From: Phocaeicola barnesiae DSM 18169 = JCM 13652
GTDB taxonomy: Bacteria > Bacteroidota > Bacteroidia > Bacteroidales > Bacteroidaceae
NCBI RefSeq assembly: GCF_000374585.1
Contig: NZ_KB894645.1
Span: forward strand, 124,001 to 188,000
DNA length: 64,000 bases
Direction of reading: 5' to 3'
Under the pieces are notes generated by a model. That model saw nothing but the letters and a program-made list of their open reading frames with translations. It was not told where the DNA came from and made no database searches. Within the stretch, counting starts at the first letter, position 1. Each line of letters starts with the position of its first letter. A program made the position numbers and the translations under genes. This document shows positions 1 to 64,000 of the stretch, in pieces.

Positions 1-291
1 GAAGGTAACGGCAAAAAGCCGAAAGCAACAGACCGCGTACGTTGCCACTACGAGGGTACACTGATAGACGGAACCTTGTTCGACAGTTCCATCAAACGTG
101 GTGAGCCTGCCGTATTCGGTGTCAACCAGGTTATCAAAGGATGGGTGGAAGCACTTCAGCTCATGTCTGAAGGCGCCAAATGGAAACTTTACATTCCTTC
201 AGAACTGGCATACGGAGCTCAGGGCGCCGGCGAAATGATTCCGCCTCACAGTACACTGATTTTCGAAGTAGAACTGATTGAAGTATTATAA
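1..291 (+). CDS. FKBP-type peptidyl-prolyl isomerase, C-terminal part (5' end outside window)
   Basis: The frame is open from base 1 and ends at TAA 289-291; the gene begins upstream of the window. The 96 visible residues are the second half of an FKBP domain: a [12 protein letters not shown] strand-turn, F-D-S-S, the Q-V-I-K-G-W core and the IPSELAYG motif, ending in [12 protein letters not shown]. This fold catalyses cis-trans isomerisation at proline, usually in the periplasm for Bacteroidota FklB/Mip-like proteins. It is followed after 21 bases by a second FKBP gene, so the two are probably co-transcribed paralogues. The N-terminal signal and any dimerisation domain cannot be seen. Confidence 0.93.
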
Positions 292-312
292 TCTAACATA
301 AAACCATAGCAA

Positions 313-1194
313 ATGAAAAAGAGTACAGGATTGATGATGGCTCTTGCTGCAGCAGCAAGCATGGCATCATGTACAGCTCAGGGCCCGAAGGCCAACATGA
401 AAAACGAAGTGGATACACTTTCTTATATGATGGGCGTTTCTAACTCTCAGGGTCTGAAAGAATATGCGACAGGCCGTCTGGGTGTAGACACAGCTTACAT
501 GGCTGACTTCATCCGCGGTATCGAACAGGGTACCAAAGAAGTAGATGCCAAACAGAAGGCTTACCTGGCCGGCATGCAGATCGGACAGCAGATCAGCGGC
601 GAAATGTTCGAAGCTATCAACAACCAGCTGTTCAGAGGCGATTCTACACAGACATTGAGCAAGGAAAACTTCCTGGCAGGTTTCATCTCTGCTGTCAGCC
701 AGAAGAGCATGGTATCTGCTGATTCAGCCCAGATGTACGTACGCGAAAGAGCTGAAGCCATCCAGGCTAAAGCACTCGAAGCACAGTATGCCGACTATAT
801 CAAAGAAAACAAAGCATTCCTGGAAGCCAACAAGACGAAGGAAGGTGTACAGACTACTCCTAGCGGTCTGCAGTACAAAGTCATCACAAAAGGTACCGGC
901 GAAATCCCTACCAAGACATCTCGCGTTAAGGTAAACTACAAAGGTACTATGATTGACGGAACTCAGTTTGACAGCTCTTACGACCGCAAGGAACCGACAA
1001 CATTCCGTGCAGACCAGGTTATCCCGGGTTGGACAGAAGCCTTGACCATGATGCCTGTAGGTTCTAAATGGGAACTGTACATTCCGGCAGAATTGGCTTA
1101 CGGAAGCAAACAGGCCGGTCAGATCAAACCGTTCTCTACCCTGATTTTCGAAGTAGAGCTTCTCAGCATCGAGAAAGAAGCTGACAAGAAATAA
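313..1194 (+). CDS. FKBP-type peptidyl-prolyl isomerase lipoprotein (Mip/FkpA-like)
   Basis: 293 residues. The N-terminus has a basic start, a hydrophobic Ala-rich stretch and a lipobox-like M-A-S-C near residue 20, so it is probably a lipidated periplasmic or outer-membrane protein. Residues about 30-165 are helical and resemble the Mip/FkpA N-terminal dimerisation domain; residues about 180-290 form the FKBP domain, with GLQYKV, VNYKGTMIDG, F-D-S-S, the QVIPGWTEAL core and IPAELAYG. It sits 21 bases after another FKBP gene and is closed by a strong hairpin terminator at 1231-1269. The likely role is folding of exported proteins; the substrate is unknown. Confidence 0.93.
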   Translation: MKKSTGLMMALAAAASMASCTAQGPKANMKNEVDTLSYMMGVSNSQGLKEYATGRLGVDTAYMADFIRGIEQGTKEVDAKQKAYLAGMQIGQQISGEMFEAINNQLFRGDSTQTLSKENFLAGFISAVSQKSMVSADSAQMYVRERAEAIQAKALEAQYADYIKENKAFLEANKTKEGVQTTPSGLQYKVITKGTGEIPTKTSRVKVNYKGTMIDGTQFDSSYDRKEPTTFRADQVIPGWTEALTMMPVGSKWELYIPAELAYGSKQAGQIKPFSTLIFEVELLSIEKEADKK

Positions 1195-1230
1195 TCCGGA
1201 TACAACTTTTATCTCTGATAATTAACTGAA

Positions 1231-1269
1231 AGAGGCTGCCCCAAACCTGGAGCAGCCTCTCTTCTTTTT
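1231..1269 (+). terminator. Rho-independent terminator after the FKBP pair
   Basis: AGAGGCTGC at 1231-1239 pairs with GCAGCCTCT at 1252-1260, followed by CTTCTTTTTA. It lies between convergent genes; the T-tract is good only on the plus strand. Confidence 0.85.
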
Positions 1270-1295
1270 ATTATCAATGATAAAAAAGTTGCTTA

Positions 1296-2999
1296 TCACG
1301 AAGCCTTCTTGTTCTTCACATCCCGATGGGCCTCTACGACATTCACCACATAGTCACCCAGTTTCTCACATTCTCCAATCAAGTCCATGTAACGAACACC
1401 CATCTGATAATCGTATGCCTTGTTGTTGACATCGACAATATTCTGGTTCTTCAGCTGATTCCGGTAATTGTTGATTTCAGTTTCAATGTTGAAGGACTTG
1501 TTGATATCCACCTGGTGATGTGTATCCTCAACCAGCTCAATCATCTGCGACAGCGCATTGTCTGTCAGGCGGAACATCTGATGGATATGTTCATATTGGT
1601 TTTCGGTGAAGTCGATACCTCCCGAGCGTTTGTGGTTGATGGTACGGGCCAGATTATAGCAGCTGTCGCCGATACTCTCTATCTCAGTCACTTCACGAAG
1701 CATCTCCTGAATCTGCAGCTTACTTTCAGAACTCAGGCGTCCTTCCGATACCTTATTCAAGTAATTGGCTATCTCTATCTCCATGTTGTCACTGATATTT
1801 TCATACTTCTCTATCCTGCTGAACAGCTTGTTGAAGTCGTTCTCATTCTCGGTATGCAGCAAATCCCTTACCATCCGGAACATACGCTGGATACGTTCGG
1901 CAAAAAGATTGATTTCCTTTCTGGCCTGCAGGATAGAAAGTTCAGCTGTAGACAACAGACCTCCATTGATGAACTGCAACCGGTATTCTTCCTCCTGTTC
2001 CTTCTGCGGAATAATCTTGCATACGGTCTTTTCGATGAGATGGACAAACCAGATAAGAATCAGAACATTGCATACATTGAAGCAAGTATGGAAAGCCGAC
2101 AGCTTGAACGAAACCGCAACTCCTTCGGCTTCGCTGACGTGCATCACGTCTGAGATAATCCAATCTACAACACCCAGGAAAGGCTTGAACAGCAACAAGA
2201 CCCACACAACTCCGAATACATTGAACATCAAATGGGCCATCGCTGCCCGGCGTGCCTGCGTATTCGCAGTGAGGGCCGCCAGATTGGCTGTAATGGTCGT
2301 ACCGATATTCTCGCCCAGAACCAATGCAGCGCCCAATTCAAAACTAATCCAACCATTGGCACACATAATCAACGTAATAGCCATCGTAGCGGCCGAAGCC
2401 TGTACAATCATGGTCAGCACCGTACCGATCAAGACAAACAGCAAGACTGAAAGAAAACCCATATCCGTATAATTCTGTACGAATGCCAGCATATCCGGAT
2501 TTTCACTCAGGTCGGGAGCGTTTACTTTCAGCAGATTCAACCCCATGAACAGGAAAGCAAAACCGAAGATGAATTCACCGACCGACTTACGAGTACTCTT
2601 GGCAGAAAAGAGCAACGGGATTCCAATGGCGAGCAACGGAAGAGAGAATGCAGAGACATCCACCTTAAAGCCGAGGGCAGAAATAATCCAGGCCGTCACG
2701 GTGGTACCGATATTGGCTCCCATAATTACTCCGATAGACTGCGCCAAATCCAACAACCCGGCATTCACGAAACTGACCACCATGACAGTGGTTGCCGAAG
2801 AAGACTGAATCAAGGCAGTAATCAGCATACCGGTAAGGACTCCGGTGACTCGGTTGGTAGTCATAGCGGTTAGAATACTACGCAGCCTGTCGCCTGCAAA
2901 CTTTTGCAATCCTTCACTCATGATTTTCATACCGTAAAGGAAAAGCGCCAGTGAACCCAGCAGCTTTAAAAAATCATAAAAAGAATACTCCATCTTCAA
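1296..2999 (-). CDS. Na+/phosphate symporter family protein with C-terminal PhoU-like domain
   Basis: 567 residues. Residues about 10-320 contain two related NptA/SLC34-type repeats, each with the Q-S-S-S-A-T or Q-A-S-A-A-T signature (ALIQSSSATTVMVVSFVNAG and IVQASAATMAITLIM), conserved G-A-N-I-G-T-T and G-E-N-I-G-T-T turns, and multiple membrane helices. Residues about 350-560 form a long helical PhoU-like domain, as in YjbB-type bacterial proteins. It probably moves inorganic phosphate across the inner membrane with sodium. It is transcribed alone and convergent with the FKBP pair. Uptake versus efflux direction cannot be read from sequence. Confidence 0.9.
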   Translation of the reverse strand: MKMEYSFYDFLKLLGSLALFLYGMKIMSEGLQKFAGDRLRSILTAMTTNRVTGVLTGMLITALIQSSSATTVMVVSFVNAGLLDLAQSIGVIMGANIGTTVTAWIISALGFKVDVSAFSLPLLAIGIPLLFSAKSTRKSVGEFIFGFAFLFMGLNLLKVNAPDLSENPDMLAFVQNYTDMGFLSVLLFVLIGTVLTMIVQASAATMAITLIMCANGWISFELGAALVLGENIGTTITANLAALTANTQARRAAMAHLMFNVFGVVWVLLLFKPFLGVVDWIISDVMHVSEAEGVAVSFKLSAFHTCFNVCNVLILIWFVHLIEKTVCKIIPQKEQEEEYRLQFINGGLLSTAELSILQARKEINLFAERIQRMFRMVRDLLHTENENDFNKLFSRIEKYENISDNMEIEIANYLNKVSEGRLSSESKLQIQEMLREVTEIESIGDSCYNLARTINHKRSGGIDFTENQYEHIHQMFRLTDNALSQMIELVEDTHHQVDINKSFNIETEINNYRNQLKNQNIVDVNNKAYDYQMGVRYMDLIGECEKLGDYVVNVVEAHRDVKNKKAS

Positions 3000-3083
3000 T
3001 AAATTAGGTTGGAAATAGGCAGTTCACTGTTTAATCAGTAAATTAACTGCCAAATAATTCTTTCAGTAATAACTATTACGTTT

Positions 3084-4748
3084 ATGCTACAAATATATTG
3101 CAAAAATAAAAATTTATCAAAAGAATTTGAAGAAGGAACTTCACTTTTTGAAATTTACCAGGGTTTTGACCTGAATATGCCGTATGGGCCGGTAAGCGCC
3201 CGAGTAAACAACAAGGTAGAGGACTTGAACTTTAAAGTCTATTACAACAAGGACGTGGAATTCCTTGACATCACAAGCGCTTCGGGCATGCGTACGTATG
3301 TGCGCTCACTCTGCTTCATCCTGACCAAAGCCGTTTCCGAACTCTATCCGAACGGAAATATCCTGCTGGAACATCCGGTATCGAAAGGGTATTTCTGCAA
3401 ACTCTGCATTGACCGGACAATCGGGCTGGACGATGTCATCCGCATCAAACAGCGGATGCAGGAAATCATCAAAGCCGACCTGCCGTTCATCCGTCACGAG
3501 AAACACACCGACGAGATTATCCGCCTGTTCAAGGAAAGAGGAATGGACGACAAGGTCAAGCTGCTGGAAACCTCGGGGCAACTGTATTCCTGCTACCAAC
3601 AGTTGGGCGATACCATCGACAGCTATTACGGCAGTCTGGTACCCAGTACCGGATACATCCGCCTGTTCGACATCGTGAAATATTATGACGGGCTTCTGTT
3701 GCGCATCCCGAACCGGAAGAATCCTGACAAGCTGGAAGAGGTCGTCAAACAGGAAAAGATGCTGGATGTGTTCCAGGAATACCATCGTTGGAACGAAATT
3801 CTGGGTATCAGCACGGTAGGAGATTTGAACCAAGCCTGTAACCGAGGTATGGCAACCGACCTCATCAATGTTTCGGAAGCCCTGCAGGAAAAGAAGATTG
3901 TCCGCATTGCCGATGAAATCACCAACCGCAATGAAAACGGGCAACGGGTAAAGCTGGTTTTAATTTCAGGTCCGTCTTCATCCGGGAAAACGACATTCAG
4001 CAAACGGTTGAGTATCCAGCTCATGACAAACGGACTCCGTCCTTATCCCATCTCACTGGACGATTATTTCGTCAACCGCGAAGATACCCCGTTGGACGAG
4101 AATGGACAGCATGACTTCGAATCGCTCTATGCCCTCGACCTGCCGTTCTTCGAAGCCCAACTGAAAGCATTGCTGGCCGGAGAAGAAGTGGAACTCCCCC
4201 GTTTCAACTTCAACATCGGGAAACGGGAACCCAGTGGGAAGAAACTACGCATTGATGACAACATGATTCTGATACTGGAAGGTATACATGCCCTGAATCC
4301 GGCACTGACACCGAATATACCTGCCGCCAACAAATATAAGATTTATGTTTCGGCCCTGACAACCATCCTGCTGGACAACCATAATTACATACCTACTACC
4401 GATAACCGTCTGCTCCGCCGCATCATCCGCGACTACAAATACCGCAGCCATTCGGCCGAAGCGACCATCAACCGGTGGCCCAGCGTACGGGCTGGAGAAG
4501 AAAAATGGATATTCCCTTATCAGGAATATGCCGATGCCATGTTCAACTCCGCTCTGATTTTCGAACTGGCTGTCCTGAAGGACCATGTAGAACCCGTATT
4601 ACGGAAAGTACCGAACAACAGCCCGGCCTACTCGGAAGCCCACCGGCTGCTCCGGTTCCTGTCTCATTTCGTTCCGGTACAGGACGAGGAACTGCCTCCT
4701 ACTTCCTTGTTACGTGAATTCTTAGGAGGAAGCAGTTTCGTCTATTAA
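3084..4748 (+). CDS. Nucleoside (uridine) kinase with N-terminal TGS and ThrRS-like domains
   Basis: 554 residues. Residues 1-65 look like a TGS domain; residues about 70-240 resemble the ThrRS second N-terminal domain (E-L-Y-P-N, then E-H-P-V-S-K-G-Y-F-C). Residues about 285-520 are a phosphoribulokinase/uridine kinase P-loop domain with Walker A GPSSSGKTTFSKRLS at about 296, a D-D-Y-F motif and L-I-L-E-G-I-H. This architecture is annotated as nucleoside kinase in Bacteroidota; phosphorylation of uridine or cytidine is inferred from the family. The ThrRS-like part has no synthetase catalytic core. The start sits directly after an AT-rich leader with no strong ribosome-binding site, as is usual in this phylum. 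Confidence 0.88.
   Translation: MLQIYCKNKNLSKEFEEGTSLFEIYQGFDLNMPYGPVSARVNNKVEDLNFKVYYNKDVEFLDITSASGMRTYVRSLCFILTKAVSELYPNGNILLEHPVSKGYFCKLCIDRTIGLDDVIRIKQRMQEIIKADLPFIRHEKHTDEIIRLFKERGMDDKVKLLETSGQLYSCYQQLGDTIDSYYGSLVPSTGYIRLFDIVKYYDGLLLRIPNRKNPDKLEEVVKQEKMLDVFQEYHRWNEILGISTVGDLNQACNRGMATDLINVSEALQEKKIVRIADEITNRNENGQRVKLVLISGPSSSGKTTFSKRLSIQLMTNGLRPYPISLDDYFVNREDTPLDENGQHDFESLYALDLPFFEAQLKALLAGEEVELPRFNFNIGKREPSGKKLRIDDNMILILEGIHALNPALTPNIPAANKYKIYVSALTTILLDNHNYIPTTDNRLLRRIIRDYKYRSHSAEATINRWPSVRAGEEKWIFPYQEYADAMFNSALIFELAVLKDHVEPVLRKVPNNSPAYSEAHRLLRFLSHFVPVQDEELPPTSLLREFLGGSSFVY
3090..3097 (-). promoter_or_regulatory. Possible -7 box for the Na/Pi symporter gene
   Basis: TATATTTG on the minus strand (CAAATATA on plus) fits the Bacteroidota TAnnTTTG box. 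It lies 90 bases before the symporter start and inside the first codons of the divergent kinase gene, so the two promoters would overlap. No clear -33 element. Confidence 0.4.
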
Positions 4749-4793
4749 TGAAATAATTTAACGGATAAAACAAAAGGATATATACAAAATAGC

Positions 4794-4801
4794 TATTTTT
4801 G
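4794..4801 (+). promoter_or_regulatory. -7 box of the rpoN promoter
   Basis: TATTTTTG matches TAnnTTTG and lies 30 bases before the rpoN start. It would drive rpoN and the PAP2-like gene, perhaps through ispG. Confidence 0.6.
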
Positions 4802-4831
4802 CAACTGATTTTATAGATATACCTATCATTT

Positions 4832-6310
4832 ATGGCACAAAACTCACGTCAGGTACAAACTCAGGCCCAGCAACAGGTCCAGACACTGTCACCGCAACAG
4901 ATTCTGGTAGTCAAGCTGTTGGAATTACCTACCATCGAACTGGAAGAACGTATCCATGCGGAATTGCTGGACAATCCCGCCCTGGAAGAAGGCAAAGAAC
5001 CTTCGGATGAACCGGACGTAGATGCCGAAGCGTATAATACCAATGAAGACGGAGAACCGGATACCACCTCTGCCGAAGAACTCTCCCTGGGTGATTACCT
5101 CACAGAAGATGATATTCCGGACTATAAGCTGCAGGAGAACAACCGTTCACGCGAAGAGACACCCGAAGAAATCCCGTTTTCGGACAATGTGTCCTTTTAT
5201 GAAACCTTGAAAGAACAGTTGGACATGCAGGAACTGACCTCCGAAGAGAAACAATTGGGAGAATACCTGATAGGCTCATTGGACGATGACGGTTTGCTCC
5301 GCAAAGGCCTCGATGCCATTGCCGACGAACTGGCCATCTATCAAGGAATCTATACCACCCAGGAGCAGCTGGAACACATATTGTCCATCATCCAGGATTT
5401 CGACCCTGCAGGTATCGGTGCCCGTAGCCTGCAGGAATGCCTGTTGCTGCAGATTCAACGGAAAGAAGATTCCCCACTCAAACAAATCGAGTACGACATC
5501 ATCAGCAAATGCTGCGACGAGTTCACGAAAAAGAACAAGGAAAAAATTCTGCAGAAACTGGGAATCACCGAACAGCAATATAACGAAGCGGCTGCCGAAC
5601 TGACCAAGCTGAACCCGCGGCCCGGAAGTTCGCTCGGAGAAGCCATCGGAAAGAATCTCCAGCATATCACACCCGATTTTCTGGTAGAAACGGAAGACGA
5701 CGGGACAATCCAGCTCAGCCTCAACAACCGGAATGTCCCCGAACTCCGACTGAGCCGGGAATTTACCGAACTGCTGGACGAGCATACCCGCAACAAAGCC
5801 AACCAAAGCAAAGAATCGAAGGATGCCCTGATGTTCCTGAAACAAAAGGTAGATGCGGCACAAGGATTCATCAACGCAGTCAAGCAACGGCAGCAAACCT
5901 TGCTCAGCACCATGCAGGCCATCATCGACCTGCAACGTCCTTTCTTTCTGGAAGGCGATGAATCGCTCTTACGCCCCATGATTCTGAAGGATGTAGCCGA
6001 ACGGGCCAAACTGGATATCTCTACCGTTTCGCGTGTGAGCAACAGCAAGTATGTACAGACCAATTACGGAATCTATTCACTGAAGTTCTTCTTCAGCGAC
6101 GGTTATACCACCGAGAACGGTGAAGAATTGTCCATCCGCGAAATCAAGCGTATCCTACAGGAATGCATCGACAAGGAGGACAAAGAAAAGCCGTACACCG
6201 ACGATGAGCTGGCCGACATACTGAAGGCCAAAGGATATCCTATCGCCCGACGTACCGTAGCCAAATACCGCCAACAACTCAACATACCGGTAGCCCGGTT
6301 AAGAAGATAA
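4832..6310 (+). CDS. rpoN: RNA polymerase sigma-54 factor RpoN
   Basis: 492 residues. It has a Gln-rich region I (residues 1-45, with the T-L-S-P-Q-Q-I and E-L-P-T-I-E-L-E-E segments), an acidic linker (50-110), the core-binding region (about 115-310), a helix-turn-helix region (about 360-430) and the near-invariant RpoN box ARRTVAKYR about 15 residues from the C-terminus. Sigma-54 directs transcription from -24/-12 promoters and needs AAA+ activators, none of which is seen nearby. Its stop is followed one base later by the PAP2-like gene, so translation is probably coupled. Confidence 0.97.
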   Translation: MAQNSRQVQTQAQQQVQTLSPQQILVVKLLELPTIELEERIHAELLDNPALEEGKEPSDEPDVDAEAYNTNEDGEPDTTSAEELSLGDYLTEDDIPDYKLQENNRSREETPEEIPFSDNVSFYETLKEQLDMQELTSEEKQLGEYLIGSLDDDGLLRKGLDAIADELAIYQGIYTTQEQLEHILSIIQDFDPAGIGARSLQECLLLQIQRKEDSPLKQIEYDIISKCCDEFTKKNKEKILQKLGITEQQYNEAAAELTKLNPRPGSSLGEAIGKNLQHITPDFLVETEDDGTIQLSLNNRNVPELRLSREFTELLDEHTRNKANQSKESKDALMFLKQKVDAAQGFINAVKQRQQTLLSTMQAIIDLQRPFFLEGDESLLRPMILKDVAERAKLDISTVSRVSNSKYVQTNYGIYSLKFFFSDGYTTENGEELSIREIKRILQECIDKEDKEKPYTDDELADILKAKGYPIARRTVAKYRQQLNIPVARLRR

Positions 6311-6311
6311 T

Positions 6312-6995
6312 ATGACAGGAGATACAAACATTCCGGACCAGCTGACTTTCCACGAACGGAAACAAAGCCTTGAAGACACTCCCAAAGATGCACTCTATCT
6401 GGGAGCACAAATCATATCGGCCATATTCACACCGTTCATGGTACCTTTCGTCGCTTTTTTTCTGTTGATGTTCTTCACTTACCTCCGCATCATGCCGCTG
6501 GGATATAAGGTAACGGTATTGGCGCTGGTATATTGTTTCACCATCCTGATGCCGATGCTGGGAATCTATCTGTTCCAGAAAATCAACGGCTGGGGAATCC
6601 GTGAACTGGGAGAACGTGAAAAACGGTTCATCCCTTACGGACTGACCATTCTGAGCTACATGGCCTGTCTGATTACCATGTACCGTATCCACATGCCCCG
6701 CTACCTGGCAGGCATCATCCTGGCAGTACTCATCTGTATGGTCATCTGCACATTCATCAACCTGAAATGGAAAATCAGCACCCACATGGCCAGTAGCGGC
6801 CTGATGGTAGGAGGATTGCTGTCCTACAGTTTCATTTTCCAGTTCAACCCTGTGTGGTGGCTCTGCTTTTTCATCCTATTGTCCGGATGCCTGGGCTCGG
6901 CCCGCATCATTGTCCGGCAACACACCCTGAATGAAGTATTCGGCGGCTTTTTGGTCGGTTTATTTTGCGGTGTCACCGGAATTTTGTTTATTTGA
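6312..6995 (+). CDS. PAP2-superfamily-like membrane protein
   Basis: 227 residues with about six hydrophobic segments after a 35-residue soluble N-terminus. The C-terminal part has a degenerate PAP2 phosphatase layout: I-S-T-H-M-A-S-S-G in the place of the PSGH motif and SARIIVRQHTLNEVFGG in the place of S-R-x(5)-H-x(3)-D. The first motif keeps a His and the third an Arg and a His, but the usual Asp is Glu or Asn. It is probably an integral membrane lipid or undecaprenyl pyrophosphate phosphatase relative, possibly with altered activity. It starts one base after rpoN, a translational-coupling arrangement with no obvious functional link. Confidence 0.75.
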   Translation: MTGDTNIPDQLTFHERKQSLEDTPKDALYLGAQIISAIFTPFMVPFVAFFLLMFFTYLRIMPLGYKVTVLALVYCFTILMPMLGIYLFQKINGWGIRELGEREKRFIPYGLTILSYMACLITMYRIHMPRYLAGIILAVLICMVICTFINLKWKISTHMASSGLMVGGLLSYSFIFQFNPVWWLCFFILLSGCLGSARIIVRQHTLNEVFGGFLVGLFCGVTGILFI

Positions 6996-7021
6996 AGAAG
7001 ATAACCTTAAAAATAAAAAAC

Positions 7022-7405
7022 ATGATGAATTTCCCGACTAACGTAAAGTATACCAGCGAACACGAATGGATTCGGCTGGAAGGTGAAGAAGCTTTTGTAG
7101 GTATTACCGATTATGCACAGGAACAGCTGGGCGACATCGTTTTCGTAGATGTCCCTACTGAAGGAGAGACACTTGAAAAAGGCGAGACATTCGGTTCTAT
7201 CGAAGTGGTAAAAACAGTTTCTGATTTGTTCCTCCCCATCGGTGGCGAAATACTGGAAGTCAATCCGGAACTGGAAGAACATCCGGAACTGGTAAACCAG
7301 GACCCGTACGGCAAAGGTTGGATTATCCGTATCAAACCGACAGATACCGCCGAAATGGACGAGCTGATGGATGCCGACGCCTACAGACAGACCATCAACG
7401 AATAA
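7022..7405 (+). CDS. gcvH: Glycine cleavage system H protein
   Basis: 127 residues; the start is placed at ATG 7022 because homology begins at MMNFPTNVKYTSEHEW, although the frame is open further upstream into the previous gene. It shows Y-T-x-E-H-E-W, the lipoylation context (F-G-S-I-E-V-V-K-T-V-S-D-L, with the modified Lys inside) and the Y-G-x-G-W-I-I C-terminal motif. H protein shuttles the aminomethyl group from the P to the T protein on its lipoyl arm. The P, T and L genes are not in the window. It is 26 bases after the PAP2-like gene and 28 before purE. Confidence 0.97.
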   Translation: MMNFPTNVKYTSEHEWIRLEGEEAFVGITDYAQEQLGDIVFVDVPTEGETLEKGETFGSIEVVKTVSDLFLPIGGEILEVNPELEEHPELVNQDPYGKGWIIRIKPTDTAEMDELMDADAYRQTINE

Positions 7406-7433
7406 AGACCAATTACTAAAAAAGACAAAATAC

Positions 7434-7943
7434 ATGAAACCAGTTGTAAGTATCATTATGGGCAGTACTTCCGACCTTCCAGTGATGGAGAAGGCAGCCA
7501 AACTGCTCGACGAAATGCAGGTTCCGTTCGAAATGAATGCACTTTCGGCTCACCGTACTCCTGCCGAAGTGGAAAAATTCGCCAAAGAAGCTGCCGGACG
7601 TGGAATCAAGGTCATCATTGCGGCAGCCGGTATGGCCGCTGCTCTTCCGGGAGTGATTGCAGCCAATACCACATTGCCGGTCATTGGCGTTCCGGTGAAA
7701 GGCTCGGTCTTGGATGGCGTAGACGCTCTGTATTCCATCATCCAGATGCCTCCCGGTATTCCGGTAGCTACCGTAGCCATCAACGGTGCCATGAATGCCG
7801 CCATCCTGGCTGTACAGATGTTGGCATTGTCAGACACAGCCTTGGCACAGAAATTCGCTGACTACAAAGAAAGTCTGAAAAACAAGATTGTGAAAGCAAA
7901 CGAAGAACTGAAAGAAGTCAAATTCGCTTATAAGACAAATTAA
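7434..7943 (+). CDS. purE: 5-(carboxyamino)imidazole ribonucleotide mutase PurE
   Basis: 169 residues from ATG 7434 (MKPVVSIIMGSTSDLPVM); the longer upstream frame runs through gcvH and is not used. It has the class I PurE signature: GSTSDLP, S-A-H-R-T-P, A-A-A-G-M-A-A-A-L-P-G and the G-x-P-V-K-G loop. It converts N5-CAIR to CAIR in purine synthesis and normally forms an octamer in the cytoplasm. Its stop codon shares one base with the ispG start (TAATG), so the two are translationally coupled. No purK is visible. Confidence 0.96.
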   Translation: MKPVVSIIMGSTSDLPVMEKAAKLLDEMQVPFEMNALSAHRTPAEVEKFAKEAAGRGIKVIIAAAGMAAALPGVIAANTTLPVIGVPVKGSVLDGVDALYSIIQMPPGIPVATVAINGAMNAAILAVQMLALSDTALAQKFADYKESLKNKIVKANEELKEVKFAYKTN

Positions 7944-9793
7944 TGGATTACTTCAATTATTCCCGCCGTCAGGCGAATGAGGTATTTGTAGGCGCCACTC
8001 CTATGGGTGGCGCTTATCCTATCCGGATTCAAAGTATGACCAACACGGTGACCATGGACACCGAAGCCTGCATCGAACAGGCCAAACGTATTATTGATGC
8101 CGGAGGAGAATACGTACGGCTTACGACCCAAGGGGTACGCGAAGCCGAAAATCTGAAGAACATCAACATCGGACTGCGGTCACAAGGATATCAGACTCCA
8201 TTGGTAGCCGATGTACACTTCAACCCGAACGTAGCCGATGTAGCCGCCTTGTATGCCGAGAAGGTCCGTATCAATCCGGGGAATTATGTCGATGCCGCCC
8301 GTACGTTCAAGAAACTGGAATACACGGACGAAGAGTATGCGCAGGAAATTGAAAAGATTCGGAAACGTTTCATTCCGTTCCTGAATATCTGTAAGGAGAA
8401 TCATACCGCTATCCGCATCGGTGTAAACCACGGTTCCTTGTCCGACCGCATCATGTCACGTTACGGCGATACTCCGGAAGGCATCGTGGAATCCTGCATG
8501 GAATTCCTGCGCATCTGTGTGGCCGAGAACTTCCGGAACGTAGTCATCTCCATCAAAGCTTCCAATACGGTAGTCATGGTTAAGAGTGTTCGCCTGCTGG
8601 TAGAACAGATGGATAAGGAAGGCATGAGCTTCCCTCTGCACCTGGGCGTAACAGAAGCCGGCGATGGCGAAGACGGACGTATCAAGTCGGCCTTAGGTAT
8701 CGGAGCGTTATTGGCCGATGGATTGGGTGATACCATCCGGGTTTCCTTGAGCGAAGCTCCTGAAGCAGAAATCCCGGTTGCCCGCAAACTTGTGGACTAT
8801 ATTGTCCAGCGGGAAAACCATCCGTATATTCCCGGAGCTGAAGCGCCGGAATTCAACTATACCAACCCATCCCGCCGTGTGACACAGGCAGTCGGCAATA
8901 TCGGAGGCGATAACCTGCCGGTAGTTATCTCAGCCCGTCTGGACGGTAACCTGGAAGTCAGCGAACAGTTCAAGCCCGATTACATCTACTGTGGACAGAA
9001 ACTTCCGGAAAACCGACGGGAAGATATCGGCTACATCCTCGACGCCAACTGTTGGGACGGTACTCCGGGAACTTACCCGGCATTCAACTTCCAGCAGATG
9101 ATGGAACTACACCTTTGTTCCGCTCCGATGAAATTCCTGTTCATGACTTACATGGGTCTGAACGAGGAAGCACAGGCCTGCCTGAAACTGCATCCGGAAG
9201 TGGTGCTCATTGCTCAAAGCAATCACCCGAACCGTCTGGGTGAGTTCAGAGGTATCGCCCATCAGCTGATGACACAAGGTCTCCGGAATCCGCTTGTATT
9301 TTTCCAGTTCTATCAGGAAAAACAAGCTGAGGACCTTCAGATTAAATCGGCTGCCGACATGGGAGCCCTGATTTTCGACGGTTTCTGCGACGGTATCCTC
9401 TTGTTCAACCACGGTAATGCCATTCCCGAACAGAAAGTTGACGAAACAGCATTCGGTATCCTGCAGGCCGGACGTATCCGTACCTCGAAGACCGAATACA
9501 TCTCCTGTCCGGGCTGTGGACGTACACTGTACAACCTGGAATCTACCATCGCCCGCATCAAAGCTGCGACTGCTCACCTGAAAGGACTGAAAATCGGTAT
9601 CATGGGATGTATCGTGAATGGTCCCGGCGAAATGGCTGATGCTGACTACGGTTACGTAGGCGCCGGTCGAAGTAAAATCAGCCTGTACAAGAAAAAGGAA
9701 TGCATCGAAAAAAACATCCCGGAAGAACAGGCTGTAGAAAAACTGATTGAGCTGATTAAAGCCAACGGTGATTATCACGAACAAGAAGTATAA
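7943..9793 (+). CDS. ispG: (E)-4-hydroxy-3-methylbut-2-enyl-diphosphate synthase, long form
   Basis: 616 residues, much longer than the about 370 of E. coli IspG. The TIM-barrel half (residues 1-280; IRIQSMTNT, VRLTTQG, V-A-D-V-H-F-N-P) and the C-terminal iron-sulfur half (from about 505; SCPGCGRTLYN and IMGCIVNGPGEM supply the three cluster cysteines and the Glu ligand) are separated by a central insertion of about 200-220 residues, as in Chlamydia, plants and other Bacteroidota. It makes HMBPP in the MEP isoprenoid pathway. It is the last gene of the rpoN-to-ispG run and is followed by a terminator. Confidence 0.96.
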   Translation: MDYFNYSRRQANEVFVGATPMGGAYPIRIQSMTNTVTMDTEACIEQAKRIIDAGGEYVRLTTQGVREAENLKNINIGLRSQGYQTPLVADVHFNPNVADVAALYAEKVRINPGNYVDAARTFKKLEYTDEEYAQEIEKIRKRFIPFLNICKENHTAIRIGVNHGSLSDRIMSRYGDTPEGIVESCMEFLRICVAENFRNVVISIKASNTVVMVKSVRLLVEQMDKEGMSFPLHLGVTEAGDGEDGRIKSALGIGALLADGLGDTIRVSLSEAPEAEIPVARKLVDYIVQRENHPYIPGAEAPEFNYTNPSRRVTQAVGNIGGDNLPVVISARLDGNLEVSEQFKPDYIYCGQKLPENRREDIGYILDANCWDGTPGTYPAFNFQQMMELHLCSAPMKFLFMTYMGLNEEAQACLKLHPEVVLIAQSNHPNRLGEFRGIAHQLMTQGLRNPLVFFQFYQEKQAEDLQIKSAADMGALIFDGFCDGILLFNHGNAIPEQKVDETAFGILQAGRIRTSKTEYISCPGCGRTLYNLESTIARIKAATAHLKGLKIGIMGCIVNGPGEMADADYGYVGAGRSKISLYKKKECIEKNIPEEQAVEKLIELIKANGDYHEQEV

Positions 9794-9810
9794 TACTACA
9801 CCATCCGACA

Positions 9811-9847
9811 AATAAAGGAGACCCTAAGGGCCTCCTTTATTTATTTT
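9811..9847. terminator. Bidirectional terminator between ispG and the S41 peptidase gene
   Basis: AATAAAGGAG at 9811-9820 pairs with CTCCTTTATT near 9832-9841, followed by a T-rich tract; the A-rich left side supplies U residues for the minus strand. Confidence 0.85.
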
Positions 9848-9863
9848 TTATTGTATGTATCTC

Positions 9864-11600
9864 TCAACGCTTCGTTTCCGACGAAACTGCTGCGGCGGCT
9901 ACCTCATCGGTAGTCTTTGCCTCAGGAGCAGAAAGAATCTGATGGTAACGAACCGAATCCTTCAGGATTTCGATAGCCTTCTCCAAATCTTCATCCTCTT
10001 TCAACCGTTCCATCGCTCTACCCCGCTGATAGAAATAACGGGTTGCGATTTCTTCTGCCAGATACGATTTAATCTGCTTGGAAAAATAATCCAAATCCCT
10101 ATCCAGGTTATGACTCAACTTCTTTTCCAGAGCCTTGAACTCTTCGGACGCTCCCTCCATATAACCTTCGAATTCGGCAATTTCTTTCAGAGTCTTCAGC
10201 ATCTTCTCACTCTGACGGTCGTATGTGAAATTCCGCGATTTCACCAGCTTCTTGAAAGCTTCGTAATCGGCGTCCGTAATCTTCAATTCTTCAATAGAGG
10301 ACAATGTAGGGTGCTCCAGACAGTACTGTGTAGCATAATCGAAAATCAAGTCATCGTTCATCAGGTAGAAGACGATATTCGGAATCTTGTCTCCTTTCAC
10401 TTCAATGTCCGGACGGATTCCTCCACCATCACGTACCTCACGCCCTGCTGCCGTATGGAAAACAGTCGTCAGGCTGTCTGGGATACGGGCCACTGAACCG
10501 TCGGCATTCTTCTTGGCATAATCGATGGCCTGGATACAACGACCACTCGGAATGTAATACTTCGAAGTGGTGACTTTCAACGTCGCGTTATAAGGCAACG
10601 GACGGATGGTCTGTACCAACCCTTTTCCGAAGGTGCGCGAACCGATGATGACTGCCCTGTCCAAGTCCTGCAAGGAACCGCTGACAATCTCTGAAGCCGA
10701 GGCCGAAGAGCCGTTTACCAGTACGACCAACGGAATCCGTTCGTCCAACGGTTCGTTCTGTGTCTTATAGGAGTTTTGGGCTTGTTTCAATTTACCTTTG
10801 GTTACCAGAATCTCCTGATTCTTCGGAACAAAATAGTTTACGATATCAATGGCTTCGGTCAACGAACCACCTCCGTTATCCCGTAAATCCACAATCAGCG
10901 ATTTAGCCCCCTGCTGTTTCAGGCTGATAAGCGCTTTCTTGAAATCTTTGGCACAATTCTCCGTAAAACCGGTCAATGTAAGATAACCGATACTGTCACG
11001 TACCATACCGAAATAAGGAATCGGATTCGTACGGATGCTCTTACGGGTCACCTTAAACTCCATAACCGTACTGTCATTCTTCAGCGGACGGAGTACCTTC
11101 AACACAAACGAAGTTCCCGGTTCCCCACGCAAGGCTTCACTTACTTTCGAAGAAAAATCCTGAGGTTTCATATCACCGCGTACCATCTCCTTCCCTCCTA
11201 CAGACAGAATGATGTCGCCGGCCTTTACACCGGCTTCGGCTGCCGGCATCCCTTCAGTCGGTTCAATAATGGCTACACGGTCCTTTGCCTCGTAATAACG
11301 GATAGCCGCACCGATACCTCCATATTTACCCGTCGTCATTTCCTTCAGAGTGCTTTCTTCCTCCTCCGGGTAATACTCCGTATACGGATCGGTAGACGAC
11401 AGCATACCGTCTACACTCGACTGAATCACCTTTTCTACATCGAGGGAATCTACATAAAACATATCCAATTCCTTGAAAATAGAATTTAATAAATCCAGGT
11501 TCTTGGATATCTGGAAATTACGGTCATCGTCCGTGAAACCGGACAATCCCAGCCCCATCAACAGGACGAATGTCCCCACCAATGATTTCTTTACATTCAT
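9864..11600 (-). CDS. S41 family C-terminal processing peptidase (tail-specific protease)
   Basis: 578 residues. A signal-anchor segment (residues 5-22) is followed by an N-terminal helical part, a PDZ domain (about 90-175; V-K-A-G-D-I-I-L-S-V-G-G) and the S41 core. Catalytic elements are visible: D-L-R-D-N-G-G-G (about 238), the nucleophile motif NGSSASASEI (about 296-305) and the Lys in G-K-G-L-V-Q-T (about 326). A charged helical tail follows. CTPs cleave periplasmic proteins near their C-termini. It is probably anchored in the inner membrane and faces the periplasm. The gene stands alone. Confidence 0.94.
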   Translation of the reverse strand: MNVKKSLVGTFVLLMGLGLSGFTDDDRNFQISKNLDLLNSIFKELDMFYVDSLDVEKVIQSSVDGMLSSTDPYTEYYPEEEESTLKEMTTGKYGGIGAAIRYYEAKDRVAIIEPTEGMPAAEAGVKAGDIILSVGGKEMVRGDMKPQDFSSKVSEALRGEPGTSFVLKVLRPLKNDSTVMEFKVTRKSIRTNPIPYFGMVRDSIGYLTLTGFTENCAKDFKKALISLKQQGAKSLIVDLRDNGGGSLTEAIDIVNYFVPKNQEILVTKGKLKQAQNSYKTQNEPLDERIPLVVLVNGSSASASEIVSGSLQDLDRAVIIGSRTFGKGLVQTIRPLPYNATLKVTTSKYYIPSGRCIQAIDYAKKNADGSVARIPDSLTTVFHTAAGREVRDGGGIRPDIEVKGDKIPNIVFYLMNDDLIFDYATQYCLEHPTLSSIEELKITDADYEAFKKLVKSRNFTYDRQSEKMLKTLKEIAEFEGYMEGASEEFKALEKKLSHNLDRDLDYFSKQIKSYLAEEIATRYFYQRGRAMERLKEDEDLEKAIEILKDSVRYHQILSAPEAKTTDEVAAAAVSSETKR

Positions 11601-11663
11601 ATACGTTCTCGTCTTTCTGTTTCCTTTTATATTATGAAGTTACAAAGAAACATATTATTCCGG

Positions 11664-12650
11664 TTATGCATGCAGAATTGCGTCAATATTTAACTTAATT
11701 TCGTCCCACCTTTGAGGAGAAAGTGTTGTTCCAACCACCTGAATGACATGACCGGCCAAAATTGAACTGATTTGAGCACATTTTTCCAATGAATAGCCGC
11801 ACATCAGTCCATACATGAATCCGGCAGCATAATAGTCGCCAGCACCAGTTGTATCTACTACTTTCTTGACTGCCAACGGTTCTACCTGAATGCGTTCAGT
11901 ACCTTTCTTTATAAGCGACCCTTTCTTACCGGTTTTAACTACCGCAATGCTGCATTTCGAAGCTATCTCATCCAAAGCCTCATGTGTTTCCTTTCCGGTA
12001 TAGGCAAAAGCTTCGCTTTCGTTAGCAAAAACGATATCCACGTAACGGGTTATTAACAGGTCAAAGAAATCGCGTTCTGCTTCTACGATATTGTAGCTGG
12101 CCATATCCAGACAAATCTGTAACCCCATTTCCTTGGCCAACTGCATAGCTCGTATCACCAGTTCATGGTCCTGCAACAAATAACCCTCTATATACAAATA
12201 CGTATATCCTTTGAAATGCTCCCGGCTCAAGTCTGTCGATTTCAAGGTTCCGGATGCTCCCAGGTATGTAGCAAAAGTTCTCTCGCCATCGGGAGAAATC
12301 AGAATTGAAGAAAAACCGGACGGTAAATCAGAAGTCAGCAGATGCGTGTCTACTCCGTTCTTCTGTAATGCCTGCTGATAAAAAATACCGGTTTCATCCT
12401 TCCCGATTTTCCCTAAATATCCCACCTCTCCACCAAGGTTAGCCAACGCACAAGCTGTATTGGCCGCCGAACCTCCAGCTGAACGGTGCTTCTGCATCAA
12501 AGCAAATCTCTCACGGACAGTTTCCAGCTTTTCATCATCTATCAACTGCATGCTTCCCTTCGGGAATTCCAGTTCATCCAATAGCACATCATCATCCATC
12601 AGGGCCAAAATATCCGTCAATGCATTGCCCATTCCAATTATTTTATCCAT
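11664..12650 (-). CDS. PfkB-family carbohydrate/adenosine kinase
   Basis: 328 residues from ATG 12650 (MDKIIGMGNALTD); a 13-residue upstream extension is open, but the promoter box at 12669-12676 lies inside it, so the internal start is preferred. It has the N-terminal G-G-S-A-A-N-T-A PfkB signature 1 (about residue 62), a P-D-G-E-R-T-F lid segment and the C-terminal DTTGAGDYYAAGF signature with catalytic Asp (about 280). The layout fits adenosine/inosine or sugar kinases of Bacteroidota; the substrate cannot be fixed. It is transcribed away from the tRNA-Asn gene. Confidence 0.9.
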   Translation of the reverse strand: MDKIIGMGNALTDILALMDDDVLLDELEFPKGSMQLIDDEKLETVRERFALMQKHRSAGGSAANTACALANLGGEVGYLGKIGKDETGIFYQQALQKNGVDTHLLTSDLPSGFSSILISPDGERTFATYLGASGTLKSTDLSREHFKGYTYLYIEGYLLQDHELVIRAMQLAKEMGLQICLDMASYNIVEAERDFFDLLITRYVDIVFANESEAFAYTGKETHEALDEIASKCSIAVVKTGKKGSLIKKGTERIQVEPLAVKKVVDTTGAGDYYAAGFMYGLMCGYSLEKCAQISSILAGHVIQVVGTTLSPQRWDEIKLNIDAILHA

Positions 12651-12668
12651 TCTATCACATTTTTTTTG

Positions 12669-12676
12669 CAAAGATA
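12669..12676 (-). promoter_or_regulatory. -7 box for the PfkB kinase gene
   Basis: TATCTTTG on the minus strand lies 18 bases before the chosen start. It fits TAnnTTTG and supports the shorter start. Confidence 0.65.
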
Positions 12677-12699
12677 TTGCATATTTCAAAATATCCTAC

Positions 12700-12707
12700 T
12701 ACCTTTG
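12700..12707 (+). promoter_or_regulatory. -7 box for tRNA-Asn
   Basis: TACCTTTG lies 22 bases before the tRNA; a TTG at 12677-12679 sits near the -33 position. It is divergent from the PfkB promoter. Confidence 0.65.
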
Positions 12708-12729
12708 CATCGCAATTGAAAAAAAACCT

Positions 12730-12803
12730 TCTTCAGTAGCTCAGTCGGTTAGAGCATCTGACTGTTAATCAGAGGGTCGTTGGTTCAAGTCCAACCTGAA
12801 GAG
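12730..12803 (+). tRNA. tRNA-Asn (GTT)
   Basis: A 74-nt cloverleaf: acceptor TCTTCAG (12730-12736) with CTGAAGA (12796-12802), discriminator G, anticodon loop CTGTTAA (anticodon GTT) on a TCTGA/TCAGA stem, and T arm GTTGG-TTCAAGT-CCAAC. The 3' CCA is not encoded in full. Confidence 0.97.
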
Positions 12804-12808
12804 CAGGA

Positions 12809-12835
12809 AAGTTCGTTGGAAAACGAACTTTTTTT
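12809..12835 (+). terminator. Terminator of the tRNA-Asn transcript
   Basis: AAGTTCGTT (12809-12817) and AACGAACTT (12822-12830) form a stem directly followed by TTTTT. Confidence 0.85.
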
Positions 12836-12890
12836 GTATCTGTTCCTTTATAAGGAAGATAATACCCAAATACTTCTTCGTCCACCGCCT

Positions 12891-13316
12891 ATGAAATACG
12901 GAGTTTCCAGAAAAACATTATTGATTACCGCCGGAATCGTATGGCTGATTGCCGGAGCGAACATCTTACGTATCGGGATTACCTGCTGGGTAAATTATAA
13001 AGCCTATTGGTTGTTCAAGGTCTGCGAGGCCAGCCTCATCTTTCTTTTGTTTTTCGGATTCATCTTTCACAGACTCTACCGGAAACATACCGGCCGGATT
13101 TCTCAAAAAGAGGACAAGAACTGTCCGTTTGCCTTTTTTGACACCAAAGGATGGATTATCATGGCATTCATGATAACCTTTGGAGTATCTGCACGCCGGT
13201 TCCAGCTTCTGCCGGAATCCTTCATCGCGGTTTTTTACACCGGACTTTCCCTTGCCCTGATGGGTACAGGAATCCGTTTTCTGATCTATTGGTGGAAGAG
13301 CCGGAAACTCTTATAG
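12891..13316 (+). CDS. Small integral membrane protein of unknown function
   Basis: 141 residues from ATG 12891 (MKYGVSRKTLLITAG); the longer frame would begin inside the tRNA and is rejected. Four hydrophobic segments are visible (about 8-28, 38-60, 88-105 and 110-132) with a short basic loop in the middle and a basic C-terminus. No catalytic motif is recognised. The gene lies after the tRNA terminator and its end overlaps the convergent GH109-like gene by six bases. A promoter is not obvious. I do not recognise the family with confidence. Confidence 0.75.
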   Translation: MKYGVSRKTLLITAGIVWLIAGANILRIGITCWVNYKAYWLFKVCEASLIFLLFFGFIFHRLYRKHTGRISQKEDKNCPFAFFDTKGWIIMAFMITFGVSARRFQLLPESFIAVFYTGLSLALMGTGIRFLIYWWKSRKLL

Positions 13317-14468
13317 ATTTTCCAGAGCAGTCAATAACAAGGTACGCTTTTCCGCAATAGACTGCTTGGAATATAGAGTGATGGAAGTCCATAGCATCAA
13401 ATCCTCCAATCCTACCGGATACGCCTCCCCTCCCGAACGGTCGAGCGCCACCCGCTGGAGCATGACGTAATCCATGCCTTGGTGATGGGCATCCCAACGC
13501 AACGCCTCTTCGCCCCAGCGCTTCCAACAGGGATCCTCATATTCGGATATATAAATTTCATCATCTTCCCATTGCTCATACGGAGAATGCCCTTCGATGT
13601 AAATACGCCGATGTTCTCCCTGCCAGATTCCCTTGGTTCCTTGAAGTTCGAAATCCAGACTTCGCGGACGAGGCAATGTCGTATCATGAGTCAAGGTTAT
13701 CAGAATTCCTTTCCGGGTTTTCATCTGAGTAATAACAATATCCCCCATAGTCACATCGTATGTTCCTTCTCCTCCCCGTTGCCGGACAAAGGCATTCAGT
13801 CCACAGGCCCGTGACGCAAAAGCAGTCAGTTCAACTACCGGGTCTGTTCGCGGAATACCGGCTGCCAGACAAAGCGGTGCCAGCCCATGCGTAGGATATA
13901 AGTCAGCATTTTCTGTCAGATAGAACCGACTACGCCAGATGCCTTCCGGCTTGGCAGGATTACCGATACCTCCCGAAGCATCTACCAGCATATCGCGCAA
14001 ATCGTGCCTGTAACCGCCACGCATGGCAACCAGCTCCCCCAACACACCGGCACGGACCAGGCGGACCATTGCCATGTTCTCACGCAAGAAAAGCGTATTC
14101 TCCAACGGATAAACAGACAAATTACGTTTCCGGGATTCTTCCAGCAACGGACAATATTCATCTTGAACCAAACCACCACGGATCTCCAACGCAATGTGAC
14201 ACCCCTGCCGCAACGCATACAGTCCCTGCTCCACATGAAAACGCCACGGTGAAGCAATAAAGACCAGTTCCGGCCGGCATTCATCAATCATCCGCCGATA
14301 GTCAGAAGCGCCCTGTGCGTACAACGGACACGGCAATTCCTCCGGTGCGGCCGGTTCAGGATCTGCCACAGCCAGAATTTCATATACAGGAATGGCCTGT
14401 AACAACCGGAGCAGATACTTACCCCGGTATCCGGCTCCTATCACGACAGTTCTGATACGCTGTTCCAT
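13311..14468 (-). CDS. Gfo/Idh/MocA-fold protein resembling GH109 NAD-dependent glycosidases
   Basis: 385 residues with an N-terminal Rossmann fold (VVIGAGYRGKYLL, residues 8-20). The E-K-P of ordinary Gfo/Idh/MocA dehydrogenases is E-I-R here (residues 95-97), so the usual catalytic Lys is absent. Several segments recall GH109 alpha-N-acetylgalactosaminidases: D-L-Y-P-T-H-G (189-195), G-D-I-V-I-T-Q-M-K-T, H-D-T-T-L-P-R-P, L-Q-G-T-K-G, and near the C-terminus H-x-Q-G-M-D-Y-V-M. GH109 enzymes cleave alpha-GalNAc through an NAD redox cycle. The protein is shorter than typical GH109 and has no export signal, so substrate and location are open. Confidence 0.75.
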   Translation of the reverse strand: MEQRIRTVVIGAGYRGKYLLRLLQAIPVYEILAVADPEPAAPEELPCPLYAQGASDYRRMIDECRPELVFIASPWRFHVEQGLYALRQGCHIALEIRGGLVQDEYCPLLEESRKRNLSVYPLENTLFLRENMAMVRLVRAGVLGELVAMRGGYRHDLRDMLVDASGGIGNPAKPEGIWRSRFYLTENADLYPTHGLAPLCLAAGIPRTDPVVELTAFASRACGLNAFVRQRGGEGTYDVTMGDIVITQMKTRKGILITLTHDTTLPRPRSLDFELQGTKGIWQGEHRRIYIEGHSPYEQWEDDEIYISEYEDPCWKRWGEEALRWDAHHQGMDYVMLQRVALDRSGGEAYPVGLEDLMLWTSITLYSKQSIAEKRTLLLTALENL

Positions 14469-14519
14469 AGAAACAATTATGCTGATTCGGTTACAAAGCT
14501 ATAAAAAAGAATGTAGTTT

Positions 14520-15437
14520 CTACGCATGACGCGGACGAATCTTACGTACAAACGACGACAGCGTGCGCCGGATAGTTCCTGTCAGAATAATCATGGAAAC
14601 AGCAATCAGAATCAATACAATACCTACTCCTTCCTGAGCGGTAAACCGTTCGCCGAACACAAAGGCACCGATACATACGGCCGTTACCGGTTCCATAGCC
14701 CCCAGAATGGAAGTCAATGTGCCTCCGATATGCCGTACAGCCAACAACAGAGTAATGTTCGAAATGACAGTAGGCAATACAGCCAGCAATATGAGGTTTC
14801 CCCACGCCCAAGTATCAGGAACGGGTTGCAAACCTCCTCCTATCCATAGTTTACCGCCAAACATCAACGTGGTGAAGATAAATACATAGAAAGCCAGCTT
14901 ACGACTGTCCATCCCTTTCAGACGAGACTTGTTCACCACCACAATGTAACTGGCATATCCAATGGCCGACAATAGTACAATACCGACTCCCAATACATCC
15001 AGTGTCAAGTCAGATCCTTCCATCGACAATCGGCTTACTCCGCAGACAGCCAATGCAATAGCCAACCAGGTCACCCAAGAAGCCTTTTCCCGGAACAAGG
15101 CCAACATCAGCAGCGTGACAAAAACCGGATAAGTAAAATGAATGGTAGTAGCAACTCCGGCTCCCATGAAATCATACCCCCAAAACAGGAACATGGCAGA
15201 AGCCGTATAAAAGAAAGCCAGCAGAATAAACAGAGGAACATCCTTCCACGACACCCGGAATGACTCTTTCTTGACCACCATCATGATTCCCAATGCAACG
15301 GTAGCCAACACAAACCGATAGAACAGAATAGAGTCAAACTTCATCCCCTGCTGCATCAGCGGCAGGGTAAACAACGGAATCAAGCCGAACGTAACGGACG
15401 TGATGATTCCATAAAAGAAACCTTTCAGACGATTCAT
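14520..15437 (-). CDS. EamA/DMT-family transporter
   Basis: 305 residues from ATG 15437 (MNRLKGFFYGIITSVTFGL); the upstream extension is open but hydrophilic and covers the promoter box. Ten hydrophobic segments in two five-helix repeats, with the conserved G-x-x-x-P-x-F-x-L start and a late A-x-x-E-P-V-T-A-V motif (I-L-G-A-M-E-P-V-T-A-V), identify the drug/metabolite exporter superfamily. It probably exports an amino acid or other small metabolite across the inner membrane. It lies downstream of and divergent from the GH9 gene and is followed 51 bases later by the GH109-like gene in the same direction. Confidence 0.9.
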   Translation of the reverse strand: MNRLKGFFYGIITSVTFGLIPLFTLPLMQQGMKFDSILFYRFVLATVALGIMMVVKKESFRVSWKDVPLFILLAFFYTASAMFLFWGYDFMGAGVATTIHFTYPVFVTLLMLALFREKASWVTWLAIALAVCGVSRLSMEGSDLTLDVLGVGIVLLSAIGYASYIVVVNKSRLKGMDSRKLAFYVFIFTTLMFGGKLWIGGGLQPVPDTWAWGNLILLAVLPTVISNITLLLAVRHIGGTLTSILGAMEPVTAVCIGAFVFGERFTAQEGVGIVLILIAVSMIILTGTIRRTLSSFVRKIRPRHA

Positions 15438-15508
15438 AGCACTTATCTTGTTTTCATTACAATATCGGTCCTTGCATAACTCAGCCGACCATACCCGATT
15501 GGGCGCTG

Positions 15509-15516
15509 CAAAGGTA
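15509..15516 (-). promoter_or_regulatory. -7 box for the EamA transporter gene
   Basis: TACCTTTG on the minus strand, 71 bases before the start at 15437. Confidence 0.55.
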
Positions 15517-15703
15517 TGAAATTCGATGTAAAATACAGTAACATCCGGTTTCGGGAACACATAAATACATATTCTGAACAACTTAAAAACAAATCATACC
15601 CCTTAAAACCATCCAGAATCTGTACATTTACTGACACGAAAGGAAGTGTATCATCGCCTTCCATTCCATACGGACCGATTAGTTATCACTTAAATATAAA
15701 TAT

Positions 15704-17470
15704 ATGAGACCAAAATCTTCTACATTCTTCAAACAATGGGCCGGACTATTCTTGTTGGCAGTTCCCCTTGCTGCCACGGCCGCCAATGATACCATCCGCG
15801 TCAATCAACTGGGATATTACCCGCACCAGGAAAAGATAGCAGTGACAGACTGTAGAGACATAAAAACATTTACAGTCACCAATACCTCCACCGGACAAAC
15901 CGTATTTTCCGGAAAGCCTTTGTACTCAGCATCTTCCGAATGGTCGGACAAGGTACGTACCATCCTCGATTTCAGTCCGTTGAAAGTCCCCGGAAACTAC
16001 CAGCTTACTATCGACGGGAAATATACCGTTCCGTTCAGCATCAGCAATCAAGCATTGCTTCCACTCAGCCGGGCAGCCCTGAAAGCCTTCTATTATCAGC
16101 GCTGCAGCCTGCCTATAGAAGAAACCTATGCCGGGAAATGGACCAGACCTGCCGGACATCCGGACACCCAGGTCATCATCCATGCCAGTGCTGCCTCTTC
16201 CGAACGTCCTGCAGGCACCGTTATATCCTCTCCCAAAGGATGGTATGATGCCGGCGACTATAACAAATACATTGTCAATTCCGCCTTTACCATCGGACTG
16301 ATGCTTTCTGCCTATCAAGCATTCCCTGAATACTTTACGAAGCTGGAGACCAACATTCCTGAAAGCGGAAACGGCATTCCCGATTTATTGGACGAAACCT
16401 ATTACAACCTGGTCTGGATGCTCAGCATGCAAGATCCGGCAGACGGTGGTGTATACCATAAACTGACAACTCCCTCTTTCGAAGGATTCATCCGTCCGGA
16501 AGACTGTAAACAGCCACGCTATGTTGTCCAGAAATCAGTCACAGCCACTCTCGACTTTGCAGCTGTCATGGCACAGGCCTCCCGACTGTTCACTCCTTAC
16601 GACAGTCATTTCAAAGGTTTCAGCGAAAAAGCCATTCAGGCAGCGGAAAAAGCTTACGCTTGGGCAGCAGAACATCCGGAAAGCTATTATGACCAACGAC
16701 GGCTGAACAGCCAGTTCCAACCGGCCATCTCGACCGGCGAATACGGAGACCGGAATGCTCAGAATGAGTTTTTCTGGGCTGCCACCGAACTATATCTGAG
16801 TACCGGAAAATCGATGTACCTACAGGATGCAGCCAAATATGCCCCGCATCAATATACGCTGCCCGTCTGGGGAAATCTATCTGCGCTTGGAGTATTTTCC
16901 TGGATGCAGGCATCTGCCCAAAAGCAGGAAGCCGGACAGAAATTCTTACCCGGACTGAAACAGAGTCTGATTCATCTGGCAGATTCCCTCATCCAAGGAG
17001 CGGACGTTACTCCCTTCCATGCACCTTATGGTCACCATACCCAAGATTTCTTCTGGGGCTCCCTCTCCGACCAATGTGCCAGCCAAGGCATTTCTTTGAT
17101 TCATGCTTATCTGCTGAGCAAAAAAGAAACCTACCTGAACAATGCTTACCGGAACATGGACTACCTGCTAGGTCGGAATGCTACGGGTTACTGTTACGTG
17201 ACAGGAATCGGTTTCAAGAGTCCGAAACACCCACATCACCGACTGTCGGTTTCCGACGGAATCAATGAGCCTATTCCCGGTTTTCTGGTGGGAGGCCCCA
17301 ATCCACAACCACAGATGGGACTTCCGGCTTTCACCTGTGCACCCGACGAAGCCTACCTGGACCAGGAACTGTCTTATACGACCAACGAAATCGCAATCAA
17401 CTGGAATGCTTCGCTTCTGACTTTTTCTGCAATGCTGGACGCATTGGCTTCTTCGGAAAACGGCCAGTAA
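15704..17470 (+). CDS. Glycoside hydrolase family 9 (endoglucanase-type) with N-terminal Ig-like domain
   Basis: 588 residues. A signal peptide (residues 1-26, ending A-A-T-A-A) is followed by a CelD-N Ig-like domain (about 28-110; I-R-V-N-Q-L-G-Y-Y-P) and the (alpha/alpha)6 GH9 domain. Catalytic landmarks are GWYDAGDYNKYIV with the Asp pair (about 180), the late His motif G-F-K-S-P-K-H-P-H-H-R (about 505) and the acid Glu in T-T-N-E-I-A-I-N-W-N (about 565). GH9 enzymes hydrolyse beta-1,4-glucans with inversion. It is a solitary gene with no SusC/SusD pair near it, unlike a polysaccharide utilisation locus. The exact substrate is not predictable. Confidence 0.93.
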   Translation: MRPKSSTFFKQWAGLFLLAVPLAATAANDTIRVNQLGYYPHQEKIAVTDCRDIKTFTVTNTSTGQTVFSGKPLYSASSEWSDKVRTILDFSPLKVPGNYQLTIDGKYTVPFSISNQALLPLSRAALKAFYYQRCSLPIEETYAGKWTRPAGHPDTQVIIHASAASSERPAGTVISSPKGWYDAGDYNKYIVNSAFTIGLMLSAYQAFPEYFTKLETNIPESGNGIPDLLDETYYNLVWMLSMQDPADGGVYHKLTTPSFEGFIRPEDCKQPRYVVQKSVTATLDFAAVMAQASRLFTPYDSHFKGFSEKAIQAAEKAYAWAAEHPESYYDQRRLNSQFQPAISTGEYGDRNAQNEFFWAATELYLSTGKSMYLQDAAKYAPHQYTLPVWGNLSALGVFSWMQASAQKQEAGQKFLPGLKQSLIHLADSLIQGADVTPFHAPYGHHTQDFFWGSLSDQCASQGISLIHAYLLSKKETYLNNAYRNMDYLLGRNATGYCYVTGIGFKSPKHPHHRLSVSDGINEPIPGFLVGGPNPQPQMGLPAFTCAPDEAYLDQELSYTTNEIAINWNASLLTFSAMLDALASSENGQ

Positions 17471-17527
17471 AAAGAAACATTCGGCCCAATCAGCGAAAAA
17501 ACACTTTCCCGTCTCATTTGAATTCAC

Positions 17528-17535
17528 TATTTTTG
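17528..17535 (+). promoter_or_regulatory. -7 box for the DUF2148 gene
   Basis: TATTTTTG, 60 bases before the start at 17596. Confidence 0.5.
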
Positions 17536-17595
17536 TTTAACCGGCAAATGATTTCATGAATCACCCGATTTTAATTCACCTAACAACATCACAGC

Positions 17596-18135
17596 ATGAT
17601 AGAAAATGAACGAGACAGCCGCCATGAACACGTTATCAATATAGCCAGACAAATGATGACCGCGGCACGTACTGCCCCGAAAGGCAAAGGAGTAGACATT
17701 ATCGAAGTAGCCTTGGTTACGGGCGACGAACTGCAGCAACTCTCGAAAACAATGGTGCAGATAGCCGAAGAAACCGGTATGAAATTCTTCCTGCGGGATG
17801 CAAACAATATTCTACAGGCCGAATGTGTAGTCATCATCGGTACCCACGAACATGCACAAGGGCTGAACTGCGGCCATTGCGGATTCCCTACCTGTGCAGG
17901 CAGACCTGAAGGTGTTCCCTGTGCCATCAATTCGGTCGATGTAGGCATCGCTATCGGTTCGGCGTGCGCCACAGCCGCCGACATGCGGGTAGATACCCGC
18001 GTCATGTTCTCCGCCGGACTGGCAGCCCAACGCCTGAATTACCTGGAAGGGTGCAGAAGCGTCTATGCCATACCGGTAAGCGCCTCTTCCAAGAACCCAT
18101 TCTTCGACCGCAAATCCAACCAGCCCGAGAAATAA
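17596..18135 (+). CDS. DUF2148 (ferredoxin-domain) protein
   Basis: 179 residues, no signal peptide. It has the N-terminal T-A-P-K-G-K-G-V-D segment and a Cys cluster N-C-G-H-C-G-F-P-T-C-A-G (residues about 94-105) plus further Cys at P-C-A-I-N and A-C-A-T-A, the pattern of the DUF2148 family annotated as ferredoxin-domain proteins. A metal or iron-sulfur site is likely; the reaction is unknown. It is a single-gene unit between its own promoter box and a long hairpin terminator. Confidence 0.85.
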   Translation: MIENERDSRHEHVINIARQMMTAARTAPKGKGVDIIEVALVTGDELQQLSKTMVQIAEETGMKFFLRDANNILQAECVVIIGTHEHAQGLNCGHCGFPTCAGRPEGVPCAINSVDVGIAIGSACATAADMRVDTRVMFSAGLAAQRLNYLEGCRSVYAIPVSASSKNPFFDRKSNQPEK

Positions 18136-18142
18136 CAGAAAC

Positions 18143-18195
18143 GAAGGCCTGTCGGCAAACCTTAACTACACACGTGCCAACAGGCCTTCACTTTT
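18143..18195 (+). terminator. Terminator after the DUF2148 gene
   Basis: GAAGGCCTGT (18143-18152) pairs with ACAGGCCTTC (18180-18189); the inner TCGGCA/TGCCAA extends the stem, and CTTTTG follows. Confidence 0.75.
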
Positions 18196-18545
18196 GCATG
18201 AGGCCGGATTTTCAATTTTTTTCAACTTTCCATGGAGGCAATCTTGCCCGAAACTTTCCCTCTATCGCCATACATATCCAATTCTTCCGGATGATTTTCC
18301 ACCCACCGGATAACGCCATCCTATCCCTCATCAAGGAAAGAAAGTTCCCGTAAAAGCCACAGTTCAGGAAATGCCCGGCTGTTCCTCACAGACAGCGGCC
18401 ATCACACCGCTTTGTTGACCTTTTCCATCCACGACTTGTCATAATTTTGTAATGTCAGAATAGCAAAATAGAATATATTCGTGTTAAAAAAACGGATAAA
18501 AGGCTATTTTTCATGTTTTAGAACATATTTTTCGTAAACAATTCG
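18196..18545. other. Intergenic stretch with no supported gene
   Basis: About 350 bases. A frame open to 18353 continues from inside the DUF2148 gene and has no homology I recognise. A TAATTTTG near 18442 resembles a -7 box but has no gene behind it before the 18546 box. Confidence 0.5.
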
Positions 18546-18553
18546 TATCTTTG
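18546..18553 (+). promoter_or_regulatory. -7 box for the 44-residue gene
   Basis: TATCTTTG, an exact TAnnTTTG match, giving an expected leader of about 65 bases before ATG 18627. No clear -33 TTTG. Confidence 0.65.
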
Positions 18554-18594
18554 CAGTGTTAATAATACAGATATAAGAATATAGATGTAAAACT

Positions 18595-18617
18595 TGCTTT
18601 CCGAAACGCGGAAAGCA
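18595..18617 (+). promoter_or_regulatory. Leader hairpin ahead of the 44-residue gene
   Basis: TGCTTTCCG (18595-18603) and CGGAAAGCA (18609-18617) form a perfect 9-bp stem with a 5-base loop, ending 9 bases before the start codon. It sits where it could affect ribosome access or mRNA stability. Confidence 0.6.
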
Positions 18618-18626
18618 CAAAAGCAA

Positions 18627-18761
18627 ATGAGTATGAAAGAGAATGTAAATGAAATCGTGATGTTGCAGTACCGTATCAAACGCTATCAGGCAATGGGCAA
18701 CGGTGCTATGTGTCAGGCATTGAACAGCAAACTCCAGAAACTGCTTGCTCGTCAAGCTTGA
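18627..18761 (+). CDS. 44-residue basic small protein of unknown function
   Basis: ATG 18627 to TGA 18759-18761 encodes 44 residues: M-S-M-K-E-N-V-N-E-I, then a helical, basic, Met/Gln-rich body (LQYRIKRYQAMGNGAMCQAL) ending L-L-A-R-Q-A. An alternative start is Met3 (18633). It has no signal peptide or membrane segment and no motif I know. Support for it being real comes from context: a consensus promoter box at 18546, a leader hairpin, and a dedicated terminator at 18791, forming a compact monocistronic unit. The size and predicted amphipathic helix would fit a small regulator or a partner of a larger protein, but that is inference. A structured small RNA is the alternative. Confidence 0.7.
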   Translation: MSMKENVNEIVMLQYRIKRYQAMGNGAMCQALNSKLQKLLARQA

Positions 18762-18790
18762 TTAAGTAAATAATTTTTAAATGATATGCA

Positions 18791-18832
18791 AAGAGGCAGG
18801 AACCGAAATGGTTTGCTGCCTCTTTTCTTTTT
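18791..18832 (+). terminator. Terminator of the 44-residue gene
   Basis: AAGAGGCAG (18791-18799) pairs with CTGCCTCTT (near 18816-18824), with an inner AACC/GGTT, followed by TTCTTTTT. Confidence 0.85.
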
Positions 18833-18860
18833 AGAAGATATCCATAGCGAATGGATAAAA

Positions 18861-18893
18861 AAAAGCTGTCCGATTGCTAATCAGACAGCTTTT
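18861..18893 (-). terminator. Terminator of the POT transporter gene
   Basis: AAAGCTGTC (18862-18870) and GACAGCTTT (near 18884-18892) form the stem; the A-run on its left is the U-tract for the minus strand. Confidence 0.8.
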
Positions 18894-18924
18894 ATACATT
18901 ATTATTCCATGTGAGAACTGCTAC

Positions 18925-20490
18925 TTAGCAGTTAACGACACGTTCCAACCATTTCACCATGCCCAGCATGACTCCCATCGAGATAAGACATACGACAAAG
19001 AATACTGTCCAACATTCCCAGATAGGAAGCTTGTTATACATCAACGGACCTACCCACAAGAAAATGTTACCTACGGCAGTAGCCCCCAGCCACAAGCCCT
19101 GGCACAAACCCTGTACGTTCTTGGGAGCCACCTTCGAAACGAATGAAAGGCCCAACGGAGAAATGAACAGTTCGGCAACGGTCAGGAAGAAATAAACTAC
19201 AATCAATACCCACGGACCGGCTTTCATACCAGCCTTGGCAGAGTCGGCCATTGCCTTGAACTCTGTACCCGAAGGATAATCCATAACTACAGAATAGATG
19301 GTCAGGAACAGGTAAGCCAGACCGGCAACAGCCATACCGATAGCAATCTTTCTAGGCGTAGAGATCTCCTTGCCACGACGGGTAAACAGTCCGAAGAACC
19401 ACATGATTATCGGAGTCAGTACAATTACAAAGAACGGATTGACAGCCTGCCAGATTTCAGGAGCGATACTTTCTGTTACCACAAAGTCACGGGCGAACAA
19501 CGAAAGTGACTGACCGTTCTGATGGAACGAGAACCAGAAGAAGATAACGATTGCCAACACTGCAAACAAAGCATACATACGCTGCTTGATTTCCTTAGCC
19601 ATCGCAGCTTTTTCTTCCGGCGTATAATCGACTACTTCTTTTGCAGTCTTCTTACCCGGAGTAGGGAAAATATTACGGTTGATGATGAAGATAAACAACG
19701 AAATCAACATCGCCAGTACAGAAGCGATGAAAGAATAGTGGATACCTGTATTGAATACATCCAGATACTGTGTACAGAACGGAGCCATATCGGCCGACAT
19801 CGTACCACCTACCTTGATGACCAGTTCAGACATGTTGTTGAAGCTGTCGGCAGCCATACCCGCACCTTCCTGAAGATACTGATGGCACAGCGCCGGAAGG
19901 TCAGCATTATAAGCCAGGTTATGAACCTTCAGCCACCATTCCCGCAGCAACGGAGCGATGAACGGCGCAATCAGACCACCGACATTGATGAATACATAAA
20001 ATATCTGGAAACCGGAGTCACGACGGCTTCTGGCAATCTTCAAAGCTTCAGGGCCCTTTTCTGCGGCTTCTTTCTCGAAATTGTCGTACATCTGACCGAC
20101 AATCGCCTGCAGATTACCTTTGAACAGACCGTTACCGAAAGCAATCAGGAACAAGGCAAGACATGTCAACGGAAGCAGCCAACCGATGTTGGATTCTGTC
20201 GACAATACCGGAACAGAAAGGATAACGTATCCCAAAGACATCACTATCAGTCCGGACATGATAGTAGCCTTATAGTTTTGTGTTTTGTCGGCGATGATAC
20301 CCCCAACCAGGCTCAATACATAGATACCGCAATAAAATACCGAATAGATAATGGAGCTGGTTTCATCGCTCAGACCGAATTTGGAGCAGAGGAACAGTAC
20401 CAGCACGGCATTCATGATGTAATAGCCAAAACGTTCGCCCATGTTAGATATTGCTGCAGCCAGCAAACCTTTTGGATGATTTTTAAACAT
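18925..20490 (-). CDS. POT/PTR-family proton-dependent oligopeptide transporter
   Basis: 521 residues with about 12-14 membrane helices. The N-terminal N-M-G-E-R-F-G-Y-Y contains the E-x-x-E-R-x-x-Y-like POT signature in its Bacteroidota variant (M-G-E-R-F-G-Y-Y), followed by G-x-x-A-D and the G-N-G-L-F-K-G-N motif (about 135). A large soluble insertion is present between helices 5 and 6 (about 165-235). It imports di- or tripeptides with protons. It is a single-gene unit with a promoter box 45 bases upstream and a terminator downstream. Confidence 0.9.
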   Translation of the reverse strand: MFKNHPKGLLAAAISNMGERFGYYIMNAVLVLFLCSKFGLSDETSSIIYSVFYCGIYVLSLVGGIIADKTQNYKATIMSGLIVMSLGYVILSVPVLSTESNIGWLLPLTCLALFLIAFGNGLFKGNLQAIVGQMYDNFEKEAAEKGPEALKIARSRRDSGFQIFYVFINVGGLIAPFIAPLLREWWLKVHNLAYNADLPALCHQYLQEGAGMAADSFNNMSELVIKVGGTMSADMAPFCTQYLDVFNTGIHYSFIASVLAMLISLFIFIINRNIFPTPGKKTAKEVVDYTPEEKAAMAKEIKQRMYALFAVLAIVIFFWFSFHQNGQSLSLFARDFVVTESIAPEIWQAVNPFFVIVLTPIIMWFFGLFTRRGKEISTPRKIAIGMAVAGLAYLFLTIYSVVMDYPSGTEFKAMADSAKAGMKAGPWVLIVVYFFLTVAELFISPLGLSFVSKVAPKNVQGLCQGLWLGATAVGNIFLWVGPLMYNKLPIWECWTVFFVVCLISMGVMLGMVKWLERVVNC

Positions 20491-20534
20491 AAGTAAATGA
20501 AGATTTAATGATTAATAATTTTTATATTTATCTG

Positions 20535-20542
20535 CAAATATA
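20535..20542 (-). promoter_or_regulatory. -7 box for the POT transporter gene
   Basis: TATATTTG on the minus strand, 44 bases before the start at 20490. Confidence 0.6.
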
Positions 20543-20792
20543 AGACAAAGCGTTGAAATTTCCATAAGGATGGATGAAATTAAGTCCGAAATATCAAGGA
20601 GTTCTGATAAAAAGAATCAAGGCAGAACCGCTGACCAATACTCTACCGCCGACACATATATAAACAAGTCAACCGGAATGTTTCTTCCTATATCAACCTC
20701 CACCCGACAATCAGAAGTACAAACCGACACTAACTTTTCAAATGGTTAATCCATTAAACGACTTTGCCTATACTTATATTTACGAAAACAAT
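20543..20792. other. Intergenic stretch between the POT gene and the tRNA terminator
   Basis: About 250 AT-rich bases with no open frame of note and no RNA structure I recognise beyond the promoter at its left edge and the terminator at its right edge. Confidence 0.5.
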
Positions 20793-20831
20793 AAAAAAAC
20801 TCCTTGTAAGTATTTAACCTACAAGGAGTTA
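20793..20831 (-). terminator. Terminator of the tRNA-Gly/tRNA-Leu transcript
   Basis: On the minus strand AACTCCTTGTA and TACAAGGAGTT form an 11-bp stem followed by a run of T. Confidence 0.85.
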
Positions 20832-20845
20832 TATATCTACTATCG

Positions 20846-20931
20846 TACTCGAAGCGGGACTTGAACCCGCACAGCCATTACTGGCCAAGGGATTTTAAGT
20901 CCCTCGTGTCTACCGATTCCACCATTCGAGC
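20846..20931 (-). tRNA. tRNA-Leu (TAA)
   Basis: An 86-nt class II tRNA. Acceptor GCTCGAA pairs with TTCGAGT (first pair G-U), discriminator A; anticodon loop CTTAAAA on AGGGA/TCCCT gives anticodon TAA; variable arm GGCCAGTAATGGCTGT; T arm GCGGG-TTCAAGT-CCCGC. Confidence 0.96.
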
Positions 20932-20946
20932 AGCCTTTCAAAGAAG

Positions 20947-21019
20947 AGCGGAAAACGAGACTCGAACTCGCGACCCTAACCTTGGCAAGGTTATGCTCTA
21001 CCAACTGAGCTATTTCCGC
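20947..21019 (-). tRNA. tRNA-Gly (GCC)
   Basis: A 73-nt cloverleaf with acceptor GCGGAAA/TTTCCGC, discriminator T, and anticodon loop TTGCCAA (GCC). It is 15 bases upstream of tRNA-Leu on the same strand, so one transcript is likely. Confidence 0.97.
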
Positions 21020-21030
21020 GTTTACGGGTG

Positions 21031-21062
21031 CAAATGTAGGGAGTTTTAGCATAGCTTCCAAA
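21031..21062 (-). promoter_or_regulatory. Promoter of the tRNA-Gly/tRNA-Leu unit
   Basis: On the minus strand a -33 TTTG (21059-21062) is separated by 20 bases from TACATTTG (21031-21038), close to the consensus TTTG-N19-TAnnTTTG. The tRNA begins 11 bases further on. Confidence 0.8.
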
Positions 21063-21094
21063 CATTTCACCCGTTTTCTTTCCAAAAATTAACG

Positions 21095-22435
21095 TCAGCG
21101 TCCCAAGAGTGCGCGTTCTGCAGCTTCCACCTTATCGAAGTGGAAACCGGAAACCACCTCCTGCATCAGCGCTTCGATGCGGTCGTTACACAAGTTACCG
21201 ATACTACCCTCGTGGGTATGATGAACTTCCTTGTTGTGAGTGAAATTACCGGCTTCGATGTCCAGACCAACCTTTTTATAGGCATCGCGGAAAGGCATAC
21301 CTTCCGAAGCCAGACGGTTCACTTCTTCCACACTGAACATATACAGATACCTGTCATCGTCCAGGATATGTTCGTTAATCTTGATTTTGTTCATGATGTA
21401 CGAGGCCATCTTCAGACAGTCCTTCAACTCGTCGAAGGCCGGCAGGAACACTTCTTTGATAATCTGCAAGTCGCGGAAATAACCGCTCGGCAGGTTGTTC
21501 ATAATCATCATAATCTGCTGAGGAAGCGCCTGAATCTTGTTGCATTTGGCACGAGTCAGCTCGAACACGTCCGGATTCTTCTTATGCGGCATGATGCTGG
21601 AACCGGTAGTACATTCGTCCGGAAGCTTCACGAAACCGAAGTTCTGACAACTGAACATACAGGCATCGAAAGCCATCTTCGACAAAGTTCCCGCGATGGA
21701 AGCCAGCGCAAAAGCCACGTTACGCTCCATCTTACCACGTCCCATCTGAGCATATACCACGTTGTAGTTCATGGAGTCGAAGCCCAACAGGCGGGTGGTC
21801 ATTTCTCGGTTCAACGGGAACGAAGAGCCATAACCGGCAGCCGAGCCCAACGGATTGCGGTTGCACATCTTATAAGCCGCCTGCAGGAACATCATATCGT
21901 CCACCAGACTCTCGGCATATGCGCCGAACCACAGGCCAAAGGACGAAGGCATGGCAATCTGCAGATGGGTATATCCCGGCATCAGCACATCCTTATACCG
22001 GTTGCTCTGTGCTATCAGGATATGGAACAGATCGGTCACCGCCTCGGCCACTTCCTGCAGCTGCGTACGGGTAAACAGCTTCAAATCGACCAGTACCTGG
22101 TCGTTACGCGAACGGCCGCTATGAATTTTCTTGCCGACATCGCCCAGTTTACGGGTCAACATCAGTTCCACCTGCGAGTGTACATCCTCGATACCGTCCT
22201 CGATGACAAACGTACCGGCCTCGGCCGACGCATAGATTTGTTTCAGTTCCTCCAGCAGGATTTTCAGTTCGTCGGCGGTCAACAGGCCGATACTTTCCAG
22301 CATGGTAATATGTGCCATGGAACCCAGCACATCGTGTTTTGCCAGATACAAGTCCATCTCGCGGTCACGTCCCACCGTGAAACGGTCGATTTCCTCGTTC
22401 ACCTGGACATTCTTCTCCCAAAGTTTCTGAGCCAT
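21095..22435 (-). CDS. argH: Argininosuccinate lyase
   Basis: 446 residues. The fumarase/aspartase superfamily signature GSSIMPHKKNPD (about 275) and the S-G-R-S-R-N-D-Q segment (about 107) are both present, along with H-T-H-L-Q-like G-Y-T-H-L-Q (about 155). It splits argininosuccinate into arginine and fumarate in the cytoplasm. It starts 16 bases after the SRPBCC gene, and with pyrE further upstream forms a three-gene run linking pyrimidine and arginine synthesis. Confidence 0.97.
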   Translation of the reverse strand: MAQKLWEKNVQVNEEIDRFTVGRDREMDLYLAKHDVLGSMAHITMLESIGLLTADELKILLEELKQIYASAEAGTFVIEDGIEDVHSQVELMLTRKLGDVGKKIHSGRSRNDQVLVDLKLFTRTQLQEVAEAVTDLFHILIAQSNRYKDVLMPGYTHLQIAMPSSFGLWFGAYAESLVDDMMFLQAAYKMCNRNPLGSAAGYGSSFPLNREMTTRLLGFDSMNYNVVYAQMGRGKMERNVAFALASIAGTLSKMAFDACMFSCQNFGFVKLPDECTTGSSIMPHKKNPDVFELTRAKCNKIQALPQQIMMIMNNLPSGYFRDLQIIKEVFLPAFDELKDCLKMASYIMNKIKINEHILDDDRYLYMFSVEEVNRLASEGMPFRDAYKKVGLDIEAGNFTHNKEVHHTHEGSIGNLCNDRIEALMQEVVSGFHFDKVEAAERALLGR

Positions 22436-22451
22436 TTTCTTACTGTTTAAA

Positions 22452-22880
22452 TTAATATGGTATCATGGCCAGCATATCGGCCAGTTTCTCTACTCCTTCC
22501 TGCAGCGGTTTGGAAACCATTGCCTTCATGAACATGTTCACTTCGGCACGGATGGTCACCCGCATCTTCGCCTGCTCTTCGCCCACCGGAAGAATCTGAA
22601 TCCACAGATTCATGGGAACCGGCGACTTGTCGCCTTCAAACTTGATACACTTCGGTTCTTCCCGTTCGATGATACGCAAAGTCAGGCTGATACCCTGAAC
22701 CTTGATGGTCAATGAATCCTGGTCGAAGGTCATGTCCTCCAACTTCCCTTCGAACTTATCCTTGAACTGTTCCAGACGTTCACGGACAGATGCCAGATTA
22801 TTCAAATCGGACAATTTATGATAGACACGTTCCTGACTGTATGGAACCTGCTTCACACTGCTTTCAAACTGTACTGCCAT
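22452..22880 (-). CDS. SRPBCC-fold (START-like) protein
   Basis: 142 residues from ATG 22880 (MAVQFESSVKQVPYSQERV); a seven-residue hydrophobic upstream extension is unlikely. The pattern matches polyketide-cyclase/START-like SRPBCC proteins: N-terminal F-E-S-S-V beta strand, a helix with V-Y-x-x-L-S-D-L, alternating beta strands, and a long C-terminal helix ending in L-A-D-M-L. Such folds bind hydrophobic ligands. It is small, cytoplasmic and without catalytic residues I can name. It lies between pyrE and argH, an order common in Bacteroidales, but its role there is unknown. Confidence 0.85.
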   Translation of the reverse strand: MAVQFESSVKQVPYSQERVYHKLSDLNNLASVRERLEQFKDKFEGKLEDMTFDQDSLTIKVQGISLTLRIIEREEPKCIKFEGDKSPVPMNLWIQILPVGEEQAKMRVTIRAEVNMFMKAMVSKPLQEGVEKLADMLAMIPY

Positions 22881-22896
22881 AACAAAATAAAAAATA

Positions 22897-22957
22897 GACA
22901 CGGACTACACCGAGCCACGTCTCCCGAAAGAAACCGTGAATCTGTGCGATCCGTGTC
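22897..22957. repeat. Intergenic inverted-repeat element A (GTG-phased)
   Basis: GACACGGA (22897-22904) and TCCGTGTC (22950-22957) are perfect inverted ends. The right arm reads GTG-AATCT-GTG-CGATCC-GTG, a run of GTG triplets spaced 8-9 bases. It fills the gap between pyrE and the SRPBCC gene and resembles element B at 59696-59758. Confidence 0.55.
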
Positions 22958-22983
22958 CGGCTAATTATAGATTCAAAAAATTA

Positions 22984-23619
22984 TCATTTCCCTGTCCAGT
23001 GAGCCGGGTCTTGTCTCCAAGCCTGCAGCACCGGAATATCTTCTTCCTTGATATAGTCTGTCTTCAAGGCAGTTTCCAGAACGGCATTGTAGTTGGTCAG
23101 TGTCACCAGTTCTACCTTTGCGCTCTTGAAGGCTTCTACAGAAACATCGAAACCGTATGTGAAAGAAGCAACCATACCGATAACTTCACAACCGTCGCGA
23201 CGGATAGCCTCAACAGCCTTCAAGCTACTGCCACCGGTAGAAATAAGGTCTTCTACTACGACAACCTTCATTCCCGGACGAAGTTCACCTTCAATCAGAT
23301 TTTCCAATCCGTGGTCCTTCGGACTTGAGCGGACATATACGAACGGCAGATTCAGTTCTTCGGCCACCAGAGCACCTTGAGCGATAGCTCCTGTAGCAAC
23401 ACCTGCAACAGCATCGGCATCGCTGAACCTCTCAAGGATAGTACGACAGATTTCCAACTTCACGAAATTGCGGAGTGCTGGATAAGACAGTGTCTTGCGG
23501 TTATCGCAATAAATCGGCGATTTCCAACCTGAAGCCCATGTAAACGGGTTAGCCGGTTGAATCTTAACAGCTTTCACTTTCAGCAATTTTTCTGCAAATA
23601 ATCTTTCCAAAGCTTTCAT
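22984..23619 (-). CDS. pyrE: Orotate phosphoribosyltransferase
   Basis: 211 residues. The PRPP-binding motif VVVVEDLISTGGSSLKA (about 119-135) and the K-S-P-I-Y-C-D-N-R and S-x-P-K-D-H-G-L segments are characteristic of type I PyrE. It transfers phosphoribose to orotate to give OMP in pyrimidine synthesis. Its promoter box lies 30 bases upstream; the SRPBCC and argH genes follow, separated from it by repeat element A. Confidence 0.96.
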   Translation of the reverse strand: MKALERLFAEKLLKVKAVKIQPANPFTWASGWKSPIYCDNRKTLSYPALRNFVKLEICRTILERFSDADAVAGVATGAIAQGALVAEELNLPFVYVRSSPKDHGLENLIEGELRPGMKVVVVEDLISTGGSSLKAVEAIRRDGCEVIGMVASFTYGFDVSVEAFKSAKVELVTLTNYNAVLETALKTDYIKEEDIPVLQAWRQDPAHWTGK

Positions 23620-23649
23620 AACTTAACTAATATCTGATAAACGTTTTTG

Positions 23650-23657
23650 CAAAATTA
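23650..23657 (-). promoter_or_regulatory. -7 box of the pyrE promoter
   Basis: TAATTTTG on the minus strand, 30 bases before the pyrE start. Confidence 0.6.
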
Positions 23658-23720
23658 TGGAAATACATCAAGATTAGAAAATTTACGTGTATTATTTTTT
23701 AAAAAACTCGCCAGAATGTA

Positions 23721-24416
23721 TCATTTGGCCCACGCCAATGTAACGACACTGATACGTATACCGGGTATGGAAGACAAGGCATCGGCACAGGCAGTCAGCG
23801 TAGCCCCCGTGGTAAGCACATCGTCCACCAGCAGGATATGCCTGTCTGCCAGCGAAGCAGCCTGTACGGTAGCGGCAAAAAGTCCGTCGGTGTTCTGCCA
23901 GCGTTCATAGCCCGACTTATGGGTCTGGGTCCGGTTGTTGTGGGTACGGACCAGAGCATCCGTACAGAGCGGGATGCCCGTCTGCTCCGAGATACCCTCC
24001 GCCAACAGTCCGCTTTGGTTATACCCCCGCTGACGCAACCGGCAAGGATGCAGAGGGACCGGAATCAAACAGTCGATACCATCGAAGAAACCGGTTGCCG
24101 ACAATTCTGCCGCCAGCCAGTTCCCCATCTGCCGGCATACTTTCCGCCTGCCGTAATATTTCATGCCATGCAGCATGGAAGCCACTTCTCCCCCTTTGGC
24201 ATAATAGAAGAGCGACGAAGCGCGCTCAATCGGGAACCGCCCCCAGAACTGACGTTCCATACCGTTGCCGGGCGTGTTTCCCAACCCCGTAAAAGGCAGG
24301 CCGGACAAACAGGACAGACAAACGACTGATTCATGGACCAACAGTTTCTTTCCACATCCCATGCAGGTACGCGGGAAAAAGAAGTCCTTAAAATCCTTCC
24401 ACAGGCTCATCGGCAT
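23721..24416 (-). CDS. ComF-family phosphoribosyltransferase-like protein
   Basis: 231 residues. It has an N-terminal double-zinc-finger-like stretch C-M-G-C-x(9)-C-L-S-C (about 19-36), a Y-Y-A-K-G-G region, L-I-P-V-P-L-H-P-x-R-x-R-x-R-G-Y-N-Q-S (about 127-145), and the PRPP loop H-I-L-L-V-D-D-V-L-T-T-G-A-T (about 192). ComF proteins assist uptake of transforming DNA in naturally competent bacteria; in most Bacteroidales the role is untested. The gene overlaps the end of recX by 29 bases and belongs to the prmC-recX-comF run. Confidence 0.92.
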   Translation of the reverse strand: MPMSLWKDFKDFFFPRTCMGCGKKLLVHESVVCLSCLSGLPFTGLGNTPGNGMERQFWGRFPIERASSLFYYAKGGEVASMLHGMKYYGRRKVCRQMGNWLAAELSATGFFDGIDCLIPVPLHPCRLRQRGYNQSGLLAEGISEQTGIPLCTDALVRTHNNRTQTHKSGYERWQNTDGLFAATVQAASLADRHILLVDDVLTTGATLTACADALSSIPGIRISVVTLAWAK

Positions 24417-24873
24417 CCACCTGTTTCACGACCTTCATGATTTCATCCATGGTAAATCCGCGCCCGGCAGCGAAACGTATCAGTTTGGCATTCCGCTCAT
24501 ATCCGGAAGCAGCCTTGACGCTACGGGCCTTCTGCTTCAGCAGGCGGTCCAGCATCCGAAGATATTCCCCTTCATCGATTTCTTCCAGCCCCTCCTGAAT
24601 CTGAGCAGCATCCAACTGCTTCATCCGAAGCGCCTGGACAATCTTCATCCGGCCCCACTGGTTGAACCGGTACTTATCCCTCACAAAGAAGCGGCAGAAC
24701 CGGACCGCATCCAGGTAGCGTTCCTTCTCCAGGTGAGCGATAATCGCGGGTATCTGCTCCTCGTCCGCCCCCCATCTGCGCAATTTCTCCATTACTTCCG
24801 ACGGGCATCGTTCGGCTGCCGAACAATAGACTTCCGCCTTGTTTATCCATTTCTTTATCGAATCCTCATTCAT
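24388..24873 (-). CDS. recX: Regulatory protein RecX
   Basis: 161 residues made of three-helix RecX repeats with W-G-A-D-E-E-Q-I, F-C-R-F-F-V-R-D-K-Y-R-F-N-Q-W-G and a final R-K-A-A-S-G-Y-type repeat (S-V-K-A-A-S-G-Y-E-R-N-A-K-L-I-R-F-A-A-G-R-G). RecX binds RecA filaments and limits recombinase activity. It overlaps prmC by four bases (ATGA) and the comF start lies within its 3' end, so translation of all three is probably coupled. No recA is in the window. Confidence 0.9.
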   Translation of the reverse strand: MNEDSIKKWINKAEVYCSAAERCPSEVMEKLRRWGADEEQIPAIIAHLEKERYLDAVRFCRFFVRDKYRFNQWGRMKIVQALRMKQLDAAQIQEGLEEIDEGEYLRMLDRLLKQKARSVKAASGYERNAKLIRFAAGRGFTMDEIMKVVKQVDADEPVEGF

Positions 24874-25712
24874 GGTCGTACAGCTTTTATCATCCGGTCA
24901 TTCCCCGACAGGTCCTTCCGGAGTTCTACATCTACATATCCTATAGAACGCAGCAACGCTACCGTTTCGCCTCCATAAGCCTGATTGATTTCATAATAAA
25001 GGGTACCGGAAGGAACCAGCCGCTGCCAGCCGATTTCCGCAATCCGCCGGTAAAACACCAGCGGGTCATCATCGGGGACGAACAAGGCCAGCCCCGGCTC
25101 CCAGTCCAACACATTCCGTTCCATGGAACTTCTTTCCTTTTCGGCGATGTAAGGAGGGTTACTGACCAGAATATCCACCGGAAATGCCGGGCAATCTGCC
25201 TGAAGCACATCCACCTGCTGCAAAGTTACTTCCACACCGTTGCGGACCACATTCTCTGCCGCCACCTGCAGGGCTGCTTCAGAAACATCCCAGGAAAACA
25301 CACGGGGATTTTCCAGCCTGCGGGCCAAGGCAATAGGAATACAGCCACTCCCCGTACCTACATCGAGTACCGTCTTTCCGGCTACCCCCCGGTAATCGGC
25401 TACAATCCAGTCTATCAGTTCCTCCGTTTCAGGACGCGGTATCAGCACTGCCGGAGTCACCTTCAACGACAAGCCACAGAAAGAAGCCTCTCCTATTATA
25501 TATTGAAGAGGCTCATAGCGTTTCAGCCGCGACAGAATATCCTCCAGCCTCGTCCGGCTATCTATGGAAAAATTCGTATCTTTGCCTGCATACAAATCGA
25601 CAGCAGACAGATGGAAACAATCGGTCAGAATCCATTTGCCTAATGCAGCAGCCTCACCGGCGGGATAATACCCCGCCAAGGCCTGTTTGATATAATCATA
25701 TATAGGATGCAT
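24870..25712 (-). CDS. prmC: Peptide chain release factor N5-glutamine methyltransferase PrmC (HemK)
   Basis: 280 residues from ATG 25712 (MHPIYDYIKQALAGYYPAGE). The frame is open 203 codons further upstream, but that stretch is antisense to ribD and is not coding. Motifs are the SAM loop V-L-D-V-G-T-G-S-G-C-I-P-I (about 118) and the catalytic VSNPPYIAE (about 185). It methylates the Gln of the GGQ motif of RF1/RF2. Its promoter box lies only 7 bases before the start codon, which would leave almost no leader. Confidence 0.95.
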   Translation of the reverse strand: MHPIYDYIKQALAGYYPAGEAAALGKWILTDCFHLSAVDLYAGKDTNFSIDSRTRLEDILSRLKRYEPLQYIIGEASFCGLSLKVTPAVLIPRPETEELIDWIVADYRGVAGKTVLDVGTGSGCIPIALARRLENPRVFSWDVSEAALQVAAENVVRNGVEVTLQQVDVLQADCPAFPVDILVSNPPYIAEKERSSMERNVLDWEPGLALFVPDDDPLVFYRRIAEIGWQRLVPSGTLYYEINQAYGGETVALLRSIGYVDVELRKDLSGNDRMIKAVRP

Positions 25713-25719
25713 AATTACG

Positions 25720-25727
25720 CAAAAGTA
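25720..25727 (-). promoter_or_regulatory. -7 box immediately ahead of prmC
   Basis: TACTTTTG on the minus strand with only seven bases to ATG 25712, so transcription would begin almost at the start codon. It lies between the divergent prmC and ribD starts. Confidence 0.5.
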
Positions 25728-25745
25728 CGAAAAAACCATCAAGAT

Positions 25746-26780
25746 ATGACAACAGATGAGAAATATATCCGCCGCTGCATCCAGTTGGCACGCAACGGCC
25801 TCTGCAACGCCGCTCCCAATCCCATGGTCGGTGCAGTCATCGTATACCAGGGACGCATCATCGGCGAAGGTTATCACGCCCGTTGCGGCGAAGGACATGC
25901 CGAAGTGAATGCCATCCGCTCGGTAAAGGATGAAAGCCTGCTGAAGGACTCGACCATCTATGTAAGCCTGGAGCCCTGCTCCCATTACGGGAAGACTCCT
26001 CCCTGTGCCGACCTGATTATCCGGAAAGGAATCCCCCGGGTAGTGGTAGGATGTACGGACCCTTTCCCGCTGGTAGCCGGCCGGGGCATCCGGAAACTGA
26101 AAGAAGCAGGCGTTGACGTCAAAGTAGGCGTACTGGAGGAAGAATGCAAGGCGCTGATTAAACGGTTTGTCACCCAGAACATCAGCAAACGGCCGTACAT
26201 CACCTTGAAATGGGCCCAATCGGCCGACGGCTTTATCGATGTGGAACGTACTTCCGGTCAGCCGGTAGTGCTTTCCACCCCTATCACCTCCATGTACGTA
26301 CACAAGCAGCGTGCCGAGCACCAGGCCATTCTGGTGGGCAGACGGACCGCTCTGCTGGACAATCCGTCACTGACCGTACGGAACTGGTACGGAAAGAATC
26401 CGTTACGGCTGGTCATCGACAAAGACTTGTCTCTGCCTGCCGGTTTGAAATTGTTCGACAGAAGTGTACCTACCGTCGTATTTACCGCCCGGGAAGCCGC
26501 TTCGGAGCCCAACCTGACTTATGTGCAACTGGATTTCTCACAAGATATCCTTCCACAGATCATGAACGAGCTGATAGAGCGGAAAATACAGACTTTGCTG
26601 GTCGAAGGAGGAAGCTGTCTGCTCCAGTCCTTCCTGGACGAAGAACTCTGGGACGATATCTTCATCGAGCATTCCGCCCAGATTCTCCGGCAAGGAGTCG
26701 CCGCTCCGGCAGTAAAGAAGGGTTACCCCTGCGACTATGAGCTGCGGGACAGTATCTGTGTGAGTCATTATTACAGATGA
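25746..26780 (+). CDS. ribD: Bifunctional diaminohydroxyphosphoribosylaminopyrimidine deaminase/reductase RibD
   Basis: 344 residues from ATG 25746 (MTTDEKYIRRCIQLARNG); an in-frame ATG at 25707 would overlap the prmC start and is disfavoured. The deaminase domain (1-145) has H-A-E-V-N-A and P-C-S-H-Y-G-K-T-P-P-C-A for zinc. The reductase domain (about 150-344) has RPYITLKWAQSADGFI, the G-R-R-T-A-L-L-D-N-P-S-L-T loop and L-L-V-E-G-G. It carries out the second and third steps of riboflavin synthesis. It is divergent from prmC; no other rib gene is near. Confidence 0.95.
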   Translation: MTTDEKYIRRCIQLARNGLCNAAPNPMVGAVIVYQGRIIGEGYHARCGEGHAEVNAIRSVKDESLLKDSTIYVSLEPCSHYGKTPPCADLIIRKGIPRVVVGCTDPFPLVAGRGIRKLKEAGVDVKVGVLEEECKALIKRFVTQNISKRPYITLKWAQSADGFIDVERTSGQPVVLSTPITSMYVHKQRAEHQAILVGRRTALLDNPSLTVRNWYGKNPLRLVIDKDLSLPAGLKLFDRSVPTVVFTAREAASEPNLTYVQLDFSQDILPQIMNELIERKIQTLLVEGGSCLLQSFLDEELWDDIFIEHSAQILRQGVAAPAVKKGYPCDYELRDSICVSHYYR

Positions 26781-27038
26781 TGTTCCATTCATTCAGACAA
26801 ACCCCTCCGATATTCGGACTCCAATGGGAAAACATACATTTCCCGCATGCAGGATGTATATGCTGCATGCGGGGAATATACGTTCCGGGTACAGAGAATA
26901 AAGAATTAATACGGATACACGCATCATTTCCTCCCCGACAAAACATAAAATGCGTGATTTGGTGGACAAAAAAGGGGCGTTTATCCATAATTTTATATAA
27001 AACTTGGTATAAAAGTGGAGATTCGACAAAAAACTTTC
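26781..27038. other. Intergenic region after ribD
   Basis: About 260 AT-rich bases. It holds an inverted repeat at 26839-26876 and a promoter box at its right end. Short frames here show no homology I recognise. Confidence 0.5.
26839..26876. repeat. 14-bp inverted repeat in the ribD downstream region
   Basis: TTCCCGCATGCAG (26840-26852) and CTGCATGCGGGGAA (26863-26876) pair across a 10-base loop with one wobble; each arm itself contains the palindrome GCATGC. No T-run follows on plus, so it is a weak terminator at best. Confidence 0.6.
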
Positions 27039-27046
27039 TACTTTTG
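27039..27046 (+). promoter_or_regulatory. -7 box for the DUF6242-like gene and perhaps the envelope operon
   Basis: TACTTTTG, 29 bases before ATG 27076; it may also feed uppS-bamA-ompH, which follow without a terminator. Confidence 0.6.
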
Positions 27047-27075
27047 CAACTTGTAACAAAAGAACTCATTTACAA

Positions 27076-28506
27076 ATGAAAATAAAGTTTTTGCCACTGA
27101 TCGTTGGTTTATGCAGTACCGTATGGATGTTGACTTCATGTCTCAATGACGACGTTGAGGAAATTACATACAGTTCAAACACCAGTATTACAGGCTTTTC
27201 TATAGGAATATTGCACATCGAGAAGACAGGAATCGCCAAAGATGGCAGTGATAGTATCTTTACGGATACCATCGACTGCAGCAAATATCCTTTTACCATC
27301 GACCAGCTGAACCGGACCATCGAGAATAAAGACTCTTTACCGGTGGGTACGGATGTTACGAAAGTTCTGACAAACATTACAGCCGACACTTATTATATCT
27401 ATTACGAGAAACCGGACGGTTCGAATGTAAAAGACACCTTGTGGACCAACACGGACTCTATTGACTTTACCAGACCTGTTATCTTCAAGGTATTGGCTTA
27501 CAGCGGCGTAGTAGGTAAATCATACCAGGTAAAAGTGAATGTTCACAAGCAGGTTCCAGATTCTTTGCAATGGAATTTCGTAACCAACAAGTTTGACCAG
27601 GGCATAAAACTACAACGTCAGAAAGCAGTCTATGCCGCCAATCATATCTATGTATTCGGTCAGAACACAGCCGGAGAAACCGTCATCCAGTGGTCTTCTG
27701 TAAGCAATGGAAGTTCAAGTGCCTGGCAGACCCTTCCGGTTGAAGTTTCCGGAATTGACAGCTATTCAGCTACAAGCTGGCAGGGAGCTGTCTACTTTGT
27801 AGCCGGCAAACAGCTCTACCGCATTGACCCGTCTACAAACAACTGTACTCCGGTCACTACAGATGCGGCAATCAGCCAACTGATTGTAGGCGGAGATGTA
27901 CTTTATGCCTTCAATGACCAGCAGCAAAGCGGTTATCTGTCCGACACCTATCAATGGACAACAGACACCGAAGCCGAGACATTGAAGCCTTTGGCAGGAA
28001 ACCGCATTTCTGCAACGGCATTCCCGGTTGAGTACAACACAAGTATCAAACGGGTGGTAGCACTCAGCCACAACAACGGGACAGCAGAAGCCGATACGAC
28101 AGCCATAGTAGCCAACCGGCTTTCTATCGAGAATACATGGAACATCTATACACCGAACACTCCGGTCGTTTGTCCGAATCTGAAGAACATCTCCATGATT
28201 TATTACGACAAGAAGCTCTATGCATTCGGTGGAGGCAATGCCAATGGCACCATCAAGCCGTTCGAAGCTTTGTACTGTTCCATCGACAACGGACTTTCAT
28301 GGAGAAAAGAAACAAGGAATATCATCTTCCCCAAAAAGGTATCTGATAGCAACCCGAACCTGAAACCTTTCGCACAGTATTATACAGAAGGAGAAGGGAC
28401 CTACTCTTGCGCAGTAGACCAGGACAACTTCATCTGGATAATCTGGGAAGACGGATCCATCTGCCGCGGCCGTATCAACCGCCTGGGATTCGCATCAAAA
28501 TGGTAA
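27076..28506 (+). CDS. Secreted lipoprotein, DUF6242-like, with kelch/beta-propeller-like repeats
   Basis: 476 residues. It has a signal peptide with lipobox L-T-S-C-L-N-D-D at residues 15-22. Residues about 25-155 form an all-beta domain; residues about 160-470 contain repeated blades with W-x-x-V, Y-x-F-G-G and L-Y-A-F-G-G-G-N motifs that look like kelch-type propeller strands (I-Y-V-F-G-Q, V-Y-F-V-A-G-K, L-Y-A-F-G-G). I associate it with the DUF6242 family of Bacteroidales but cannot confirm it. It is 23 bases upstream of uppS and shares a direction with the bamA cluster, which suggests but does not prove an envelope role. Confidence 0.75.
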   Translation: MKIKFLPLIVGLCSTVWMLTSCLNDDVEEITYSSNTSITGFSIGILHIEKTGIAKDGSDSIFTDTIDCSKYPFTIDQLNRTIENKDSLPVGTDVTKVLTNITADTYYIYYEKPDGSNVKDTLWTNTDSIDFTRPVIFKVLAYSGVVGKSYQVKVNVHKQVPDSLQWNFVTNKFDQGIKLQRQKAVYAANHIYVFGQNTAGETVIQWSSVSNGSSSAWQTLPVEVSGIDSYSATSWQGAVYFVAGKQLYRIDPSTNNCTPVTTDAAISQLIVGGDVLYAFNDQQQSGYLSDTYQWTTDTEAETLKPLAGNRISATAFPVEYNTSIKRVVALSHNNGTAEADTTAIVANRLSIENTWNIYTPNTPVVCPNLKNISMIYYDKKLYAFGGGNANGTIKPFEALYCSIDNGLSWRKETRNIIFPKKVSDSNPNLKPFAQYYTEGEGTYSCAVDQDNFIWIIWEDGSICRGRINRLGFASKW

Positions 28507-28529
28507 TCTTTTAAAAGAGAGTAAAGACT

Positions 28530-29261
28530 ATGCAATATCTAGAACAGCTGGATAAAAAACGGATTCCGTCACACATTGCCATCATTATGGACGGCAACGG
28601 ACGCTGGGCCAAACAACGGGGACAGATCCGCTCTTTCGGACATCAGGCTGGTGCGGAGACTGTACATACCATCGCCGAAGCCTCGGCACGGTTAGGCGTA
28701 AAGTTTCTGACTCTTTACACCTTCTCTACCGAAAACTGGAACCGCCCCGTCGATGAAGTAGCGGCCTTGATGAGTCTGCTCATGGACTCCATCGAAGAGG
28801 AGACATTCATGAAAAACAACATCAGTTTCCGGATTATCGGCGATACCGCCAAACTTCCATCCAATGTATTGGAAAGACTGGAACAGTGTATTGAGCGTAC
28901 CTCTAACAATACAGGGATGTGCCTGACACTGGCACTGAGCTATTCATCCAAATGGGAACTGACCGAAGCGGTGAAGCAGATAGCACAGGAAGTCATGGCC
29001 CACAAGCTGGATCCGAACGCCATCGATGACAAAACCATCGACAGCCATCTGGCTACATCCTATATGCCCGACCCGGACCTGCTGATCCGTACCGGAGGAG
29101 AAATACGGCTAAGTAATTATCTGCTTTGGCAATGTGCTTATTCAGAACTTTACTTCTGCGATACTTTCTGGCCCGACTTCGGTGCAGAAGAACTGTATAA
29201 AGCAGTTTATGACTATCAACAACGAGAACGCCGATTTGGCAAAACCAGTGAACAAATATAA
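28530..29261 (+). CDS. uppS: Isoprenyl transferase (undecaprenyl diphosphate synthase)
   Basis: 243 residues with the cis-prenyltransferase landmarks [14 protein letters not shown] (catalytic Asp about 21), F-S-T-E-N-W-x-R-P, and the C-terminal [19 protein letters not shown]. It elongates farnesyl diphosphate to the C55 carrier for cell wall and surface glycans. It is 9 bases upstream of bamA, a conserved Bacteroidales order. Confidence 0.96.
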
Positions 29262-29270
29262 CCCAGAAAC

Positions 29271-31913
29271 ATGCGATACCTTTTTCCAATTAGCTTGTTT
29301 ACGCTTGCTTGCTCATTCTGCCTTCCTGCCGAAGTATTCGCACAGGAAGTGAATGATACGATTTACAAACCGACCATCCTCTATAACGGCACTCCCAAAC
29401 AATACGAGATAGCCGACATCCAGGTGGAAGGTGTAAAGAATTACGAGGACTATGTATTGATCGGGATATCCGGTCTGGCTGTCGGACAAACCATTACTGT
29501 GCCGGGCGATGACATCACATCGGCCGTGAAACGGTATTGGAGACACGGATTGTTTTCATCCGTACAGATAACAGCCGAAAAGATTGTGGGCAATAAAATC
29601 TATCTGAAGATTTCATTGTCACAGCGCCCACGTATCACAGACATCGTATACCATGGTGTAAAGAAGAGTGAAAGAGAGGATCTGCAAGCAAAACTGGGAC
29701 TGGTAAAAGGTAGCCAGATTACTCCGAACCTGATTGACCGTGCCAAGATTGTCATCAAGAAGCATTTCAGCGACAAAGGTTTCAAAAACACGGAAGTCAA
29801 TATCGTAGAACGTGAAGACCCGGCCAATAAGGAACAGGTCTATGTGGATGTGTTCATCGACAAGAAGGAAAAAGTCAAAGTACACCAAATTACCATTGAC
29901 GGCAACACGGTACTGACAGACAAGAAGCTGAAACGCGTCATGAAAAAGACCAACGAAAAAGGTAAGCTGATTAACCTGTTCCGTACCAAGAAGTTTATCC
30001 AGCAGAATTACGAAGACGACAAGCAGAAGATTATCGACAAATACAACGAACTGGGTTACCGTGACGCTCAGATTGTTACAGACAGCGTATCGACATACGA
30101 TGACAGGACAGTCGATGTATACATGAAGATATATGAAGGAAACAAATACTACGTGCGTGACATCACATGGGTGGGAAATACCGTATATCCTTCTGACTTG
30201 CTGAACGAACAGCTCCGCATGAAGAAAGGAGATGTATACAACCAGAAGCTGTTGAACGACCGTATCTCGAACGATGAAGACGCAATCGGTAACAACTACT
30301 ATAACCGTGGATATGTATTCTACCACCTCGACCCGGTAGAAGTCAACATCGACGGCGATTCCATCGACCTGGAAATGCGTATTACCGAAGGTCCTCAGGC
30401 TACCATCAGCCGTGTGCGTATCAACGGTAACGACCGTCTGTATGAAAACGTAGTCCGCCGTGAACTTCGTACACGTCCGGGCGACCTGTTCAGTAAAGAC
30501 GCGCTGGAACGTTCTTACCGTGAAATTGCCCAGATGGGACACTTCAACCCAGAAAACATAGATCCACAAGTACAGCCTAACGTACAGGACGGTACGGTAG
30601 ACATCAACTGGAACCTGGAATCCAAAGCCAACGACCAGGTAGAATTCTCTGCCGGTTGGGGACAGACAGGTATCATCGGTAAGCTGAGTCTGAAGTTCAC
30701 CAACTTCTCGTTTGCCAACCTGTTCCGCAAGAACGACAACTTCCGCGGATTCCTGCCACAAGGTGACGGACAGACACTGACCATCAGCGGACAGACCAAC
30801 GGTAGCTATTATCAGTCATACAGTATCTCCTTCCTGGACCCGTGGTTCGGCGGCAAACGTCCGAATTCACTTTCCGTATCGGCCTTCTATTCTGTACAGA
30901 CTGACGTAAGCAGCCAGTATTATAACTCTGCTTACATGAACAACTATTACAATTATCTGTACAGTGGCTACGGTAACTACTACGGAAACTATTACAACAA
31001 TTACGAATCATATTACGACCCAGACAAGTCCATCAAGATGTTCGGTGTATCTCTGGGTTGGGGTAAGCGTCTGAGATGGCCGGATGACTACTTTACGCTG
31101 ATGGCAGAACTGTCATACCAACGGTTCATCCTGAAAGACTGGAGTTACCTGTACATCAAGCTGAACAACGGACAATACATGAACACCGGTAACTGTAATA
31201 ACCTGAGCCTGAACCTGACTCTGTCACGTAACTCTACCGATAACCCGATTTTCCCGCGTTACGGTTCTGAATTCACGGCTTCTTTGCAGATTACACCGCC
31301 GTATTCACTCTTCAGCAAGAAGGATTACTCTACTTACGGAAAAGACAATTACGACGAAGCTGCCAGCATGTACCGCTGGATTGAATACCACAAGTGGAAA
31401 TTCAAAGCAAAGACCTATACCGCGCTGATGGATATCCAGAAATGTCCGGTTATCATGACCCGTACGGAATTTGGTCTGTTGGGACACTTCAACAAATACA
31501 AACGTTCTCCGTTCGAGACCTTCTACGTAGGTGGTGACGGTATGACCGGCTACAGCTATAACTACGCTTCGGAAACCATCGCCCTCCGCGGTTATGAAAA
31601 CGGTTCGTTGACACCGTACGGAAGCGAAGGTTATGCATACATCCGTCTGGGCGCAGAACTCCGCTATCCGCTGATGCTGGAGAACTCTACCAGTATCTAC
31701 GCACTGGGATTCGTCGAAGCCGGTAACGCCTGGAACGACGTTTCCGATTTCAACCCGTTCAAGCTGAAACGTTCGGCCGGTGTGGGTGTACGTATCTTCC
31801 TGCCGATGATCGGTATGATGGGTATTGACTGGGCATACGGCTTCGACAAGATCAACGGGTCTATGCAGTATAGCGGCAGCCAGTTCCACTTCATCATCGG
31901 ACAAGAATTCTAA
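29271..31913 (+). CDS. bamA: Outer membrane protein assembly factor BamA
   Basis: 880 residues. A signal peptide (1-24) is followed by POTRA repeats spanning about 45-440 (for example V-Y-V-D-V-F-I-D-K-K-E-K-V-K-V, G-N-T-V-Y-P-S-D-L-L, N-G-N-D-R-L-Y-E-N-V-V-R-R-E-L-R) and a C-terminal 16-strand barrel ending in I-G-Q-E-F, a typical terminal aromatic. A Tyr/Asn-rich loop (about 545-580, many Y-Y-N repeats) marks an unusual surface loop. It inserts beta-barrel proteins into the outer membrane. It is followed by two Skp-like chaperone genes. Confidence 0.96.
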   Translation: MRYLFPISLFTLACSFCLPAEVFAQEVNDTIYKPTILYNGTPKQYEIADIQVEGVKNYEDYVLIGISGLAVGQTITVPGDDITSAVKRYWRHGLFSSVQITAEKIVGNKIYLKISLSQRPRITDIVYHGVKKSEREDLQAKLGLVKGSQITPNLIDRAKIVIKKHFSDKGFKNTEVNIVEREDPANKEQVYVDVFIDKKEKVKVHQITIDGNTVLTDKKLKRVMKKTNEKGKLINLFRTKKFIQQNYEDDKQKIIDKYNELGYRDAQIVTDSVSTYDDRTVDVYMKIYEGNKYYVRDITWVGNTVYPSDLLNEQLRMKKGDVYNQKLLNDRISNDEDAIGNNYYNRGYVFYHLDPVEVNIDGDSIDLEMRITEGPQATISRVRINGNDRLYENVVRRELRTRPGDLFSKDALERSYREIAQMGHFNPENIDPQVQPNVQDGTVDINWNLESKANDQVEFSAGWGQTGIIGKLSLKFTNFSFANLFRKNDNFRGFLPQGDGQTLTISGQTNGSYYQSYSISFLDPWFGGKRPNSLSVSAFYSVQTDVSSQYYNSAYMNNYYNYLYSGYGNYYGNYYNNYESYYDPDKSIKMFGVSLGWGKRLRWPDDYFTLMAELSYQRFILKDWSYLYIKLNNGQYMNTGNCNNLSLNLTLSRNSTDNPIFPRYGSEFTASLQITPPYSLFSKKDYSTYGKDNYDEAASMYRWIEYHKWKFKAKTYTALMDIQKCPVIMTRTEFGLLGHFNKYKRSPFETFYVGGDGMTGYSYNYASETIALRGYENGSLTPYGSEGYAYIRLGAELRYPLMLENSTSIYALGFVEAGNAWNDVSDFNPFKLKRSAGVGVRIFLPMIGMMGIDWAYGFDKINGSMQYSGSQFHFIIGQEF

Positions 31914-31946
31914 TGAACCAACTTTAACGATTTAAAAGCCAACATT

Positions 31947-32462
31947 ATGAAGAAAGTTATCCTGACAATCATCATCGCCCTCACAGGCATGATTACAGCG
32001 CAAGCCCAGCGCTTTGCACTGATTGATATGGAATATATCCTGAAGCATATTCCGGCATACGAACAGGCTAACCGGCAAATGGAAAGTCTGTCGCAGCAGT
32101 ACCAGAAAGAAATAGAAGCCAAAGGACAGGAAGCCAAATCGCTGTACGAAGCCTACCAGCAATCGGCCAGTACCTTATCGGACAGCCAACGGACCGAAAA
32201 GGAAAACGCTATCGTAGCCAAAGAAAAGGAAGCAGCCGACCTGCGTGCCAGATATTTCGGTCCGGAAGGCGAAATGGCCAAGAAGCAGAAGGAACTGATT
32301 ACTCCCATCCAGGATGCCATCTACAATGCCGTAAAGACCGTAGCTACCCAGCAAGGTTACGATGTGGTATTCGACCGCGCCTCGGACCAAAGCATGATAT
32401 TTGCCTCCCCGCGCATCGATATCAGCAATGAAATCCTTTCTAAATTAGGATATTCAAATTAA
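31947..32462 (+). CDS. OmpH/Skp-family periplasmic chaperone (first copy)
   Basis: 171 residues with a signal peptide ending A-Q-A-Q (about 21), then the Skp pattern: short beta strand R-F-A-L-I-D-M-E-Y-I-L, a long charged coiled coil (about 40-120), and a C-terminal Y-D-V-V-F-D-R strand. Skp trimers hold unfolded outer-membrane proteins. The gene lies 33 bases after bamA and before a second family member. Confidence 0.93.
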   Translation: MKKVILTIIIALTGMITAQAQRFALIDMEYILKHIPAYEQANRQMESLSQQYQKEIEAKGQEAKSLYEAYQQSASTLSDSQRTEKENAIVAKEKEAADLRARYFGPEGEMAKKQKELITPIQDAIYNAVKTVATQQGYDVVFDRASDQSMIFASPRIDISNEILSKLGYSN

Positions 32463-32526
32463 TTTTATACATTTGCAACCGAAAGAAACCTTATCAGTAA
32501 AATCAAATAAAACAAGGAATAAGATT

Positions 32527-33081
32527 ATGTTGAAAAAAATTGCATTATTACTTTTACTCATCGCTCCGATGAGTGTATTCGCTCAGAAGTTCGCACACTT
32601 CAAGTCTATGGACATCATCCCGGTTATGCCGGAATACGCAAAGGCTCAGACCGATATCCAGGCTATGCAGAAACAATACGAAGACGAAATCAAACGTGCT
32701 TCAGACGAGTTCAACAAGAAATTCGCTGAATACCAGCAGGAACAGAAAAGCCTTCCTCAGAACATTCAGGAACGTCGTCAGAAAGAATTGCAGGAATTGT
32801 CTGAAAAAGGAATGCAGTTCCAGCAGGACGCACAGCAGCAGTTGCAGAAAGCTTACGCTGACATGATGGAACCGATTTATCAGAAAATGGAAGACGCTGT
32901 AAAAGCTGTAGGAAAAGCAGGCGCTTACACATACGTATTCGACCTGAACAGAACTGACATCCCTTACATCGATGAAACAGCTTCTAAAGACATTACCAAC
33001 GATATCAAGACCAAATTAGGTATCAGCCTGACAGCTGTTCCGGCTACTCCGGCAGCTCCGGCAGCAACCCCAGCTCAGTAA
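32527..33081 (+). CDS. OmpH/Skp-family periplasmic chaperone (second copy)
   Basis: 184 residues from ATG 32527 (MLKKIALLLLLIAPMSVFAQ), chosen because it opens a clean signal peptide; 18 upstream codons are also open. It shows a beta strand, a long Gln/Glu/Lys-rich coiled coil (about 45-120) and Y-T-Y-V-F-D-L-N near 130. The C-terminus is a P-A-A/A-T-P-rich tail not seen in the first copy. It ends the uppS-bamA-ompH-ompH run; a terminator follows at 33118. Confidence 0.93.
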   Translation: MLKKIALLLLLIAPMSVFAQKFAHFKSMDIIPVMPEYAKAQTDIQAMQKQYEDEIKRASDEFNKKFAEYQQEQKSLPQNIQERRQKELQELSEKGMQFQQDAQQQLQKAYADMMEPIYQKMEDAVKAVGKAGAYTYVFDLNRTDIPYIDETASKDITNDIKTKLGISLTAVPATPAAPAATPAQ

Positions 33082-33090
33082 GAAACTGAA

Positions 33091-33107
33091 AGTCCGGATT
33101 CCGGACT
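33091..33107. repeat. Perfect 17-base palindrome
   Basis: AGTCCGGATTCCGGACT: an 8-bp stem around one base, ten bases after the second ompH stop and just before the terminator. It may be part of the 3' end structure of the mRNA. Confidence 0.6.
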
Positions 33108-33117
33108 CAATCCCCAT

Positions 33118-33172
33118 AAAAGCGAAGCAAAAGAATCCGGAAGGAACACATTATGCTTCGCTTTTTCTTTTT
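33118..33172 (+). terminator. Terminator of the bamA-ompH operon
   Basis: AAAGCGAAGCA (33118-33128) pairs with TGCTTCGCTTT (33154-33164), followed by TTCTTTTT; the loop is 25 bases. Confidence 0.8.
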
Positions 33173-33196
33173 GAACCGAACGCTAAAGAAATTGAT

Positions 33197-34036
33197 ATGT
33201 CACCATTCTCTGCTCTTTCCGGCCCTATCGGAGTCTTCGATTCCGGCTACGGAGGCCTTACCATCCTGAGTAAGTTCCGCGAGCTTCTTCCGAAATACGA
33301 CTATATCTATCTGGGAGATAACGCCCGTACCCCATACGGCACCCGTTCATTCGAAGTCGTCTACGAATTCACCCTACAGGCCGTGCGAAGGCTCTTCGAC
33401 CTGGGTTGTCCGCTGGTCATACTAGCCTGCAATACGGCTTCGGCCAAAGCGCTCCGCAGCATCCAGCAGAACGATTTGCCGCACCTGGCGCCTGAACGCC
33501 GTGTACTGGGAGTTATCCGGCCGACAGCCGAATCCCTCGGAGAACTGACGAAAACACGTCATGTAGGCATTCTGGCAACAGCAGGTACCATCAAATCCGA
33601 ATCGTATCCGCTGGAAATCCGTAAGCTCTATCCGGATATTCAGGTTACCGGTATGGCCTGCCCGCTTTGGGTACCCCTGGTGGAAAACAATGAATTCGAT
33701 TCGCCGGGAGCCGACTATTTCGTCCAGAAATACGTGAATAACCTGCTGGAAAAAGACCCGGAAATAGATACCATCGTACTGGGATGTACACACTACCCCT
33801 TGCTCTACAAGAAAATCAGGCAATACACACCCGCACACATCCGCCTGGTAGCACAAGGAGAATATGTCAGCAACAGTTTGAAAGACTATCTGAAACGGCA
33901 TCCGGATATGGACGAACGGTGTACCAAGAACCACCGCTGCGAGTTTCTGACCACGGAATCGGTGGAAAAATTCCAGGAATCGGCTTCCGTGTTCCTGCAT
34001 GAACAGGTACAAGTGACCAGCATCACCTTGGAATAA
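33197..34036 (+). CDS. murI: Glutamate racemase
   Basis: 279 residues. It has I-G-V-F-D-S-G-Y-G-G-L-T at residue 11, Y-L-G-D-N-A-R-T-P-Y-G, the first catalytic Cys in L-A-C-N-T-A-S-A (about 77) and the second in V-L-G-C-T-H-Y-P-L-L (about 196). It supplies D-glutamate for peptidoglycan. It follows the ompH terminator and is convergent with the permease gene, so it needs its own promoter, which I could not identify clearly. Confidence 0.96.
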   Translation: MSPFSALSGPIGVFDSGYGGLTILSKFRELLPKYDYIYLGDNARTPYGTRSFEVVYEFTLQAVRRLFDLGCPLVILACNTASAKALRSIQQNDLPHLAPERRVLGVIRPTAESLGELTKTRHVGILATAGTIKSESYPLEIRKLYPDIQVTGMACPLWVPLVENNEFDSPGADYFVQKYVNNLLEKDPEIDTIVLGCTHYPLLYKKIRQYTPAHIRLVAQGEYVSNSLKDYLKRHPDMDERCTKNHRCEFLTTESVEKFQESASVFLHEQVQVTSITLE

Positions 34037-34048
34037 GGTGCATGCCGG

Positions 34049-35278
34049 TTATTTTTTCAACAGACGCTTACTGAGATACCGCACAGGATACCAGACGGAA
34101 AGAAAACCAATCAGCAGTACAGTAACGAACACGAGAACGACATCGCTTCCATGAACGCTGACCGGATAGGCATCTACCACAAAGCTTCCGGAATCTCCCA
34201 GTGAAATCAATCCGTATTCCTGCTGCAGAAAACAAAGCAACAACCCCAGCACTATACCGGCAACAGCCCCGAAAAAGGAAATCATACGTCCCTCAAAGAG
34301 GAAGATACGGACAATCTGCCGGTCACTGGCTCCCAGATTACGTAAAGTCACCACATCATCCCGCTTGTCAATAATCAGCATCGACAGGGAACCGATGACA
34401 TTGAAACAGGCAATCATCAGGATAAATGTCAGGAACAGGTAAGAAATGAGCTTTTCTACCTTCATGATACGGAACGTATCGGCTTGCTGTTCATAACGGT
34501 CGAGTACCTGGAAATCCGGCCCCAGATATTCCCTCAGCTTCTCCTTGAAATCATCCTCGTCCACCGTAGGTTTCAGTTTCAGATTCAAGGCGCTGATTTC
34601 TGTGGTATACTGAAACAACTCCCGGGCAAAGTCCAGAGAAGTCAAGATATAGCTACCGTCATATTTCTCCTGGTTCACCGCAAACAACAGACCGGAGGAG
34701 AACAAGTCTCCTTCTGTAAAGCTTGCCGCCGGATTGGCCATATTTACCTTAGCTCCCCGTTTGGGAGCATAAATCTCTAACGGGTCCAGGAAACGGACAC
34801 CCGTACCTAAAGTAGAGGCCAACTGGATACCCGGTATCGCATAATGAGCCACCTCGTCATGCAGCAGCAGTTCTCCGCGGCCGTAAAGAATGCTGTCTAT
34901 GGGAGTCAGCTTGTCAAACGAATCCTCTACGCCCCGGATGACAGCCATCGCCTGATGTCCGTTATATTGCACCATCGCATAGTCTTCCAGTGATTCCATA
35001 GCCACCTCCACTTCCGGCATCCGACAAACCTGGAGAATCCGCTCATCCTGACCGTCGAAGACCTTCCCGGCCGAAGCCGTCACCTTCAATTGCGGATCGA
35101 ATGCCGTAAAGAACGTAGCCACCAGGTCCTGAAATCCATTGAAGACCGAAAGGGTGCAGACCAAAGCCAGCGTAGCCAAAGCGACACCACACACCGAAAT
35201 AGCCGAAATCACATTGATGGCATTGTGTGACTTCTTCGAAAACAAATACCTGCGGGCAATATAAAAAGGAAAATTCAC
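34049..35278 (-). CDS. FtsX-like ABC permease (LolC/LolE type)
   Basis: 409 residues. A membrane helix near residue 25-50 (N-V-I-S-A-I-S-V-C-G-V-A-L-A-T) is followed by a large periplasmic MacB-PCD domain (about 50-265) and three C-terminal helices with the FtsX-domain cytoplasmic loop L-R-N-L-G-A-S-D-R-Q-I. This fits the LolCE/FtsX permeases that move lipoproteins toward the outer membrane. No ATPase gene is adjacent. It is the last gene of the aroQ-pyk-OMT-rbfA run, but a hairpin with a T-run lies between rbfA and it. Confidence 0.9.
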   Translation of the reverse strand: MNFPFYIARRYLFSKKSHNAINVISAISVCGVALATLALVCTLSVFNGFQDLVATFFTAFDPQLKVTASAGKVFDGQDERILQVCRMPEVEVAMESLEDYAMVQYNGHQAMAVIRGVEDSFDKLTPIDSILYGRGELLLHDEVAHYAIPGIQLASTLGTGVRFLDPLEIYAPKRGAKVNMANPAASFTEGDLFSSGLLFAVNQEKYDGSYILTSLDFARELFQYTTEISALNLKLKPTVDEDDFKEKLREYLGPDFQVLDRYEQQADTFRIMKVEKLISYLFLTFILMIACFNVIGSLSMLIIDKRDDVVTLRNLGASDRQIVRIFLFEGRMISFFGAVAGIVLGLLLCFLQQEYGLISLGDSGSFVVDAYPVSVHGSDVVLVFVTVLLIGFLSVWYPVRYLSKRLLKK

Positions 35279-35303
35279 GGAGATTTATTTTTATCGACAG
35301 CAA

Positions 35304-35363
35304 AAGAAAAACACAGGCTCTATCATCCCATTCCGACAGGAACAGGGACACATAGCCTGTGTT
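35304..35363 (-). terminator. Hairpin with U-tract between rbfA and the permease gene
   Basis: On the minus strand AACACAGGCT and AGCCTGTGTT form a stem with a long loop, followed by TTTCTTTTG. It could end the aroQ-rbfA transcript or attenuate the permease gene. Confidence 0.65.
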
Positions 35364-35374
35364 CTCCTTCCATA

Positions 35375-35710
35375 TTATTTCTTCAACAACTCATCTATCT
35401 TCTCTACATAATCCAGCGAATCATCTACAAAGAACTTCAGTTCCGGAATGATGCGCAACTGATGGCGTACACGGTTTCCCAATTCAAAACGGATAGCCTT
35501 CATGTTTCCATTGATGTTCTTGACAATCTCTTCGCTCCGCTCTGAGGGGAACACGCTGAGATACGCCCGCGCATAACTCATATCCGGACTGATGCGTACG
35601 GTACTGACTGATACCAGTACACCCGGCATCGCCTTGGTCTGCAACAGGAAAATCTCACTCAGTTCCTTCTGAATCAGACGAGCAATCTTATTCTGTCTGG
35701 TTGTTTCCAT
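35375..35710 (-). CDS. rbfA: 30S ribosome-binding factor RbfA
   Basis: 111 residues with the KH-type RbfA pattern: R-Q-N-K-I-A-R-L-I-Q-K-E-L-S-E-I, V-S-T-V-R-I-S-P-D-M-S-Y-A-R-A-Y-L-S-V, and R-H-Q-L-R-I-I-P-E-L-K-F-F-V-D-D-S-L near the C-terminus. It helps maturation of the 16S rRNA 5' end. It lies 7 bases after the O-methyltransferase gene. Confidence 0.95.
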   Translation of the reverse strand: METTRQNKIARLIQKELSEIFLLQTKAMPGVLVSVSTVRISPDMSYARAYLSVFPSERSEEIVKNINGNMKAIRFELGNRVRHQLRIIPELKFFVDDSLDYVEKIDELLKK

Positions 35711-35717
35711 ATAATCA

Positions 35718-36356
35718 TTATTTTTTTCGGATGATAGTCAGTCCGTCACGCAGGGGAAGTATCACTTTTTCCACCCGCTCATCGGCCGCTACCAAATCAT
35801 TGAACTTCTTGATTCCGATGGTCTGCTGGTCTGTATGATGGGGTTCCTCCAATACATGACCATCCCATAGGGTATTGTCTGCCAGGATATATCCACCCGA
35901 AGGCATCTTCTTCAGTACCATCTCGTAATAATCTACATAGAACCGTTTGTTTCCGTCCATGAATACCAGATCGAACTGTAAGTCCATCGGTGGCACCATT
36001 TCCATTACATCGCCGATGTAGAATCGGATTTTATCGGCATAAGGAGAATTCTCCAGCCAAGGACGGGTAAAGTCCTCCTGTTCATCATTGATTTCGAAGG
36101 TATGGAGCATCGCTCCTTCTTCCAGCCCTTCGGCCAGACAAAGCGCCGAATACCCACTGTAGGTACCGATTTCAAGCACCTGTTTCGGACGTATCATCCG
36201 CACAAACATTTTCAGCATACGTCCTTGCAGATGCCCCGAAGCCATACGGGGACGCAACAGTTTGACGTGCGTCGCCCGATACAAAGCTTTCAGGTAATCT
36301 CCTTCTTCGTCTATATGCTGTAATATATACTCGTCCAGAGCGTCCGTCTCTTTCAT
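35718..36356 (-). CDS. O-methyltransferase (catechol-type, class I SAM)
   Basis: 212 residues. Residues 58-75 read Q-V-L-E-I-G-T-Y-S-G-Y-S-A-L-C-L-A, the SAM-binding motif I of the methyltransferase family 3; an F-D-L-V-F-M-D-G-N-K-R-F-Y motif (about 127) supplies the divalent-metal Asp and N-T-L-W-D-G another. These enzymes methylate hydroxyls on small aromatic molecules or, in some cases, RNA. Its place between pyk and rbfA is usual in Bacteroidales and hints at a housekeeping target rather than a secondary metabolite. Confidence 0.9.
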   Translation of the reverse strand: MKETDALDEYILQHIDEEGDYLKALYRATHVKLLRPRMASGHLQGRMLKMFVRMIRPKQVLEIGTYSGYSALCLAEGLEEGAMLHTFEINDEQEDFTRPWLENSPYADKIRFYIGDVMEMVPPMDLQFDLVFMDGNKRFYVDYYEMVLKKMPSGGYILADNTLWDGHVLEEPHHTDQQTIGIKKFNDLVAADERVEKVILPLRDGLTIIRKK

Positions 36357-36366
36357 ACCTTATTTA

Positions 36367-37827
36367 TTAGAGATAACGGTTACGGTTAGGCAATACGTAA
36401 TCATCGGCATTCTTCAAGACGTCATCCACCTGGTTGATTTCAAGGAATGAGGTACGGGTTCCCATCTTTCCACCACTCAGATAAGCCACCATATCATTAT
36501 GTGACAATACACCGTCGTCCAACAGCTTACGCAAGGCTGTGAAATAATATTCCTGACCGTTGGCCTTCTCCGGCATGTAGATAGCCTCTACACCGTATGA
36601 CAAAGCCAGGTGACGCATCGTCTTTTCATTGTAACAAACAGCCAATACCGGGTATTTACCACGGAAAGCTGCCAGGTTACGTGCAGTCAGACCGCTGAAA
36701 CTGTCTGTAATGATGGCACGGATAGGCATCAAAGTAGTAGCACGGACAGCCTGCTTAGCCAGGAAGCTGGTTACATCGGTATTTTCCGGAGTCAATGGAA
36801 TAGGAATATCGTTTTCTTCCATCTTGTCCTTTTCAGCCTGAGCTGCGATCTTGGCCATTGTTCTGACAGCCTCTACCGGATATTTACCGTAAGCTGTTTC
36901 ACCGCTCAGCATCAAGGCATCGGTACGGTAATAGATGGCGTTTGCAATGTCGGTTACTTCGGCACGGGTAGGACGCGGATTGTTGATCATGGTATGCAGC
37001 ATCTGAGTTGCAACGATAACCGGTTTTCTGGCCAGAATACACTTCTTGATCAGTTTACGCTGGATACCCGGAATACGTTCCTGCGGAACTTCGATACCCA
37101 GGTCACCACGGGCAACCATCACACCGTCTGCCACTTCCAGAATCTCGTCGATATTGTCTACACCTTCCTGGTTCTCAATCTTGGCGATAATCTTGATGCC
37201 GCTGTTATGTGCATTCAGGATTTCACGGATATCAAGTACATCCTGTTTGTTGCGTACGAAAGAATGCGCAATGAAATCGATGTCTTTTTCAATGGCATAC
37301 AGGATGTTATTACGGTCTTTCTCTGTCAATGACGGCAGATTGATACGTACACCCGGTACATTTACACTTTTACGGCTTCCCAAAGTAGCATCGTTGGTCA
37401 CTTCGCAGAACAATGTATTTTCATCCTTATCAACGACCTTCAAAGCCAACTCGCCGTCATCAATCAACACGGATACTCCGATATTCAAATCATGTACGAA
37501 GTTCGGATATGTCACCGCGATACATTCACGGGTTGTCTCCTGATCCGGATTACCAACAATCTTTACCTTCTCACCAGTCTTAAAATCAATGGGACCTTCC
37601 GCACTTGCTGTAGTACGTACTTCAGGACCTTTTGTGTCCATCAGGATAGCGATGCGATTGGATACCTCACGGACATTCGCAATCAGTTTCTCGAACCCTT
37701 CACGGTTGGCATGCGCCGTATTCATACGGACAACATTCATACCAGCCTGAAACAGGTCTCTAATAAAATCTACTTCACAACGCAAGTCCGAAATGGACGC
37801 AACGATTTTTGTTTGTTTGAGCATCAT
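36367..37827 (-). CDS. pyk: Pyruvate kinase
   Basis: 486 residues. Motifs include the N-terminal V-V-R-M-N-T-A-H, D-T-K-G-P-E-V-R-T, the active-site segment I-I-A-K-I-E-N-Q-E-G-V-D-N-I-D-E-I (about 215), M-V-A-R-G-D-L-G-I-E, and M-L-S-G-E-T-A-Y-G-K-Y-P. It makes pyruvate and ATP from PEP. ATG 37827 and ATG 37824 are adjacent and either could start. The C-terminal domain is intact; no extra swivelling domain is present. It follows aroQ by 17 bases. Confidence 0.97.
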   Translation of the reverse strand: MMLKQTKIVASISDLRCEVDFIRDLFQAGMNVVRMNTAHANREGFEKLIANVREVSNRIAILMDTKGPEVRTTASAEGPIDFKTGEKVKIVGNPDQETTRECIAVTYPNFVHDLNIGVSVLIDDGELALKVVDKDENTLFCEVTNDATLGSRKSVNVPGVRINLPSLTEKDRNNILYAIEKDIDFIAHSFVRNKQDVLDIREILNAHNSGIKIIAKIENQEGVDNIDEILEVADGVMVARGDLGIEVPQERIPGIQRKLIKKCILARKPVIVATQMLHTMINNPRPTRAEVTDIANAIYYRTDALMLSGETAYGKYPVEAVRTMAKIAAQAEKDKMEENDIPIPLTPENTDVTSFLAKQAVRATTLMPIRAIITDSFSGLTARNLAAFRGKYPVLAVCYNEKTMRHLALSYGVEAIYMPEKANGQEYYFTALRKLLDDGVLSHNDMVAYLSGGKMGTRTSFLEINQVDDVLKNADDYVLPNRNRYL

Positions 37828-37844
37828 ATGGTTCTAATCTAAAA

Positions 37845-38273
37845 CTAATTATTGTCAACATGTATAAGAGCCTCCACGCCCAGCCGGTATGAGTCAAGAC
37901 CGAAACCACAGATGACTCCAAGACAGGCACATGAGATCATGGATTTGTGGCGGAACTCCTCCCGCTTGTGTACATTGGAGATATGTACTTCGATTACCGG
38001 CGTAGTAACGGCACGAATCGCATCCTGCAAAGCGATTGAAGTATGCGTATAAGCACCGGCATTCAAAATGATTCCATCGTAAGAGAATCCGACCTCGTGG
38101 ATTTTATTAATCATTTCTCCCTCCACATTCGATTGATAATAAGCGAACTCGATATCCGGATAAGCCGATTTCAGCGTCTCCAGATAATCTTCAAACGAAG
38201 TGGCTCCATAAATGGAAGGCTCCCGCTTTCCCAATAAGTTGATATTGGGACCGTTTATAATTTGTATTCTCAT
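37845..38273 (-). CDS. aroQ: Type II 3-dehydroquinate dehydratase
   Basis: 142 residues from ATG 38273 (MRIQIINGPNINLLGKREP), the invariant N-terminus of the family; 46 upstream codons are open but non-homologous. It also has Y-Q-S-N-V-E-G-E-M-I, N-A-G-A-Y-T-H-T-S-I-A-L and V-E-V-H-I-S-N-V-H-x-R-E-x-F-R. It dehydrates 3-dehydroquinate in the shikimate pathway. It heads the aroQ-pyk-OMT-rbfA run. Confidence 0.97.
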   Translation of the reverse strand: MRIQIINGPNINLLGKREPSIYGATSFEDYLETLKSAYPDIEFAYYQSNVEGEMINKIHEVGFSYDGIILNAGAYTHTSIALQDAIRAVTTPVIEVHISNVHKREEFRHKSMISCACLGVICGFGLDSYRLGVEALIHVDNN

Positions 38274-38304
38274 TTTGTATAAAACCTGAACTTTAATATC
38301 TTTG
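38274..38304 (+). promoter_or_regulatory. Consensus promoter of xerD
   Basis: TTTG at 38274-38277, a 19-base spacer, then TATCTTTG at 38297-38304: an exact match to the Bacteroidota consensus. The xerD ATG lies 34 bases downstream. Confidence 0.85.
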
Positions 38305-38320
38305 TTCAAAGAATTTGGGA

Positions 38321-38328
38321 CAAAGATA
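38321..38328 (-). promoter_or_regulatory. -7 box for aroQ
   Basis: TATCTTTG on the minus strand, 47 bases before aroQ. It faces the xerD -7 box, so the two transcripts would overlap at their 5' ends. No clear -33 element. Confidence 0.55.
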
Positions 38329-38338
38329 CGAAAAAGAA

Positions 38339-39253
38339 ATGAAATACCCCGACAATAAAAACGGAAAGATAATAATAAAGTATAAGCAATACTTAAAACT
38401 TGAAAAATCACTTTCAGAGAATACCGTACAGGCCTATCTGACAGACCTGGACAAGCTTCAGGCTTACCTGACTCTGGAAGGATTGGACTTTACAGAAGTG
38501 ACTCTGGAGACTTTGGAACATTTCTCAGCCGGCCTTCGTGACATAGGTATCCACCCAAGGTCACAGGCACGCATCCTCTCGGGTATCCGGTCATTCTATC
38601 ATTTCCTGCTGCTGGAGGATTATATCCAGCAAGACCCTACCGAACTGCTGGAGTCCCCACAAATAGGGAAACACCTGCCGGATGTGCTGACCGTAGAAGA
38701 AATTGACGCCCTGATAGGGAGTATTGACCGAAGTACACGCGAAGGCCAACGCAATTGCGCAATCCTGGAAACACTGTACAGCTGCGGCCTACGAGTTTCG
38801 GAATTGTGCAACCTGAAGTTCTCAGACCTCTACCTGAAGGAGGGGTTCATCAAAGTAGAAGGAAAGGGGAACAAGCAACGGCTGGTCCCGATTTCTCCAC
38901 GGGCCATCAAAGAACTGGAAAATTATTTCCCAGTCCGTGGAGAAGGTCTGGTCAAACCCGGATATGAAGACTTTGTATTCATCAGCCGTTTCGGGAAAAA
39001 CATCTCCCGCATCATGGTTTTCCATATCATCAAGGAACTGGCCGACCTGATTGGACTCAAGAAACAGATCAGCCCCCATACATTCCGCCATTCCTTTGCC
39101 ACCCACCTGCTGGAAGGCGGTGCCAACCTGCGTGCAATCCAGTGTATGCTGGGGCACGAAAGTATAGGAACTACCGAAATTTACACACACATCGACCGCA
39201 ACCGTTTGCGTCAAGAAATCATCGAACATCACCCCCGGAACATGAAAAATTGA
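38339..39253 (+). CDS. xerD: Site-specific tyrosine recombinase XerD
   Basis: 304 residues from ATG 38339 (MKYPDNKNGKIIIKYKQYL); an in-frame ATG at 38315 is only about 10 bases after the -7 box and is less likely. It has the SAM-like N-terminal core-binding domain (about 10-95) and the catalytic domain with Arg in C-G-L-R-V-S-E-L, H-T-F-R-H-S-F-A-T-H-L-L-E-G-G, L-G-H-E-S-I and the nucleophile Tyr in T-T-E-I-Y-T-H-I. It resolves chromosome dimers at dif. Nothing nearby suggests it is a mobile-element integrase. Confidence 0.92.
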   Translation: MKYPDNKNGKIIIKYKQYLKLEKSLSENTVQAYLTDLDKLQAYLTLEGLDFTEVTLETLEHFSAGLRDIGIHPRSQARILSGIRSFYHFLLLEDYIQQDPTELLESPQIGKHLPDVLTVEEIDALIGSIDRSTREGQRNCAILETLYSCGLRVSELCNLKFSDLYLKEGFIKVEGKGNKQRLVPISPRAIKELENYFPVRGEGLVKPGYEDFVFISRFGKNISRIMVFHIIKELADLIGLKKQISPHTFRHSFATHLLEGGANLRAIQCMLGHESIGTTEIYTHIDRNRLRQEIIEHHPRNMKN

Positions 39254-39346
39254 ATAAAAAGGGGTATTGGAGCCGTAAAATAAGAAAAAATTAAGTTATC
39301 ATCAAAAAAAAGCAGAAGTAAAGATTAACAAAATCAGACTTTTTCT

Positions 39347-39354
39347 TATCTTTG
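39347..39354 (+). promoter_or_regulatory. -7 box for the TPR lipoprotein gene
   Basis: TATCTTTG; the leader would be about 65 bases and is AT-rich. Confidence 0.65.
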
Positions 39355-39424
39355 CCCCCAAAAATTAGGCTTAACCTAAATGCGGAAAATTTTTTATAAA
39401 ACAATTTTTAATATTTAAAACATC

Positions 39425-41101
39425 ATGATTAAAAAGTTGTATTTGCCTTTAGTGGCATTGTTGGTTCTCGCTCTTTCTTCTTGCGGTAAGATGGGCGAAT
39501 TGTCTGCCGACTACTTCACAACGAACCCTGAGGTTCTGGAAGCAGTAGGAGGTAAAGTTCCTGTAACCATTACAGGTAAGTTCCCTGAAAAGTACTTCAA
39601 GAAAAATGCAATTGTTGAAGTTACTCCGGTTCTGAGATGGAATGGTGGCGAAGCAAAAGGCCAGTCTGCTACATTCCAGGGTGAAAAAGTAGAAGGTAAC
39701 GACCAGACTATCTCATACAAGGCTGGTGGTACTTATACAATGAAAGCTTCTTTCGACTATGTTCCGGAAATGGCTAAATCTGAACTGTATCTGGATTTCA
39801 AAATCAAGAGAGGCAAAAAAGAATACACTATTCCTTCTGTAAAGATCGCTGATGGTGTAATCGCTACTTCTGAACTGCCGACTGTAGGTTCTGCCAACGC
39901 TGCTTATGCTGCAGACGCATTCCAACGTATCATCAAACAGGCTCAGCAGGCTAACATCATGTTCTTGATCCAGCAGGCTAACTTGCGTGCCAGCGAATTG
40001 AAGTCTGACAGCTTGAAAGCATTCAACAAGAAAGTTGTTGAAGTTGCAGGTGACACTAAGAACTACAAACTGAACAACATCGAAATCTCTGCATACGCTT
40101 CACCGGATGGTGGTGTTGAATTGAACACTGGTCTGGCTGAAAAACGTCAGGACAACACTGAAACTTACCTGAACAAAGAATTGAAGAAAGGTAAGATCGA
40201 AACTCAGGTTGACACTAAGTACACTGCTCAGGACTGGGAAGGTTTCCAGGAATTGGTTTCTAAATCAAACATCCAGGATAAAGACCTGATTCTGCGTGTT
40301 CTTTCTATGTATCAGGATCCGGAACAGCGTGAAACTGAAATCAAGAACATCTCTTCAGTTTACAAGACTTTGGCTGACGAAATCCTGCCTCAGTTGCGTC
40401 GTGCTCGCTTGACTGCCAACTATGACATCATCGGTCGTAGCGATGAAGAAATCAACGAAGCATTCGATACTGACGCTAAGGTATTGAGCGTAGAAGAATT
40501 GCTGTACGCTGCTACACTGACTAACGACAACGCTCGTAAAGAAGCTATCTATAAGAAGACTGTAGAATTGTATCCGAGCGACTGCCGTGCATACAACAAC
40601 TTGGGTATGATGGCATACGCTGCTGGTGACAAGGCTGCTGCTGAAAACTACTTCAAACAGGCTTTGAGCAAGAACGCAAGCTCAGCTGAAGCTAACACTA
40701 ACATGGGTCTTTGCGAACTGGTTAAAGGTAACGTAGCTAACGCTGAAACTTACTTGAGCAAATCTACAGGTGCCAACACAGCTAACGAAGCTCTGGGTAA
40801 CCTGTACATCAAACAAGGTCAGTACGACCGTGCTGTAAACGCATTCGGTGATACTAAGACTAACTCTGCTGCTTTGGCTCAGATCTTGGCTAAGGACTAC
40901 AACAAAGCTAAGAATACACTGAACGCAGTGAAGAATCCGGACGCTTACACAGATTACCTGATGGCTATCGTAGGTGCTAGAACAAACAATGCAGACTTGG
41001 TTAAGTCAAGCATGGCTAAAGTTGCTCAGAAAGATGCTTCTTTGGCTGCTAAAGCACAGGACGACCGCGAATTTGCTAAATACGCAAACGAAATCAAATA
41101 A
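39425..41101 (+). CDS. TPR-containing outer-membrane lipoprotein, probably abundant
   Basis: 558 residues. Lipobox A-L-S-S-C-G at residues 16-21. Residues about 25-150 are all-beta; residues about 200-290 include I-S-A-Y-A-S-P-D-G-G and N-T-G-L-A-E-K-R-Q-D-N-T, which recall an OmpA-C peptidoglycan-binding fold in a divergent form. Residues about 390-520 hold TPR units (N-L-G-M-M-A-Y-A-A-G-D-K-A-A-A-E-N-Y). Codon use differs from the neighbours, with many GCT, GGT, CGT, TCT and AAC codons, as expected of a very highly expressed gene. It has its own promoter box and strong terminator. Function is not known; a structural envelope role is inferred. Confidence 0.85.
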   Translation: MIKKLYLPLVALLVLALSSCGKMGELSADYFTTNPEVLEAVGGKVPVTITGKFPEKYFKKNAIVEVTPVLRWNGGEAKGQSATFQGEKVEGNDQTISYKAGGTYTMKASFDYVPEMAKSELYLDFKIKRGKKEYTIPSVKIADGVIATSELPTVGSANAAYAADAFQRIIKQAQQANIMFLIQQANLRASELKSDSLKAFNKKVVEVAGDTKNYKLNNIEISAYASPDGGVELNTGLAEKRQDNTETYLNKELKKGKIETQVDTKYTAQDWEGFQELVSKSNIQDKDLILRVLSMYQDPEQRETEIKNISSVYKTLADEILPQLRRARLTANYDIIGRSDEEINEAFDTDAKVLSVEELLYAATLTNDNARKEAIYKKTVELYPSDCRAYNNLGMMAYAAGDKAAAENYFKQALSKNASSAEANTNMGLCELVKGNVANAETYLSKSTGANTANEALGNLYIKQGQYDRAVNAFGDTKTNSAALAQILAKDYNKAKNTLNAVKNPDAYTDYLMAIVGARTNNADLVKSSMAKVAQKDASLAAKAQDDREFAKYANEIK

Positions 41102-41126
41102 TACTGATTTTCTCATACTACAAAAG

Positions 41127-41157
41127 AGCCGGGATGATTTTCATCCCGGCTTTTTTT
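41127..41157 (+). terminator. Terminator of the TPR lipoprotein gene
   Basis: AGCCGGGATGA/TCATCCCGGCT stem with a 3-base loop, followed by TTTTTTT; one of the strongest in the window. Confidence 0.92.
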
Positions 41158-41251
41158 ATGCCTTAACCAACCTCGCTTATTTATAAATATCCGATAAAAC
41201 CGATGTCAATCGGATTTATTTATGTATTTTCGCAACATCAATATTCATATT

Positions 41252-42295
41252 ATGCGCAAAATCATCTACTTGTTCCTATTTACCGTCATCCTGCTGAACC
41301 TGTTGCCTGCATGTTCAGAAAAGGACCGTTTCTTGCTGAAAGGAGAATTGACCGATTCCGTTTCGTTCCATGAACCGATTCTGGTGATATACGATGATCC
41401 GGAAGCCAAACTTGATACCATATTCCCGGAAAAGGGCAAATTCACCTATCAATTGTCCCCAGATACACTGACACTCATCCGTCTGGTCAATAAGGAAGGA
41501 CAAGCCATTCCCATCTTTGCGAACAAAGGATGGGAAGTGCAATTCAAAGGAACATTCGAGAAGCCCGATTTGAAGGGTGATGGCGCCAATCAGGAATTTC
41601 AGGAATTCTTAAAATCCACCGCGGCTCTCCAAGGCAATGAGAAGGCAGAGGCCAAGGAGGCTGAGAAATTTATCCAGAGCCACCCGCAATCGGTTGTATC
41701 CGCCTACCTGCTAGACCGCTATTTCATCCAGCAGGCACATCCTGATATCGAACACACCACGAAACTTATCAAACCGCTGAGCGGAAACGTAAAAGACAGC
41801 CGCATACTCAGTGTCGCCATGAAGTCACTTCCCGCAAAGGACTTGTCAACGATTACCCACCTGAGCTACTACTCTTGCAAGGACCGGAAAGGGAAATACA
41901 TTTCCTGGAACAGCAATGACAAGCATGACTATACCTTGGTCAATTTCTGGGCCAGCTGGAGTCCGAACAGCCTGACAAAACGCAAAGAACTGGAAATACT
42001 GGTTGATTCCTTGCCCAAGAATACCTTAAAAGTCTTGAATATATCACTGGACCTCCAGAAAGAACAATGGCTCAATGCCTGCAAACCAGACACGACCTCC
42101 TGGATAGAAACCTGCGATTTCAAAGGATGGGAAAACCAACTGGTCAAGCAACACCATATAGACCGGCTTCCCGCCAACATCTTGGTTGACAAAAACCGGA
42201 AAATCATCGGAACCGATTTAACCGGCGAAATGATCAAGCAAAAGATCAAAGAGAAACAGGACGAAAAAAAGAAGAAAAAAGAAAAGAAAGCATAA
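41252..42295 (+). CDS. Thioredoxin-fold lipoprotein lacking the CXXC pair
   Basis: 347 residues from ATG 41252 (MRKIIYLFLF), which opens a lipoprotein signal with L-L-P-A-C near residue 21; an ATG ten codons upstream would put a -7-like box inside the gene. Residues about 25-110 look like the DUF4369 domain that precedes thioredoxin domains in Bacteroidota. The thioredoxin domain begins near 225 (T-L-V-N-F-W-A-S-W), but the redox site W-C-x-x-C reads W-S-P-N-S (236-240), so both cysteines are replaced by Ser. The cis-Pro region (D-R-L-P-A-N-I-L-V-D) is intact. The C-terminus is a Lys/Glu-rich tail. Redox activity is unlikely. Confidence 0.85.
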   Translation: MRKIIYLFLFTVILLNLLPACSEKDRFLLKGELTDSVSFHEPILVIYDDPEAKLDTIFPEKGKFTYQLSPDTLTLIRLVNKEGQAIPIFANKGWEVQFKGTFEKPDLKGDGANQEFQEFLKSTAALQGNEKAEAKEAEKFIQSHPQSVVSAYLLDRYFIQQAHPDIEHTTKLIKPLSGNVKDSRILSVAMKSLPAKDLSTITHLSYYSCKDRKGKYISWNSNDKHDYTLVNFWASWSPNSLTKRKELEILVDSLPKNTLKVLNISLDLQKEQWLNACKPDTTSWIETCDFKGWENQLVKQHHIDRLPANILVDKNRKIIGTDLTGEMIKQKIKEKQDEKKKKKEKKA

Positions 42296-42306
42296 AATGA
42301 CGATTC

Positions 42307-42336
42307 AATAGGGAGAAAAACTTCTCCCTATTGTCG
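42307..42336 (+). terminator. Weak terminator after the thioredoxin-fold gene
   Basis: AATAGGGAGAA (42307-42317) and TTCTCCCTATT (42322-42332) form an 11-bp stem, but the following sequence GTCGTTTAT is only weakly T-rich. Confidence 0.6.
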
Positions 42337-42368
42337 TTTATACCTTTATAGTAAAATGTATAAACGAC

Positions 42369-43907
42369 ATGTTAGTAAAACTTTATACAGCGGCGGTACA
42401 AGGTATCGACGCTACACTCATCACCATTGAAGTGAACAGTTCACGCGGAATCAAATTTTTTCTGGTGGGCCTCCCGGATTCAGCCGTCAAAGAAAGTCAC
42501 GAACGCATCATCTCTGCCCTCCGCGTAAACGGTTACCGCTTTCCTTCCTGCCAGATTATCGTCAATATGGCCCCTGCAGATATCCGCAAAGAAGGAGCCT
42601 CCTACGATCTTCCCCTGGCCATCGGTATTCTGGCCCTCACTGAAACCGTAAAAGCCGATTTGCTGGACCAGTACCTGATCATTGGAGAACTGAGTCTGGA
42701 CGGCAGTCTGCAACCCATCCGTGGCGCTCTTCCCATTGCAATCACCGCCCGTGCACAAGGATTCAAGGGCCTCATCCTCCCTCAGCAGAATGCCCGTGAA
42801 GCAGCCGTTGTCAATAACCTCGATGTATATGGAGCCCAAAACATCACCGAAGTCATCGGTTTCTTCAACGGCGAAACGACTTTAACACCAACTGTTGTGA
42901 ATACCCGTGAAGAATTCTTTTCCCATCAGGAAGAAGTTCTGTTCGATTTTGCCGATGTAAAGGGACAGGAAAGTGTCAAACGGGCACTGGAAGTAGCGGC
43001 GGCAGGCGGACATAACCTGATTATGGTCGGACCTCCGGGCAGCGGAAAATCCATGATGGCCAAACGCCTCCCCGGCATTCTACCTCCCCTATCCTTGGGA
43101 GAAAGCCTGGAAACAACCAAAATTCATTCGGTAGCCGGGAAACTGACCAAAGGTAGCTCGCTCATCGCTACCCGACCGTTCCGAAGCCCACACCACACCA
43201 TCTCTCAAGTAGCAATGGTAGGCGGAGGAGCGACTCCCCAACCTGGTGAAATCAGTCTGGCTCACAACGGAGTCCTGTTCCTCGACGAACTTCCGGAATT
43301 TAATCGAAGCGTACTGGAAGTCCTGCGCCAACCTCTGGAAGACCGGCACATCACCATCTCCAGAGCCCGATATACGTTGGAATATCCGGCAAGCTTTATG
43401 CTGATAGCTTCCATGAATCCCTGCCCTTGCGGTTACTACAATCATCCGACACGCCCTTGCGTCTGTAACACCGGACAAGTACAACGCTATCTCAACAAGA
43501 TTTCCGGTCCGTTATTGGATAGAATAGACATCCAGATTGAAATCGTACCGGTTACTTTCGAAAAAATGTCCGGACAGGAACGGGGAGAATCCAGTGCCTC
43601 CATCCGTGAACGGGTCATCCATGCCCGTCAGATACAGATCGAACGATTTGCTCACATACCAGACGTGCATTGCAATGCACAAATGACTCCTAAACTGTTA
43701 CAACAATATGCCCAACCCGATACACATGGGCTTGAACTGTTACGGAACGCCATGACACGCCTCAACTTGTCTGCCCGCGCATACGACCGCATCTTGAAAG
43801 TAGCCCGAACCATTGCCGATCTGGATGGAAGCCCCCAGATACAAACCGGCCATCTGGCAGAAGCCATCAGCTACCGCAACCTGGACCGGGAGAACTGGGC
43901 GGGATAA
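42369..43907 (+). CDS. YifB/ComM-family Mg-chelatase-like AAA+ ATPase
   Basis: 512 residues. The N-terminal Lon-protease-like domain (about 1-170; V-G-L-P-D-x-A-V-K-E-S) is followed by an AAA+ module with Walker A G-P-P-G-S-G-K-S (about 218), Walker B G-V-L-F-L-D-E-L-P-E-F, and the Mg-chelatase C-terminal domain with a zinc-like N-P-C-P-C-G-Y-Y-x(9)-C-V-C motif. ComM is a helicase that aids branch migration during natural transformation; comF elsewhere in the window is the only other competence-type gene. Single-gene unit. Confidence 0.94.
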   Translation: MLVKLYTAAVQGIDATLITIEVNSSRGIKFFLVGLPDSAVKESHERIISALRVNGYRFPSCQIIVNMAPADIRKEGASYDLPLAIGILALTETVKADLLDQYLIIGELSLDGSLQPIRGALPIAITARAQGFKGLILPQQNAREAAVVNNLDVYGAQNITEVIGFFNGETTLTPTVVNTREEFFSHQEEVLFDFADVKGQESVKRALEVAAAGGHNLIMVGPPGSGKSMMAKRLPGILPPLSLGESLETTKIHSVAGKLTKGSSLIATRPFRSPHHTISQVAMVGGGATPQPGEISLAHNGVLFLDELPEFNRSVLEVLRQPLEDRHITISRARYTLEYPASFMLIASMNPCPCGYYNHPTRPCVCNTGQVQRYLNKISGPLLDRIDIQIEIVPVTFEKMSGQERGESSASIRERVIHARQIQIERFAHIPDVHCNAQMTPKLLQQYAQPDTHGLELLRNAMTRLNLSARAYDRILKVARTIADLDGSPQIQTGHLAEAISYRNLDRENWAG

Positions 43908-43960
43908 ACCTCAACAAAAACACCATCAGGAAACACAAGTAAAATGGAAATCAGAAGGGT

Positions 43961-43993
43961 ATGTTTCATCTTTTTGTTACATTTACGAAACAT
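43961..43993. repeat. Inverted repeat ahead of the metallophosphoesterase gene
   Basis: ATGTTTC (43961-43967) and GAAACAT (43987-43993) flank TTGTTACA (43974-43981), an 8-mer also found in the palindrome upstream of receptor A. Confidence 0.4.
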
Positions 43994-44030
43994 AAAACCG
44001 ATACTTTTATAAGATTAAAAAGCGTAACTT

Positions 44031-45023
44031 ATGAAGAAACTTATCATCAGTATTTTTACTCTCTGCATGGGAATGCTTGGCATGCAGGCACAGACCTTAC
44101 AATTCAATTCCAACAAGAAATTCAAGATTGTCCAGTTTACCGATGTACATTGGGTACCCGGAAATCCGGCCTCGGAAGAAGCTGCCGAACGTATGAACGA
44201 AATACTGGATACAGAAAAGCCTGATCTAGTCATTTATACCGGCGACCTGATTTTCGCCAAACCTGCGGCCGAAGGGTTGGACAAAGCACTGGAACCTACC
44301 ATCTCCCGCCACATTCCGTTTGCCGTCACCTGGGGAAACCACGATGACGAACAGGATATGACCCGTACGGAGTTATCGGAATATGTAGAAAAGAAAGACG
44401 GATGCCTGAACACCCGGACCGAAGGCATTTCCGGAGTCAGCAATTTCGTCCTGCCTGTTCAAGCTTCCACTGGAAATACCGAAGCAGCCGTACTTTATAT
44501 CTTCGACAGTAACACCTATTCATCGCTGAAACAGATTAAAGGATACGACTGGATAAAGGCAGACCAGGTAGAATGGTACCGCAAGGAAAGCGCCGCATTC
44601 ACTGCCCGTAACGGTGGAAAACCCCTACCGGCCATGGCTTTCTTCCATATCCCGTTCCCGGAATACAACCAGGCTGCCCAGAACGAAAATGCCTTGCTGA
44701 TAGGAACCCGCAAGGAAAAAGCCTGTGCACCGGCCATCAATACCGGTCTGTATGCCGCCATGCTGAATGCCGGTGATGTCATGGCCACCTTCGTCGGTCA
44801 TGACCATGTGAACGATTATGTGGTCGACTGGAACAATATTCTGCTAGGCTACGGACGCTTTACAGGAGGCAAAACCGTCTACCACGACATTCCGGGAGGC
44901 AACGGCGCACGTGTCATCGAGCTCCAAGAAGGAGAAAGAAGCTTCAAGACCTGGATACGTCTGAAAGGAGGCAAGGTAATCAACCTTGTCACTTATCCGA
45001 CAGACTTCGCCCGCGGAGAATAA
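44031..45023 (+). CDS. Secreted calcineurin-type metallophosphoesterase
   Basis: 330 residues. Signal peptide 1-20 (ending M-Q-A-Q). Metal-binding motifs are complete: D-V-H-W (F-T-D-V-H), Y-T-G-D-L-I-F, W-G-N-H-D-D-E, and near the C-terminal end F-V-G-H-D-H-V-N-D-Y. The closest recognisable group is the Dcr2/PhoD-unrelated family of purple-phosphatase-like enzymes. It removes phosphate from an unknown ester in the periplasm. It stands 170-odd bases from the end of a locus with an NPP phosphodiesterase, two TonB receptors and a GDPD, so a phosphate-scavenging role is inferred. Confidence 0.92.
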   Translation: MKKLIISIFTLCMGMLGMQAQTLQFNSNKKFKIVQFTDVHWVPGNPASEEAAERMNEILDTEKPDLVIYTGDLIFAKPAAEGLDKALEPTISRHIPFAVTWGNHDDEQDMTRTELSEYVEKKDGCLNTRTEGISGVSNFVLPVQASTGNTEAAVLYIFDSNTYSSLKQIKGYDWIKADQVEWYRKESAAFTARNGGKPLPAMAFFHIPFPEYNQAAQNENALLIGTRKEKACAPAINTGLYAAMLNAGDVMATFVGHDHVNDYVVDWNNILLGYGRFTGGKTVYHDIPGGNGARVIELQEGERSFKTWIRLKGGKVINLVTYPTDFARGE

Positions 45024-45048
45024 GAACCGATTATTTCTATAAACGAAG

Positions 45049-45093
45049 AGCCGTATCATGCCTCATGCGCCATGGGGTATGATACGGCTTTTA
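45049..45093. terminator. Terminator between the metallophosphoesterase and NPP genes
   Basis: AGCCGTATCAT (45049-45059) pairs with ATGATACGGCT (45079-45089), followed by TTTTAC. It serves the plus strand; use on the minus strand is less certain. Confidence 0.8.
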
Positions 45094-45200
45094 CATCAGA
45101 ATAGTTTTTTCTAGCCTTGGGAAATAGATACTGATCTGTTGATTATAAAACAACAACTCAATAACCATCCGCTAAGGAAGCCTTCCAATATAAGAAATAT

Positions 45201-46388
45201 TCAACGCTCCAACAAATCGAAAATCTGGCTGATATCTCCGTCACAGGGCGCAGGTTCAATACCCAGTAAATAAGCCAGAAGCGGGTAAATACAGGTATTG
45301 TCGAAAAATGTCTGACGCACATACCCGTGTTTGAAGTCAGGACCTTCGGCACGGAAAGGCACATAAAGATCAGAGTTTGTCGGATCGAAGCCATGATTTC
45401 CCAAGTTCACATCTGTACTTTCAGTCACCAGCCAACCATTGTCTGGCAAAGCCACGATAGGCGCCACATTAGGATTGGAACCATAGTGCAAATACGCAGG
45501 TACTTCCTCCCGACGCCACGCACGCAAATGAGGGACCTGTTTCAAAGCCTTTAGGATATCATCCTCATAACCTTCCCGGGGGAAAATCAGTGTAGGCAGA
45601 TCAACCAGTATCCGCTCGCACCAGTCAGGCTTCAGGTAATCCGAAAGACGGATAATCCGTTCAGGTGAAGTAGAAGCCATACCATGATCTGAAGTTACGA
45701 TAAAGTTAATGTCCTCGCCTTCTGGCAGAGCACGTAATCGGATATACAAATCGTTCAGTAGCGAATCCAGTTCCTCCACAGCACGGCGGGTAGATTTCGA
45801 AGCCGGTCCATAAAGATGTCCGCTATAATCAGGCTCATCAAAATAAACCATGACAAGCTGTGGGCGCAAGCTATCAGGGAGAGTCAACAACCGCTCAACC
45901 TCATTCAAACGTTGCGGATAAGTCAATAAAGGCTTTTGTGCATAATCCTTATAGTAGTCGGGATACTGTCCCTGGATTGCCACATCGGACCCGGGCCAAT
46001 AAACGACTCCTACTTTAACTCCCTGACGATGGGCCGTCAACCAAATAGGTTCACCTCCATAAAACGATCCGTCCTTACCAGTATCTTTATCGCTGATACT
46101 GTACGTCCGCCCCGAAGAAACATCGTAAAAACGGTTGGCTATAATCCCATGATGATCGGGTACAAGCCCTGTAGCCAAAGTATAATGGTTGGGAAATGTT
46201 TTCGAAGGGAATGAGGGACGCATTACCGCACTAACCCCCCGATTACCCAATGAATCCAGGAATGGAGTATCATACATGAGCGGATAATCCCATCGGCAAC
46301 CGTCAAGAGACACAATAACTGTAACATGCTGTTTCGCAAACGAACAGACAGAAACAAAAAGGAACAATAACATTAAAATCTTTCTCAT
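45201..46388 (-). CDS. Secreted nucleotide pyrophosphatase/phosphodiesterase (NPP, alkaline phosphatase superfamily)
   Basis: 395 residues from ATG 46388 (MRKILMLLFLFVSVCSFA, a clear signal peptide); 20 upstream codons are open but not signal-like. It has V-S-L-D-G-C-R-W-D-Y, the nucleophile motif F-P-S-K-T-F-P-N-H-Y-T-L with catalytic Thr, Y-F-D-E-P-D-Y-S-G-H, T-S-D-H-G-M and a late N-H-G-F-D. These match ectonucleotide pyrophosphatase/phosphodiesterases, which cleave nucleotides or lysophospholipid diesters. It lies 126 bases downstream of receptor A on the same strand with no promoter box of its own, so it probably depends on that transcript. Confidence 0.93.
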   Translation of the reverse strand: MRKILMLLFLFVSVCSFAKQHVTVIVSLDGCRWDYPLMYDTPFLDSLGNRGVSAVMRPSFPSKTFPNHYTLATGLVPDHHGIIANRFYDVSSGRTYSISDKDTGKDGSFYGGEPIWLTAHRQGVKVGVVYWPGSDVAIQGQYPDYYKDYAQKPLLTYPQRLNEVERLLTLPDSLRPQLVMVYFDEPDYSGHLYGPASKSTRRAVEELDSLLNDLYIRLRALPEGEDINFIVTSDHGMASTSPERIIRLSDYLKPDWCERILVDLPTLIFPREGYEDDILKALKQVPHLRAWRREEVPAYLHYGSNPNVAPIVALPDNGWLVTESTDVNLGNHGFDPTNSDLYVPFRAEGPDFKHGYVRQTFFDNTCIYPLLAYLLGIEPAPCDGDISQIFDLLER

Positions 46389-46412
46389 ACCATTCAAATT
46401 ATCATAAAAGAA

Positions 46413-46482
46413 AGAGCGGGTATGCCACAGATTTAGAACCAGCTTCACAGAAAAGCAATGGTCTTATCGGCATTCCCGCTCT
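46413..46482 (-). terminator. Long hairpin between receptor A and the NPP gene
   Basis: On the minus strand AGAGCGGG-ATGCC and GGCAT-CCCGCTCT pair with one mismatch around a long loop and are followed by TTCTTTTAT. It may be a terminator or attenuator that sets the ratio of receptor to enzyme. Confidence 0.65.
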
Positions 46483-46514
46483 CTCGGGTTGAAATTTAAT
46501 ATACGCTATCCGAA

Positions 46515-49500
46515 TCAGTTAAAGTAATATTTTACACCGATCTGCATACGCCAGCACTGGTCATAATTGCGGTTGAAAGTCCAACTGGTAAGCGGTGTTC
46601 CATCACTGTTCTTGAACATAGAGAAATAAGGAGTTCCATTCTCTATCTTATCTACTTTCAAGATAGCACCATTATTACAATTGCTCATGTTCTTCTCTAC
46701 ACCCCACTTGGAATTGAAGAGATTACCTACGTTCATGATATCTACACTCAATTGCAACTTATTAGTCGTTTTACCCAATTTCACATCAAAATCATGAGCC
46801 CAACGGAAATCGAAACGATTTACCCATGGAGCATAGGCACTGTACGCTTCGGCATATTCACCCTTATGATTTTTCAAATAACTGTCTTGATTTACAAAAT
46901 CCCAGAAAAGTTGTCTGTCGCTTTCATTAGTGAAATGTATTTCACTGTCATCCTTAGGGATGTACATCAAATCTGTATTGTTTCCATCACCATTGATATC
47001 ATTTGAATAAACAAAGCTATAACCTGCACCTCTATAACCGGTATAGAATAAGCTGAAGTGGTCTTTATGATAAGTGTAGCTTACGGAAGCAATCACACGG
47101 TCAGGAATCACATATTGAGAGTTATGCAGTTCTACATTGTTAGGACCGTTCACTGTATACAGACCCGACCAGGCTGAAGAAGCATTACTACCCGGCATAC
47201 CCGACATTTCCTTCATGACCGTATGCGTATAGGCAGCCATCAGGTGAAGGTCCTTCACCGGTTCAGCGGTTGCTGTCAGGTTCATGGTCCAGCCGTAACC
47301 CTTATGAGTATTGGTCAGCACACAGGCGTTGCTGAAATCATTGTAATAACGATAGTCGCTCGGATAGAGATAACGGTTGTCGGCACCCTGCAAGCGTTCC
47401 CAGCTGGAATCAATAGGCTTCACATTGTAGTTATCCAACATCACAGCATTGATATTCTTGGTGTAAGTAAACTCACCGGTCAGTGTCATCGGGAAGACAA
47501 CAGGAAACTGATAGTCGACAGCCAATGAAGACTTCCATACCTGAGGCATCTTGAAGTTCTTGTCCACACCAGCAATCTCGCTAGGTACCGTACCTTCGTC
47601 AGGGCTGATAGACTCAGGCGCTCCAAGCAATTCACGGATTTTATTGACATCCGTCACCAGACCACCAACAAAGTTCTGCAGACGCGGGTCGGACGATTTC
47701 ACCACACCGGTAGCTCCTTCATATCGGGTATCGGCATGTACCAGATTCTGCACCATACCCGAATTGGTCGGCATGTTGGTGAAGAATACCAGCGGTAGAC
47801 GTCCGGCAAAGAGTCCCGTACCGCCACGCACCTTCAGGCTCTTGTCACCGAACACGTCCCAGGTGAAACCGATACGCGGAGAAATCTGCACGTTTCCGTC
47901 AGGCCATGCACCGGTGTCGATATGGCGACCACCGAAGTCCAGGTCATAGATGGCGTTGTTACGCATCAGGTCATCGCTATTAAACGAGATCATATCGAAA
48001 CGAATACCACCTGTCAGTTTCAGATTCTCTGAAATATTCCACTCATCCTGTGCATACAGGCCGTACTGATTGAATACGACCTCAGCATTAGGATTAGCCT
48101 CACCGTTATAACCATAAGCTAAACCTACCGTTTCAGGAGCAGCGCCATTCAAGAAATCATCCAACGAACGATAACGGTAATAACCTGTTCCTCCACGCAT
48201 GTAAGAGTTATTGGCCAATTGGTGTTCAAAACTGAAACCTGCCGTAATCTTATGCGCACCTGCATAATAAGTAAAGTTATCGGTTATGGTCGTAATCTTG
48301 TTCTGTACACGGTTATTATAAGAGAATAGTTCATAACCCAGACTCATATAAGGAGTAAGGCTCTGTGTAACCGTGCCGTCTGCTGCGGTTTCATAGCCTC
48401 CCATGATGTCGATGAAAGGGAAAGGTGATGAGTTAGAACCACGTACGTCATCAATATTCGTATAAGTGAACAACAGCTGGTTGGAGATGTTGTTGCCGAA
48501 GCGGCTGTTAAAGTCAGCCGAAACAGTGCTCACTTTGTTATCCATAGAATACATGGAGTTGGCAAAAGACATGGAGTATTGTGACAGACGGTCCATGTTA
48601 CGGAGACGATAGCCGGTGTCGCCGGAGTTTCCGTTCACAGGATTCCAGGCGGTATTCTTGGTATAGTTATAACGAACGGCCAGGTGATGGTTGTCCGTAA
48701 TGTTCCAGTCAATACGTCCCAACAGCTTCAGGTTACTCTCATCTGCCGGGAAATCGGTGAATGAGCCTGTGTCGTAGCCATAGCGCTGCATCATGAAGTC
48801 GCGCACTTTCTGCAGATCGGCCACCGTAGTACGTGAAATGTAGTTGTCAGGATCGGCTACACCGTCTTCCGAAGCACGCCAGCGGTTGATGACCGACGGC
48901 ACCTTAGCATATTCGGCATTCGCAAAAAAGAAAAGCTTGTTCTTCACAATCGGTCCGCCGAACGTAAAACCATAAGTAGTATTGCGGTTGATGCCACGTT
49001 CACCCAAATCCGTATCATCGATGCGGTTACCGTGCATATTCTCATTATTGTGATAAATATAAGCTGTACCCTTGAAAGTATTGGTACCCGACTTGGTTAC
49101 TGCGTTGATACCACCTCCGATGAAGTTGGTCTGGCGAACATCAAAAGGAGTCACCACTACCTGTACCTCATCAAGAGCGTCCATAGAGATAGGCATACCA
49201 CCACCAGGCAGGGTAGACGACAATCCAAAGTTGTTGTTCAGATTAGCTCCGTCAAGCGTAAAATTGGTAGAACGTCCGTCACCTCCAGCAAAACCCATAC
49301 CATTGGCATAAGGAGAGACACGTGCAATATCCGAAATGCTACGGCTTACTGTAGGCAAGGACATCATCTGCGCATTCGAGATATTGGTTGTAGCACCGGT
49401 CTTCTCGGCGGCAAACTTGGAGCGGGTACCCGTCACCACTACCTCGCCCAGTTCGGTTACATCTTCAGAAAGACTCACATTGATATTATAAGTCTCACCC

Positions 49501-49796
49501 AGTTGAAGTGTGATATCCTCGATGGTCCGGTCGGCATATCCGATATAGGTGATTTCCACTTCATACGGCCCACCTACACGCATACCCTAGATAGCCCAAC
49601 GTCCATCGGTGTTGGTAATCGCACTATAAGTTGTACCCGAAGGTTGGTGAACGACCCGAATCAGGGCACTGATGACATCTTCGCCCAATTCATCAGAAAC
49701 ATGTCCAGACATTGCTGAAGTGGTAACCTGAGCGTTCATTGCTGCCGCCGTTAAAGACATCAACGCAGCAAAAAATAATCGCATTTGTTTTGCCAT
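46515..49796 (-). pseudogene. Oar-type TonB-dependent receptor A, interrupted by an in-frame amber codon
   Basis: A single frame of 1,093 codons broken only by TAG at codon 70 (49587-49589, CTA on plus). The 5' part (49587-49796) has a signal peptide (M-A-K-Q-M-R, ending M-N-A-Q) and the start of a carboxypeptidase-like domain; the 3' part (46515-49583) continues at once with G-M-R-V-G-G-P-Y-E-V-E-I-T-Y-I-G-Y, the plug domain and the barrel, ending G-V-K-Y-Y-F-N. Related receptors read N-T-D-G-R-Y-x-I-Q-G-M-R, so the stop replaces a Gln codon by one C-to-T change. There is no SusD gene, as usual for the Oar type. Reinitiation at ATG 49583 would lack a signal peptide. Readthrough is possible but unsupported. 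Confidence 0.9.
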
Positions 49797-49836
49797 AATT
49801 TTTGTATTAAAATTATAAAGATTTGAGATCCGTGTG

Positions 49837-49844
49837 CAAAATTA
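49837..49844 (-). promoter_or_regulatory. -7 box for receptor A
   Basis: TAATTTTG on the minus strand, 40 bases before the start at 49796. It is intact although the gene is not. Confidence 0.6.
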
Positions 49845-49860
49845 GAGAAAAATAAGGAAA

Positions 49861-49875
49861 AAGTTGTTACAACTT
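49861..49875. promoter_or_regulatory. Palindromic operator-like site upstream of receptor A
   Basis: AAGTTGTTACAACTT is a perfect 7-bp palindrome around one base. It begins 16 bases upstream of the -7 box, over the -33 region, where a repressor or activator could act. Confidence 0.5.
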
Positions 49876-50653
49876 AATTAAGAATCAATCATCAAAGTTA
49901 TTTTTGACCTTGAGCTGTCGAAGTTAAAAAAGTATGATTGAATTCTATAAAAAACAGATTCTCAACAGAAAGCGGATAATCCAGCAAACTAATAACCTCT
50001 AACCGGCATATCAATATCCTCAAAAATATGTGAAGCAGAACTAACATATTCTTTATTTATCATTCAGCCCCATTACATTATTAAATCCTATCACCCCTTT
50101 TGTATTATCAATCTGATACAGAAATAGAGATTTCATTATCTTTTTAAATTAAATTTCATGAGAATACGAACATACATTTTTTTAATAACCTCGCATCCAG
50201 AACGGATTTACCTATATTTTATACATATTTATACAGGAATAACACCGATTTATAGTTTTTTATCCACCTCCCGGACGAATAAAAAAACCAAAAACATGCA
50301 GGGAAAAAATAATTTTGTCTAGTCAAAAAGCAGAAAACGCCTAGGAAGATGAATGAGAATGAACGTTTATGCTGAAAAAAGCATCAAAAGGAAGGGTATA
50401 GAACGCTAACTGATACGAATCGGACGATATTCCTGAATGTTCCCAAAGAAAGCATCTACGTCTTATTGGAATCATCAAGACAACAAATCATCCAGAGAAC
50501 GATACAGAACGCTTGTAAACGACGGAACTGATAACATTCAGCCAGCTATAGGATCTGTAAGAAACACATTTTCACGGCAAAGTCCGGAAGAAGCACGAAC
50601 TACACGATTCTCAACCTATCCGAATGAGCAAAATGACAGAATGAAAGCGCCGG
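49876..50653. other. AT-rich intergenic region without a supported gene
   Basis: About 780 bases between receptor A and the NlpC/P60 gene. The left two thirds are strongly AT-rich. A 104-codon plus-strand frame (50437-50751) overlaps the peptidase gene antisense, has no homology I recognise, and is not called. I see no RNA gene, and no clear terminator for the peptidase gene. Confidence 0.5.
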
Positions 50654-51151
50654 TTAAGAAAGCAATATCCGGCGGGCACCTACGTAACGTTTGGCATAAT
50701 AAGGTTCGTCCGAAGAAGAGATGCGGATGCCTGTGCGGCTGGCATGGATGAAAGAGAAAGTACCGGTAGACGGATTCACATCGGTTACAATCCCAACATG
50801 CCCGATTGAAGTGGATGAAGAACGTGAGCCTCCGAAAAAGACCAGATCGCCTTTCTGCAAATCGGTACAACTGCTCACCTCTACTCCCTCTGTAAACTGG
50901 GAACGGGAAGAACGGGTCAACTGGATGTTTTCTTTCTTAAACACGTAAGTAGTAAAACCGGAACAGTCGAAACCGACTTTCGGATTCATACGTCCGCTAC
51001 GATAGGGAACACCGATGTATTTCATCGCTACCTTTACAATATCATGTCCGGTCACTGAAGTGGAATCTGCAGAAGTGGAAGTCTGAGCAGAGAGCGGTAA
51101 GCTAAAAATACCGGCCAAACAGAAGAGCAAAGTAGCGATAACGTATCTCAT
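50654..51151 (-). CDS. Secreted NlpC/P60 (C40) peptidoglycan peptidase
   Basis: 165 residues. Signal peptide 1-22 (ending L-S-A-Q). The C40 domain (about 38-165) has the catalytic triad: Cys in V-G-F-D-C-S-G-F, His in S-I-G-H-V-G-I, and a third polar residue (His) in F-S-F-I-H-A-S. Such enzymes cleave the D-Glu-mDAP bond in peptidoglycan stems. It lacks SH3 or LysM domains, so it is a minimal form. It lies between the two TonB receptors but has its own promoter box and no evident link to them. Confidence 0.93.
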   Translation of the reverse strand: MRYVIATLLFCLAGIFSLPLSAQTSTSADSTSVTGHDIVKVAMKYIGVPYRSGRMNPKVGFDCSGFTTYVFKKENIQLTRSSRSQFTEGVEVSSCTDLQKGDLVFFGGSRSSSTSIGHVGIVTDVNPSTGTFSFIHASRTGIRISSSDEPYYAKRYVGARRILLS

Positions 51152-51641
51152 GCGGTTATTTACAATCGTTTATAGGGTTATACATCTCATTGAACTGTGT
51201 CACAAATTTATAAATTAATTATTCGCACAACAACCAGTTTTACAACTTTTGGCAGGTTCAATTTTCCGCACAACTACATTAAATTCCTGGCTAAACAGCT
51301 ATAAATTAAAAACATAAGCATATCCGAAACAAATACCCGTCTCATATTGTATTCATTTTTTTTAAGATATATCTTCCTCTTCAATCTTAAAAAGAAATGT
51401 TCAGTTTTATTTCCAAACATTTTTGTAAAGCAATCCGCTCCCCCCTATAGCCACTTCGTCAGCAGGAAAACAACCCGCTGAGAATAAACGCGTTTAATGG
51501 ATGAATCCATATACTGAATAAGGAGTTTATTCACAGAAATACAAACAGCCATTCGATGCAACCCGGTTCTGTAATATTTTATTAACAGAATTCACATCGT
51601 TTCTTTACCCCGCAGTTATCTCCCCGTAATGCAGCCGATCT
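51152..51641. other. Divergent intergenic region between the peptidase and receptor B
   Basis: About 490 AT-rich bases without a credible gene. It holds the peptidase promoter (51203-51210), a TTACAACTT (51240-51248) that shares nine bases with the receptor A palindrome, and the receptor B promoter just beyond its right end. Confidence 0.5.
51203..51210 (-). promoter_or_regulatory. -7 box for the NlpC/P60 gene
   Basis: TAAATTTG on the minus strand, 51 bases before the start. Confidence 0.5.
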
Positions 51642-51649
51642 ACTTTTGT
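51642..51649 (+). promoter_or_regulatory. -7 box for receptor B
   Basis: TACTTTTG, 29 bases before ATG 51679. Confidence 0.65.
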
Positions 51650-51678
51650 GAAAAATTCATAATCAATCTATAATTAGC

Positions 51679-54600
51679 ATGACAACAAAAGGTAAACAGA
51701 TTTTATTACTACTCTGCGCATTATTTTGTTCTATCCAACTATCCGCACAAGATAACAGAGCCGTAATATCAGGAATTGTAACAGATGAAACGGGAATGGA
51801 GGTTATCGGTGCCGCCATCCAGGTAAAGAACGAATCAACCGGTTTCCAGACCGGATCTATCACCAATGAAAAAGGTGAATATACCATCAAGCAGCTCCCT
51901 TTGGGCTCTCCCTATACGGTCAGTATCTCGTATGTAGGTTATGGCGACCAGAAGAAAACCGGTTATACCCTCAACCAAGGCGACCTGCTCCGTGTCGACT
52001 TTCAATTGAAAGAAGAGAGCGTAGTGATGGAAGCCGTCGAAGTAGTTGCCAACTCTCTTAAAAACAGTATCGCAACAACAGGAGCAGCCACTTCCGTAAC
52101 AGAAAGAGACCTGGAGAAACTTCCTGTCAACGGACGAAACTTCACCTCTCTGGTAGACCTATCTCCATTAAGTACCGGCTCCAGCCTGTCGGGACAGCTT
52201 GCCTCTTCTACCAACTATACCATAGACGGTATGACGGCAAAGAACCCAACTTCCGGAGGAAGTACTACCAGCCGTAACGGAGTGCCTTACGCCATTTCGA
52301 TGGAAGCCATCCGGGAATTTAAGGTAGTCACCAACCAATACGATGTAACCAACGGACGCGCCGGCGGTGGAACAGTCAGTACGGTTACCAAATCGGGTAC
52401 AAATACCTTGACCGGTAGTGCATTTACATTTGCACGGGCCAACTGGCTTTCCAGCCCATACGATATCCGTGGAAACAAACGCAACAATGACTTCTCGACT
52501 TACCAGTTCGGCGCTTCGCTGGGAGGAGCCTTGATTAAGGACCGTGCACATTTCTTCATCGCTTGGGACCATCAGGCTGATTCACGTCCGTTATACATCG
52601 CCGATATCCAGAGTGCCGCCGACGAGAAACGATACAGCCTGACCAGTGATGTACGCGACCGCTTCCTGCAGATTGCACGCGACAAATATGGAGTATCTTC
52701 CAATCCCCAGTTCGGAGCTTTCGACAAGACGCAGAGTACTGACGCCGTATTCGCACGCCTCGACTGGCAAATCAATGCAACCAATCTGCTTACATTCACC
52801 GACAACTTCGTGAATGATATGAACAACATGGGATTAGGAGACAATACAGCCATCAATTTATATGAAACCTACGGCGATGTACACTCACTGAACAACAGTG
52901 CCATGGCTACTCTCCGTTCGGTAGTCGGTCCTAAAGGTACCAATGAACTGAAATTACAACATCTTTATACCCTGGAAGAGTCAATGCCGGGTAAGGAACT
53001 TCCATCATCCAACATTCCACGTGCAATTGTAAGCAATGTGGAATCACAGATTGACGGCAAGACAGCTACCACCAGCATCCAATTGGGAGGTCAACGCTAC
53101 TGCCCGGAAAATTTCTACAACCATGTCCTTCAGGTAGTCGATAACTTCTACTATAACACAAACAAAATCAATTATACGTTCGGAGCAGACTTCATGTATA
53201 CACACATGAACTCCCGTTACGGTAGCGAGACAAACGGACGCTTCTACTTCAACGGAATGGACGCTTTCGAAAACCTGGAGCCGTACCGCTACGTCCGGGA
53301 ACTGTACTTGACCGAGGACGACCGTGTAAAGCAGAACATTCTGAATGCGGGAGTCTATGCACAGATGCAGACAAAATTGTTCTCCGGATTCGAAATGATA
53401 GCCGGATTACGTCTTGACAACGCCACTTACTTCAATAAAGGGACCTTCAACCAGACCGTATACGATGAACTGGGATTGAGAACCGACAACGGACTCTCCA
53501 CGTTCCAGATTCAACCCCGTCTGCAGTTTACCTGGGACATAAACGATAAACATAAAGACATTATCCGTGCAGGTGCCGGTATCTTCGCTTCCGATATCAA
53601 CAACTACGCCATGATCAATAACATGGTATTCGACGGTACCCGTACCGCTTCTCTGGATATCACGCTGGACCAGAAAGCTGCCAACTATGCAGAAATGCTG
53701 AACCTCATCAGACCGGATTTCCCTTCTTACCGTAAGGATCCTTCTACCGCACCAGGAGCCGAACTTTTCAACAATCCGAATGTAGAAAAACTTTCCACCA
53801 TCAACATGAACGGAGCCGATTGCAAAGTTCCGGTCATCTACAAAGCCAACCTGTCATATACCCACTTCTTCAGCGACCGTCTGAAAATGAGTGTAGCCGG
53901 ATACATGACCCTGGGACGCAACAACTACATGTATGTAGACCGCAATATGGTAGATGACCCTTATTTCCGCATCGAAGCAGAAGGAAACCGAGGAGTGTAT
54001 GTCCCGGCCAACACCATCAATGAGAAAGGTGTAGCAGACTGGAAAGAAGGCAGAAAGACGGACCAGATAGGACGTGTACTCGAAATGGTCAGCGATGGTA
54101 AAGTCAACCAGTTCGCCTTCGTCATCGACGGAACCTGGAGATACTTCAAGGATGGCGAAATCTCTTTCAGCTACACCTGGAACGATACGAAAGACAATAC
54201 TTCCTACAACGGAAACGTAGCCAATTCTGCCACACTTTCACAAATGGTAATCGATGACCCGCGCGACTTGAGCCGGATGACTTATTCCAACAACCAGTTC
54301 CGCCATAAAGTAGTGATTTACGGTACTGCTCCCACATTCTGGGGAATCAGCGTAGGTGCCCGCTTCTCCGGCATCGGAGGTACACGCTACTCCATGATAG
54401 TAGGCGGAAACGTGAACGGCGATTTTGTTGTTGACTCAAACGACCTGGCCTTCATCTATGACCCGAATGATCCTAATACACCACAATACCTGAAAGACGG
54501 TATCAACAATATCCTGAGCAATCCGGATGTAGAAGAAAGCACCAAAGATTATATCCGGAAAAGTTTCGGCAAGGTAGCCGAACGCAACGGAGGTGTCAAC

Positions 54601-54876
54601 GGATTCTACGGTACACTCGACTTACGCCTGGCCAAGAAATTCAAACTTTACAAGAAACATAACCTGGAACTGTCTGTCGATATATTCAACGTACTGAACA
54701 TGCTGAACAAGGACTGGGGAGCCGGACATAACCTGGGTACCCAGAAAATCTACACCATCAAAGGTTTCAATCAGGACAAGAAAGAATACGTCTACAACGT
54801 CAATGCAAACACCGGTGTTTCTAATCTGAACGGCACTCCGTATCAGGTACAAATCGGATTAAGATACGCATTCTGA
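51679..54876 (+). CDS. Oar-type TonB-dependent outer membrane receptor B
   Basis: 1,065 residues and intact. Signal peptide 1-23 (ending L-S-A-Q), carboxypeptidase-like regulatory domain (about 25-110; G-I-V-T-D-E-T-G-M-E-V-I-G-A-A-I and I-S-Y-V-G-Y), plug domain (about 115-245; L-P-V-N-G-R-N-F-T-S-L and Y-T-I-D-G), then a 22-strand-type barrel ending Q-I-G-L-R-Y-A-F. It lacks a SusD partner. Receptor A shares the layout but is clearly a divergent paralogue. It probably imports a bulky ligand with TonB energy; the GDPD gene 97 bases downstream suggests a phospholipid- or phosphodiester-derived ligand. Confidence 0.93.
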   Translation: MTTKGKQILLLLCALFCSIQLSAQDNRAVISGIVTDETGMEVIGAAIQVKNESTGFQTGSITNEKGEYTIKQLPLGSPYTVSISYVGYGDQKKTGYTLNQGDLLRVDFQLKEESVVMEAVEVVANSLKNSIATTGAATSVTERDLEKLPVNGRNFTSLVDLSPLSTGSSLSGQLASSTNYTIDGMTAKNPTSGGSTTSRNGVPYAISMEAIREFKVVTNQYDVTNGRAGGGTVSTVTKSGTNTLTGSAFTFARANWLSSPYDIRGNKRNNDFSTYQFGASLGGALIKDRAHFFIAWDHQADSRPLYIADIQSAADEKRYSLTSDVRDRFLQIARDKYGVSSNPQFGAFDKTQSTDAVFARLDWQINATNLLTFTDNFVNDMNNMGLGDNTAINLYETYGDVHSLNNSAMATLRSVVGPKGTNELKLQHLYTLEESMPGKELPSSNIPRAIVSNVESQIDGKTATTSIQLGGQRYCPENFYNHVLQVVDNFYYNTNKINYTFGADFMYTHMNSRYGSETNGRFYFNGMDAFENLEPYRYVRELYLTEDDRVKQNILNAGVYAQMQTKLFSGFEMIAGLRLDNATYFNKGTFNQTVYDELGLRTDNGLSTFQIQPRLQFTWDINDKHKDIIRAGAGIFASDINNYAMINNMVFDGTRTASLDITLDQKAANYAEMLNLIRPDFPSYRKDPSTAPGAELFNNPNVEKLSTINMNGADCKVPVIYKANLSYTHFFSDRLKMSVAGYMTLGRNNYMYVDRNMVDDPYFRIEAEGNRGVYVPANTINEKGVADWKEGRKTDQIGRVLEMVSDGKVNQFAFVIDGTWRYFKDGEISFSYTWNDTKDNTSYNGNVANSATLSQMVIDDPRDLSRMTYSNNQFRHKVVIYGTAPTFWGISVGARFSGIGGTRYSMIVGGNVNGDFVVDSNDLAFIYDPNDPNTPQYLKDGINNILSNPDVEESTKDYIRKSFGKVAERNGGVNGFYGTLDLRLAKKFKLYKKHNLELSVDIFNVLNMLNKDWGAGHNLGTQKIYTIKGFNQDKKEYVYNVNANTGVSNLNGTPYQVQIGLRYAF

Positions 54877-54973
54877 CAAAATCTCCCTGTTCATCCGAAA
54901 TTACTTGGATGAACAGGATTTATTCATTACCTTCAAAAAAACATTGAGTTGAATTTTCAAAATCATGTAACTT

Positions 54974-55729
54974 ATGAAAAAGATATTATTTATTTGCCTG
55001 ATGGCCTTCCACGTTTTATCCAGTTATTCACAAACCCGTATCATTGCCCACCGCGGCTTCTGGAACTGCGACGGGTCTGCACAGAACTCCATTACAGCCT
55101 TGAAGAAAGCCAGCCAGATACCTGTATACGGATCTGAATTCGATGTTCTGATGACTTCCGACGGTACATTGGTAGTCAATCATGATGACGTCATCGGCTC
55201 GGACACCATCAATCTTACACCTTATGCCCGCATCAAAGAAACGAAATTGAACAATGGCGAGACACTCCCTCTCCTTTCGGATTACCTGCAAGCCGGAAAG
55301 CAACTTCCAGAAACACAGTTAATCCTCGAAATCAAGCCTCATCTGACCAAGGAACTGGAGGACCGTGCTGTAGCAGCCATTGTAAAGATGGTAAATGAAA
55401 TGGGACTGGAAAAACAGGTAGAATACATTTCATTCAGTATGAATATCTGTGAACAACTGGTCAAACTGTCTCCGACATCAGAAATAGCCTATTTAAAGAG
55501 TGACATTGCCCCATCCGTTATCCGGGAAAAAGGACTGACAGGAATCGACTATTACTACAAAGTTTTCGACAAACATCCGGAATGGGTAGAGGAAGCTCAC
55601 AAAGTGGGTCTGAAAGTCAATGTCTGGACAGTAAATGAAACGCCGGACCTACAGAAAATGCTCGATTTGAAAGTGGACTTCATTACCACCGACCACCCGG
55701 TAGAAGCCAAGGAACTAGCCAGTAAATAA
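54974..55729 (+). CDS. Secreted glycerophosphodiester phosphodiesterase
   Basis: 251 residues. Signal peptide 1-20 (ending S-Y-S-Q). GDPD motifs are R-I-I-A-H-R-G-F-W, E-F-D-V-L-M-T-S-D-G, V-V-N-H-D-D and L-I-L-E-I-K-P-H, giving the two His and the acidic metal ligands. The usual P-E-N-T after H-R-G reads A-Q-N-S. It hydrolyses glycerophosphodiesters to glycerol-3-phosphate and an alcohol in the periplasm. No promoter box is seen in the 97-base gap after receptor B, so co-transcription is likely. Confidence 0.92.
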   Translation: MKKILFICLMAFHVLSSYSQTRIIAHRGFWNCDGSAQNSITALKKASQIPVYGSEFDVLMTSDGTLVVNHDDVIGSDTINLTPYARIKETKLNNGETLPLLSDYLQAGKQLPETQLILEIKPHLTKELEDRAVAAIVKMVNEMGLEKQVEYISFSMNICEQLVKLSPTSEIAYLKSDIAPSVIREKGLTGIDYYYKVFDKHPEWVEEAHKVGLKVNVWTVNETPDLQKMLDLKVDFITTDHPVEAKELASK

Positions 55730-55790
55730 GCCGATTGAGGGATTCACATCTTTTTCATCGGATAGAAACAACAGCGTAATACAGGACGGA

Positions 55791-55798
55791 TACTTTTG
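55791..55798 (+). promoter_or_regulatory. -7 box for the orphan secreted protein gene
   Basis: TACTTTTG, 30 bases before ATG 55829. Confidence 0.6.
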
Positions 55799-55828
55799 CA
55801 ATGAACAATTAAAGGTAAGGAGAACACT

Positions 55829-56470
55829 ATGAAGAAGATTTTTTTAGGATTTCTAACAGCATTGTCCATCTGCACATCTATCCACGCAGAAAACGTAAGT
55901 AGCAACGAAACGACAGAGAATGAACATTCTACTGTAAAAGTGTTGGTAATAGGTCTGCATGACAACGTAAGTTCCAATTATTTCCCGGAGAGCATGATTA
56001 CGGAAGAAACCGGCATACCGGAAGAAAGTATAGACAGTACCTACAACCAGATCATCACCAAAAACATCATCGAAACCAATAAAGATAAACACATCGTCTT
56101 TATTGATTCCAAAGGACTGGACGGTATCGGAAACATGATCAACGACATCACACTGACCGGAAACAACGAAGAACAGTATGCCGACCTAAGCCATATTGAA
56201 AGCAAGGATTATCATAACCTGCTGGACAATGCGCATGCCGATTACCTGTTGATACTTAACCAGCATTACCTGAAATGGCAAGAAAAGCCTTTGCGTACAT
56301 TATTCCACTTCGTAAGCTACTCGTTATTTGACAAAAGCCAGCAGGAAATTACCAAAGGAAACAGCTACTTTACTTGCATGAATCTGGAAAAAGCCGACAA
56401 ACTAATGAAAGCCAGCAAAAAGAGCTCATCTAAAATAGCCCTTAGCATTACCAAAAACATTGACAAGTAA
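55829..56470 (+). CDS. Secreted protein of unknown function
   Basis: 213 residues. Signal peptide 1-20 (M-K-K-I-F-L-G-F, ending I-H-A-E). A charged Asn/Glu-rich segment is followed by K-V-L-V-I-G-L-H-D-N-V-S-S-N-Y-F, then a mixed alpha/beta region with Y-L-L-I-L-N-Q-H-Y-L-K-W near 150. The single Cys lies near residue 187 (S-Y-F-T-C-M-N). I do not recognise the family. It is a monocistronic unit with its own promoter box and a very strong terminator. It could belong to the upstream phosphodiesterase locus, but the sequence shows no link. Confidence 0.8.
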   Translation: MKKIFLGFLTALSICTSIHAENVSSNETTENEHSTVKVLVIGLHDNVSSNYFPESMITEETGIPEESIDSTYNQIITKNIIETNKDKHIVFIDSKGLDGIGNMINDITLTGNNEEQYADLSHIESKDYHNLLDNAHADYLLILNQHYLKWQEKPLRTLFHFVSYSLFDKSQQEITKGNSYFTCMNLEKADKLMKASKKSSSKIALSITKNIDK

Positions 56471-56490
56471 AAGAAACCGTCAAATCATTA

Positions 56491-56540
56491 CAGCCCGTAC
56501 AAACAGTACATAAACTGTCTGTACGGGCTGGATTGTTTTT
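56491..56540 (+). terminator. Strong terminator after the orphan secreted protein gene
   Basis: CAGCCCGTAC-AAACAGT (56491-56507) pairs almost perfectly with ACTGTCT-GTACGGGCTG (56514-56530), followed by GATTGTTTTT. Confidence 0.9.
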
Positions 56541-56596
56541 GTCTGTCACAACCTTCGGAAGTACCCTATTTTCTGGAACTTATACGTAAATCTGCA

Positions 56597-57445
56597 TCAT
56601 AGCACCGTTCCGTCGGCAGCCACCTTGACCTTGACTTCGCGTTCGCCCCGTTCCAATTCTATCAGGTAATAAGACGCTGAAGGAGTCTCCACAAAATCGG
56701 CGTCATCCAAGCGGTAATCCGGATATTGTGCCAACGCTGCATTCTTCACTACCTCAGGAACCTCAACCAAACGGATGTCCCAGGAAGTCATCACCCAGTT
56801 TCCGTCCAGGTCGAATATCACTTCCTTACCACGGCCTTCGTGTACGATATCCACTTCATAACCGTTCATTTCACGGTCTAATTCAATGATACGGGCACCC
56901 GGATAACGCTCATCCAGAAACGCCTGGAAATCATCTACGGTAACTGACGGCAGATAGTCGGAACCACCCTGGTTACCTCCACCTGTACCGGTTTCATCCT
57001 TCACCAAGATACCATCAGCAGTATAGAATAAATCCACTTCCTGATCAAACTGTTCCACCTCGATGACATACACCACTTCCCTATCCGGACGTTCCACCCT
57101 ATCTACGTCTTCAATTTCCCAGGTAGCATATCCACCGTTTCTGAAAGCTGTCTGCACCGCATCCGGCAAATCCATGAATCGGAGTTCGGTCTCAGTAAGC
57201 TGCCAGGTTCCATCGGGAGTAAACCAGGCAGACTTCTCCCAGCCGTCTTCATAAAAATCGGCTACATAATAACCGCCTTCAGCCTCCCATTCTACCCGCG
57301 TAGCCTGCGGATGCTTATCGGCCAGCGAACGGGTCAGTTCAGCCGGAACAGTCACCCAATCGTCGTCGTCATCGTTATCACAACTCTGCAGCGTCCACGC
57401 GGACACTCCCATCACCAACATCGCTAAAAAAACCTTCAGTTTCAT
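56597..57445 (-). CDS. PepSY-like lipoprotein with two tandem domains
   Basis: 282 residues. Lipobox L-Q-S-C at residues 19-22, then D-N-D-D-D-D-D-W. Two related halves follow, about 33-150 and about 165-282, separated by a G-T-G-G-G-N-Q-G-G-S linker. Each half holds PepSY-like units with the pattern Y-P-x-A-x-x-x-E-x-(D/E) and G-x-x-V-x-x-x-D-G-x-W (for example H-P-Q-A-T-R-V-E-W and Y-P-G-A-R-I-I-E-L). These small periplasmic domains are thought to bind or inhibit other proteins. It is surface or periplasmic by inference and convergent with the preceding gene. Confidence 0.85.
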   Translation of the reverse strand: MKLKVFLAMLVMGVSAWTLQSCDNDDDDDWVTVPAELTRSLADKHPQATRVEWEAEGGYYVADFYEDGWEKSAWFTPDGTWQLTETELRFMDLPDAVQTAFRNGGYATWEIEDVDRVERPDREVVYVIEVEQFDQEVDLFYTADGILVKDETGTGGGNQGGSDYLPSVTVDDFQAFLDERYPGARIIELDREMNGYEVDIVHEGRGKEVIFDLDGNWVMTSWDIRLVEVPEVVKNAALAQYPDYRLDDADFVETPSASYYLIELERGEREVKVKVAADGTVL

Positions 57446-57582
57446 AGTCCTTATTTTTTATTTGTTAAATTCCCCTCACGGAAAGTACCTTTCCAGAACA
57501 CTCCAACCGGCACATCTCCTAAGTTCGAGGTAAAGATAAAAGGCAAATCTGAAAAGAATTGGGAAAAATTCCGGAAAAGCCT

Positions 57583-57590
57583 TATCTTTG
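57583..57590 (+). promoter_or_regulatory. -7 box of the metG promoter
   Basis: TATCTTTG, 36 bases before ATG 57627; a TTGG at 57559-57562 sits near the -33 position. Confidence 0.65.
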
Positions 57591-57626
57591 CCACATTATT
57601 TATCAGACATGTAAAGAATAATCAAT

Positions 57627-59669
57627 ATGGACAAGAAATTTAAGCGAACAACCGTCACTTCAGCGCTGCCATACGCCAACGGCCCCGTCCACATCGGTCA
57701 CCTGGCAGGCGTGTATGTCCCGGCTGACATTTATGTGCGTTACCTGCGTCTGAAGAAAGAAGAAGTCCTGTTCATCGGAGGTTCCGACGAACACGGTGTA
57801 CCTATCACCATCCGTGCCAAGAAAGAAGGCATTACTCCTCAGGATGTAGTAGACCGTTACCACACCCTGATTAAAGACTCATTCAAGGAATTCGGTATCT
57901 CTTTCGACGTTTACGGACGTACTACCTCGGAAGTACATCACAAGACAGCTTCCGACTTCTTCCGCAAGTTGTACGACAAAGGCGAATTCATCGAAAAGAC
58001 TTCCATGCAGTATTACGATGAAGAAGCACACACATTCCTGGCCGACCGCTACATCACCGGTGAATGCCCACGCTGCCATGCCGAAGGCGCCTACGGAGAC
58101 CAGTGCGAGAAATGTGGAAGCACACTCTCACCAACCGAACTGATTAATCCGAAGAGTGCCATCAGCGGAAGCAAACCGGTCATGAAAGAAACCAAGCACT
58201 GGTACCTGCCTCTCGACAAGCATGAAGGTTGGTTGCGTAAATGGATTCTGGAAGACCACAAGGAATGGCGCCCGAACGTATATGGGCAGTGCAAGAGCTG
58301 GTTGGATATGGGTCTGCAGCCACGCGCCGTAAGCCGTGACCTGGACTGGGGTATCCCCGTACCAGTAGAAGGAGCCGACGGCAAAGTACTGTATGTATGG
58401 TTCGACGCTCCTATCGGATATATCTCAAACACCAAGGAACTGTTGCCGGATTCTTGGGAAAAATGGTGGAAAGACCCTGAAACCCGTCTGGTACACTTCA
58501 TCGGAAAAGACAACATCGTATTCCATTGCATCGTATTCCCGGCTATGCTGAAAGCGGAAGGAAGCTATATCCTGCCGGACAATGTACCGAGCAACGAATT
58601 CCTGAACCTGGAAGGCGACAAGATTTCCACTTCACGCAACTGGGCCGTATGGTTGCACGAATACCTGCAGGATTTCCCGGGCAAACAGGATGTACTTCGT
58701 TACGTACTGACCGCCAATGCCCCGGAAACCAAAGACAACGATTTCACCTGGAAAGACTTCCAGGCACGCAACAACAACGAACTGGTAGCCGTTTACGGTA
58801 ACTTCGTGAACCGTGCCCTGGTACTGACCCACAAATATTTCGACGGAAAGGTTCCTGCCTGCGGCGAACTGACTGATTATGACGAGGAGACTCTGAAGGA
58901 ATTTGCCGATGTCAAGGCCGAAGTGGAAAAATTGCTGGATGTATTCAAATTCCGTGACGCCCAGAAGGAAGCCATGAACCTGGCACGTATCGGAAACAAA
59001 TACCTGGCCGACACCGAACCATGGAAACTGGCAAAGACCGACATGGACCGCGTAGCCACTATCCTGAATATTGCCCTGCAACTGGTAGCCAACCTGGCCA
59101 TCGCCTTCGAACCGTTCCTGCCGTTCAGTTCAGACAAATTGCGCCACATGCTGAACATGGAATCTTTCGAATGGGAACAGCTGGGACGTACAGACCTGCT
59201 GGAAGCCGGACATCCGTTGAACAAGGCCGAACTGCTGTTCGAAAAGATAGAAGACAGCGTCATCGAAGCTCAGGTACAGAAACTGCTGGATACCAAGAAA
59301 GCCAACGAAGCGGCCAATTACAAGGCCAACCCTATCAAACCGGTCATCTCGTTCGAGGACTTCGAAAAGCTGGATATCCGTGTAGGAACCGTATTGGAAT
59401 GTGAAAATGTTCCGAAGATGAAGAAACTGCTGAAGTTCAAGATTGCCGACGGGCTGGAGAACCGCACCATCGTGAGCGGTATTGCCCAGCACTACAAACC
59501 GGAAGAACTGGTAGGCAAACAGGTACTGTTCATCGCCAACCTGGCACCGCGTCAGTTCAAGAACGGTCTGGTAAGCGAAGGAATGATTCTGAGTGCCGAG
59601 AACTTCGACGGTTCATTGGCTGTTACTTCCCTGCTGCGTGAAGTCAAACCAGGTAGCGAAGTGAAGTAA
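57627..59669 (+). CDS. metG: Methionine-tRNA ligase, long form with C-terminal tRNA-binding domain
   Basis: 680 residues. HIGH motif in [10 protein letters not shown] (about 15-24); zinc knuckle C-P-R-C-x(8)-C-E-K-C (about 145-162); KMSKS variant D-K-I-S-T-S (about 333). The C-terminal 110 residues (from about 570; [16 protein letters not shown]) form the EMAP-II/Trbp111-like domain that dimerises and binds tRNA. No editing defect or truncation is seen. It is separated from the glycan genes by repeat element B. Confidence 0.97.
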
Positions 59670-59695
59670 TTCTCTATACAGACATACATTCATCC

Positions 59696-59758
59696 ACAGA
59701 GACGCAAAGGCACAGACAACTCCGGTCCGTCCGGATGCCGGCCTCTGTGTCTCTGTGT
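59696..59758. repeat. Intergenic inverted-repeat element B (GTG-phased)
   Basis: CACAGAGAC (59696-59704) and GTCTCTGTG (59750-59758) are perfect inverted ends; the inner part CCGGTCCGTCCGGATGCCGG is also palindrome-like. The right arm reads CTCTGTGTCTCTGTG. It fills the metG-flippase gap and resembles element A. Confidence 0.55.
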
Positions 59759-59773
59759 TTTATTCCCGATTCT

Positions 59774-61213
59774 ATGGCAGAGCAATCATTGAAAGACAAG
59801 ACCGCAAAAGGACTCTTATGGGGCGGAATCAGCAACGGAGTACAGCAACTGCTGAATCTGGCATTCGGCATTTTCCTGGCCCGCATCCTGACACCGGCCG
59901 ATTACGGTATGGTGGGCATGCTGGCCATCTTCACCGCCATTGCCGGGACACTCCAGGACAGTGGCTTTACCAGCGCCCTGGCCAATAAGAAAGAAGTTAC
60001 TCATCGCGACTACAACGCGGTCTTCTGGTTCAGTTTCCTGACCGGAATCACCCTTTACATTATCCTGTTTTTCAGTGCCCCACTCATTGCTGCCTACTAC
60101 CGGCAACCAGACCTGGTACCACTGGCACGGTTCACATTTCTAGGATTTGTCATTTCCAGCAGCGCAACAGCCCACAGTGCTTATCTGTTCCGCAATCTGA
60201 TGGTAAAACAAAAGGCCATCGCTCAGATTCCGGCACTGGTCATATCGGGAACAACAGGTATCCTTATGGCATACAACGGCATGTCTTACTGGGGTATCGC
60301 TACCCAAAGTCTGGTATACATAGCAATCATCAATCTCTGCTTCTGGTATTTCTCACCGTGGCGGCCTACTTTCCACCTGGATTTCCGCCCGTTGAAAGAG
60401 ATGTTCGGATTCAGTAGCAAAGTCCTGTTGACCAATATCTTCATACAGACCAACAACAATATCTTTTCTGCTATCATCGGACGACTCTTCCTGCCTAAGG
60501 ATGTAGGGTTCTACACCCAAGCCAACAAGTGGAACACGATGGGCGCTTCCTTGATAAGCGGTACCATCAACAGTGTAGCACAGCCTGTTCTGGCACAGAT
60601 TACAGATAACGCCAACCGGCAACAGGCGGTTTTCCGCAAAATGCTACGCTTCACTTCTTACCTGGCTTTCCCAGCCATGTTCGGACTGGCCCTCATTGCC
60701 CCAGAATTCATTCATCTGGCTATCAAAGACAAATGGATGCCTTGTGTACCTATTCTACAGACTCTCTGCATCTGGGGGGCTTTCCTGCCTATCACCACTC
60801 TTTGTTCCAACCTGGTCATCAGTCAGGGAAAATCGAACATCTACATGTGGAATACCATCGCCATCGGAGTCCTGCAAGTATTGGCTGTACTCCTCATCCA
60901 CCGCTTAGGTATCTATTACATGATTCTGATGTATACCTGTATCAATATAGGCTGGCTGTTTATTTGGTACTACTTTGTACATCGGGAAATAGGACTCCGC
61001 TTTCTGGATGCAATAAAAGACATCGCACCGTTTGCTGGAACTTCCCTCATTGCTATGGGAGTCAGCTTTATGGTAACACGCTACATCACATCGGAATGGC
61101 TCCTGATGATAGGCAAAATCTTGATAGCCGCCTCGGTTTACCTTGCCATTCTATGGGTTTCCCGTTCCCGAATTCAACAGGAAATGCTACAATATCTGTT
61201 TAAGAAAAAATAA
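59774..61213 (+). CDS. Polysaccharide flippase (Wzx/PST family)
   Basis: 479 residues from ATG 59774 (MAEQSLKDKTAKGLLWGGI); 13 upstream codons are open but overlap repeat element B. It has about 12-14 hydrophobic segments and the N-terminal G-L-L-W-G-G-I-S-N-G-V-Q-Q-L-L and L-A-R-I-L-T-P-A-D-Y-G-M-V-G-M segments typical of MVF/MATE-like lipopolysaccharide translocases. It flips lipid-linked oligosaccharide units across the inner membrane. It is the first gene of a surface-glycan cluster that extends past the window. Confidence 0.92.
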   Translation: MAEQSLKDKTAKGLLWGGISNGVQQLLNLAFGIFLARILTPADYGMVGMLAIFTAIAGTLQDSGFTSALANKKEVTHRDYNAVFWFSFLTGITLYIILFFSAPLIAAYYRQPDLVPLARFTFLGFVISSSATAHSAYLFRNLMVKQKAIAQIPALVISGTTGILMAYNGMSYWGIATQSLVYIAIINLCFWYFSPWRPTFHLDFRPLKEMFGFSSKVLLTNIFIQTNNNIFSAIIGRLFLPKDVGFYTQANKWNTMGASLISGTINSVAQPVLAQITDNANRQQAVFRKMLRFTSYLAFPAMFGLALIAPEFIHLAIKDKWMPCVPILQTLCIWGAFLPITTLCSNLVISQGKSNIYMWNTIAIGVLQVLAVLLIHRLGIYYMILMYTCINIGWLFIWYYFVHREIGLRFLDAIKDIAPFAGTSLIAMGVSFMVTRYITSEWLLMIGKILIAASVYLAILWVSRSRIQQEMLQYLFKKK

Positions 61214-61216
61214 ACT

Positions 61217-62173
61217 ATGCCTATGGTCAGTGTCATCATCCCTCTATATAACGGTGCAGCCTACATCGAACGAAGTATACACTCCGTACTGAACCAGACT
61301 TTCCAGGAGTTCGAAATAGTAGTAGTAGACGATGGGTCAACAGACGACGGGCCTCAACGGGTAACAGCGTTCCACCTTCCGCACATCCGCCTCATCCGAC
61401 AAGCAAACGGTGGAGTGTCAGCGGCACGAAATACCGGTATCCGAGAAGCCCGATACGGACTGATTGCCTTTCTGGATGCTGATGACGAATGGATGCCCGA
61501 CCATCTGGACACTATCATCCGGCTGTATCATACTTTTCCTCGGTGTGGTGTATTCGGAACCTCCTATTATTTTCTACGAAAGGGTGAAAAACCACGGCTT
61601 CCCATCATACCCGAAAAGTTCCACTTCACGGGAGAAGATGGTATACTCGACAACTATTACGAACTGGCATCGGGAACAGATTTTCCGATGCAGACCAGTG
61701 CGTATGCCGTCAGAAAAGAAATCATCCAATCCATCGGGGGCTTTCCGGTAGGTATTCCGTCTGGTGAAGATATTCTGACACTGGCCCGCCTACAAGCCGT
61801 ATGTGAATTTGCTTATTGCCGGAAACCTACCTCCATTTATTATCTGACAACCGGTAGCAACAAAAGCCACCGTCCCATTCTGAAGGACGATCCACTGGAC
61901 AACATGTTTAATGAGATCTACCGGAAAGCAAGCCAGAAACCGGGAATCCGGCTGTTTTTGTCCTCCTGGCACAAACGCCGCATGTCGGGAGCCATCCTGG
62001 CCCACAAATATGGATTGGGAATGCGGGAATTCTGGAAAGCTTTTTGTATCTTGCCCTTCCAAAAGAAACTATATACCTCGCTGCTGGTAACCCTGTTTGC
62101 CAGCATGACAGGAATGAGCCTGTACGAAATCAATAAACGCCTGAAACAACCGGGCAGCAAAGAAACGGATTAA
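61217..62173 (+). CDS. Family 2 glycosyltransferase
   Basis: 318 residues. GT-A fold with N-terminal M-V-S-V-I-I-P-L-Y-N-G-A-A-Y-I-E-R-S-I-H-S-V-L, V-V-D-D-G-S-T-D-D-G and the metal-binding F-L-D-A-D-D-E-W (about 92). Residues 210-310 are a helical C-terminal extension with a hydrophobic stretch. It transfers an unknown sugar during assembly of the surface glycan. It starts 3 bases after the flippase stop. Confidence 0.93.
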   Translation: MPMVSVIIPLYNGAAYIERSIHSVLNQTFQEFEIVVVDDGSTDDGPQRVTAFHLPHIRLIRQANGGVSAARNTGIREARYGLIAFLDADDEWMPDHLDTIIRLYHTFPRCGVFGTSYYFLRKGEKPRLPIIPEKFHFTGEDGILDNYYELASGTDFPMQTSAYAVRKEIIQSIGGFPVGIPSGEDILTLARLQAVCEFAYCRKPTSIYYLTTGSNKSHRPILKDDPLDNMFNEIYRKASQKPGIRLFLSSWHKRRMSGAILAHKYGLGMREFWKAFCILPFQKKLYTSLLVTLFASMTGMSLYEINKRLKQPGSKETD

Positions 62174-62186
62174 ACCATAGAATGAC

Positions 62187-63191
62187 ATGAAACAACCGGT
62201 CGACTATATCACCACCTGGTTCTACAAGGAATCAAAGGATGAAGCCAGCTTCTACCCTCAGCTGGGACAAAAAGGAAGTTCCTCACTTGTACACTCCATC
62301 TATATGCAGATACAGGTTCCTTTCTTTGTGACCTTCAAGCATTACAATCCGGATGCCCGATGTATCTTCTTTACAAACCTGACCCTAGAAGATTTACCCG
62401 ATTATCTTATCCGGTTATTCCGGAAATTGAACGTCGAGACGGTGACTCTTCCTTACAGTTGCAAACCACCCAAGGGCTGGTATACGGCTTGGCAGAACCA
62501 GTTTTACCTGTATGATATCCTGAAATACATGGGGAACCGGATGGGAGAAGAAGATACCTTGTTGGTAAGCGATGCCGACTGCCTGTGCCATACTTCCCTG
62601 ACTCCACTCTTCGAGGAGGTCCGGAAAAACGGAAGTGCCCTATATGAATTCATAACCGACAGGAAACACATCATCAACGGTATCACCTTACCTCAAATGG
62701 AAGAACTATACCGAAACTGCTACGGCAAGACAGAAACAAGCCCGATAACCTATTACGGGGGAGAGTTCGTAGCCTTCCGGAAAGACATAATCGACCGGCT
62801 TAATACGGCCTTTCCAGAATTATGGGCTTTCAACCTCAAGTATGGTCAACAACATCCGTTCAAGCTGAACGAAGAAGCCCATCTGCTGAGTCTGCTGGCC
62901 GAACACCTGAACATCCGGAATGCAATCGCCAACCGATACGTAAAACGTATGTGGACCACCCCACATTTCAATAATGTACAACCGAATGACGAAAATTTTC
63001 CCGTATGGCACTTACCCTATGAAAAGAAACGGGGACTTTATCAACTCTATAAGTTGATAGGAAAAGACAGCGACATAACGAACGAAAACGTATTCTGGCA
63101 GAAAGCAGGCAGCTACACCGGCATTCCCTGCATCAACCTGAAGAAACGAATCAGAGACAGACTGACTACCCTGTGGATGAAACTTAAATAA
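62187..63191 (+). CDS. GT-A-like protein of the glycan cluster, specificity unknown
   Basis: 334 residues, no signal peptide. A central S-D-A-D-C-L (about 129) resembles a D-x-D metal-binding motif; Y-Y-G-G-E-F-V-A-F (about 192) and a late H-L-P-Y-E-K-K resemble nucleotide-sugar transferase loops. I do not recognise a named family. It sits 13 bases after the family 2 transferase and 23 before another, so a role in the same glycan pathway is inferred. Confidence 0.75.
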   Translation: MKQPVDYITTWFYKESKDEASFYPQLGQKGSSSLVHSIYMQIQVPFFVTFKHYNPDARCIFFTNLTLEDLPDYLIRLFRKLNVETVTLPYSCKPPKGWYTAWQNQFYLYDILKYMGNRMGEEDTLLVSDADCLCHTSLTPLFEEVRKNGSALYEFITDRKHIINGITLPQMEELYRNCYGKTETSPITYYGGEFVAFRKDIIDRLNTAFPELWAFNLKYGQQHPFKLNEEAHLLSLLAEHLNIRNAIANRYVKRMWTTPHFNNVQPNDENFPVWHLPYEKKRGLYQLYKLIGKDSDITNENVFWQKAGSYTGIPCINLKKRIRDRLTTLWMKLK

Positions 63192-63214
63192 ATGCTACCG
63201 TACATACAACCATC

Positions 63215-64000
63215 ATGATGAAAATACTGACTATTATTGTCTCCTATAACTTTGAACCTTGGATAGACCGGTGTCTAGGAAGTTTGAAAGCATCCTTACA
63301 GCCAACAGATACGCTTGTCATCGACAACGGTTCGAGTGACCGGACCGTGGAAATCCTCCGGAAAAACTATCCCGAAATACGGCTGATAGCAAACCATGCC
63401 AATCTGGGGTTCGGTAAAGCAAACAACATTGGCATGCAGATAGCCTTGAAAGAGGATTACGATGCCGTATTCCTACTCAACCAGGATGCGTGGATAGACC
63501 CTAAGACCTTAGGCAGCCTGGCCCAAGAATCCCTCAGACATCCGGATTACGCCATCCTTTCTCCTGTCCATCTGAACGGTAACGGAACAGAACTGGAAAA
63601 AGGGTTCGCCTCGTATGTACAGGTAAGCAGCCGGAACAACCTGCCTGCAGAAAACAGACTCACGGAATGTCCTTTCATCAATGCAGCCTTCTGGTTTATC
63701 CCTACCGGAATTCTGAAGAAGACAGGAGGCTTTTCCTCCTTGTTCTATCATTATGGCGAAGACAAAGACTATGCCAATCGCATACATTTCCATGGCTACC
63801 GGATAGGTTATCTGCCTACTGTCTTCGGGTGTCACGACCGTGAATTCCGGAAAGTATCGCTGGAAGGATTCTTACGGGCCGAACGTGTATACCTGCTCTC
63901 GGAATATGCCAATATTAATTATGGCTTCATACAGGCATTCGCCTACGGTGTACTGGCAGGAATAAAGAAGTTGGTAATAGCCTTGCTGAAAGGGAACTGG
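63215..64000 (+). CDS. Family 2 glycosyltransferase (rhamnosyltransferase-like), 3' end outside window
   Basis: The frame opens at ATG 63215 (an ATG follows at 63218) and is still open at base 64000, giving 262 visible residues. N-terminus K-I-L-T-I-I-V-S-Y-N-F-E-P-W-I, then V-I-D-N-G-S-S-D-R-T, N-L-G-F-G-K-A-N-N-I-G and the metal motif L-L-N-Q-D-A-W-I (about 90), followed by G-G-F-S-S-L-F-Y-H-Y-G-E-D-K-D-Y. These are typical of WcaE/RfbF-like transferases. A hydrophobic C-terminal segment is starting at the window end. Confidence 0.9.
   Translation, partial: MMKILTIIVSYNFEPWIDRCLGSLKASLQPTDTLVIDNGSSDRTVEILRKNYPEIRLIANHANLGFGKANNIGMQIALKEDYDAVFLLNQDAWIDPKTLGSLAQESLRHPDYAILSPVHLNGNGTELEKGFASYVQVSSRNNLPAENRLTECPFINAAFWFIPTGILKKTGGFSSLFYHYGEDKDYANRIHFHGYRIGYLPTVFGCHDREFRKVSLEGFLRAERVYLLSEYANINYGFIQAFAYGVLAGIKKLVIALLKGNW

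Follow-up and report, generated by a model that had tools for sequence, protein, structure and literature searches.

Polysaccharide utilisation loci combine a receptor with a secreted hydrolase. In the Ugp-GlpQ system of Escherichia coli, where ugp is a member of the Pho regulon, a periplasmic glycerophosphodiester phosphodiesterase (GDPD) feeds the use of glycerophosphodiesters, and the system operates through porin diffusion and an ABC transporter, with no TonB-dependent receptor. To our knowledge, few SusD-less Oar-type receptors have an assigned substrate. In the passages available from its description (PMC8115612), Flavobacterium johnsoniae expresses as low-phosphate genes four phosphate utilisation systems (PUS I-IV), which combine outer-membrane TonB-dependent transporters (TBDT) with phosphodiesterases or phosphatases that are encoded alongside and predicted to be periplasmic; the pairs of PUS I and PUS II are SusCD-type. 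The same passages report the orphan TBDT Fjoh_3841 (pf13620) as strongly raised by Pi depletion, with a printed transcriptome fold change of 7.69 (PMC8115612). In Bacteroides fragilis, pstS depends on PhoB, and so do genes for a polyphosphate-selective porin, for a phosphate/sulphate permease and for a Na-dependent phosphate transporter, which falls at low Pi (PMC3547664); neither a TonB receptor nor GDPD or NPP appears in the representative table of that paper (a selection of 585 genes), and the passages available from it give no Pho-box sequence.

Here we analyse an island of Phocaeicola barnesiae DSM 18169 = JCM 13652 (GCF_000374585.1, NZ_KB894645.1, positions 124,001-188,000, forward strand), the whole of this 64-kb stretch being referred to as the window. 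As in the PUS, an outer-membrane TonB-dependent transporter lies beside phosphodiesterase or phosphatase genes (PMC8115612, in the passages available); unlike PUS I and II, and as known from sequence alone, the island combines an Oar-type receptor lacking SusD with a GDPD or an NPP, and a further gene, hyp56, is added. By the strict PUS definition the co-located phosphodiesterase/phosphatase is present and the SusC/SusD-type (PusCD) pair is absent and, judged by its gene content, the island is a SusD-less variant of the known phosphate utilisation systems. Fjoh_3841 resembles the island receptors as a CarboxypepD_reg-type TBDT, a likeness to receptor B by domain only, and differs in being listed as an orphan without co-located phosphorus genes (PMC8115612, same passages). 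With polysaccharide utilisation loci the island shares the receptor-hydrolase logic, but domain searches of nine island sequences found neither a SusD family member nor a carbohydrate enzyme; with Ugp-GlpQ it shares a probably periplasmic GDPD and a predicted Pho link, and differs by its TonB-dependent receptor. The explanation that we regard as fairly probable is a PhoB-controlled island for organic-phosphorus acquisition, with receptor B, GDPD and hyp56 as its putative working unit and a receptor A-NPP module in apparent decay. Predicted regulation by a Pho box is the new part of this account; the literature searched, largely listings and abstract openings together with parts of PMC8115612, PMC3547664 and PMC5503946, yielded no report of Oar-type receptors that, together with GDPD or NPP, are Pho genes.

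Layout of the island

The features are listed below by window coordinates.

43975..44009, + strand: predicted Pho-type promoter of MPE, with 17-nt direct-repeat box, N10 and -7-like element; matrix 11.4 bits in register TACTTTTA
44031..45023, + strand: MPE, secreted calcineurin-like metallophosphoesterase, 330 aa (PF00149, E 5e-13), convergent with NPP
45201..46448, - strand: NPP-type phosphodiesterase (PF01663, E 1e-80); ORF from GTG, likely start ATG 46388
46515..49583, - strand: receptor A, C-terminal part, 1022 aa, without signal peptide (PF25183, E 5e-52)
49587..49589, - strand: in-frame TAG splitting receptor A (translation of 49572-49799, minus strand)
49590..49796, - strand: receptor A, N-terminal part, signal peptide and start of CarboxypepD_reg (domain search, translation)
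49837..49882, - strand: predicted Pho-type promoter of receptor A; matrix 10.7 bits TAATTTTG
50654..51151, - strand: NlpC/P60 endopeptidase gene between the receptors (PF00877, E 9e-23), outside the unit
51570..51648, + strand: predicted receptor B promoter, six-half-site array (array score, core motif) TACTTTTG
51679..54876, + strand: receptor B, 1065 aa, an uninterrupted TonB-dependent receptor of the Oar type (PF25183, E 2e-39; PF13620, E 2e-18)
54886..54917, + strand: 13-bp hairpin with weak T tail in the receptor B/GDPD gap, a possible attenuator
54974..55729, + strand: GDPD-type glycerophosphodiester phosphodiesterase with signal peptide (PF03009, E 3e-22; 3no3, E 5e-68)
55764..55798, + strand: predicted Pho-type promoter of hyp56, with box, N10 and -7; matrix 8.4 bits in register TACTTTTG
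55829..56470, + strand: hyp56, conserved secreted protein of no known family, candidate receptor B accessory (by co-occurrence)

The first-pass annotation had placed its genes correctly, with each enzyme directly downstream of its own receptor on the same strand and a secreted metallophosphoesterase at the left border; it had missed the split of receptor A, the NlpC/P60 gene between the receptors, the hairpin before GDPD, and hyp56. Its enzyme identities are borne out by scores of 272 bits for NPP (PF01663, cut-off 23) and 80 bits for GDPD (PF03009, cut-off 23.6). Both receptors match PF25183 with CarboxypepD_reg and fall far below the cut-off of SusC/RagA TIGR04056, in keeping with their earlier description as Oar-type without SusD; the Oar-type architecture of N-terminal CarboxypepD_reg and OMP_b-brl_4 barrel is complete in receptor B and present in receptor A only as two stop-separated pieces. 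Signal peptides are visible by eye at the N-termini of MPE, hyp56 and, as had been claimed, both phosphodiesterases (NPP when read from ATG 46388). Against 3no3, the HRG and ExD motifs of GDPD align and its HDD faces HDN, motifs which we take to be catalytic; receptor B and MPE have no PDB sequence relatives at the E-values used.

A divergent promoter common to both receptors was ruled out, as the NlpC/P60 gene, which has no Pho motif, and about 2 kb lie in between. The mirrored two-module design that had been proposed was not upheld: the juxtaposition is found in only one of 61 genus genomes, a count limited by draft contigs, and a further genome, G016, carries both modules 1.5 Mb apart.

Predicted Pho-type promoters in the genus and in the window

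An 11-bp direct-repeat Pho box precedes 9/9 pstS genes over the cut-off in the genus, and a half-site matrix was built from pstS alone, using six distinct boxes. Kin genomes were thinned by shared 10-mers, leaving 968 of 1094 upstream regions, and receptors were defined by a BLAST label on ORFs of more than 500 aa (44 recA, 27 recA2, 12 recA3 and 13 recB). At 12 bits or more, a threshold fixed, like that of 7.5 bits and the widened -7 rule, after the first ranking, when the scores were known, the matrix is matched by 26/96 promoters of this receptor set, which takes in a few distant TonB receptors, versus 13/872 of other genes; six other spacings give 0-2/96 receptors. A Mann-Whitney rank test returns 3e-16 for the true spacing versus 8e-8 to 5e-4 for the wrong ones, and 2e-4 for the reverse-complement matrix; since these controls are still significant, the spacing and register counts outweigh the p-value.

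Among the 38 receptor boxes of at least 9 bits, 26 have a -7 element within 50 nt, at distances of 10 nt (6), 21 nt (17), 32 nt (2) and 33 nt (1). The motif occurs upstream of 10/10 hyp56 genes, 7/12 receptor B genes, 20/84 recA-like genes and 6/819 other genes, and in 2/33 regions upstream of GDPD, paired and unpaired pooled. These data offer a predictive Pho box for the phosphorus genes of the group, TGTAAY-N5-TGTAAY, mostly 10, 21 or 32 nt before TAnnTTTG. A strict Pho promoter pattern has 10 matches in the 61 genomes (4 pstS, 5 PitA-like and 1 Oar receptor), with no control matches, and no match in the P. barnesiae genome itself (G000). There, four of ten double boxes precede PhoB, pstS, Porin_O_P and PHO4 (pitA) genes, and the other six lie inside ORFs or before genes without a known phosphate link; in G016, none of the five double-box regions examined has a phosphate gene. 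The PhoB of P. barnesiae is a response regulator (L260) over the cut-off for NF053854, with a box upstream of its gene. The gene kinds that the available passages of PMC3547664 list as PhoB-dependent in B. fragilis are kinds that bear the box here. Outside the genus, 1/71 receptor B homologues reach at least 12 bits, and 13/71 reach at least 9 bits versus 26/560 other regions.

Scanned with the pstS matrix and a widened -7 rule, TAnnTTT[AG], the window yields three promoters, at MPE, receptor A and hyp56, and no other in its 64 kb, a number reached by 0/300 shuffles. The widened rule was adopted after the sequence upstream of MPE had been read, and the MPE promoter is found only thereby, the canonical TAnnTTTG returning receptor A and hyp56 only; -7 variants like that of MPE are seen at pstS of G000 and G016. 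As window controls for this rule, a set of eight permuted matrices, two of which were identical, gave one match in all, as did three shifted offset sets. A sigma-70 consensus scan was uninformative (22 found versus 25.3 expected). The receptor A promoter comprises a box whose second half-site, TGTAAC, is perfect, then N21 and a -7; it contains the simple motif once, which 3/100 shuffles equal. Upstream of receptor B stand six 11-bp half-sites in register, the last of them CGTAAT, followed by N10 and a -7. This array score is reached by 0/1000 dinucleotide shuffles and surpassed by 22/968 upstream regions, 20 of which belong to receptor, hyp56 or GDPD genes; the best box pair is weak (8.2 bits), so the Pho case for receptor B rests on array and register. 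PhoB-type promoters are thus supported at four units, at MPE, receptor A and hyp56 by the matrix and at receptor B by the repeat array. Under phosphate shortage, PhoB would bind the in-register repeats, mostly 10, 21 or 32 nt before the Bacteroidota -7, and would switch on MPE and hyp56 together with the receptor A-NPP and receptor B-GDPD pairs.

Receptor B, its enzyme partners and hyp56

Orthologues of receptor B occur in 12 genus genomes at 78-100% identity, and in 12/12 of them (identity at least 78%) the next gene is GDPD. The gaps measure 24-132 nt, except for one ORF called too early; they are 24-30 nt in eight loci, and long, with repeats visible by eye, in G017 and G020. In G051 the promoter and the first 49 nt of receptor B are retained, fused ahead of GDPD. 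Where receptor B is naturally absent, GDPD stands downstream of a receptor B-type promoter, which is indirect evidence that a single promoter may be common to both genes.

We surveyed receptor B homologues across Bacteroidota, keeping the nearest 80 of 252 confirmed (57-92% identical), 77 of which have a downstream ORF. Within 60 nt on the same strand, 25 of these nearest homologues have a neighbour (16 GDPD, 4 MetallophosN/C, 3 NPP, 1 PHP-type below both cut-offs, and 1 hyp56), phosphoesterases of four families making up 24/25; outside the genus the same count is 18 (10 GDPD, 3 MetallophosN/C, 3 NPP, 1 PHP-type and 1 hyp56). In 36/77 the neighbour lies on the opposite strand, which counts against pairing. 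The first-pass annotation had made its idea depend on co-occurrence of receptors and enzymes elsewhere; both pairings recur, the idea standing unrefuted on that count, and its proposal of phosphate scavenging gains further from the conserved receptor B-phosphoesterase pairing and the putative PhoB-type promoters at four units.

The hyp56 gene adjoins GDPD in 11/12 receptor B loci of the genus and occurs in 16/19 Bacteroidales receptor B loci versus 0/61 other loci. Searched at E 0.001 against Pfam and NCBIfam, its product matches no family, and its AlphaFold model (pLDDT 87) has a candidate resemblance to a FlgT/TolB-N-like fold. Judged by this conservation, hyp56 is part of the receptor B-GDPD unit, and it may act as a periplasmic accessory of receptor B.

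Through receptor B, small phosphodiesters (probably glycerophosphodiesters) would be taken across the outer membrane; GDPD, by family knowledge, would convert glycerophosphodiesters into sn-glycerol-3-phosphate and an alcohol in the periplasm; and phosphatases such as MPE would free phosphate for uptake by Pst/Pit transporters. The earlier reading had been release and uptake of products. Uptake is kept, and import first with cleavage second is favoured over release first, since the signal peptides of the enzymes are of the plain type, with no lipobox visible by eye, and a periplasmic location is probable.

Two other readings bear on this unit. The receptor might import a non-phosphodiester, such as chelated phosphate or a glycan or peptide that carries phosphate, with the enzyme as one among several partners that release phosphorus; the partner does vary (GDPD, NPP, MetallophosN/C, PHP-type) whereas receptor identity remains at 57-92% throughout the 80 homologues kept, but GDPD is the commonest partner (19/77) and is kept in 12/12 closest orthologues, and we hold this reading to be unlikely. 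Envelope remodelling, in which GDPD and NPP would recover, at low phosphate, the glycerophosphodiesters that the cell releases in turning over its own phospholipids and the receptor would serve another nutrient, seems to us more improbable still. Pho promoters are also compatible with lipid remodelling, the low-Pi genes of F. johnsoniae include a lipid-remodelling group in the passages available (PMC8115612), and GDPD is present in 42/61 genus genomes versus 14/61 for receptor B; yet the box array sits at the receptor promoter itself, and the phylum-wide tie of receptor B to phosphoesterases of several families is hard to explain if it is unrelated to phosphorus.

Extending the organic-phosphorus account, we tentatively suggest, at somewhat under even chances, that receptor B represents a phylum-wide family of SusD-less outer-membrane organic-phosphodiester transporters with interchangeable periplasmic phosphoesterases, with hyp56 as a new Bacteroidales accessory and a PhoB box array in Phocaeicola, through which gut Bacteroidales would import intact phospholipid-derived head groups at low phosphate. 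Tied in this way to phosphate control and to exchangeable phosphoesterases, a conserved Oar clade would gain a concrete, testable substrate class, and phosphate utilisation systems would extend from soil Flavobacterium to gut Bacteroidales.

The receptor A-NPP module

The 1022-aa ORF listed for receptor A lacks a signal peptide and is cut off by the TAG at 49587-49589, and receptor A is also broken in its two nearest copies; the module thus appears to be decaying in this lineage, with a probable loss of function. The closest solved structures to NPP are ENPP5, ENPP4 and one bacterial NPP, and its active-site motifs are retained, KTFPNHY, DEPDYSGH, TSDHG and GNHG aligning with ENPP5 at what we take to be the Thr nucleophile and the two-metal site.

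A second receptor-NPP pair, its receptor unbroken, lies on contig C12 of the same genome. A Pho box was found upstream of 0/12 NPP genes and, scanning to 600 nt, at 0/9 other receptor (recA2)-NPP pairs of the genus, that of C12 included, so the receptor A promoter is the one element that points to phosphate control of the nucleotide-type arm. These box-less pairs would suit scavenging of carbon or head groups (glycerol, choline, ethanolamine, nucleosides) outside phosphate control, a reading that we consider very improbable for the island as a whole, given putative Pho-type promoters at its four units and, by that scan, nowhere else in the window.

Pairing of receptor A with phosphoesterases across its family found no support, NPP adjoining the receptor in 5/67 non-genus regions. 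In other genera, a large ORF follows 15 recA-class receptors within 45 nt; it is BACON-type in 14/15, with an OB-fold match in 10/15.

Pho boxes across the genus

The window spans G000:C3:124001-188000, where G000 is the genome of Phocaeicola barnesiae (3.62 Mb in 42 contigs); the comparison covered 61 species genomes of the genus. The locus comprises, in order, the secreted metallophosphoesterase MPE (+), the phosphodiesterase NPP (-), receptor A (-), an NlpC/P60 gene (-), receptor B (+), the phosphodiesterase GDPD (+), the secreted protein hyp56 (+) and a PepSY-like gene (-). Nine pstS genes above the family cut-off were obtained from 9 of the 18 genomes searched, and all nine carry a direct repeat of the TGTAAC-N5-TGTAAC type with an 11 bp period, including variants such as CGTAAC and TGAAAC. 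A matrix built from these pstS boxes alone was scanned over 968 thinned upstream regions, where at least 12 bits were reached by 26 of 96 receptors versus 13 of 872 other genes (Fisher 8e-19; rank test 3e-16). Control spacings of 8-10 and 12-14 gave 0-2 of 96 receptors (rank tests 8e-8 to 5e-4). Six matrices with permuted columns also gave 0-2, and the reverse complement gave one. Among 38 receptor boxes of at least 9 bits, 26 had a -7 element within 50 nt, at 10 (6), 21 (17), 32 (2) or 33 nt (1). The same distances recur among the 39 boxes found at other genes, often hyp56, GDPD or NPP, with -7 elements at 10 (6), 21 (4), 28 (1), 32 (2) and 33 nt (1).

Aligned receptor B promoters yielded TGTAAY-N10-TAnnTTTG. 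The form YGTAAY-N10/21/32-TAnnTTTG was found at 10/10 hyp56, 7/12 receptor B and recA-like receptors (5/22 in the genus, 15/62 elsewhere), at 2/33 GDPD (paired and unpaired), 0/12 NPP and 6/819 other genes, with shifted offsets giving 0-1 in the receptor classes. Against Pho control, none of the nine scanned recA2-NPP pairs of the genus (recA2 being the other NPP-paired receptors) has a box within 600 nt; one more locus lacked upstream sequence and was excluded. Outside the genus, at least 12 bits were reached by 1/71 receptor B homologues versus 8/560 others, and at least 9 bits by 13/71 versus 26/560 (rank test 8e-9; other spacings 0.01-0.5). TAAY-N10-TAnnTTTG was enriched there (14/71 receptor B homologues versus 7/560), and the 11-bp TAAY pair occurred in 5/71 versus 3/560, with zero at seven other spacings.

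A strict double box with -7 element had 10 matches in 7 of 61 genomes and none in the reversed control, ahead of four pstS, five PitA-like genes (Pfam PHO4 on one) and one Oar-type receptor; P. barnesiae had none. Omitting the -7 element gave 53 matches in six genomes versus 16 in the reversed control, and 10 versus 1 in P. barnesiae, where four of the ten precede PhoB, pstS, Porin_O_P and PHO4 genes and the others lie inside ORFs or before genes without a known phosphate link, one of them beside a metallophosphoesterase. Eleven matches in three further genomes were inspected: in G025, three lie ahead of a Na/Pi cotransporter, a porin resembling that of locus L264 and a PhoB-like regulator (the last two by eye), and none of five from G016 precedes such phosphate genes. 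The kinds of genes behind the P. barnesiae and G025 boxes match PhoB-dependent genes of B. fragilis (PMC3547664). At L265 of P. barnesiae (G000:C7:180600-185700), a double Pho box is flanked by a 519-aa ORF and, divergent from it, the gene of a secreted 809-aa protein that matches Metallophos and stays below cut-off for PI-PLC-X.

Pho-type promoters in the window

Both strands of the 64 kb were scanned with the pstS matrix, thresholded at 7.5 bits, under the register rule, whereby boxes lie mostly 10, 21 or 32 nt before the -7 element. With the canonical -7 element the scan yielded receptor A and hyp56, and MPE was added once TAnnTTTA was allowed; under this widened rule shuffles averaged 0.05, none of 300 reached three, and permuted matrices and shifted offsets gave 0-1. 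The MPE promoter hinges on this later relaxation of the -7 rule, and on that account our confidence in a PhoB-controlled organic-phosphorus acquisition island, which we consider probable, was lowered by a very small step.

Receptor B is absent from the pstS-matrix results for the window. Its promoter holds six 11-bp half-sites (TGTAAT, ATTAAC, TCACAT, CTTTAC, AGTTAT and CGTAAT), ending 10 nt before TACTTTTG. None of 1000 shuffles matched this array, five relatives with the same array gave 0-3 per 1000, and G024 and G040 carry a four-unit version (0/1000 each). Only 22 of the 968 upstream regions outscored it, and 20 of those lie before genes for receptors, hyp56 or GDPD. Searching the window for the core motif with N10 gave two sites, one at receptor B and one at hyp56, against 0.03 expected and with 0/100 shuffles reaching two; the N21 form gave a single site, at receptor A (3/100 shuffles have one). 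No Pho-type promoter was found at NPP or GDPD, as anticipated by the first-pass annotation, which saw no evident promoter at either.

The receptor B unit

Receptor B has matches in 14 of 61 genus genomes. The pairing of receptors with phosphodiesterases proposed in the first-pass annotation stands for receptor B, which is directly followed by GDPD in all 12 orthologues of at least 78% identity; the link between the receptor A clade and NPP is looser. In 11 of these 12 loci hyp56 comes next, and in the twelfth (G017) it lies 36 kb off behind the same kind of promoter. Two remoter copies (61%) are followed by a metallophosphoesterase, that of G051 (L328) being MetallophosN/C by Pfam.

GDPD itself is present in 42 of 61 genomes, and on a quick GDPD tree (39 sequences) receptor B presence requires seven changes, at least four forced by well-supported branches. 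A single site with the same left flank holds receptor B-GDPD-hyp56 in G002 and G012, GDPD-hyp56 in G051, and GDPD without receptor B or hyp56 in G004, G013 and G049. GDPD of G051 stands directly behind the receptor B promoter and the initial 49 nt of that receptor's gene (L041 3488-3700), and in G025 and G006, where receptor B is absent, a receptor B-type promoter stands ahead of GDPD. On this natural sequence evidence we read GDPD as transcribed from the receptor B promoter. The G051 fusion is a natural deletion; elsewhere that genome has a receptor B-like gene partnered by MetallophosN/C. Large repeats (by eye) lie in the receptor B-GDPD gap of G017 and G020 (L032, L033), the gaps of eight others being 24-30 nt. 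Where hyp56 is missing in G025, a hyp56-type promoter, apparently left behind, precedes a uridylate-kinase-like gene (by eye; L045 6990).

A wider search confirmed 252 receptor B relatives, of which the best 80 (57-92% identity) were kept, spanning Phocaeicola to Chitinophaga, Dyadobacter, Pedobacter, Sphingobacterium and Flavobacterium. Among these best 80 of 252, a downstream ORF was present for 77, on the opposite strand in 36. The 25 same-strand genes within 60 nt comprised 16 GDPD, 4 MetallophosN/C, 3 NPP, 1 PHP-type (L332, below Pfam and NCBIfam cut-offs) and 1 hyp56; seven came from the genus, and the 18 from outside it were 10 GDPD, 3 MetallophosN/C, 3 NPP, 1 PHP-type and 1 hyp56. Between 61 and 200 nt the counts were 3 GDPD, 5 NPP, 1 further receptor and 5 others, and beyond 200 nt 2 others. 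Neighbours were labelled by BLAST; Pfam, run on 13 of 24 phosphoesterases, confirmed 12. Still within the best 80, hyp56 occurs at 16 of the 19 loci placed in Bacteroidales by their record titles, seven times directly upstream of receptor B, and at none of the 61 others.

Published work on Flavobacterium describes SusCD-type receptors in phosphate utilisation systems, as well as orphan TBDTs inducible by low Pi (PMC8115612). Our literature search found no report of the Oar-type receptor-GDPD unit, its PhoB box array, its exchangeable enzymes or hyp56.

Receptor A and its partners

Oar-type receptors are rare in the genus (0-3 per genome); by our own count there are 41, spread over 35 of the 61 genomes. 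Of these, 28 (29 including G016) adjoin a gene for NPP, GDPD or a metallophosphoesterase; the remaining 12 have no such neighbour, two lying at contig ends. The mirrored pair of pairs was seen only in P. barnesiae among the 61 genomes, a statement limited by draft contigs. NPP has matches in 14 of 61 genomes at 15 places, directly after an Oar-type receptor in 10 genomes (P. barnesiae contig C12 included), and those receptors share only 32-37% identity with receptor A. In the receptor A clade, NPP is downstream in P. barnesiae, one ORF off in G016, convergent in G050, divergent in G008 and G057, and not adjacent in G001, G021, G026, G043 and G054; in G021 a GDPD-family gene lies two genes upstream. 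The clade's link to NPP is looser than the pairing of the other NPP-adjoining receptors.

Receptor A is interrupted in the window:

49587-49589, minus strand: in-frame TAG splitting receptor A (46515-49796) and parting its signal peptide from the remainder

The two nearest copies carry a frameshift (G016) and a lost 5′ part with an internal deletion (G218), and the NPP frame beside the damaged copies is still open. Given the TAG and these different lesions, the receptor A module looks to be decaying, barring sequencing error. The active-site motifs of NPP and GDPD are kept in alignments with solved relatives. All three nearest copies (P. barnesiae, G016 and G218; L069, L159 and window 46515-49796) are broken, each by a different lesion; with three separate lesions and an open NPP, receptor loss may be favoured or tolerated.

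In other genera, the partners of receptor A relatives are BACON/OB-fold proteins, not enzymes. Fifteen relatives from other Bacteroidaceae genera (L106, L109, L119, L120, L128, L136, L140, L150, L151, L153, L156, L158, L160, L161, L162) have a large secreted protein encoded at most 45 nt downstream. It is of BACON type in 14 and matches nucleic-acid-binding OB-folds in 10; perhaps it binds nucleic acid at the surface. A 110-122 aa ORF follows several recA-type receptors of other genera (L100, L111, L116, L124, L127, L129-L131, L135, L139); the two that were read, at L100 and L111, look cupin-like by eye.
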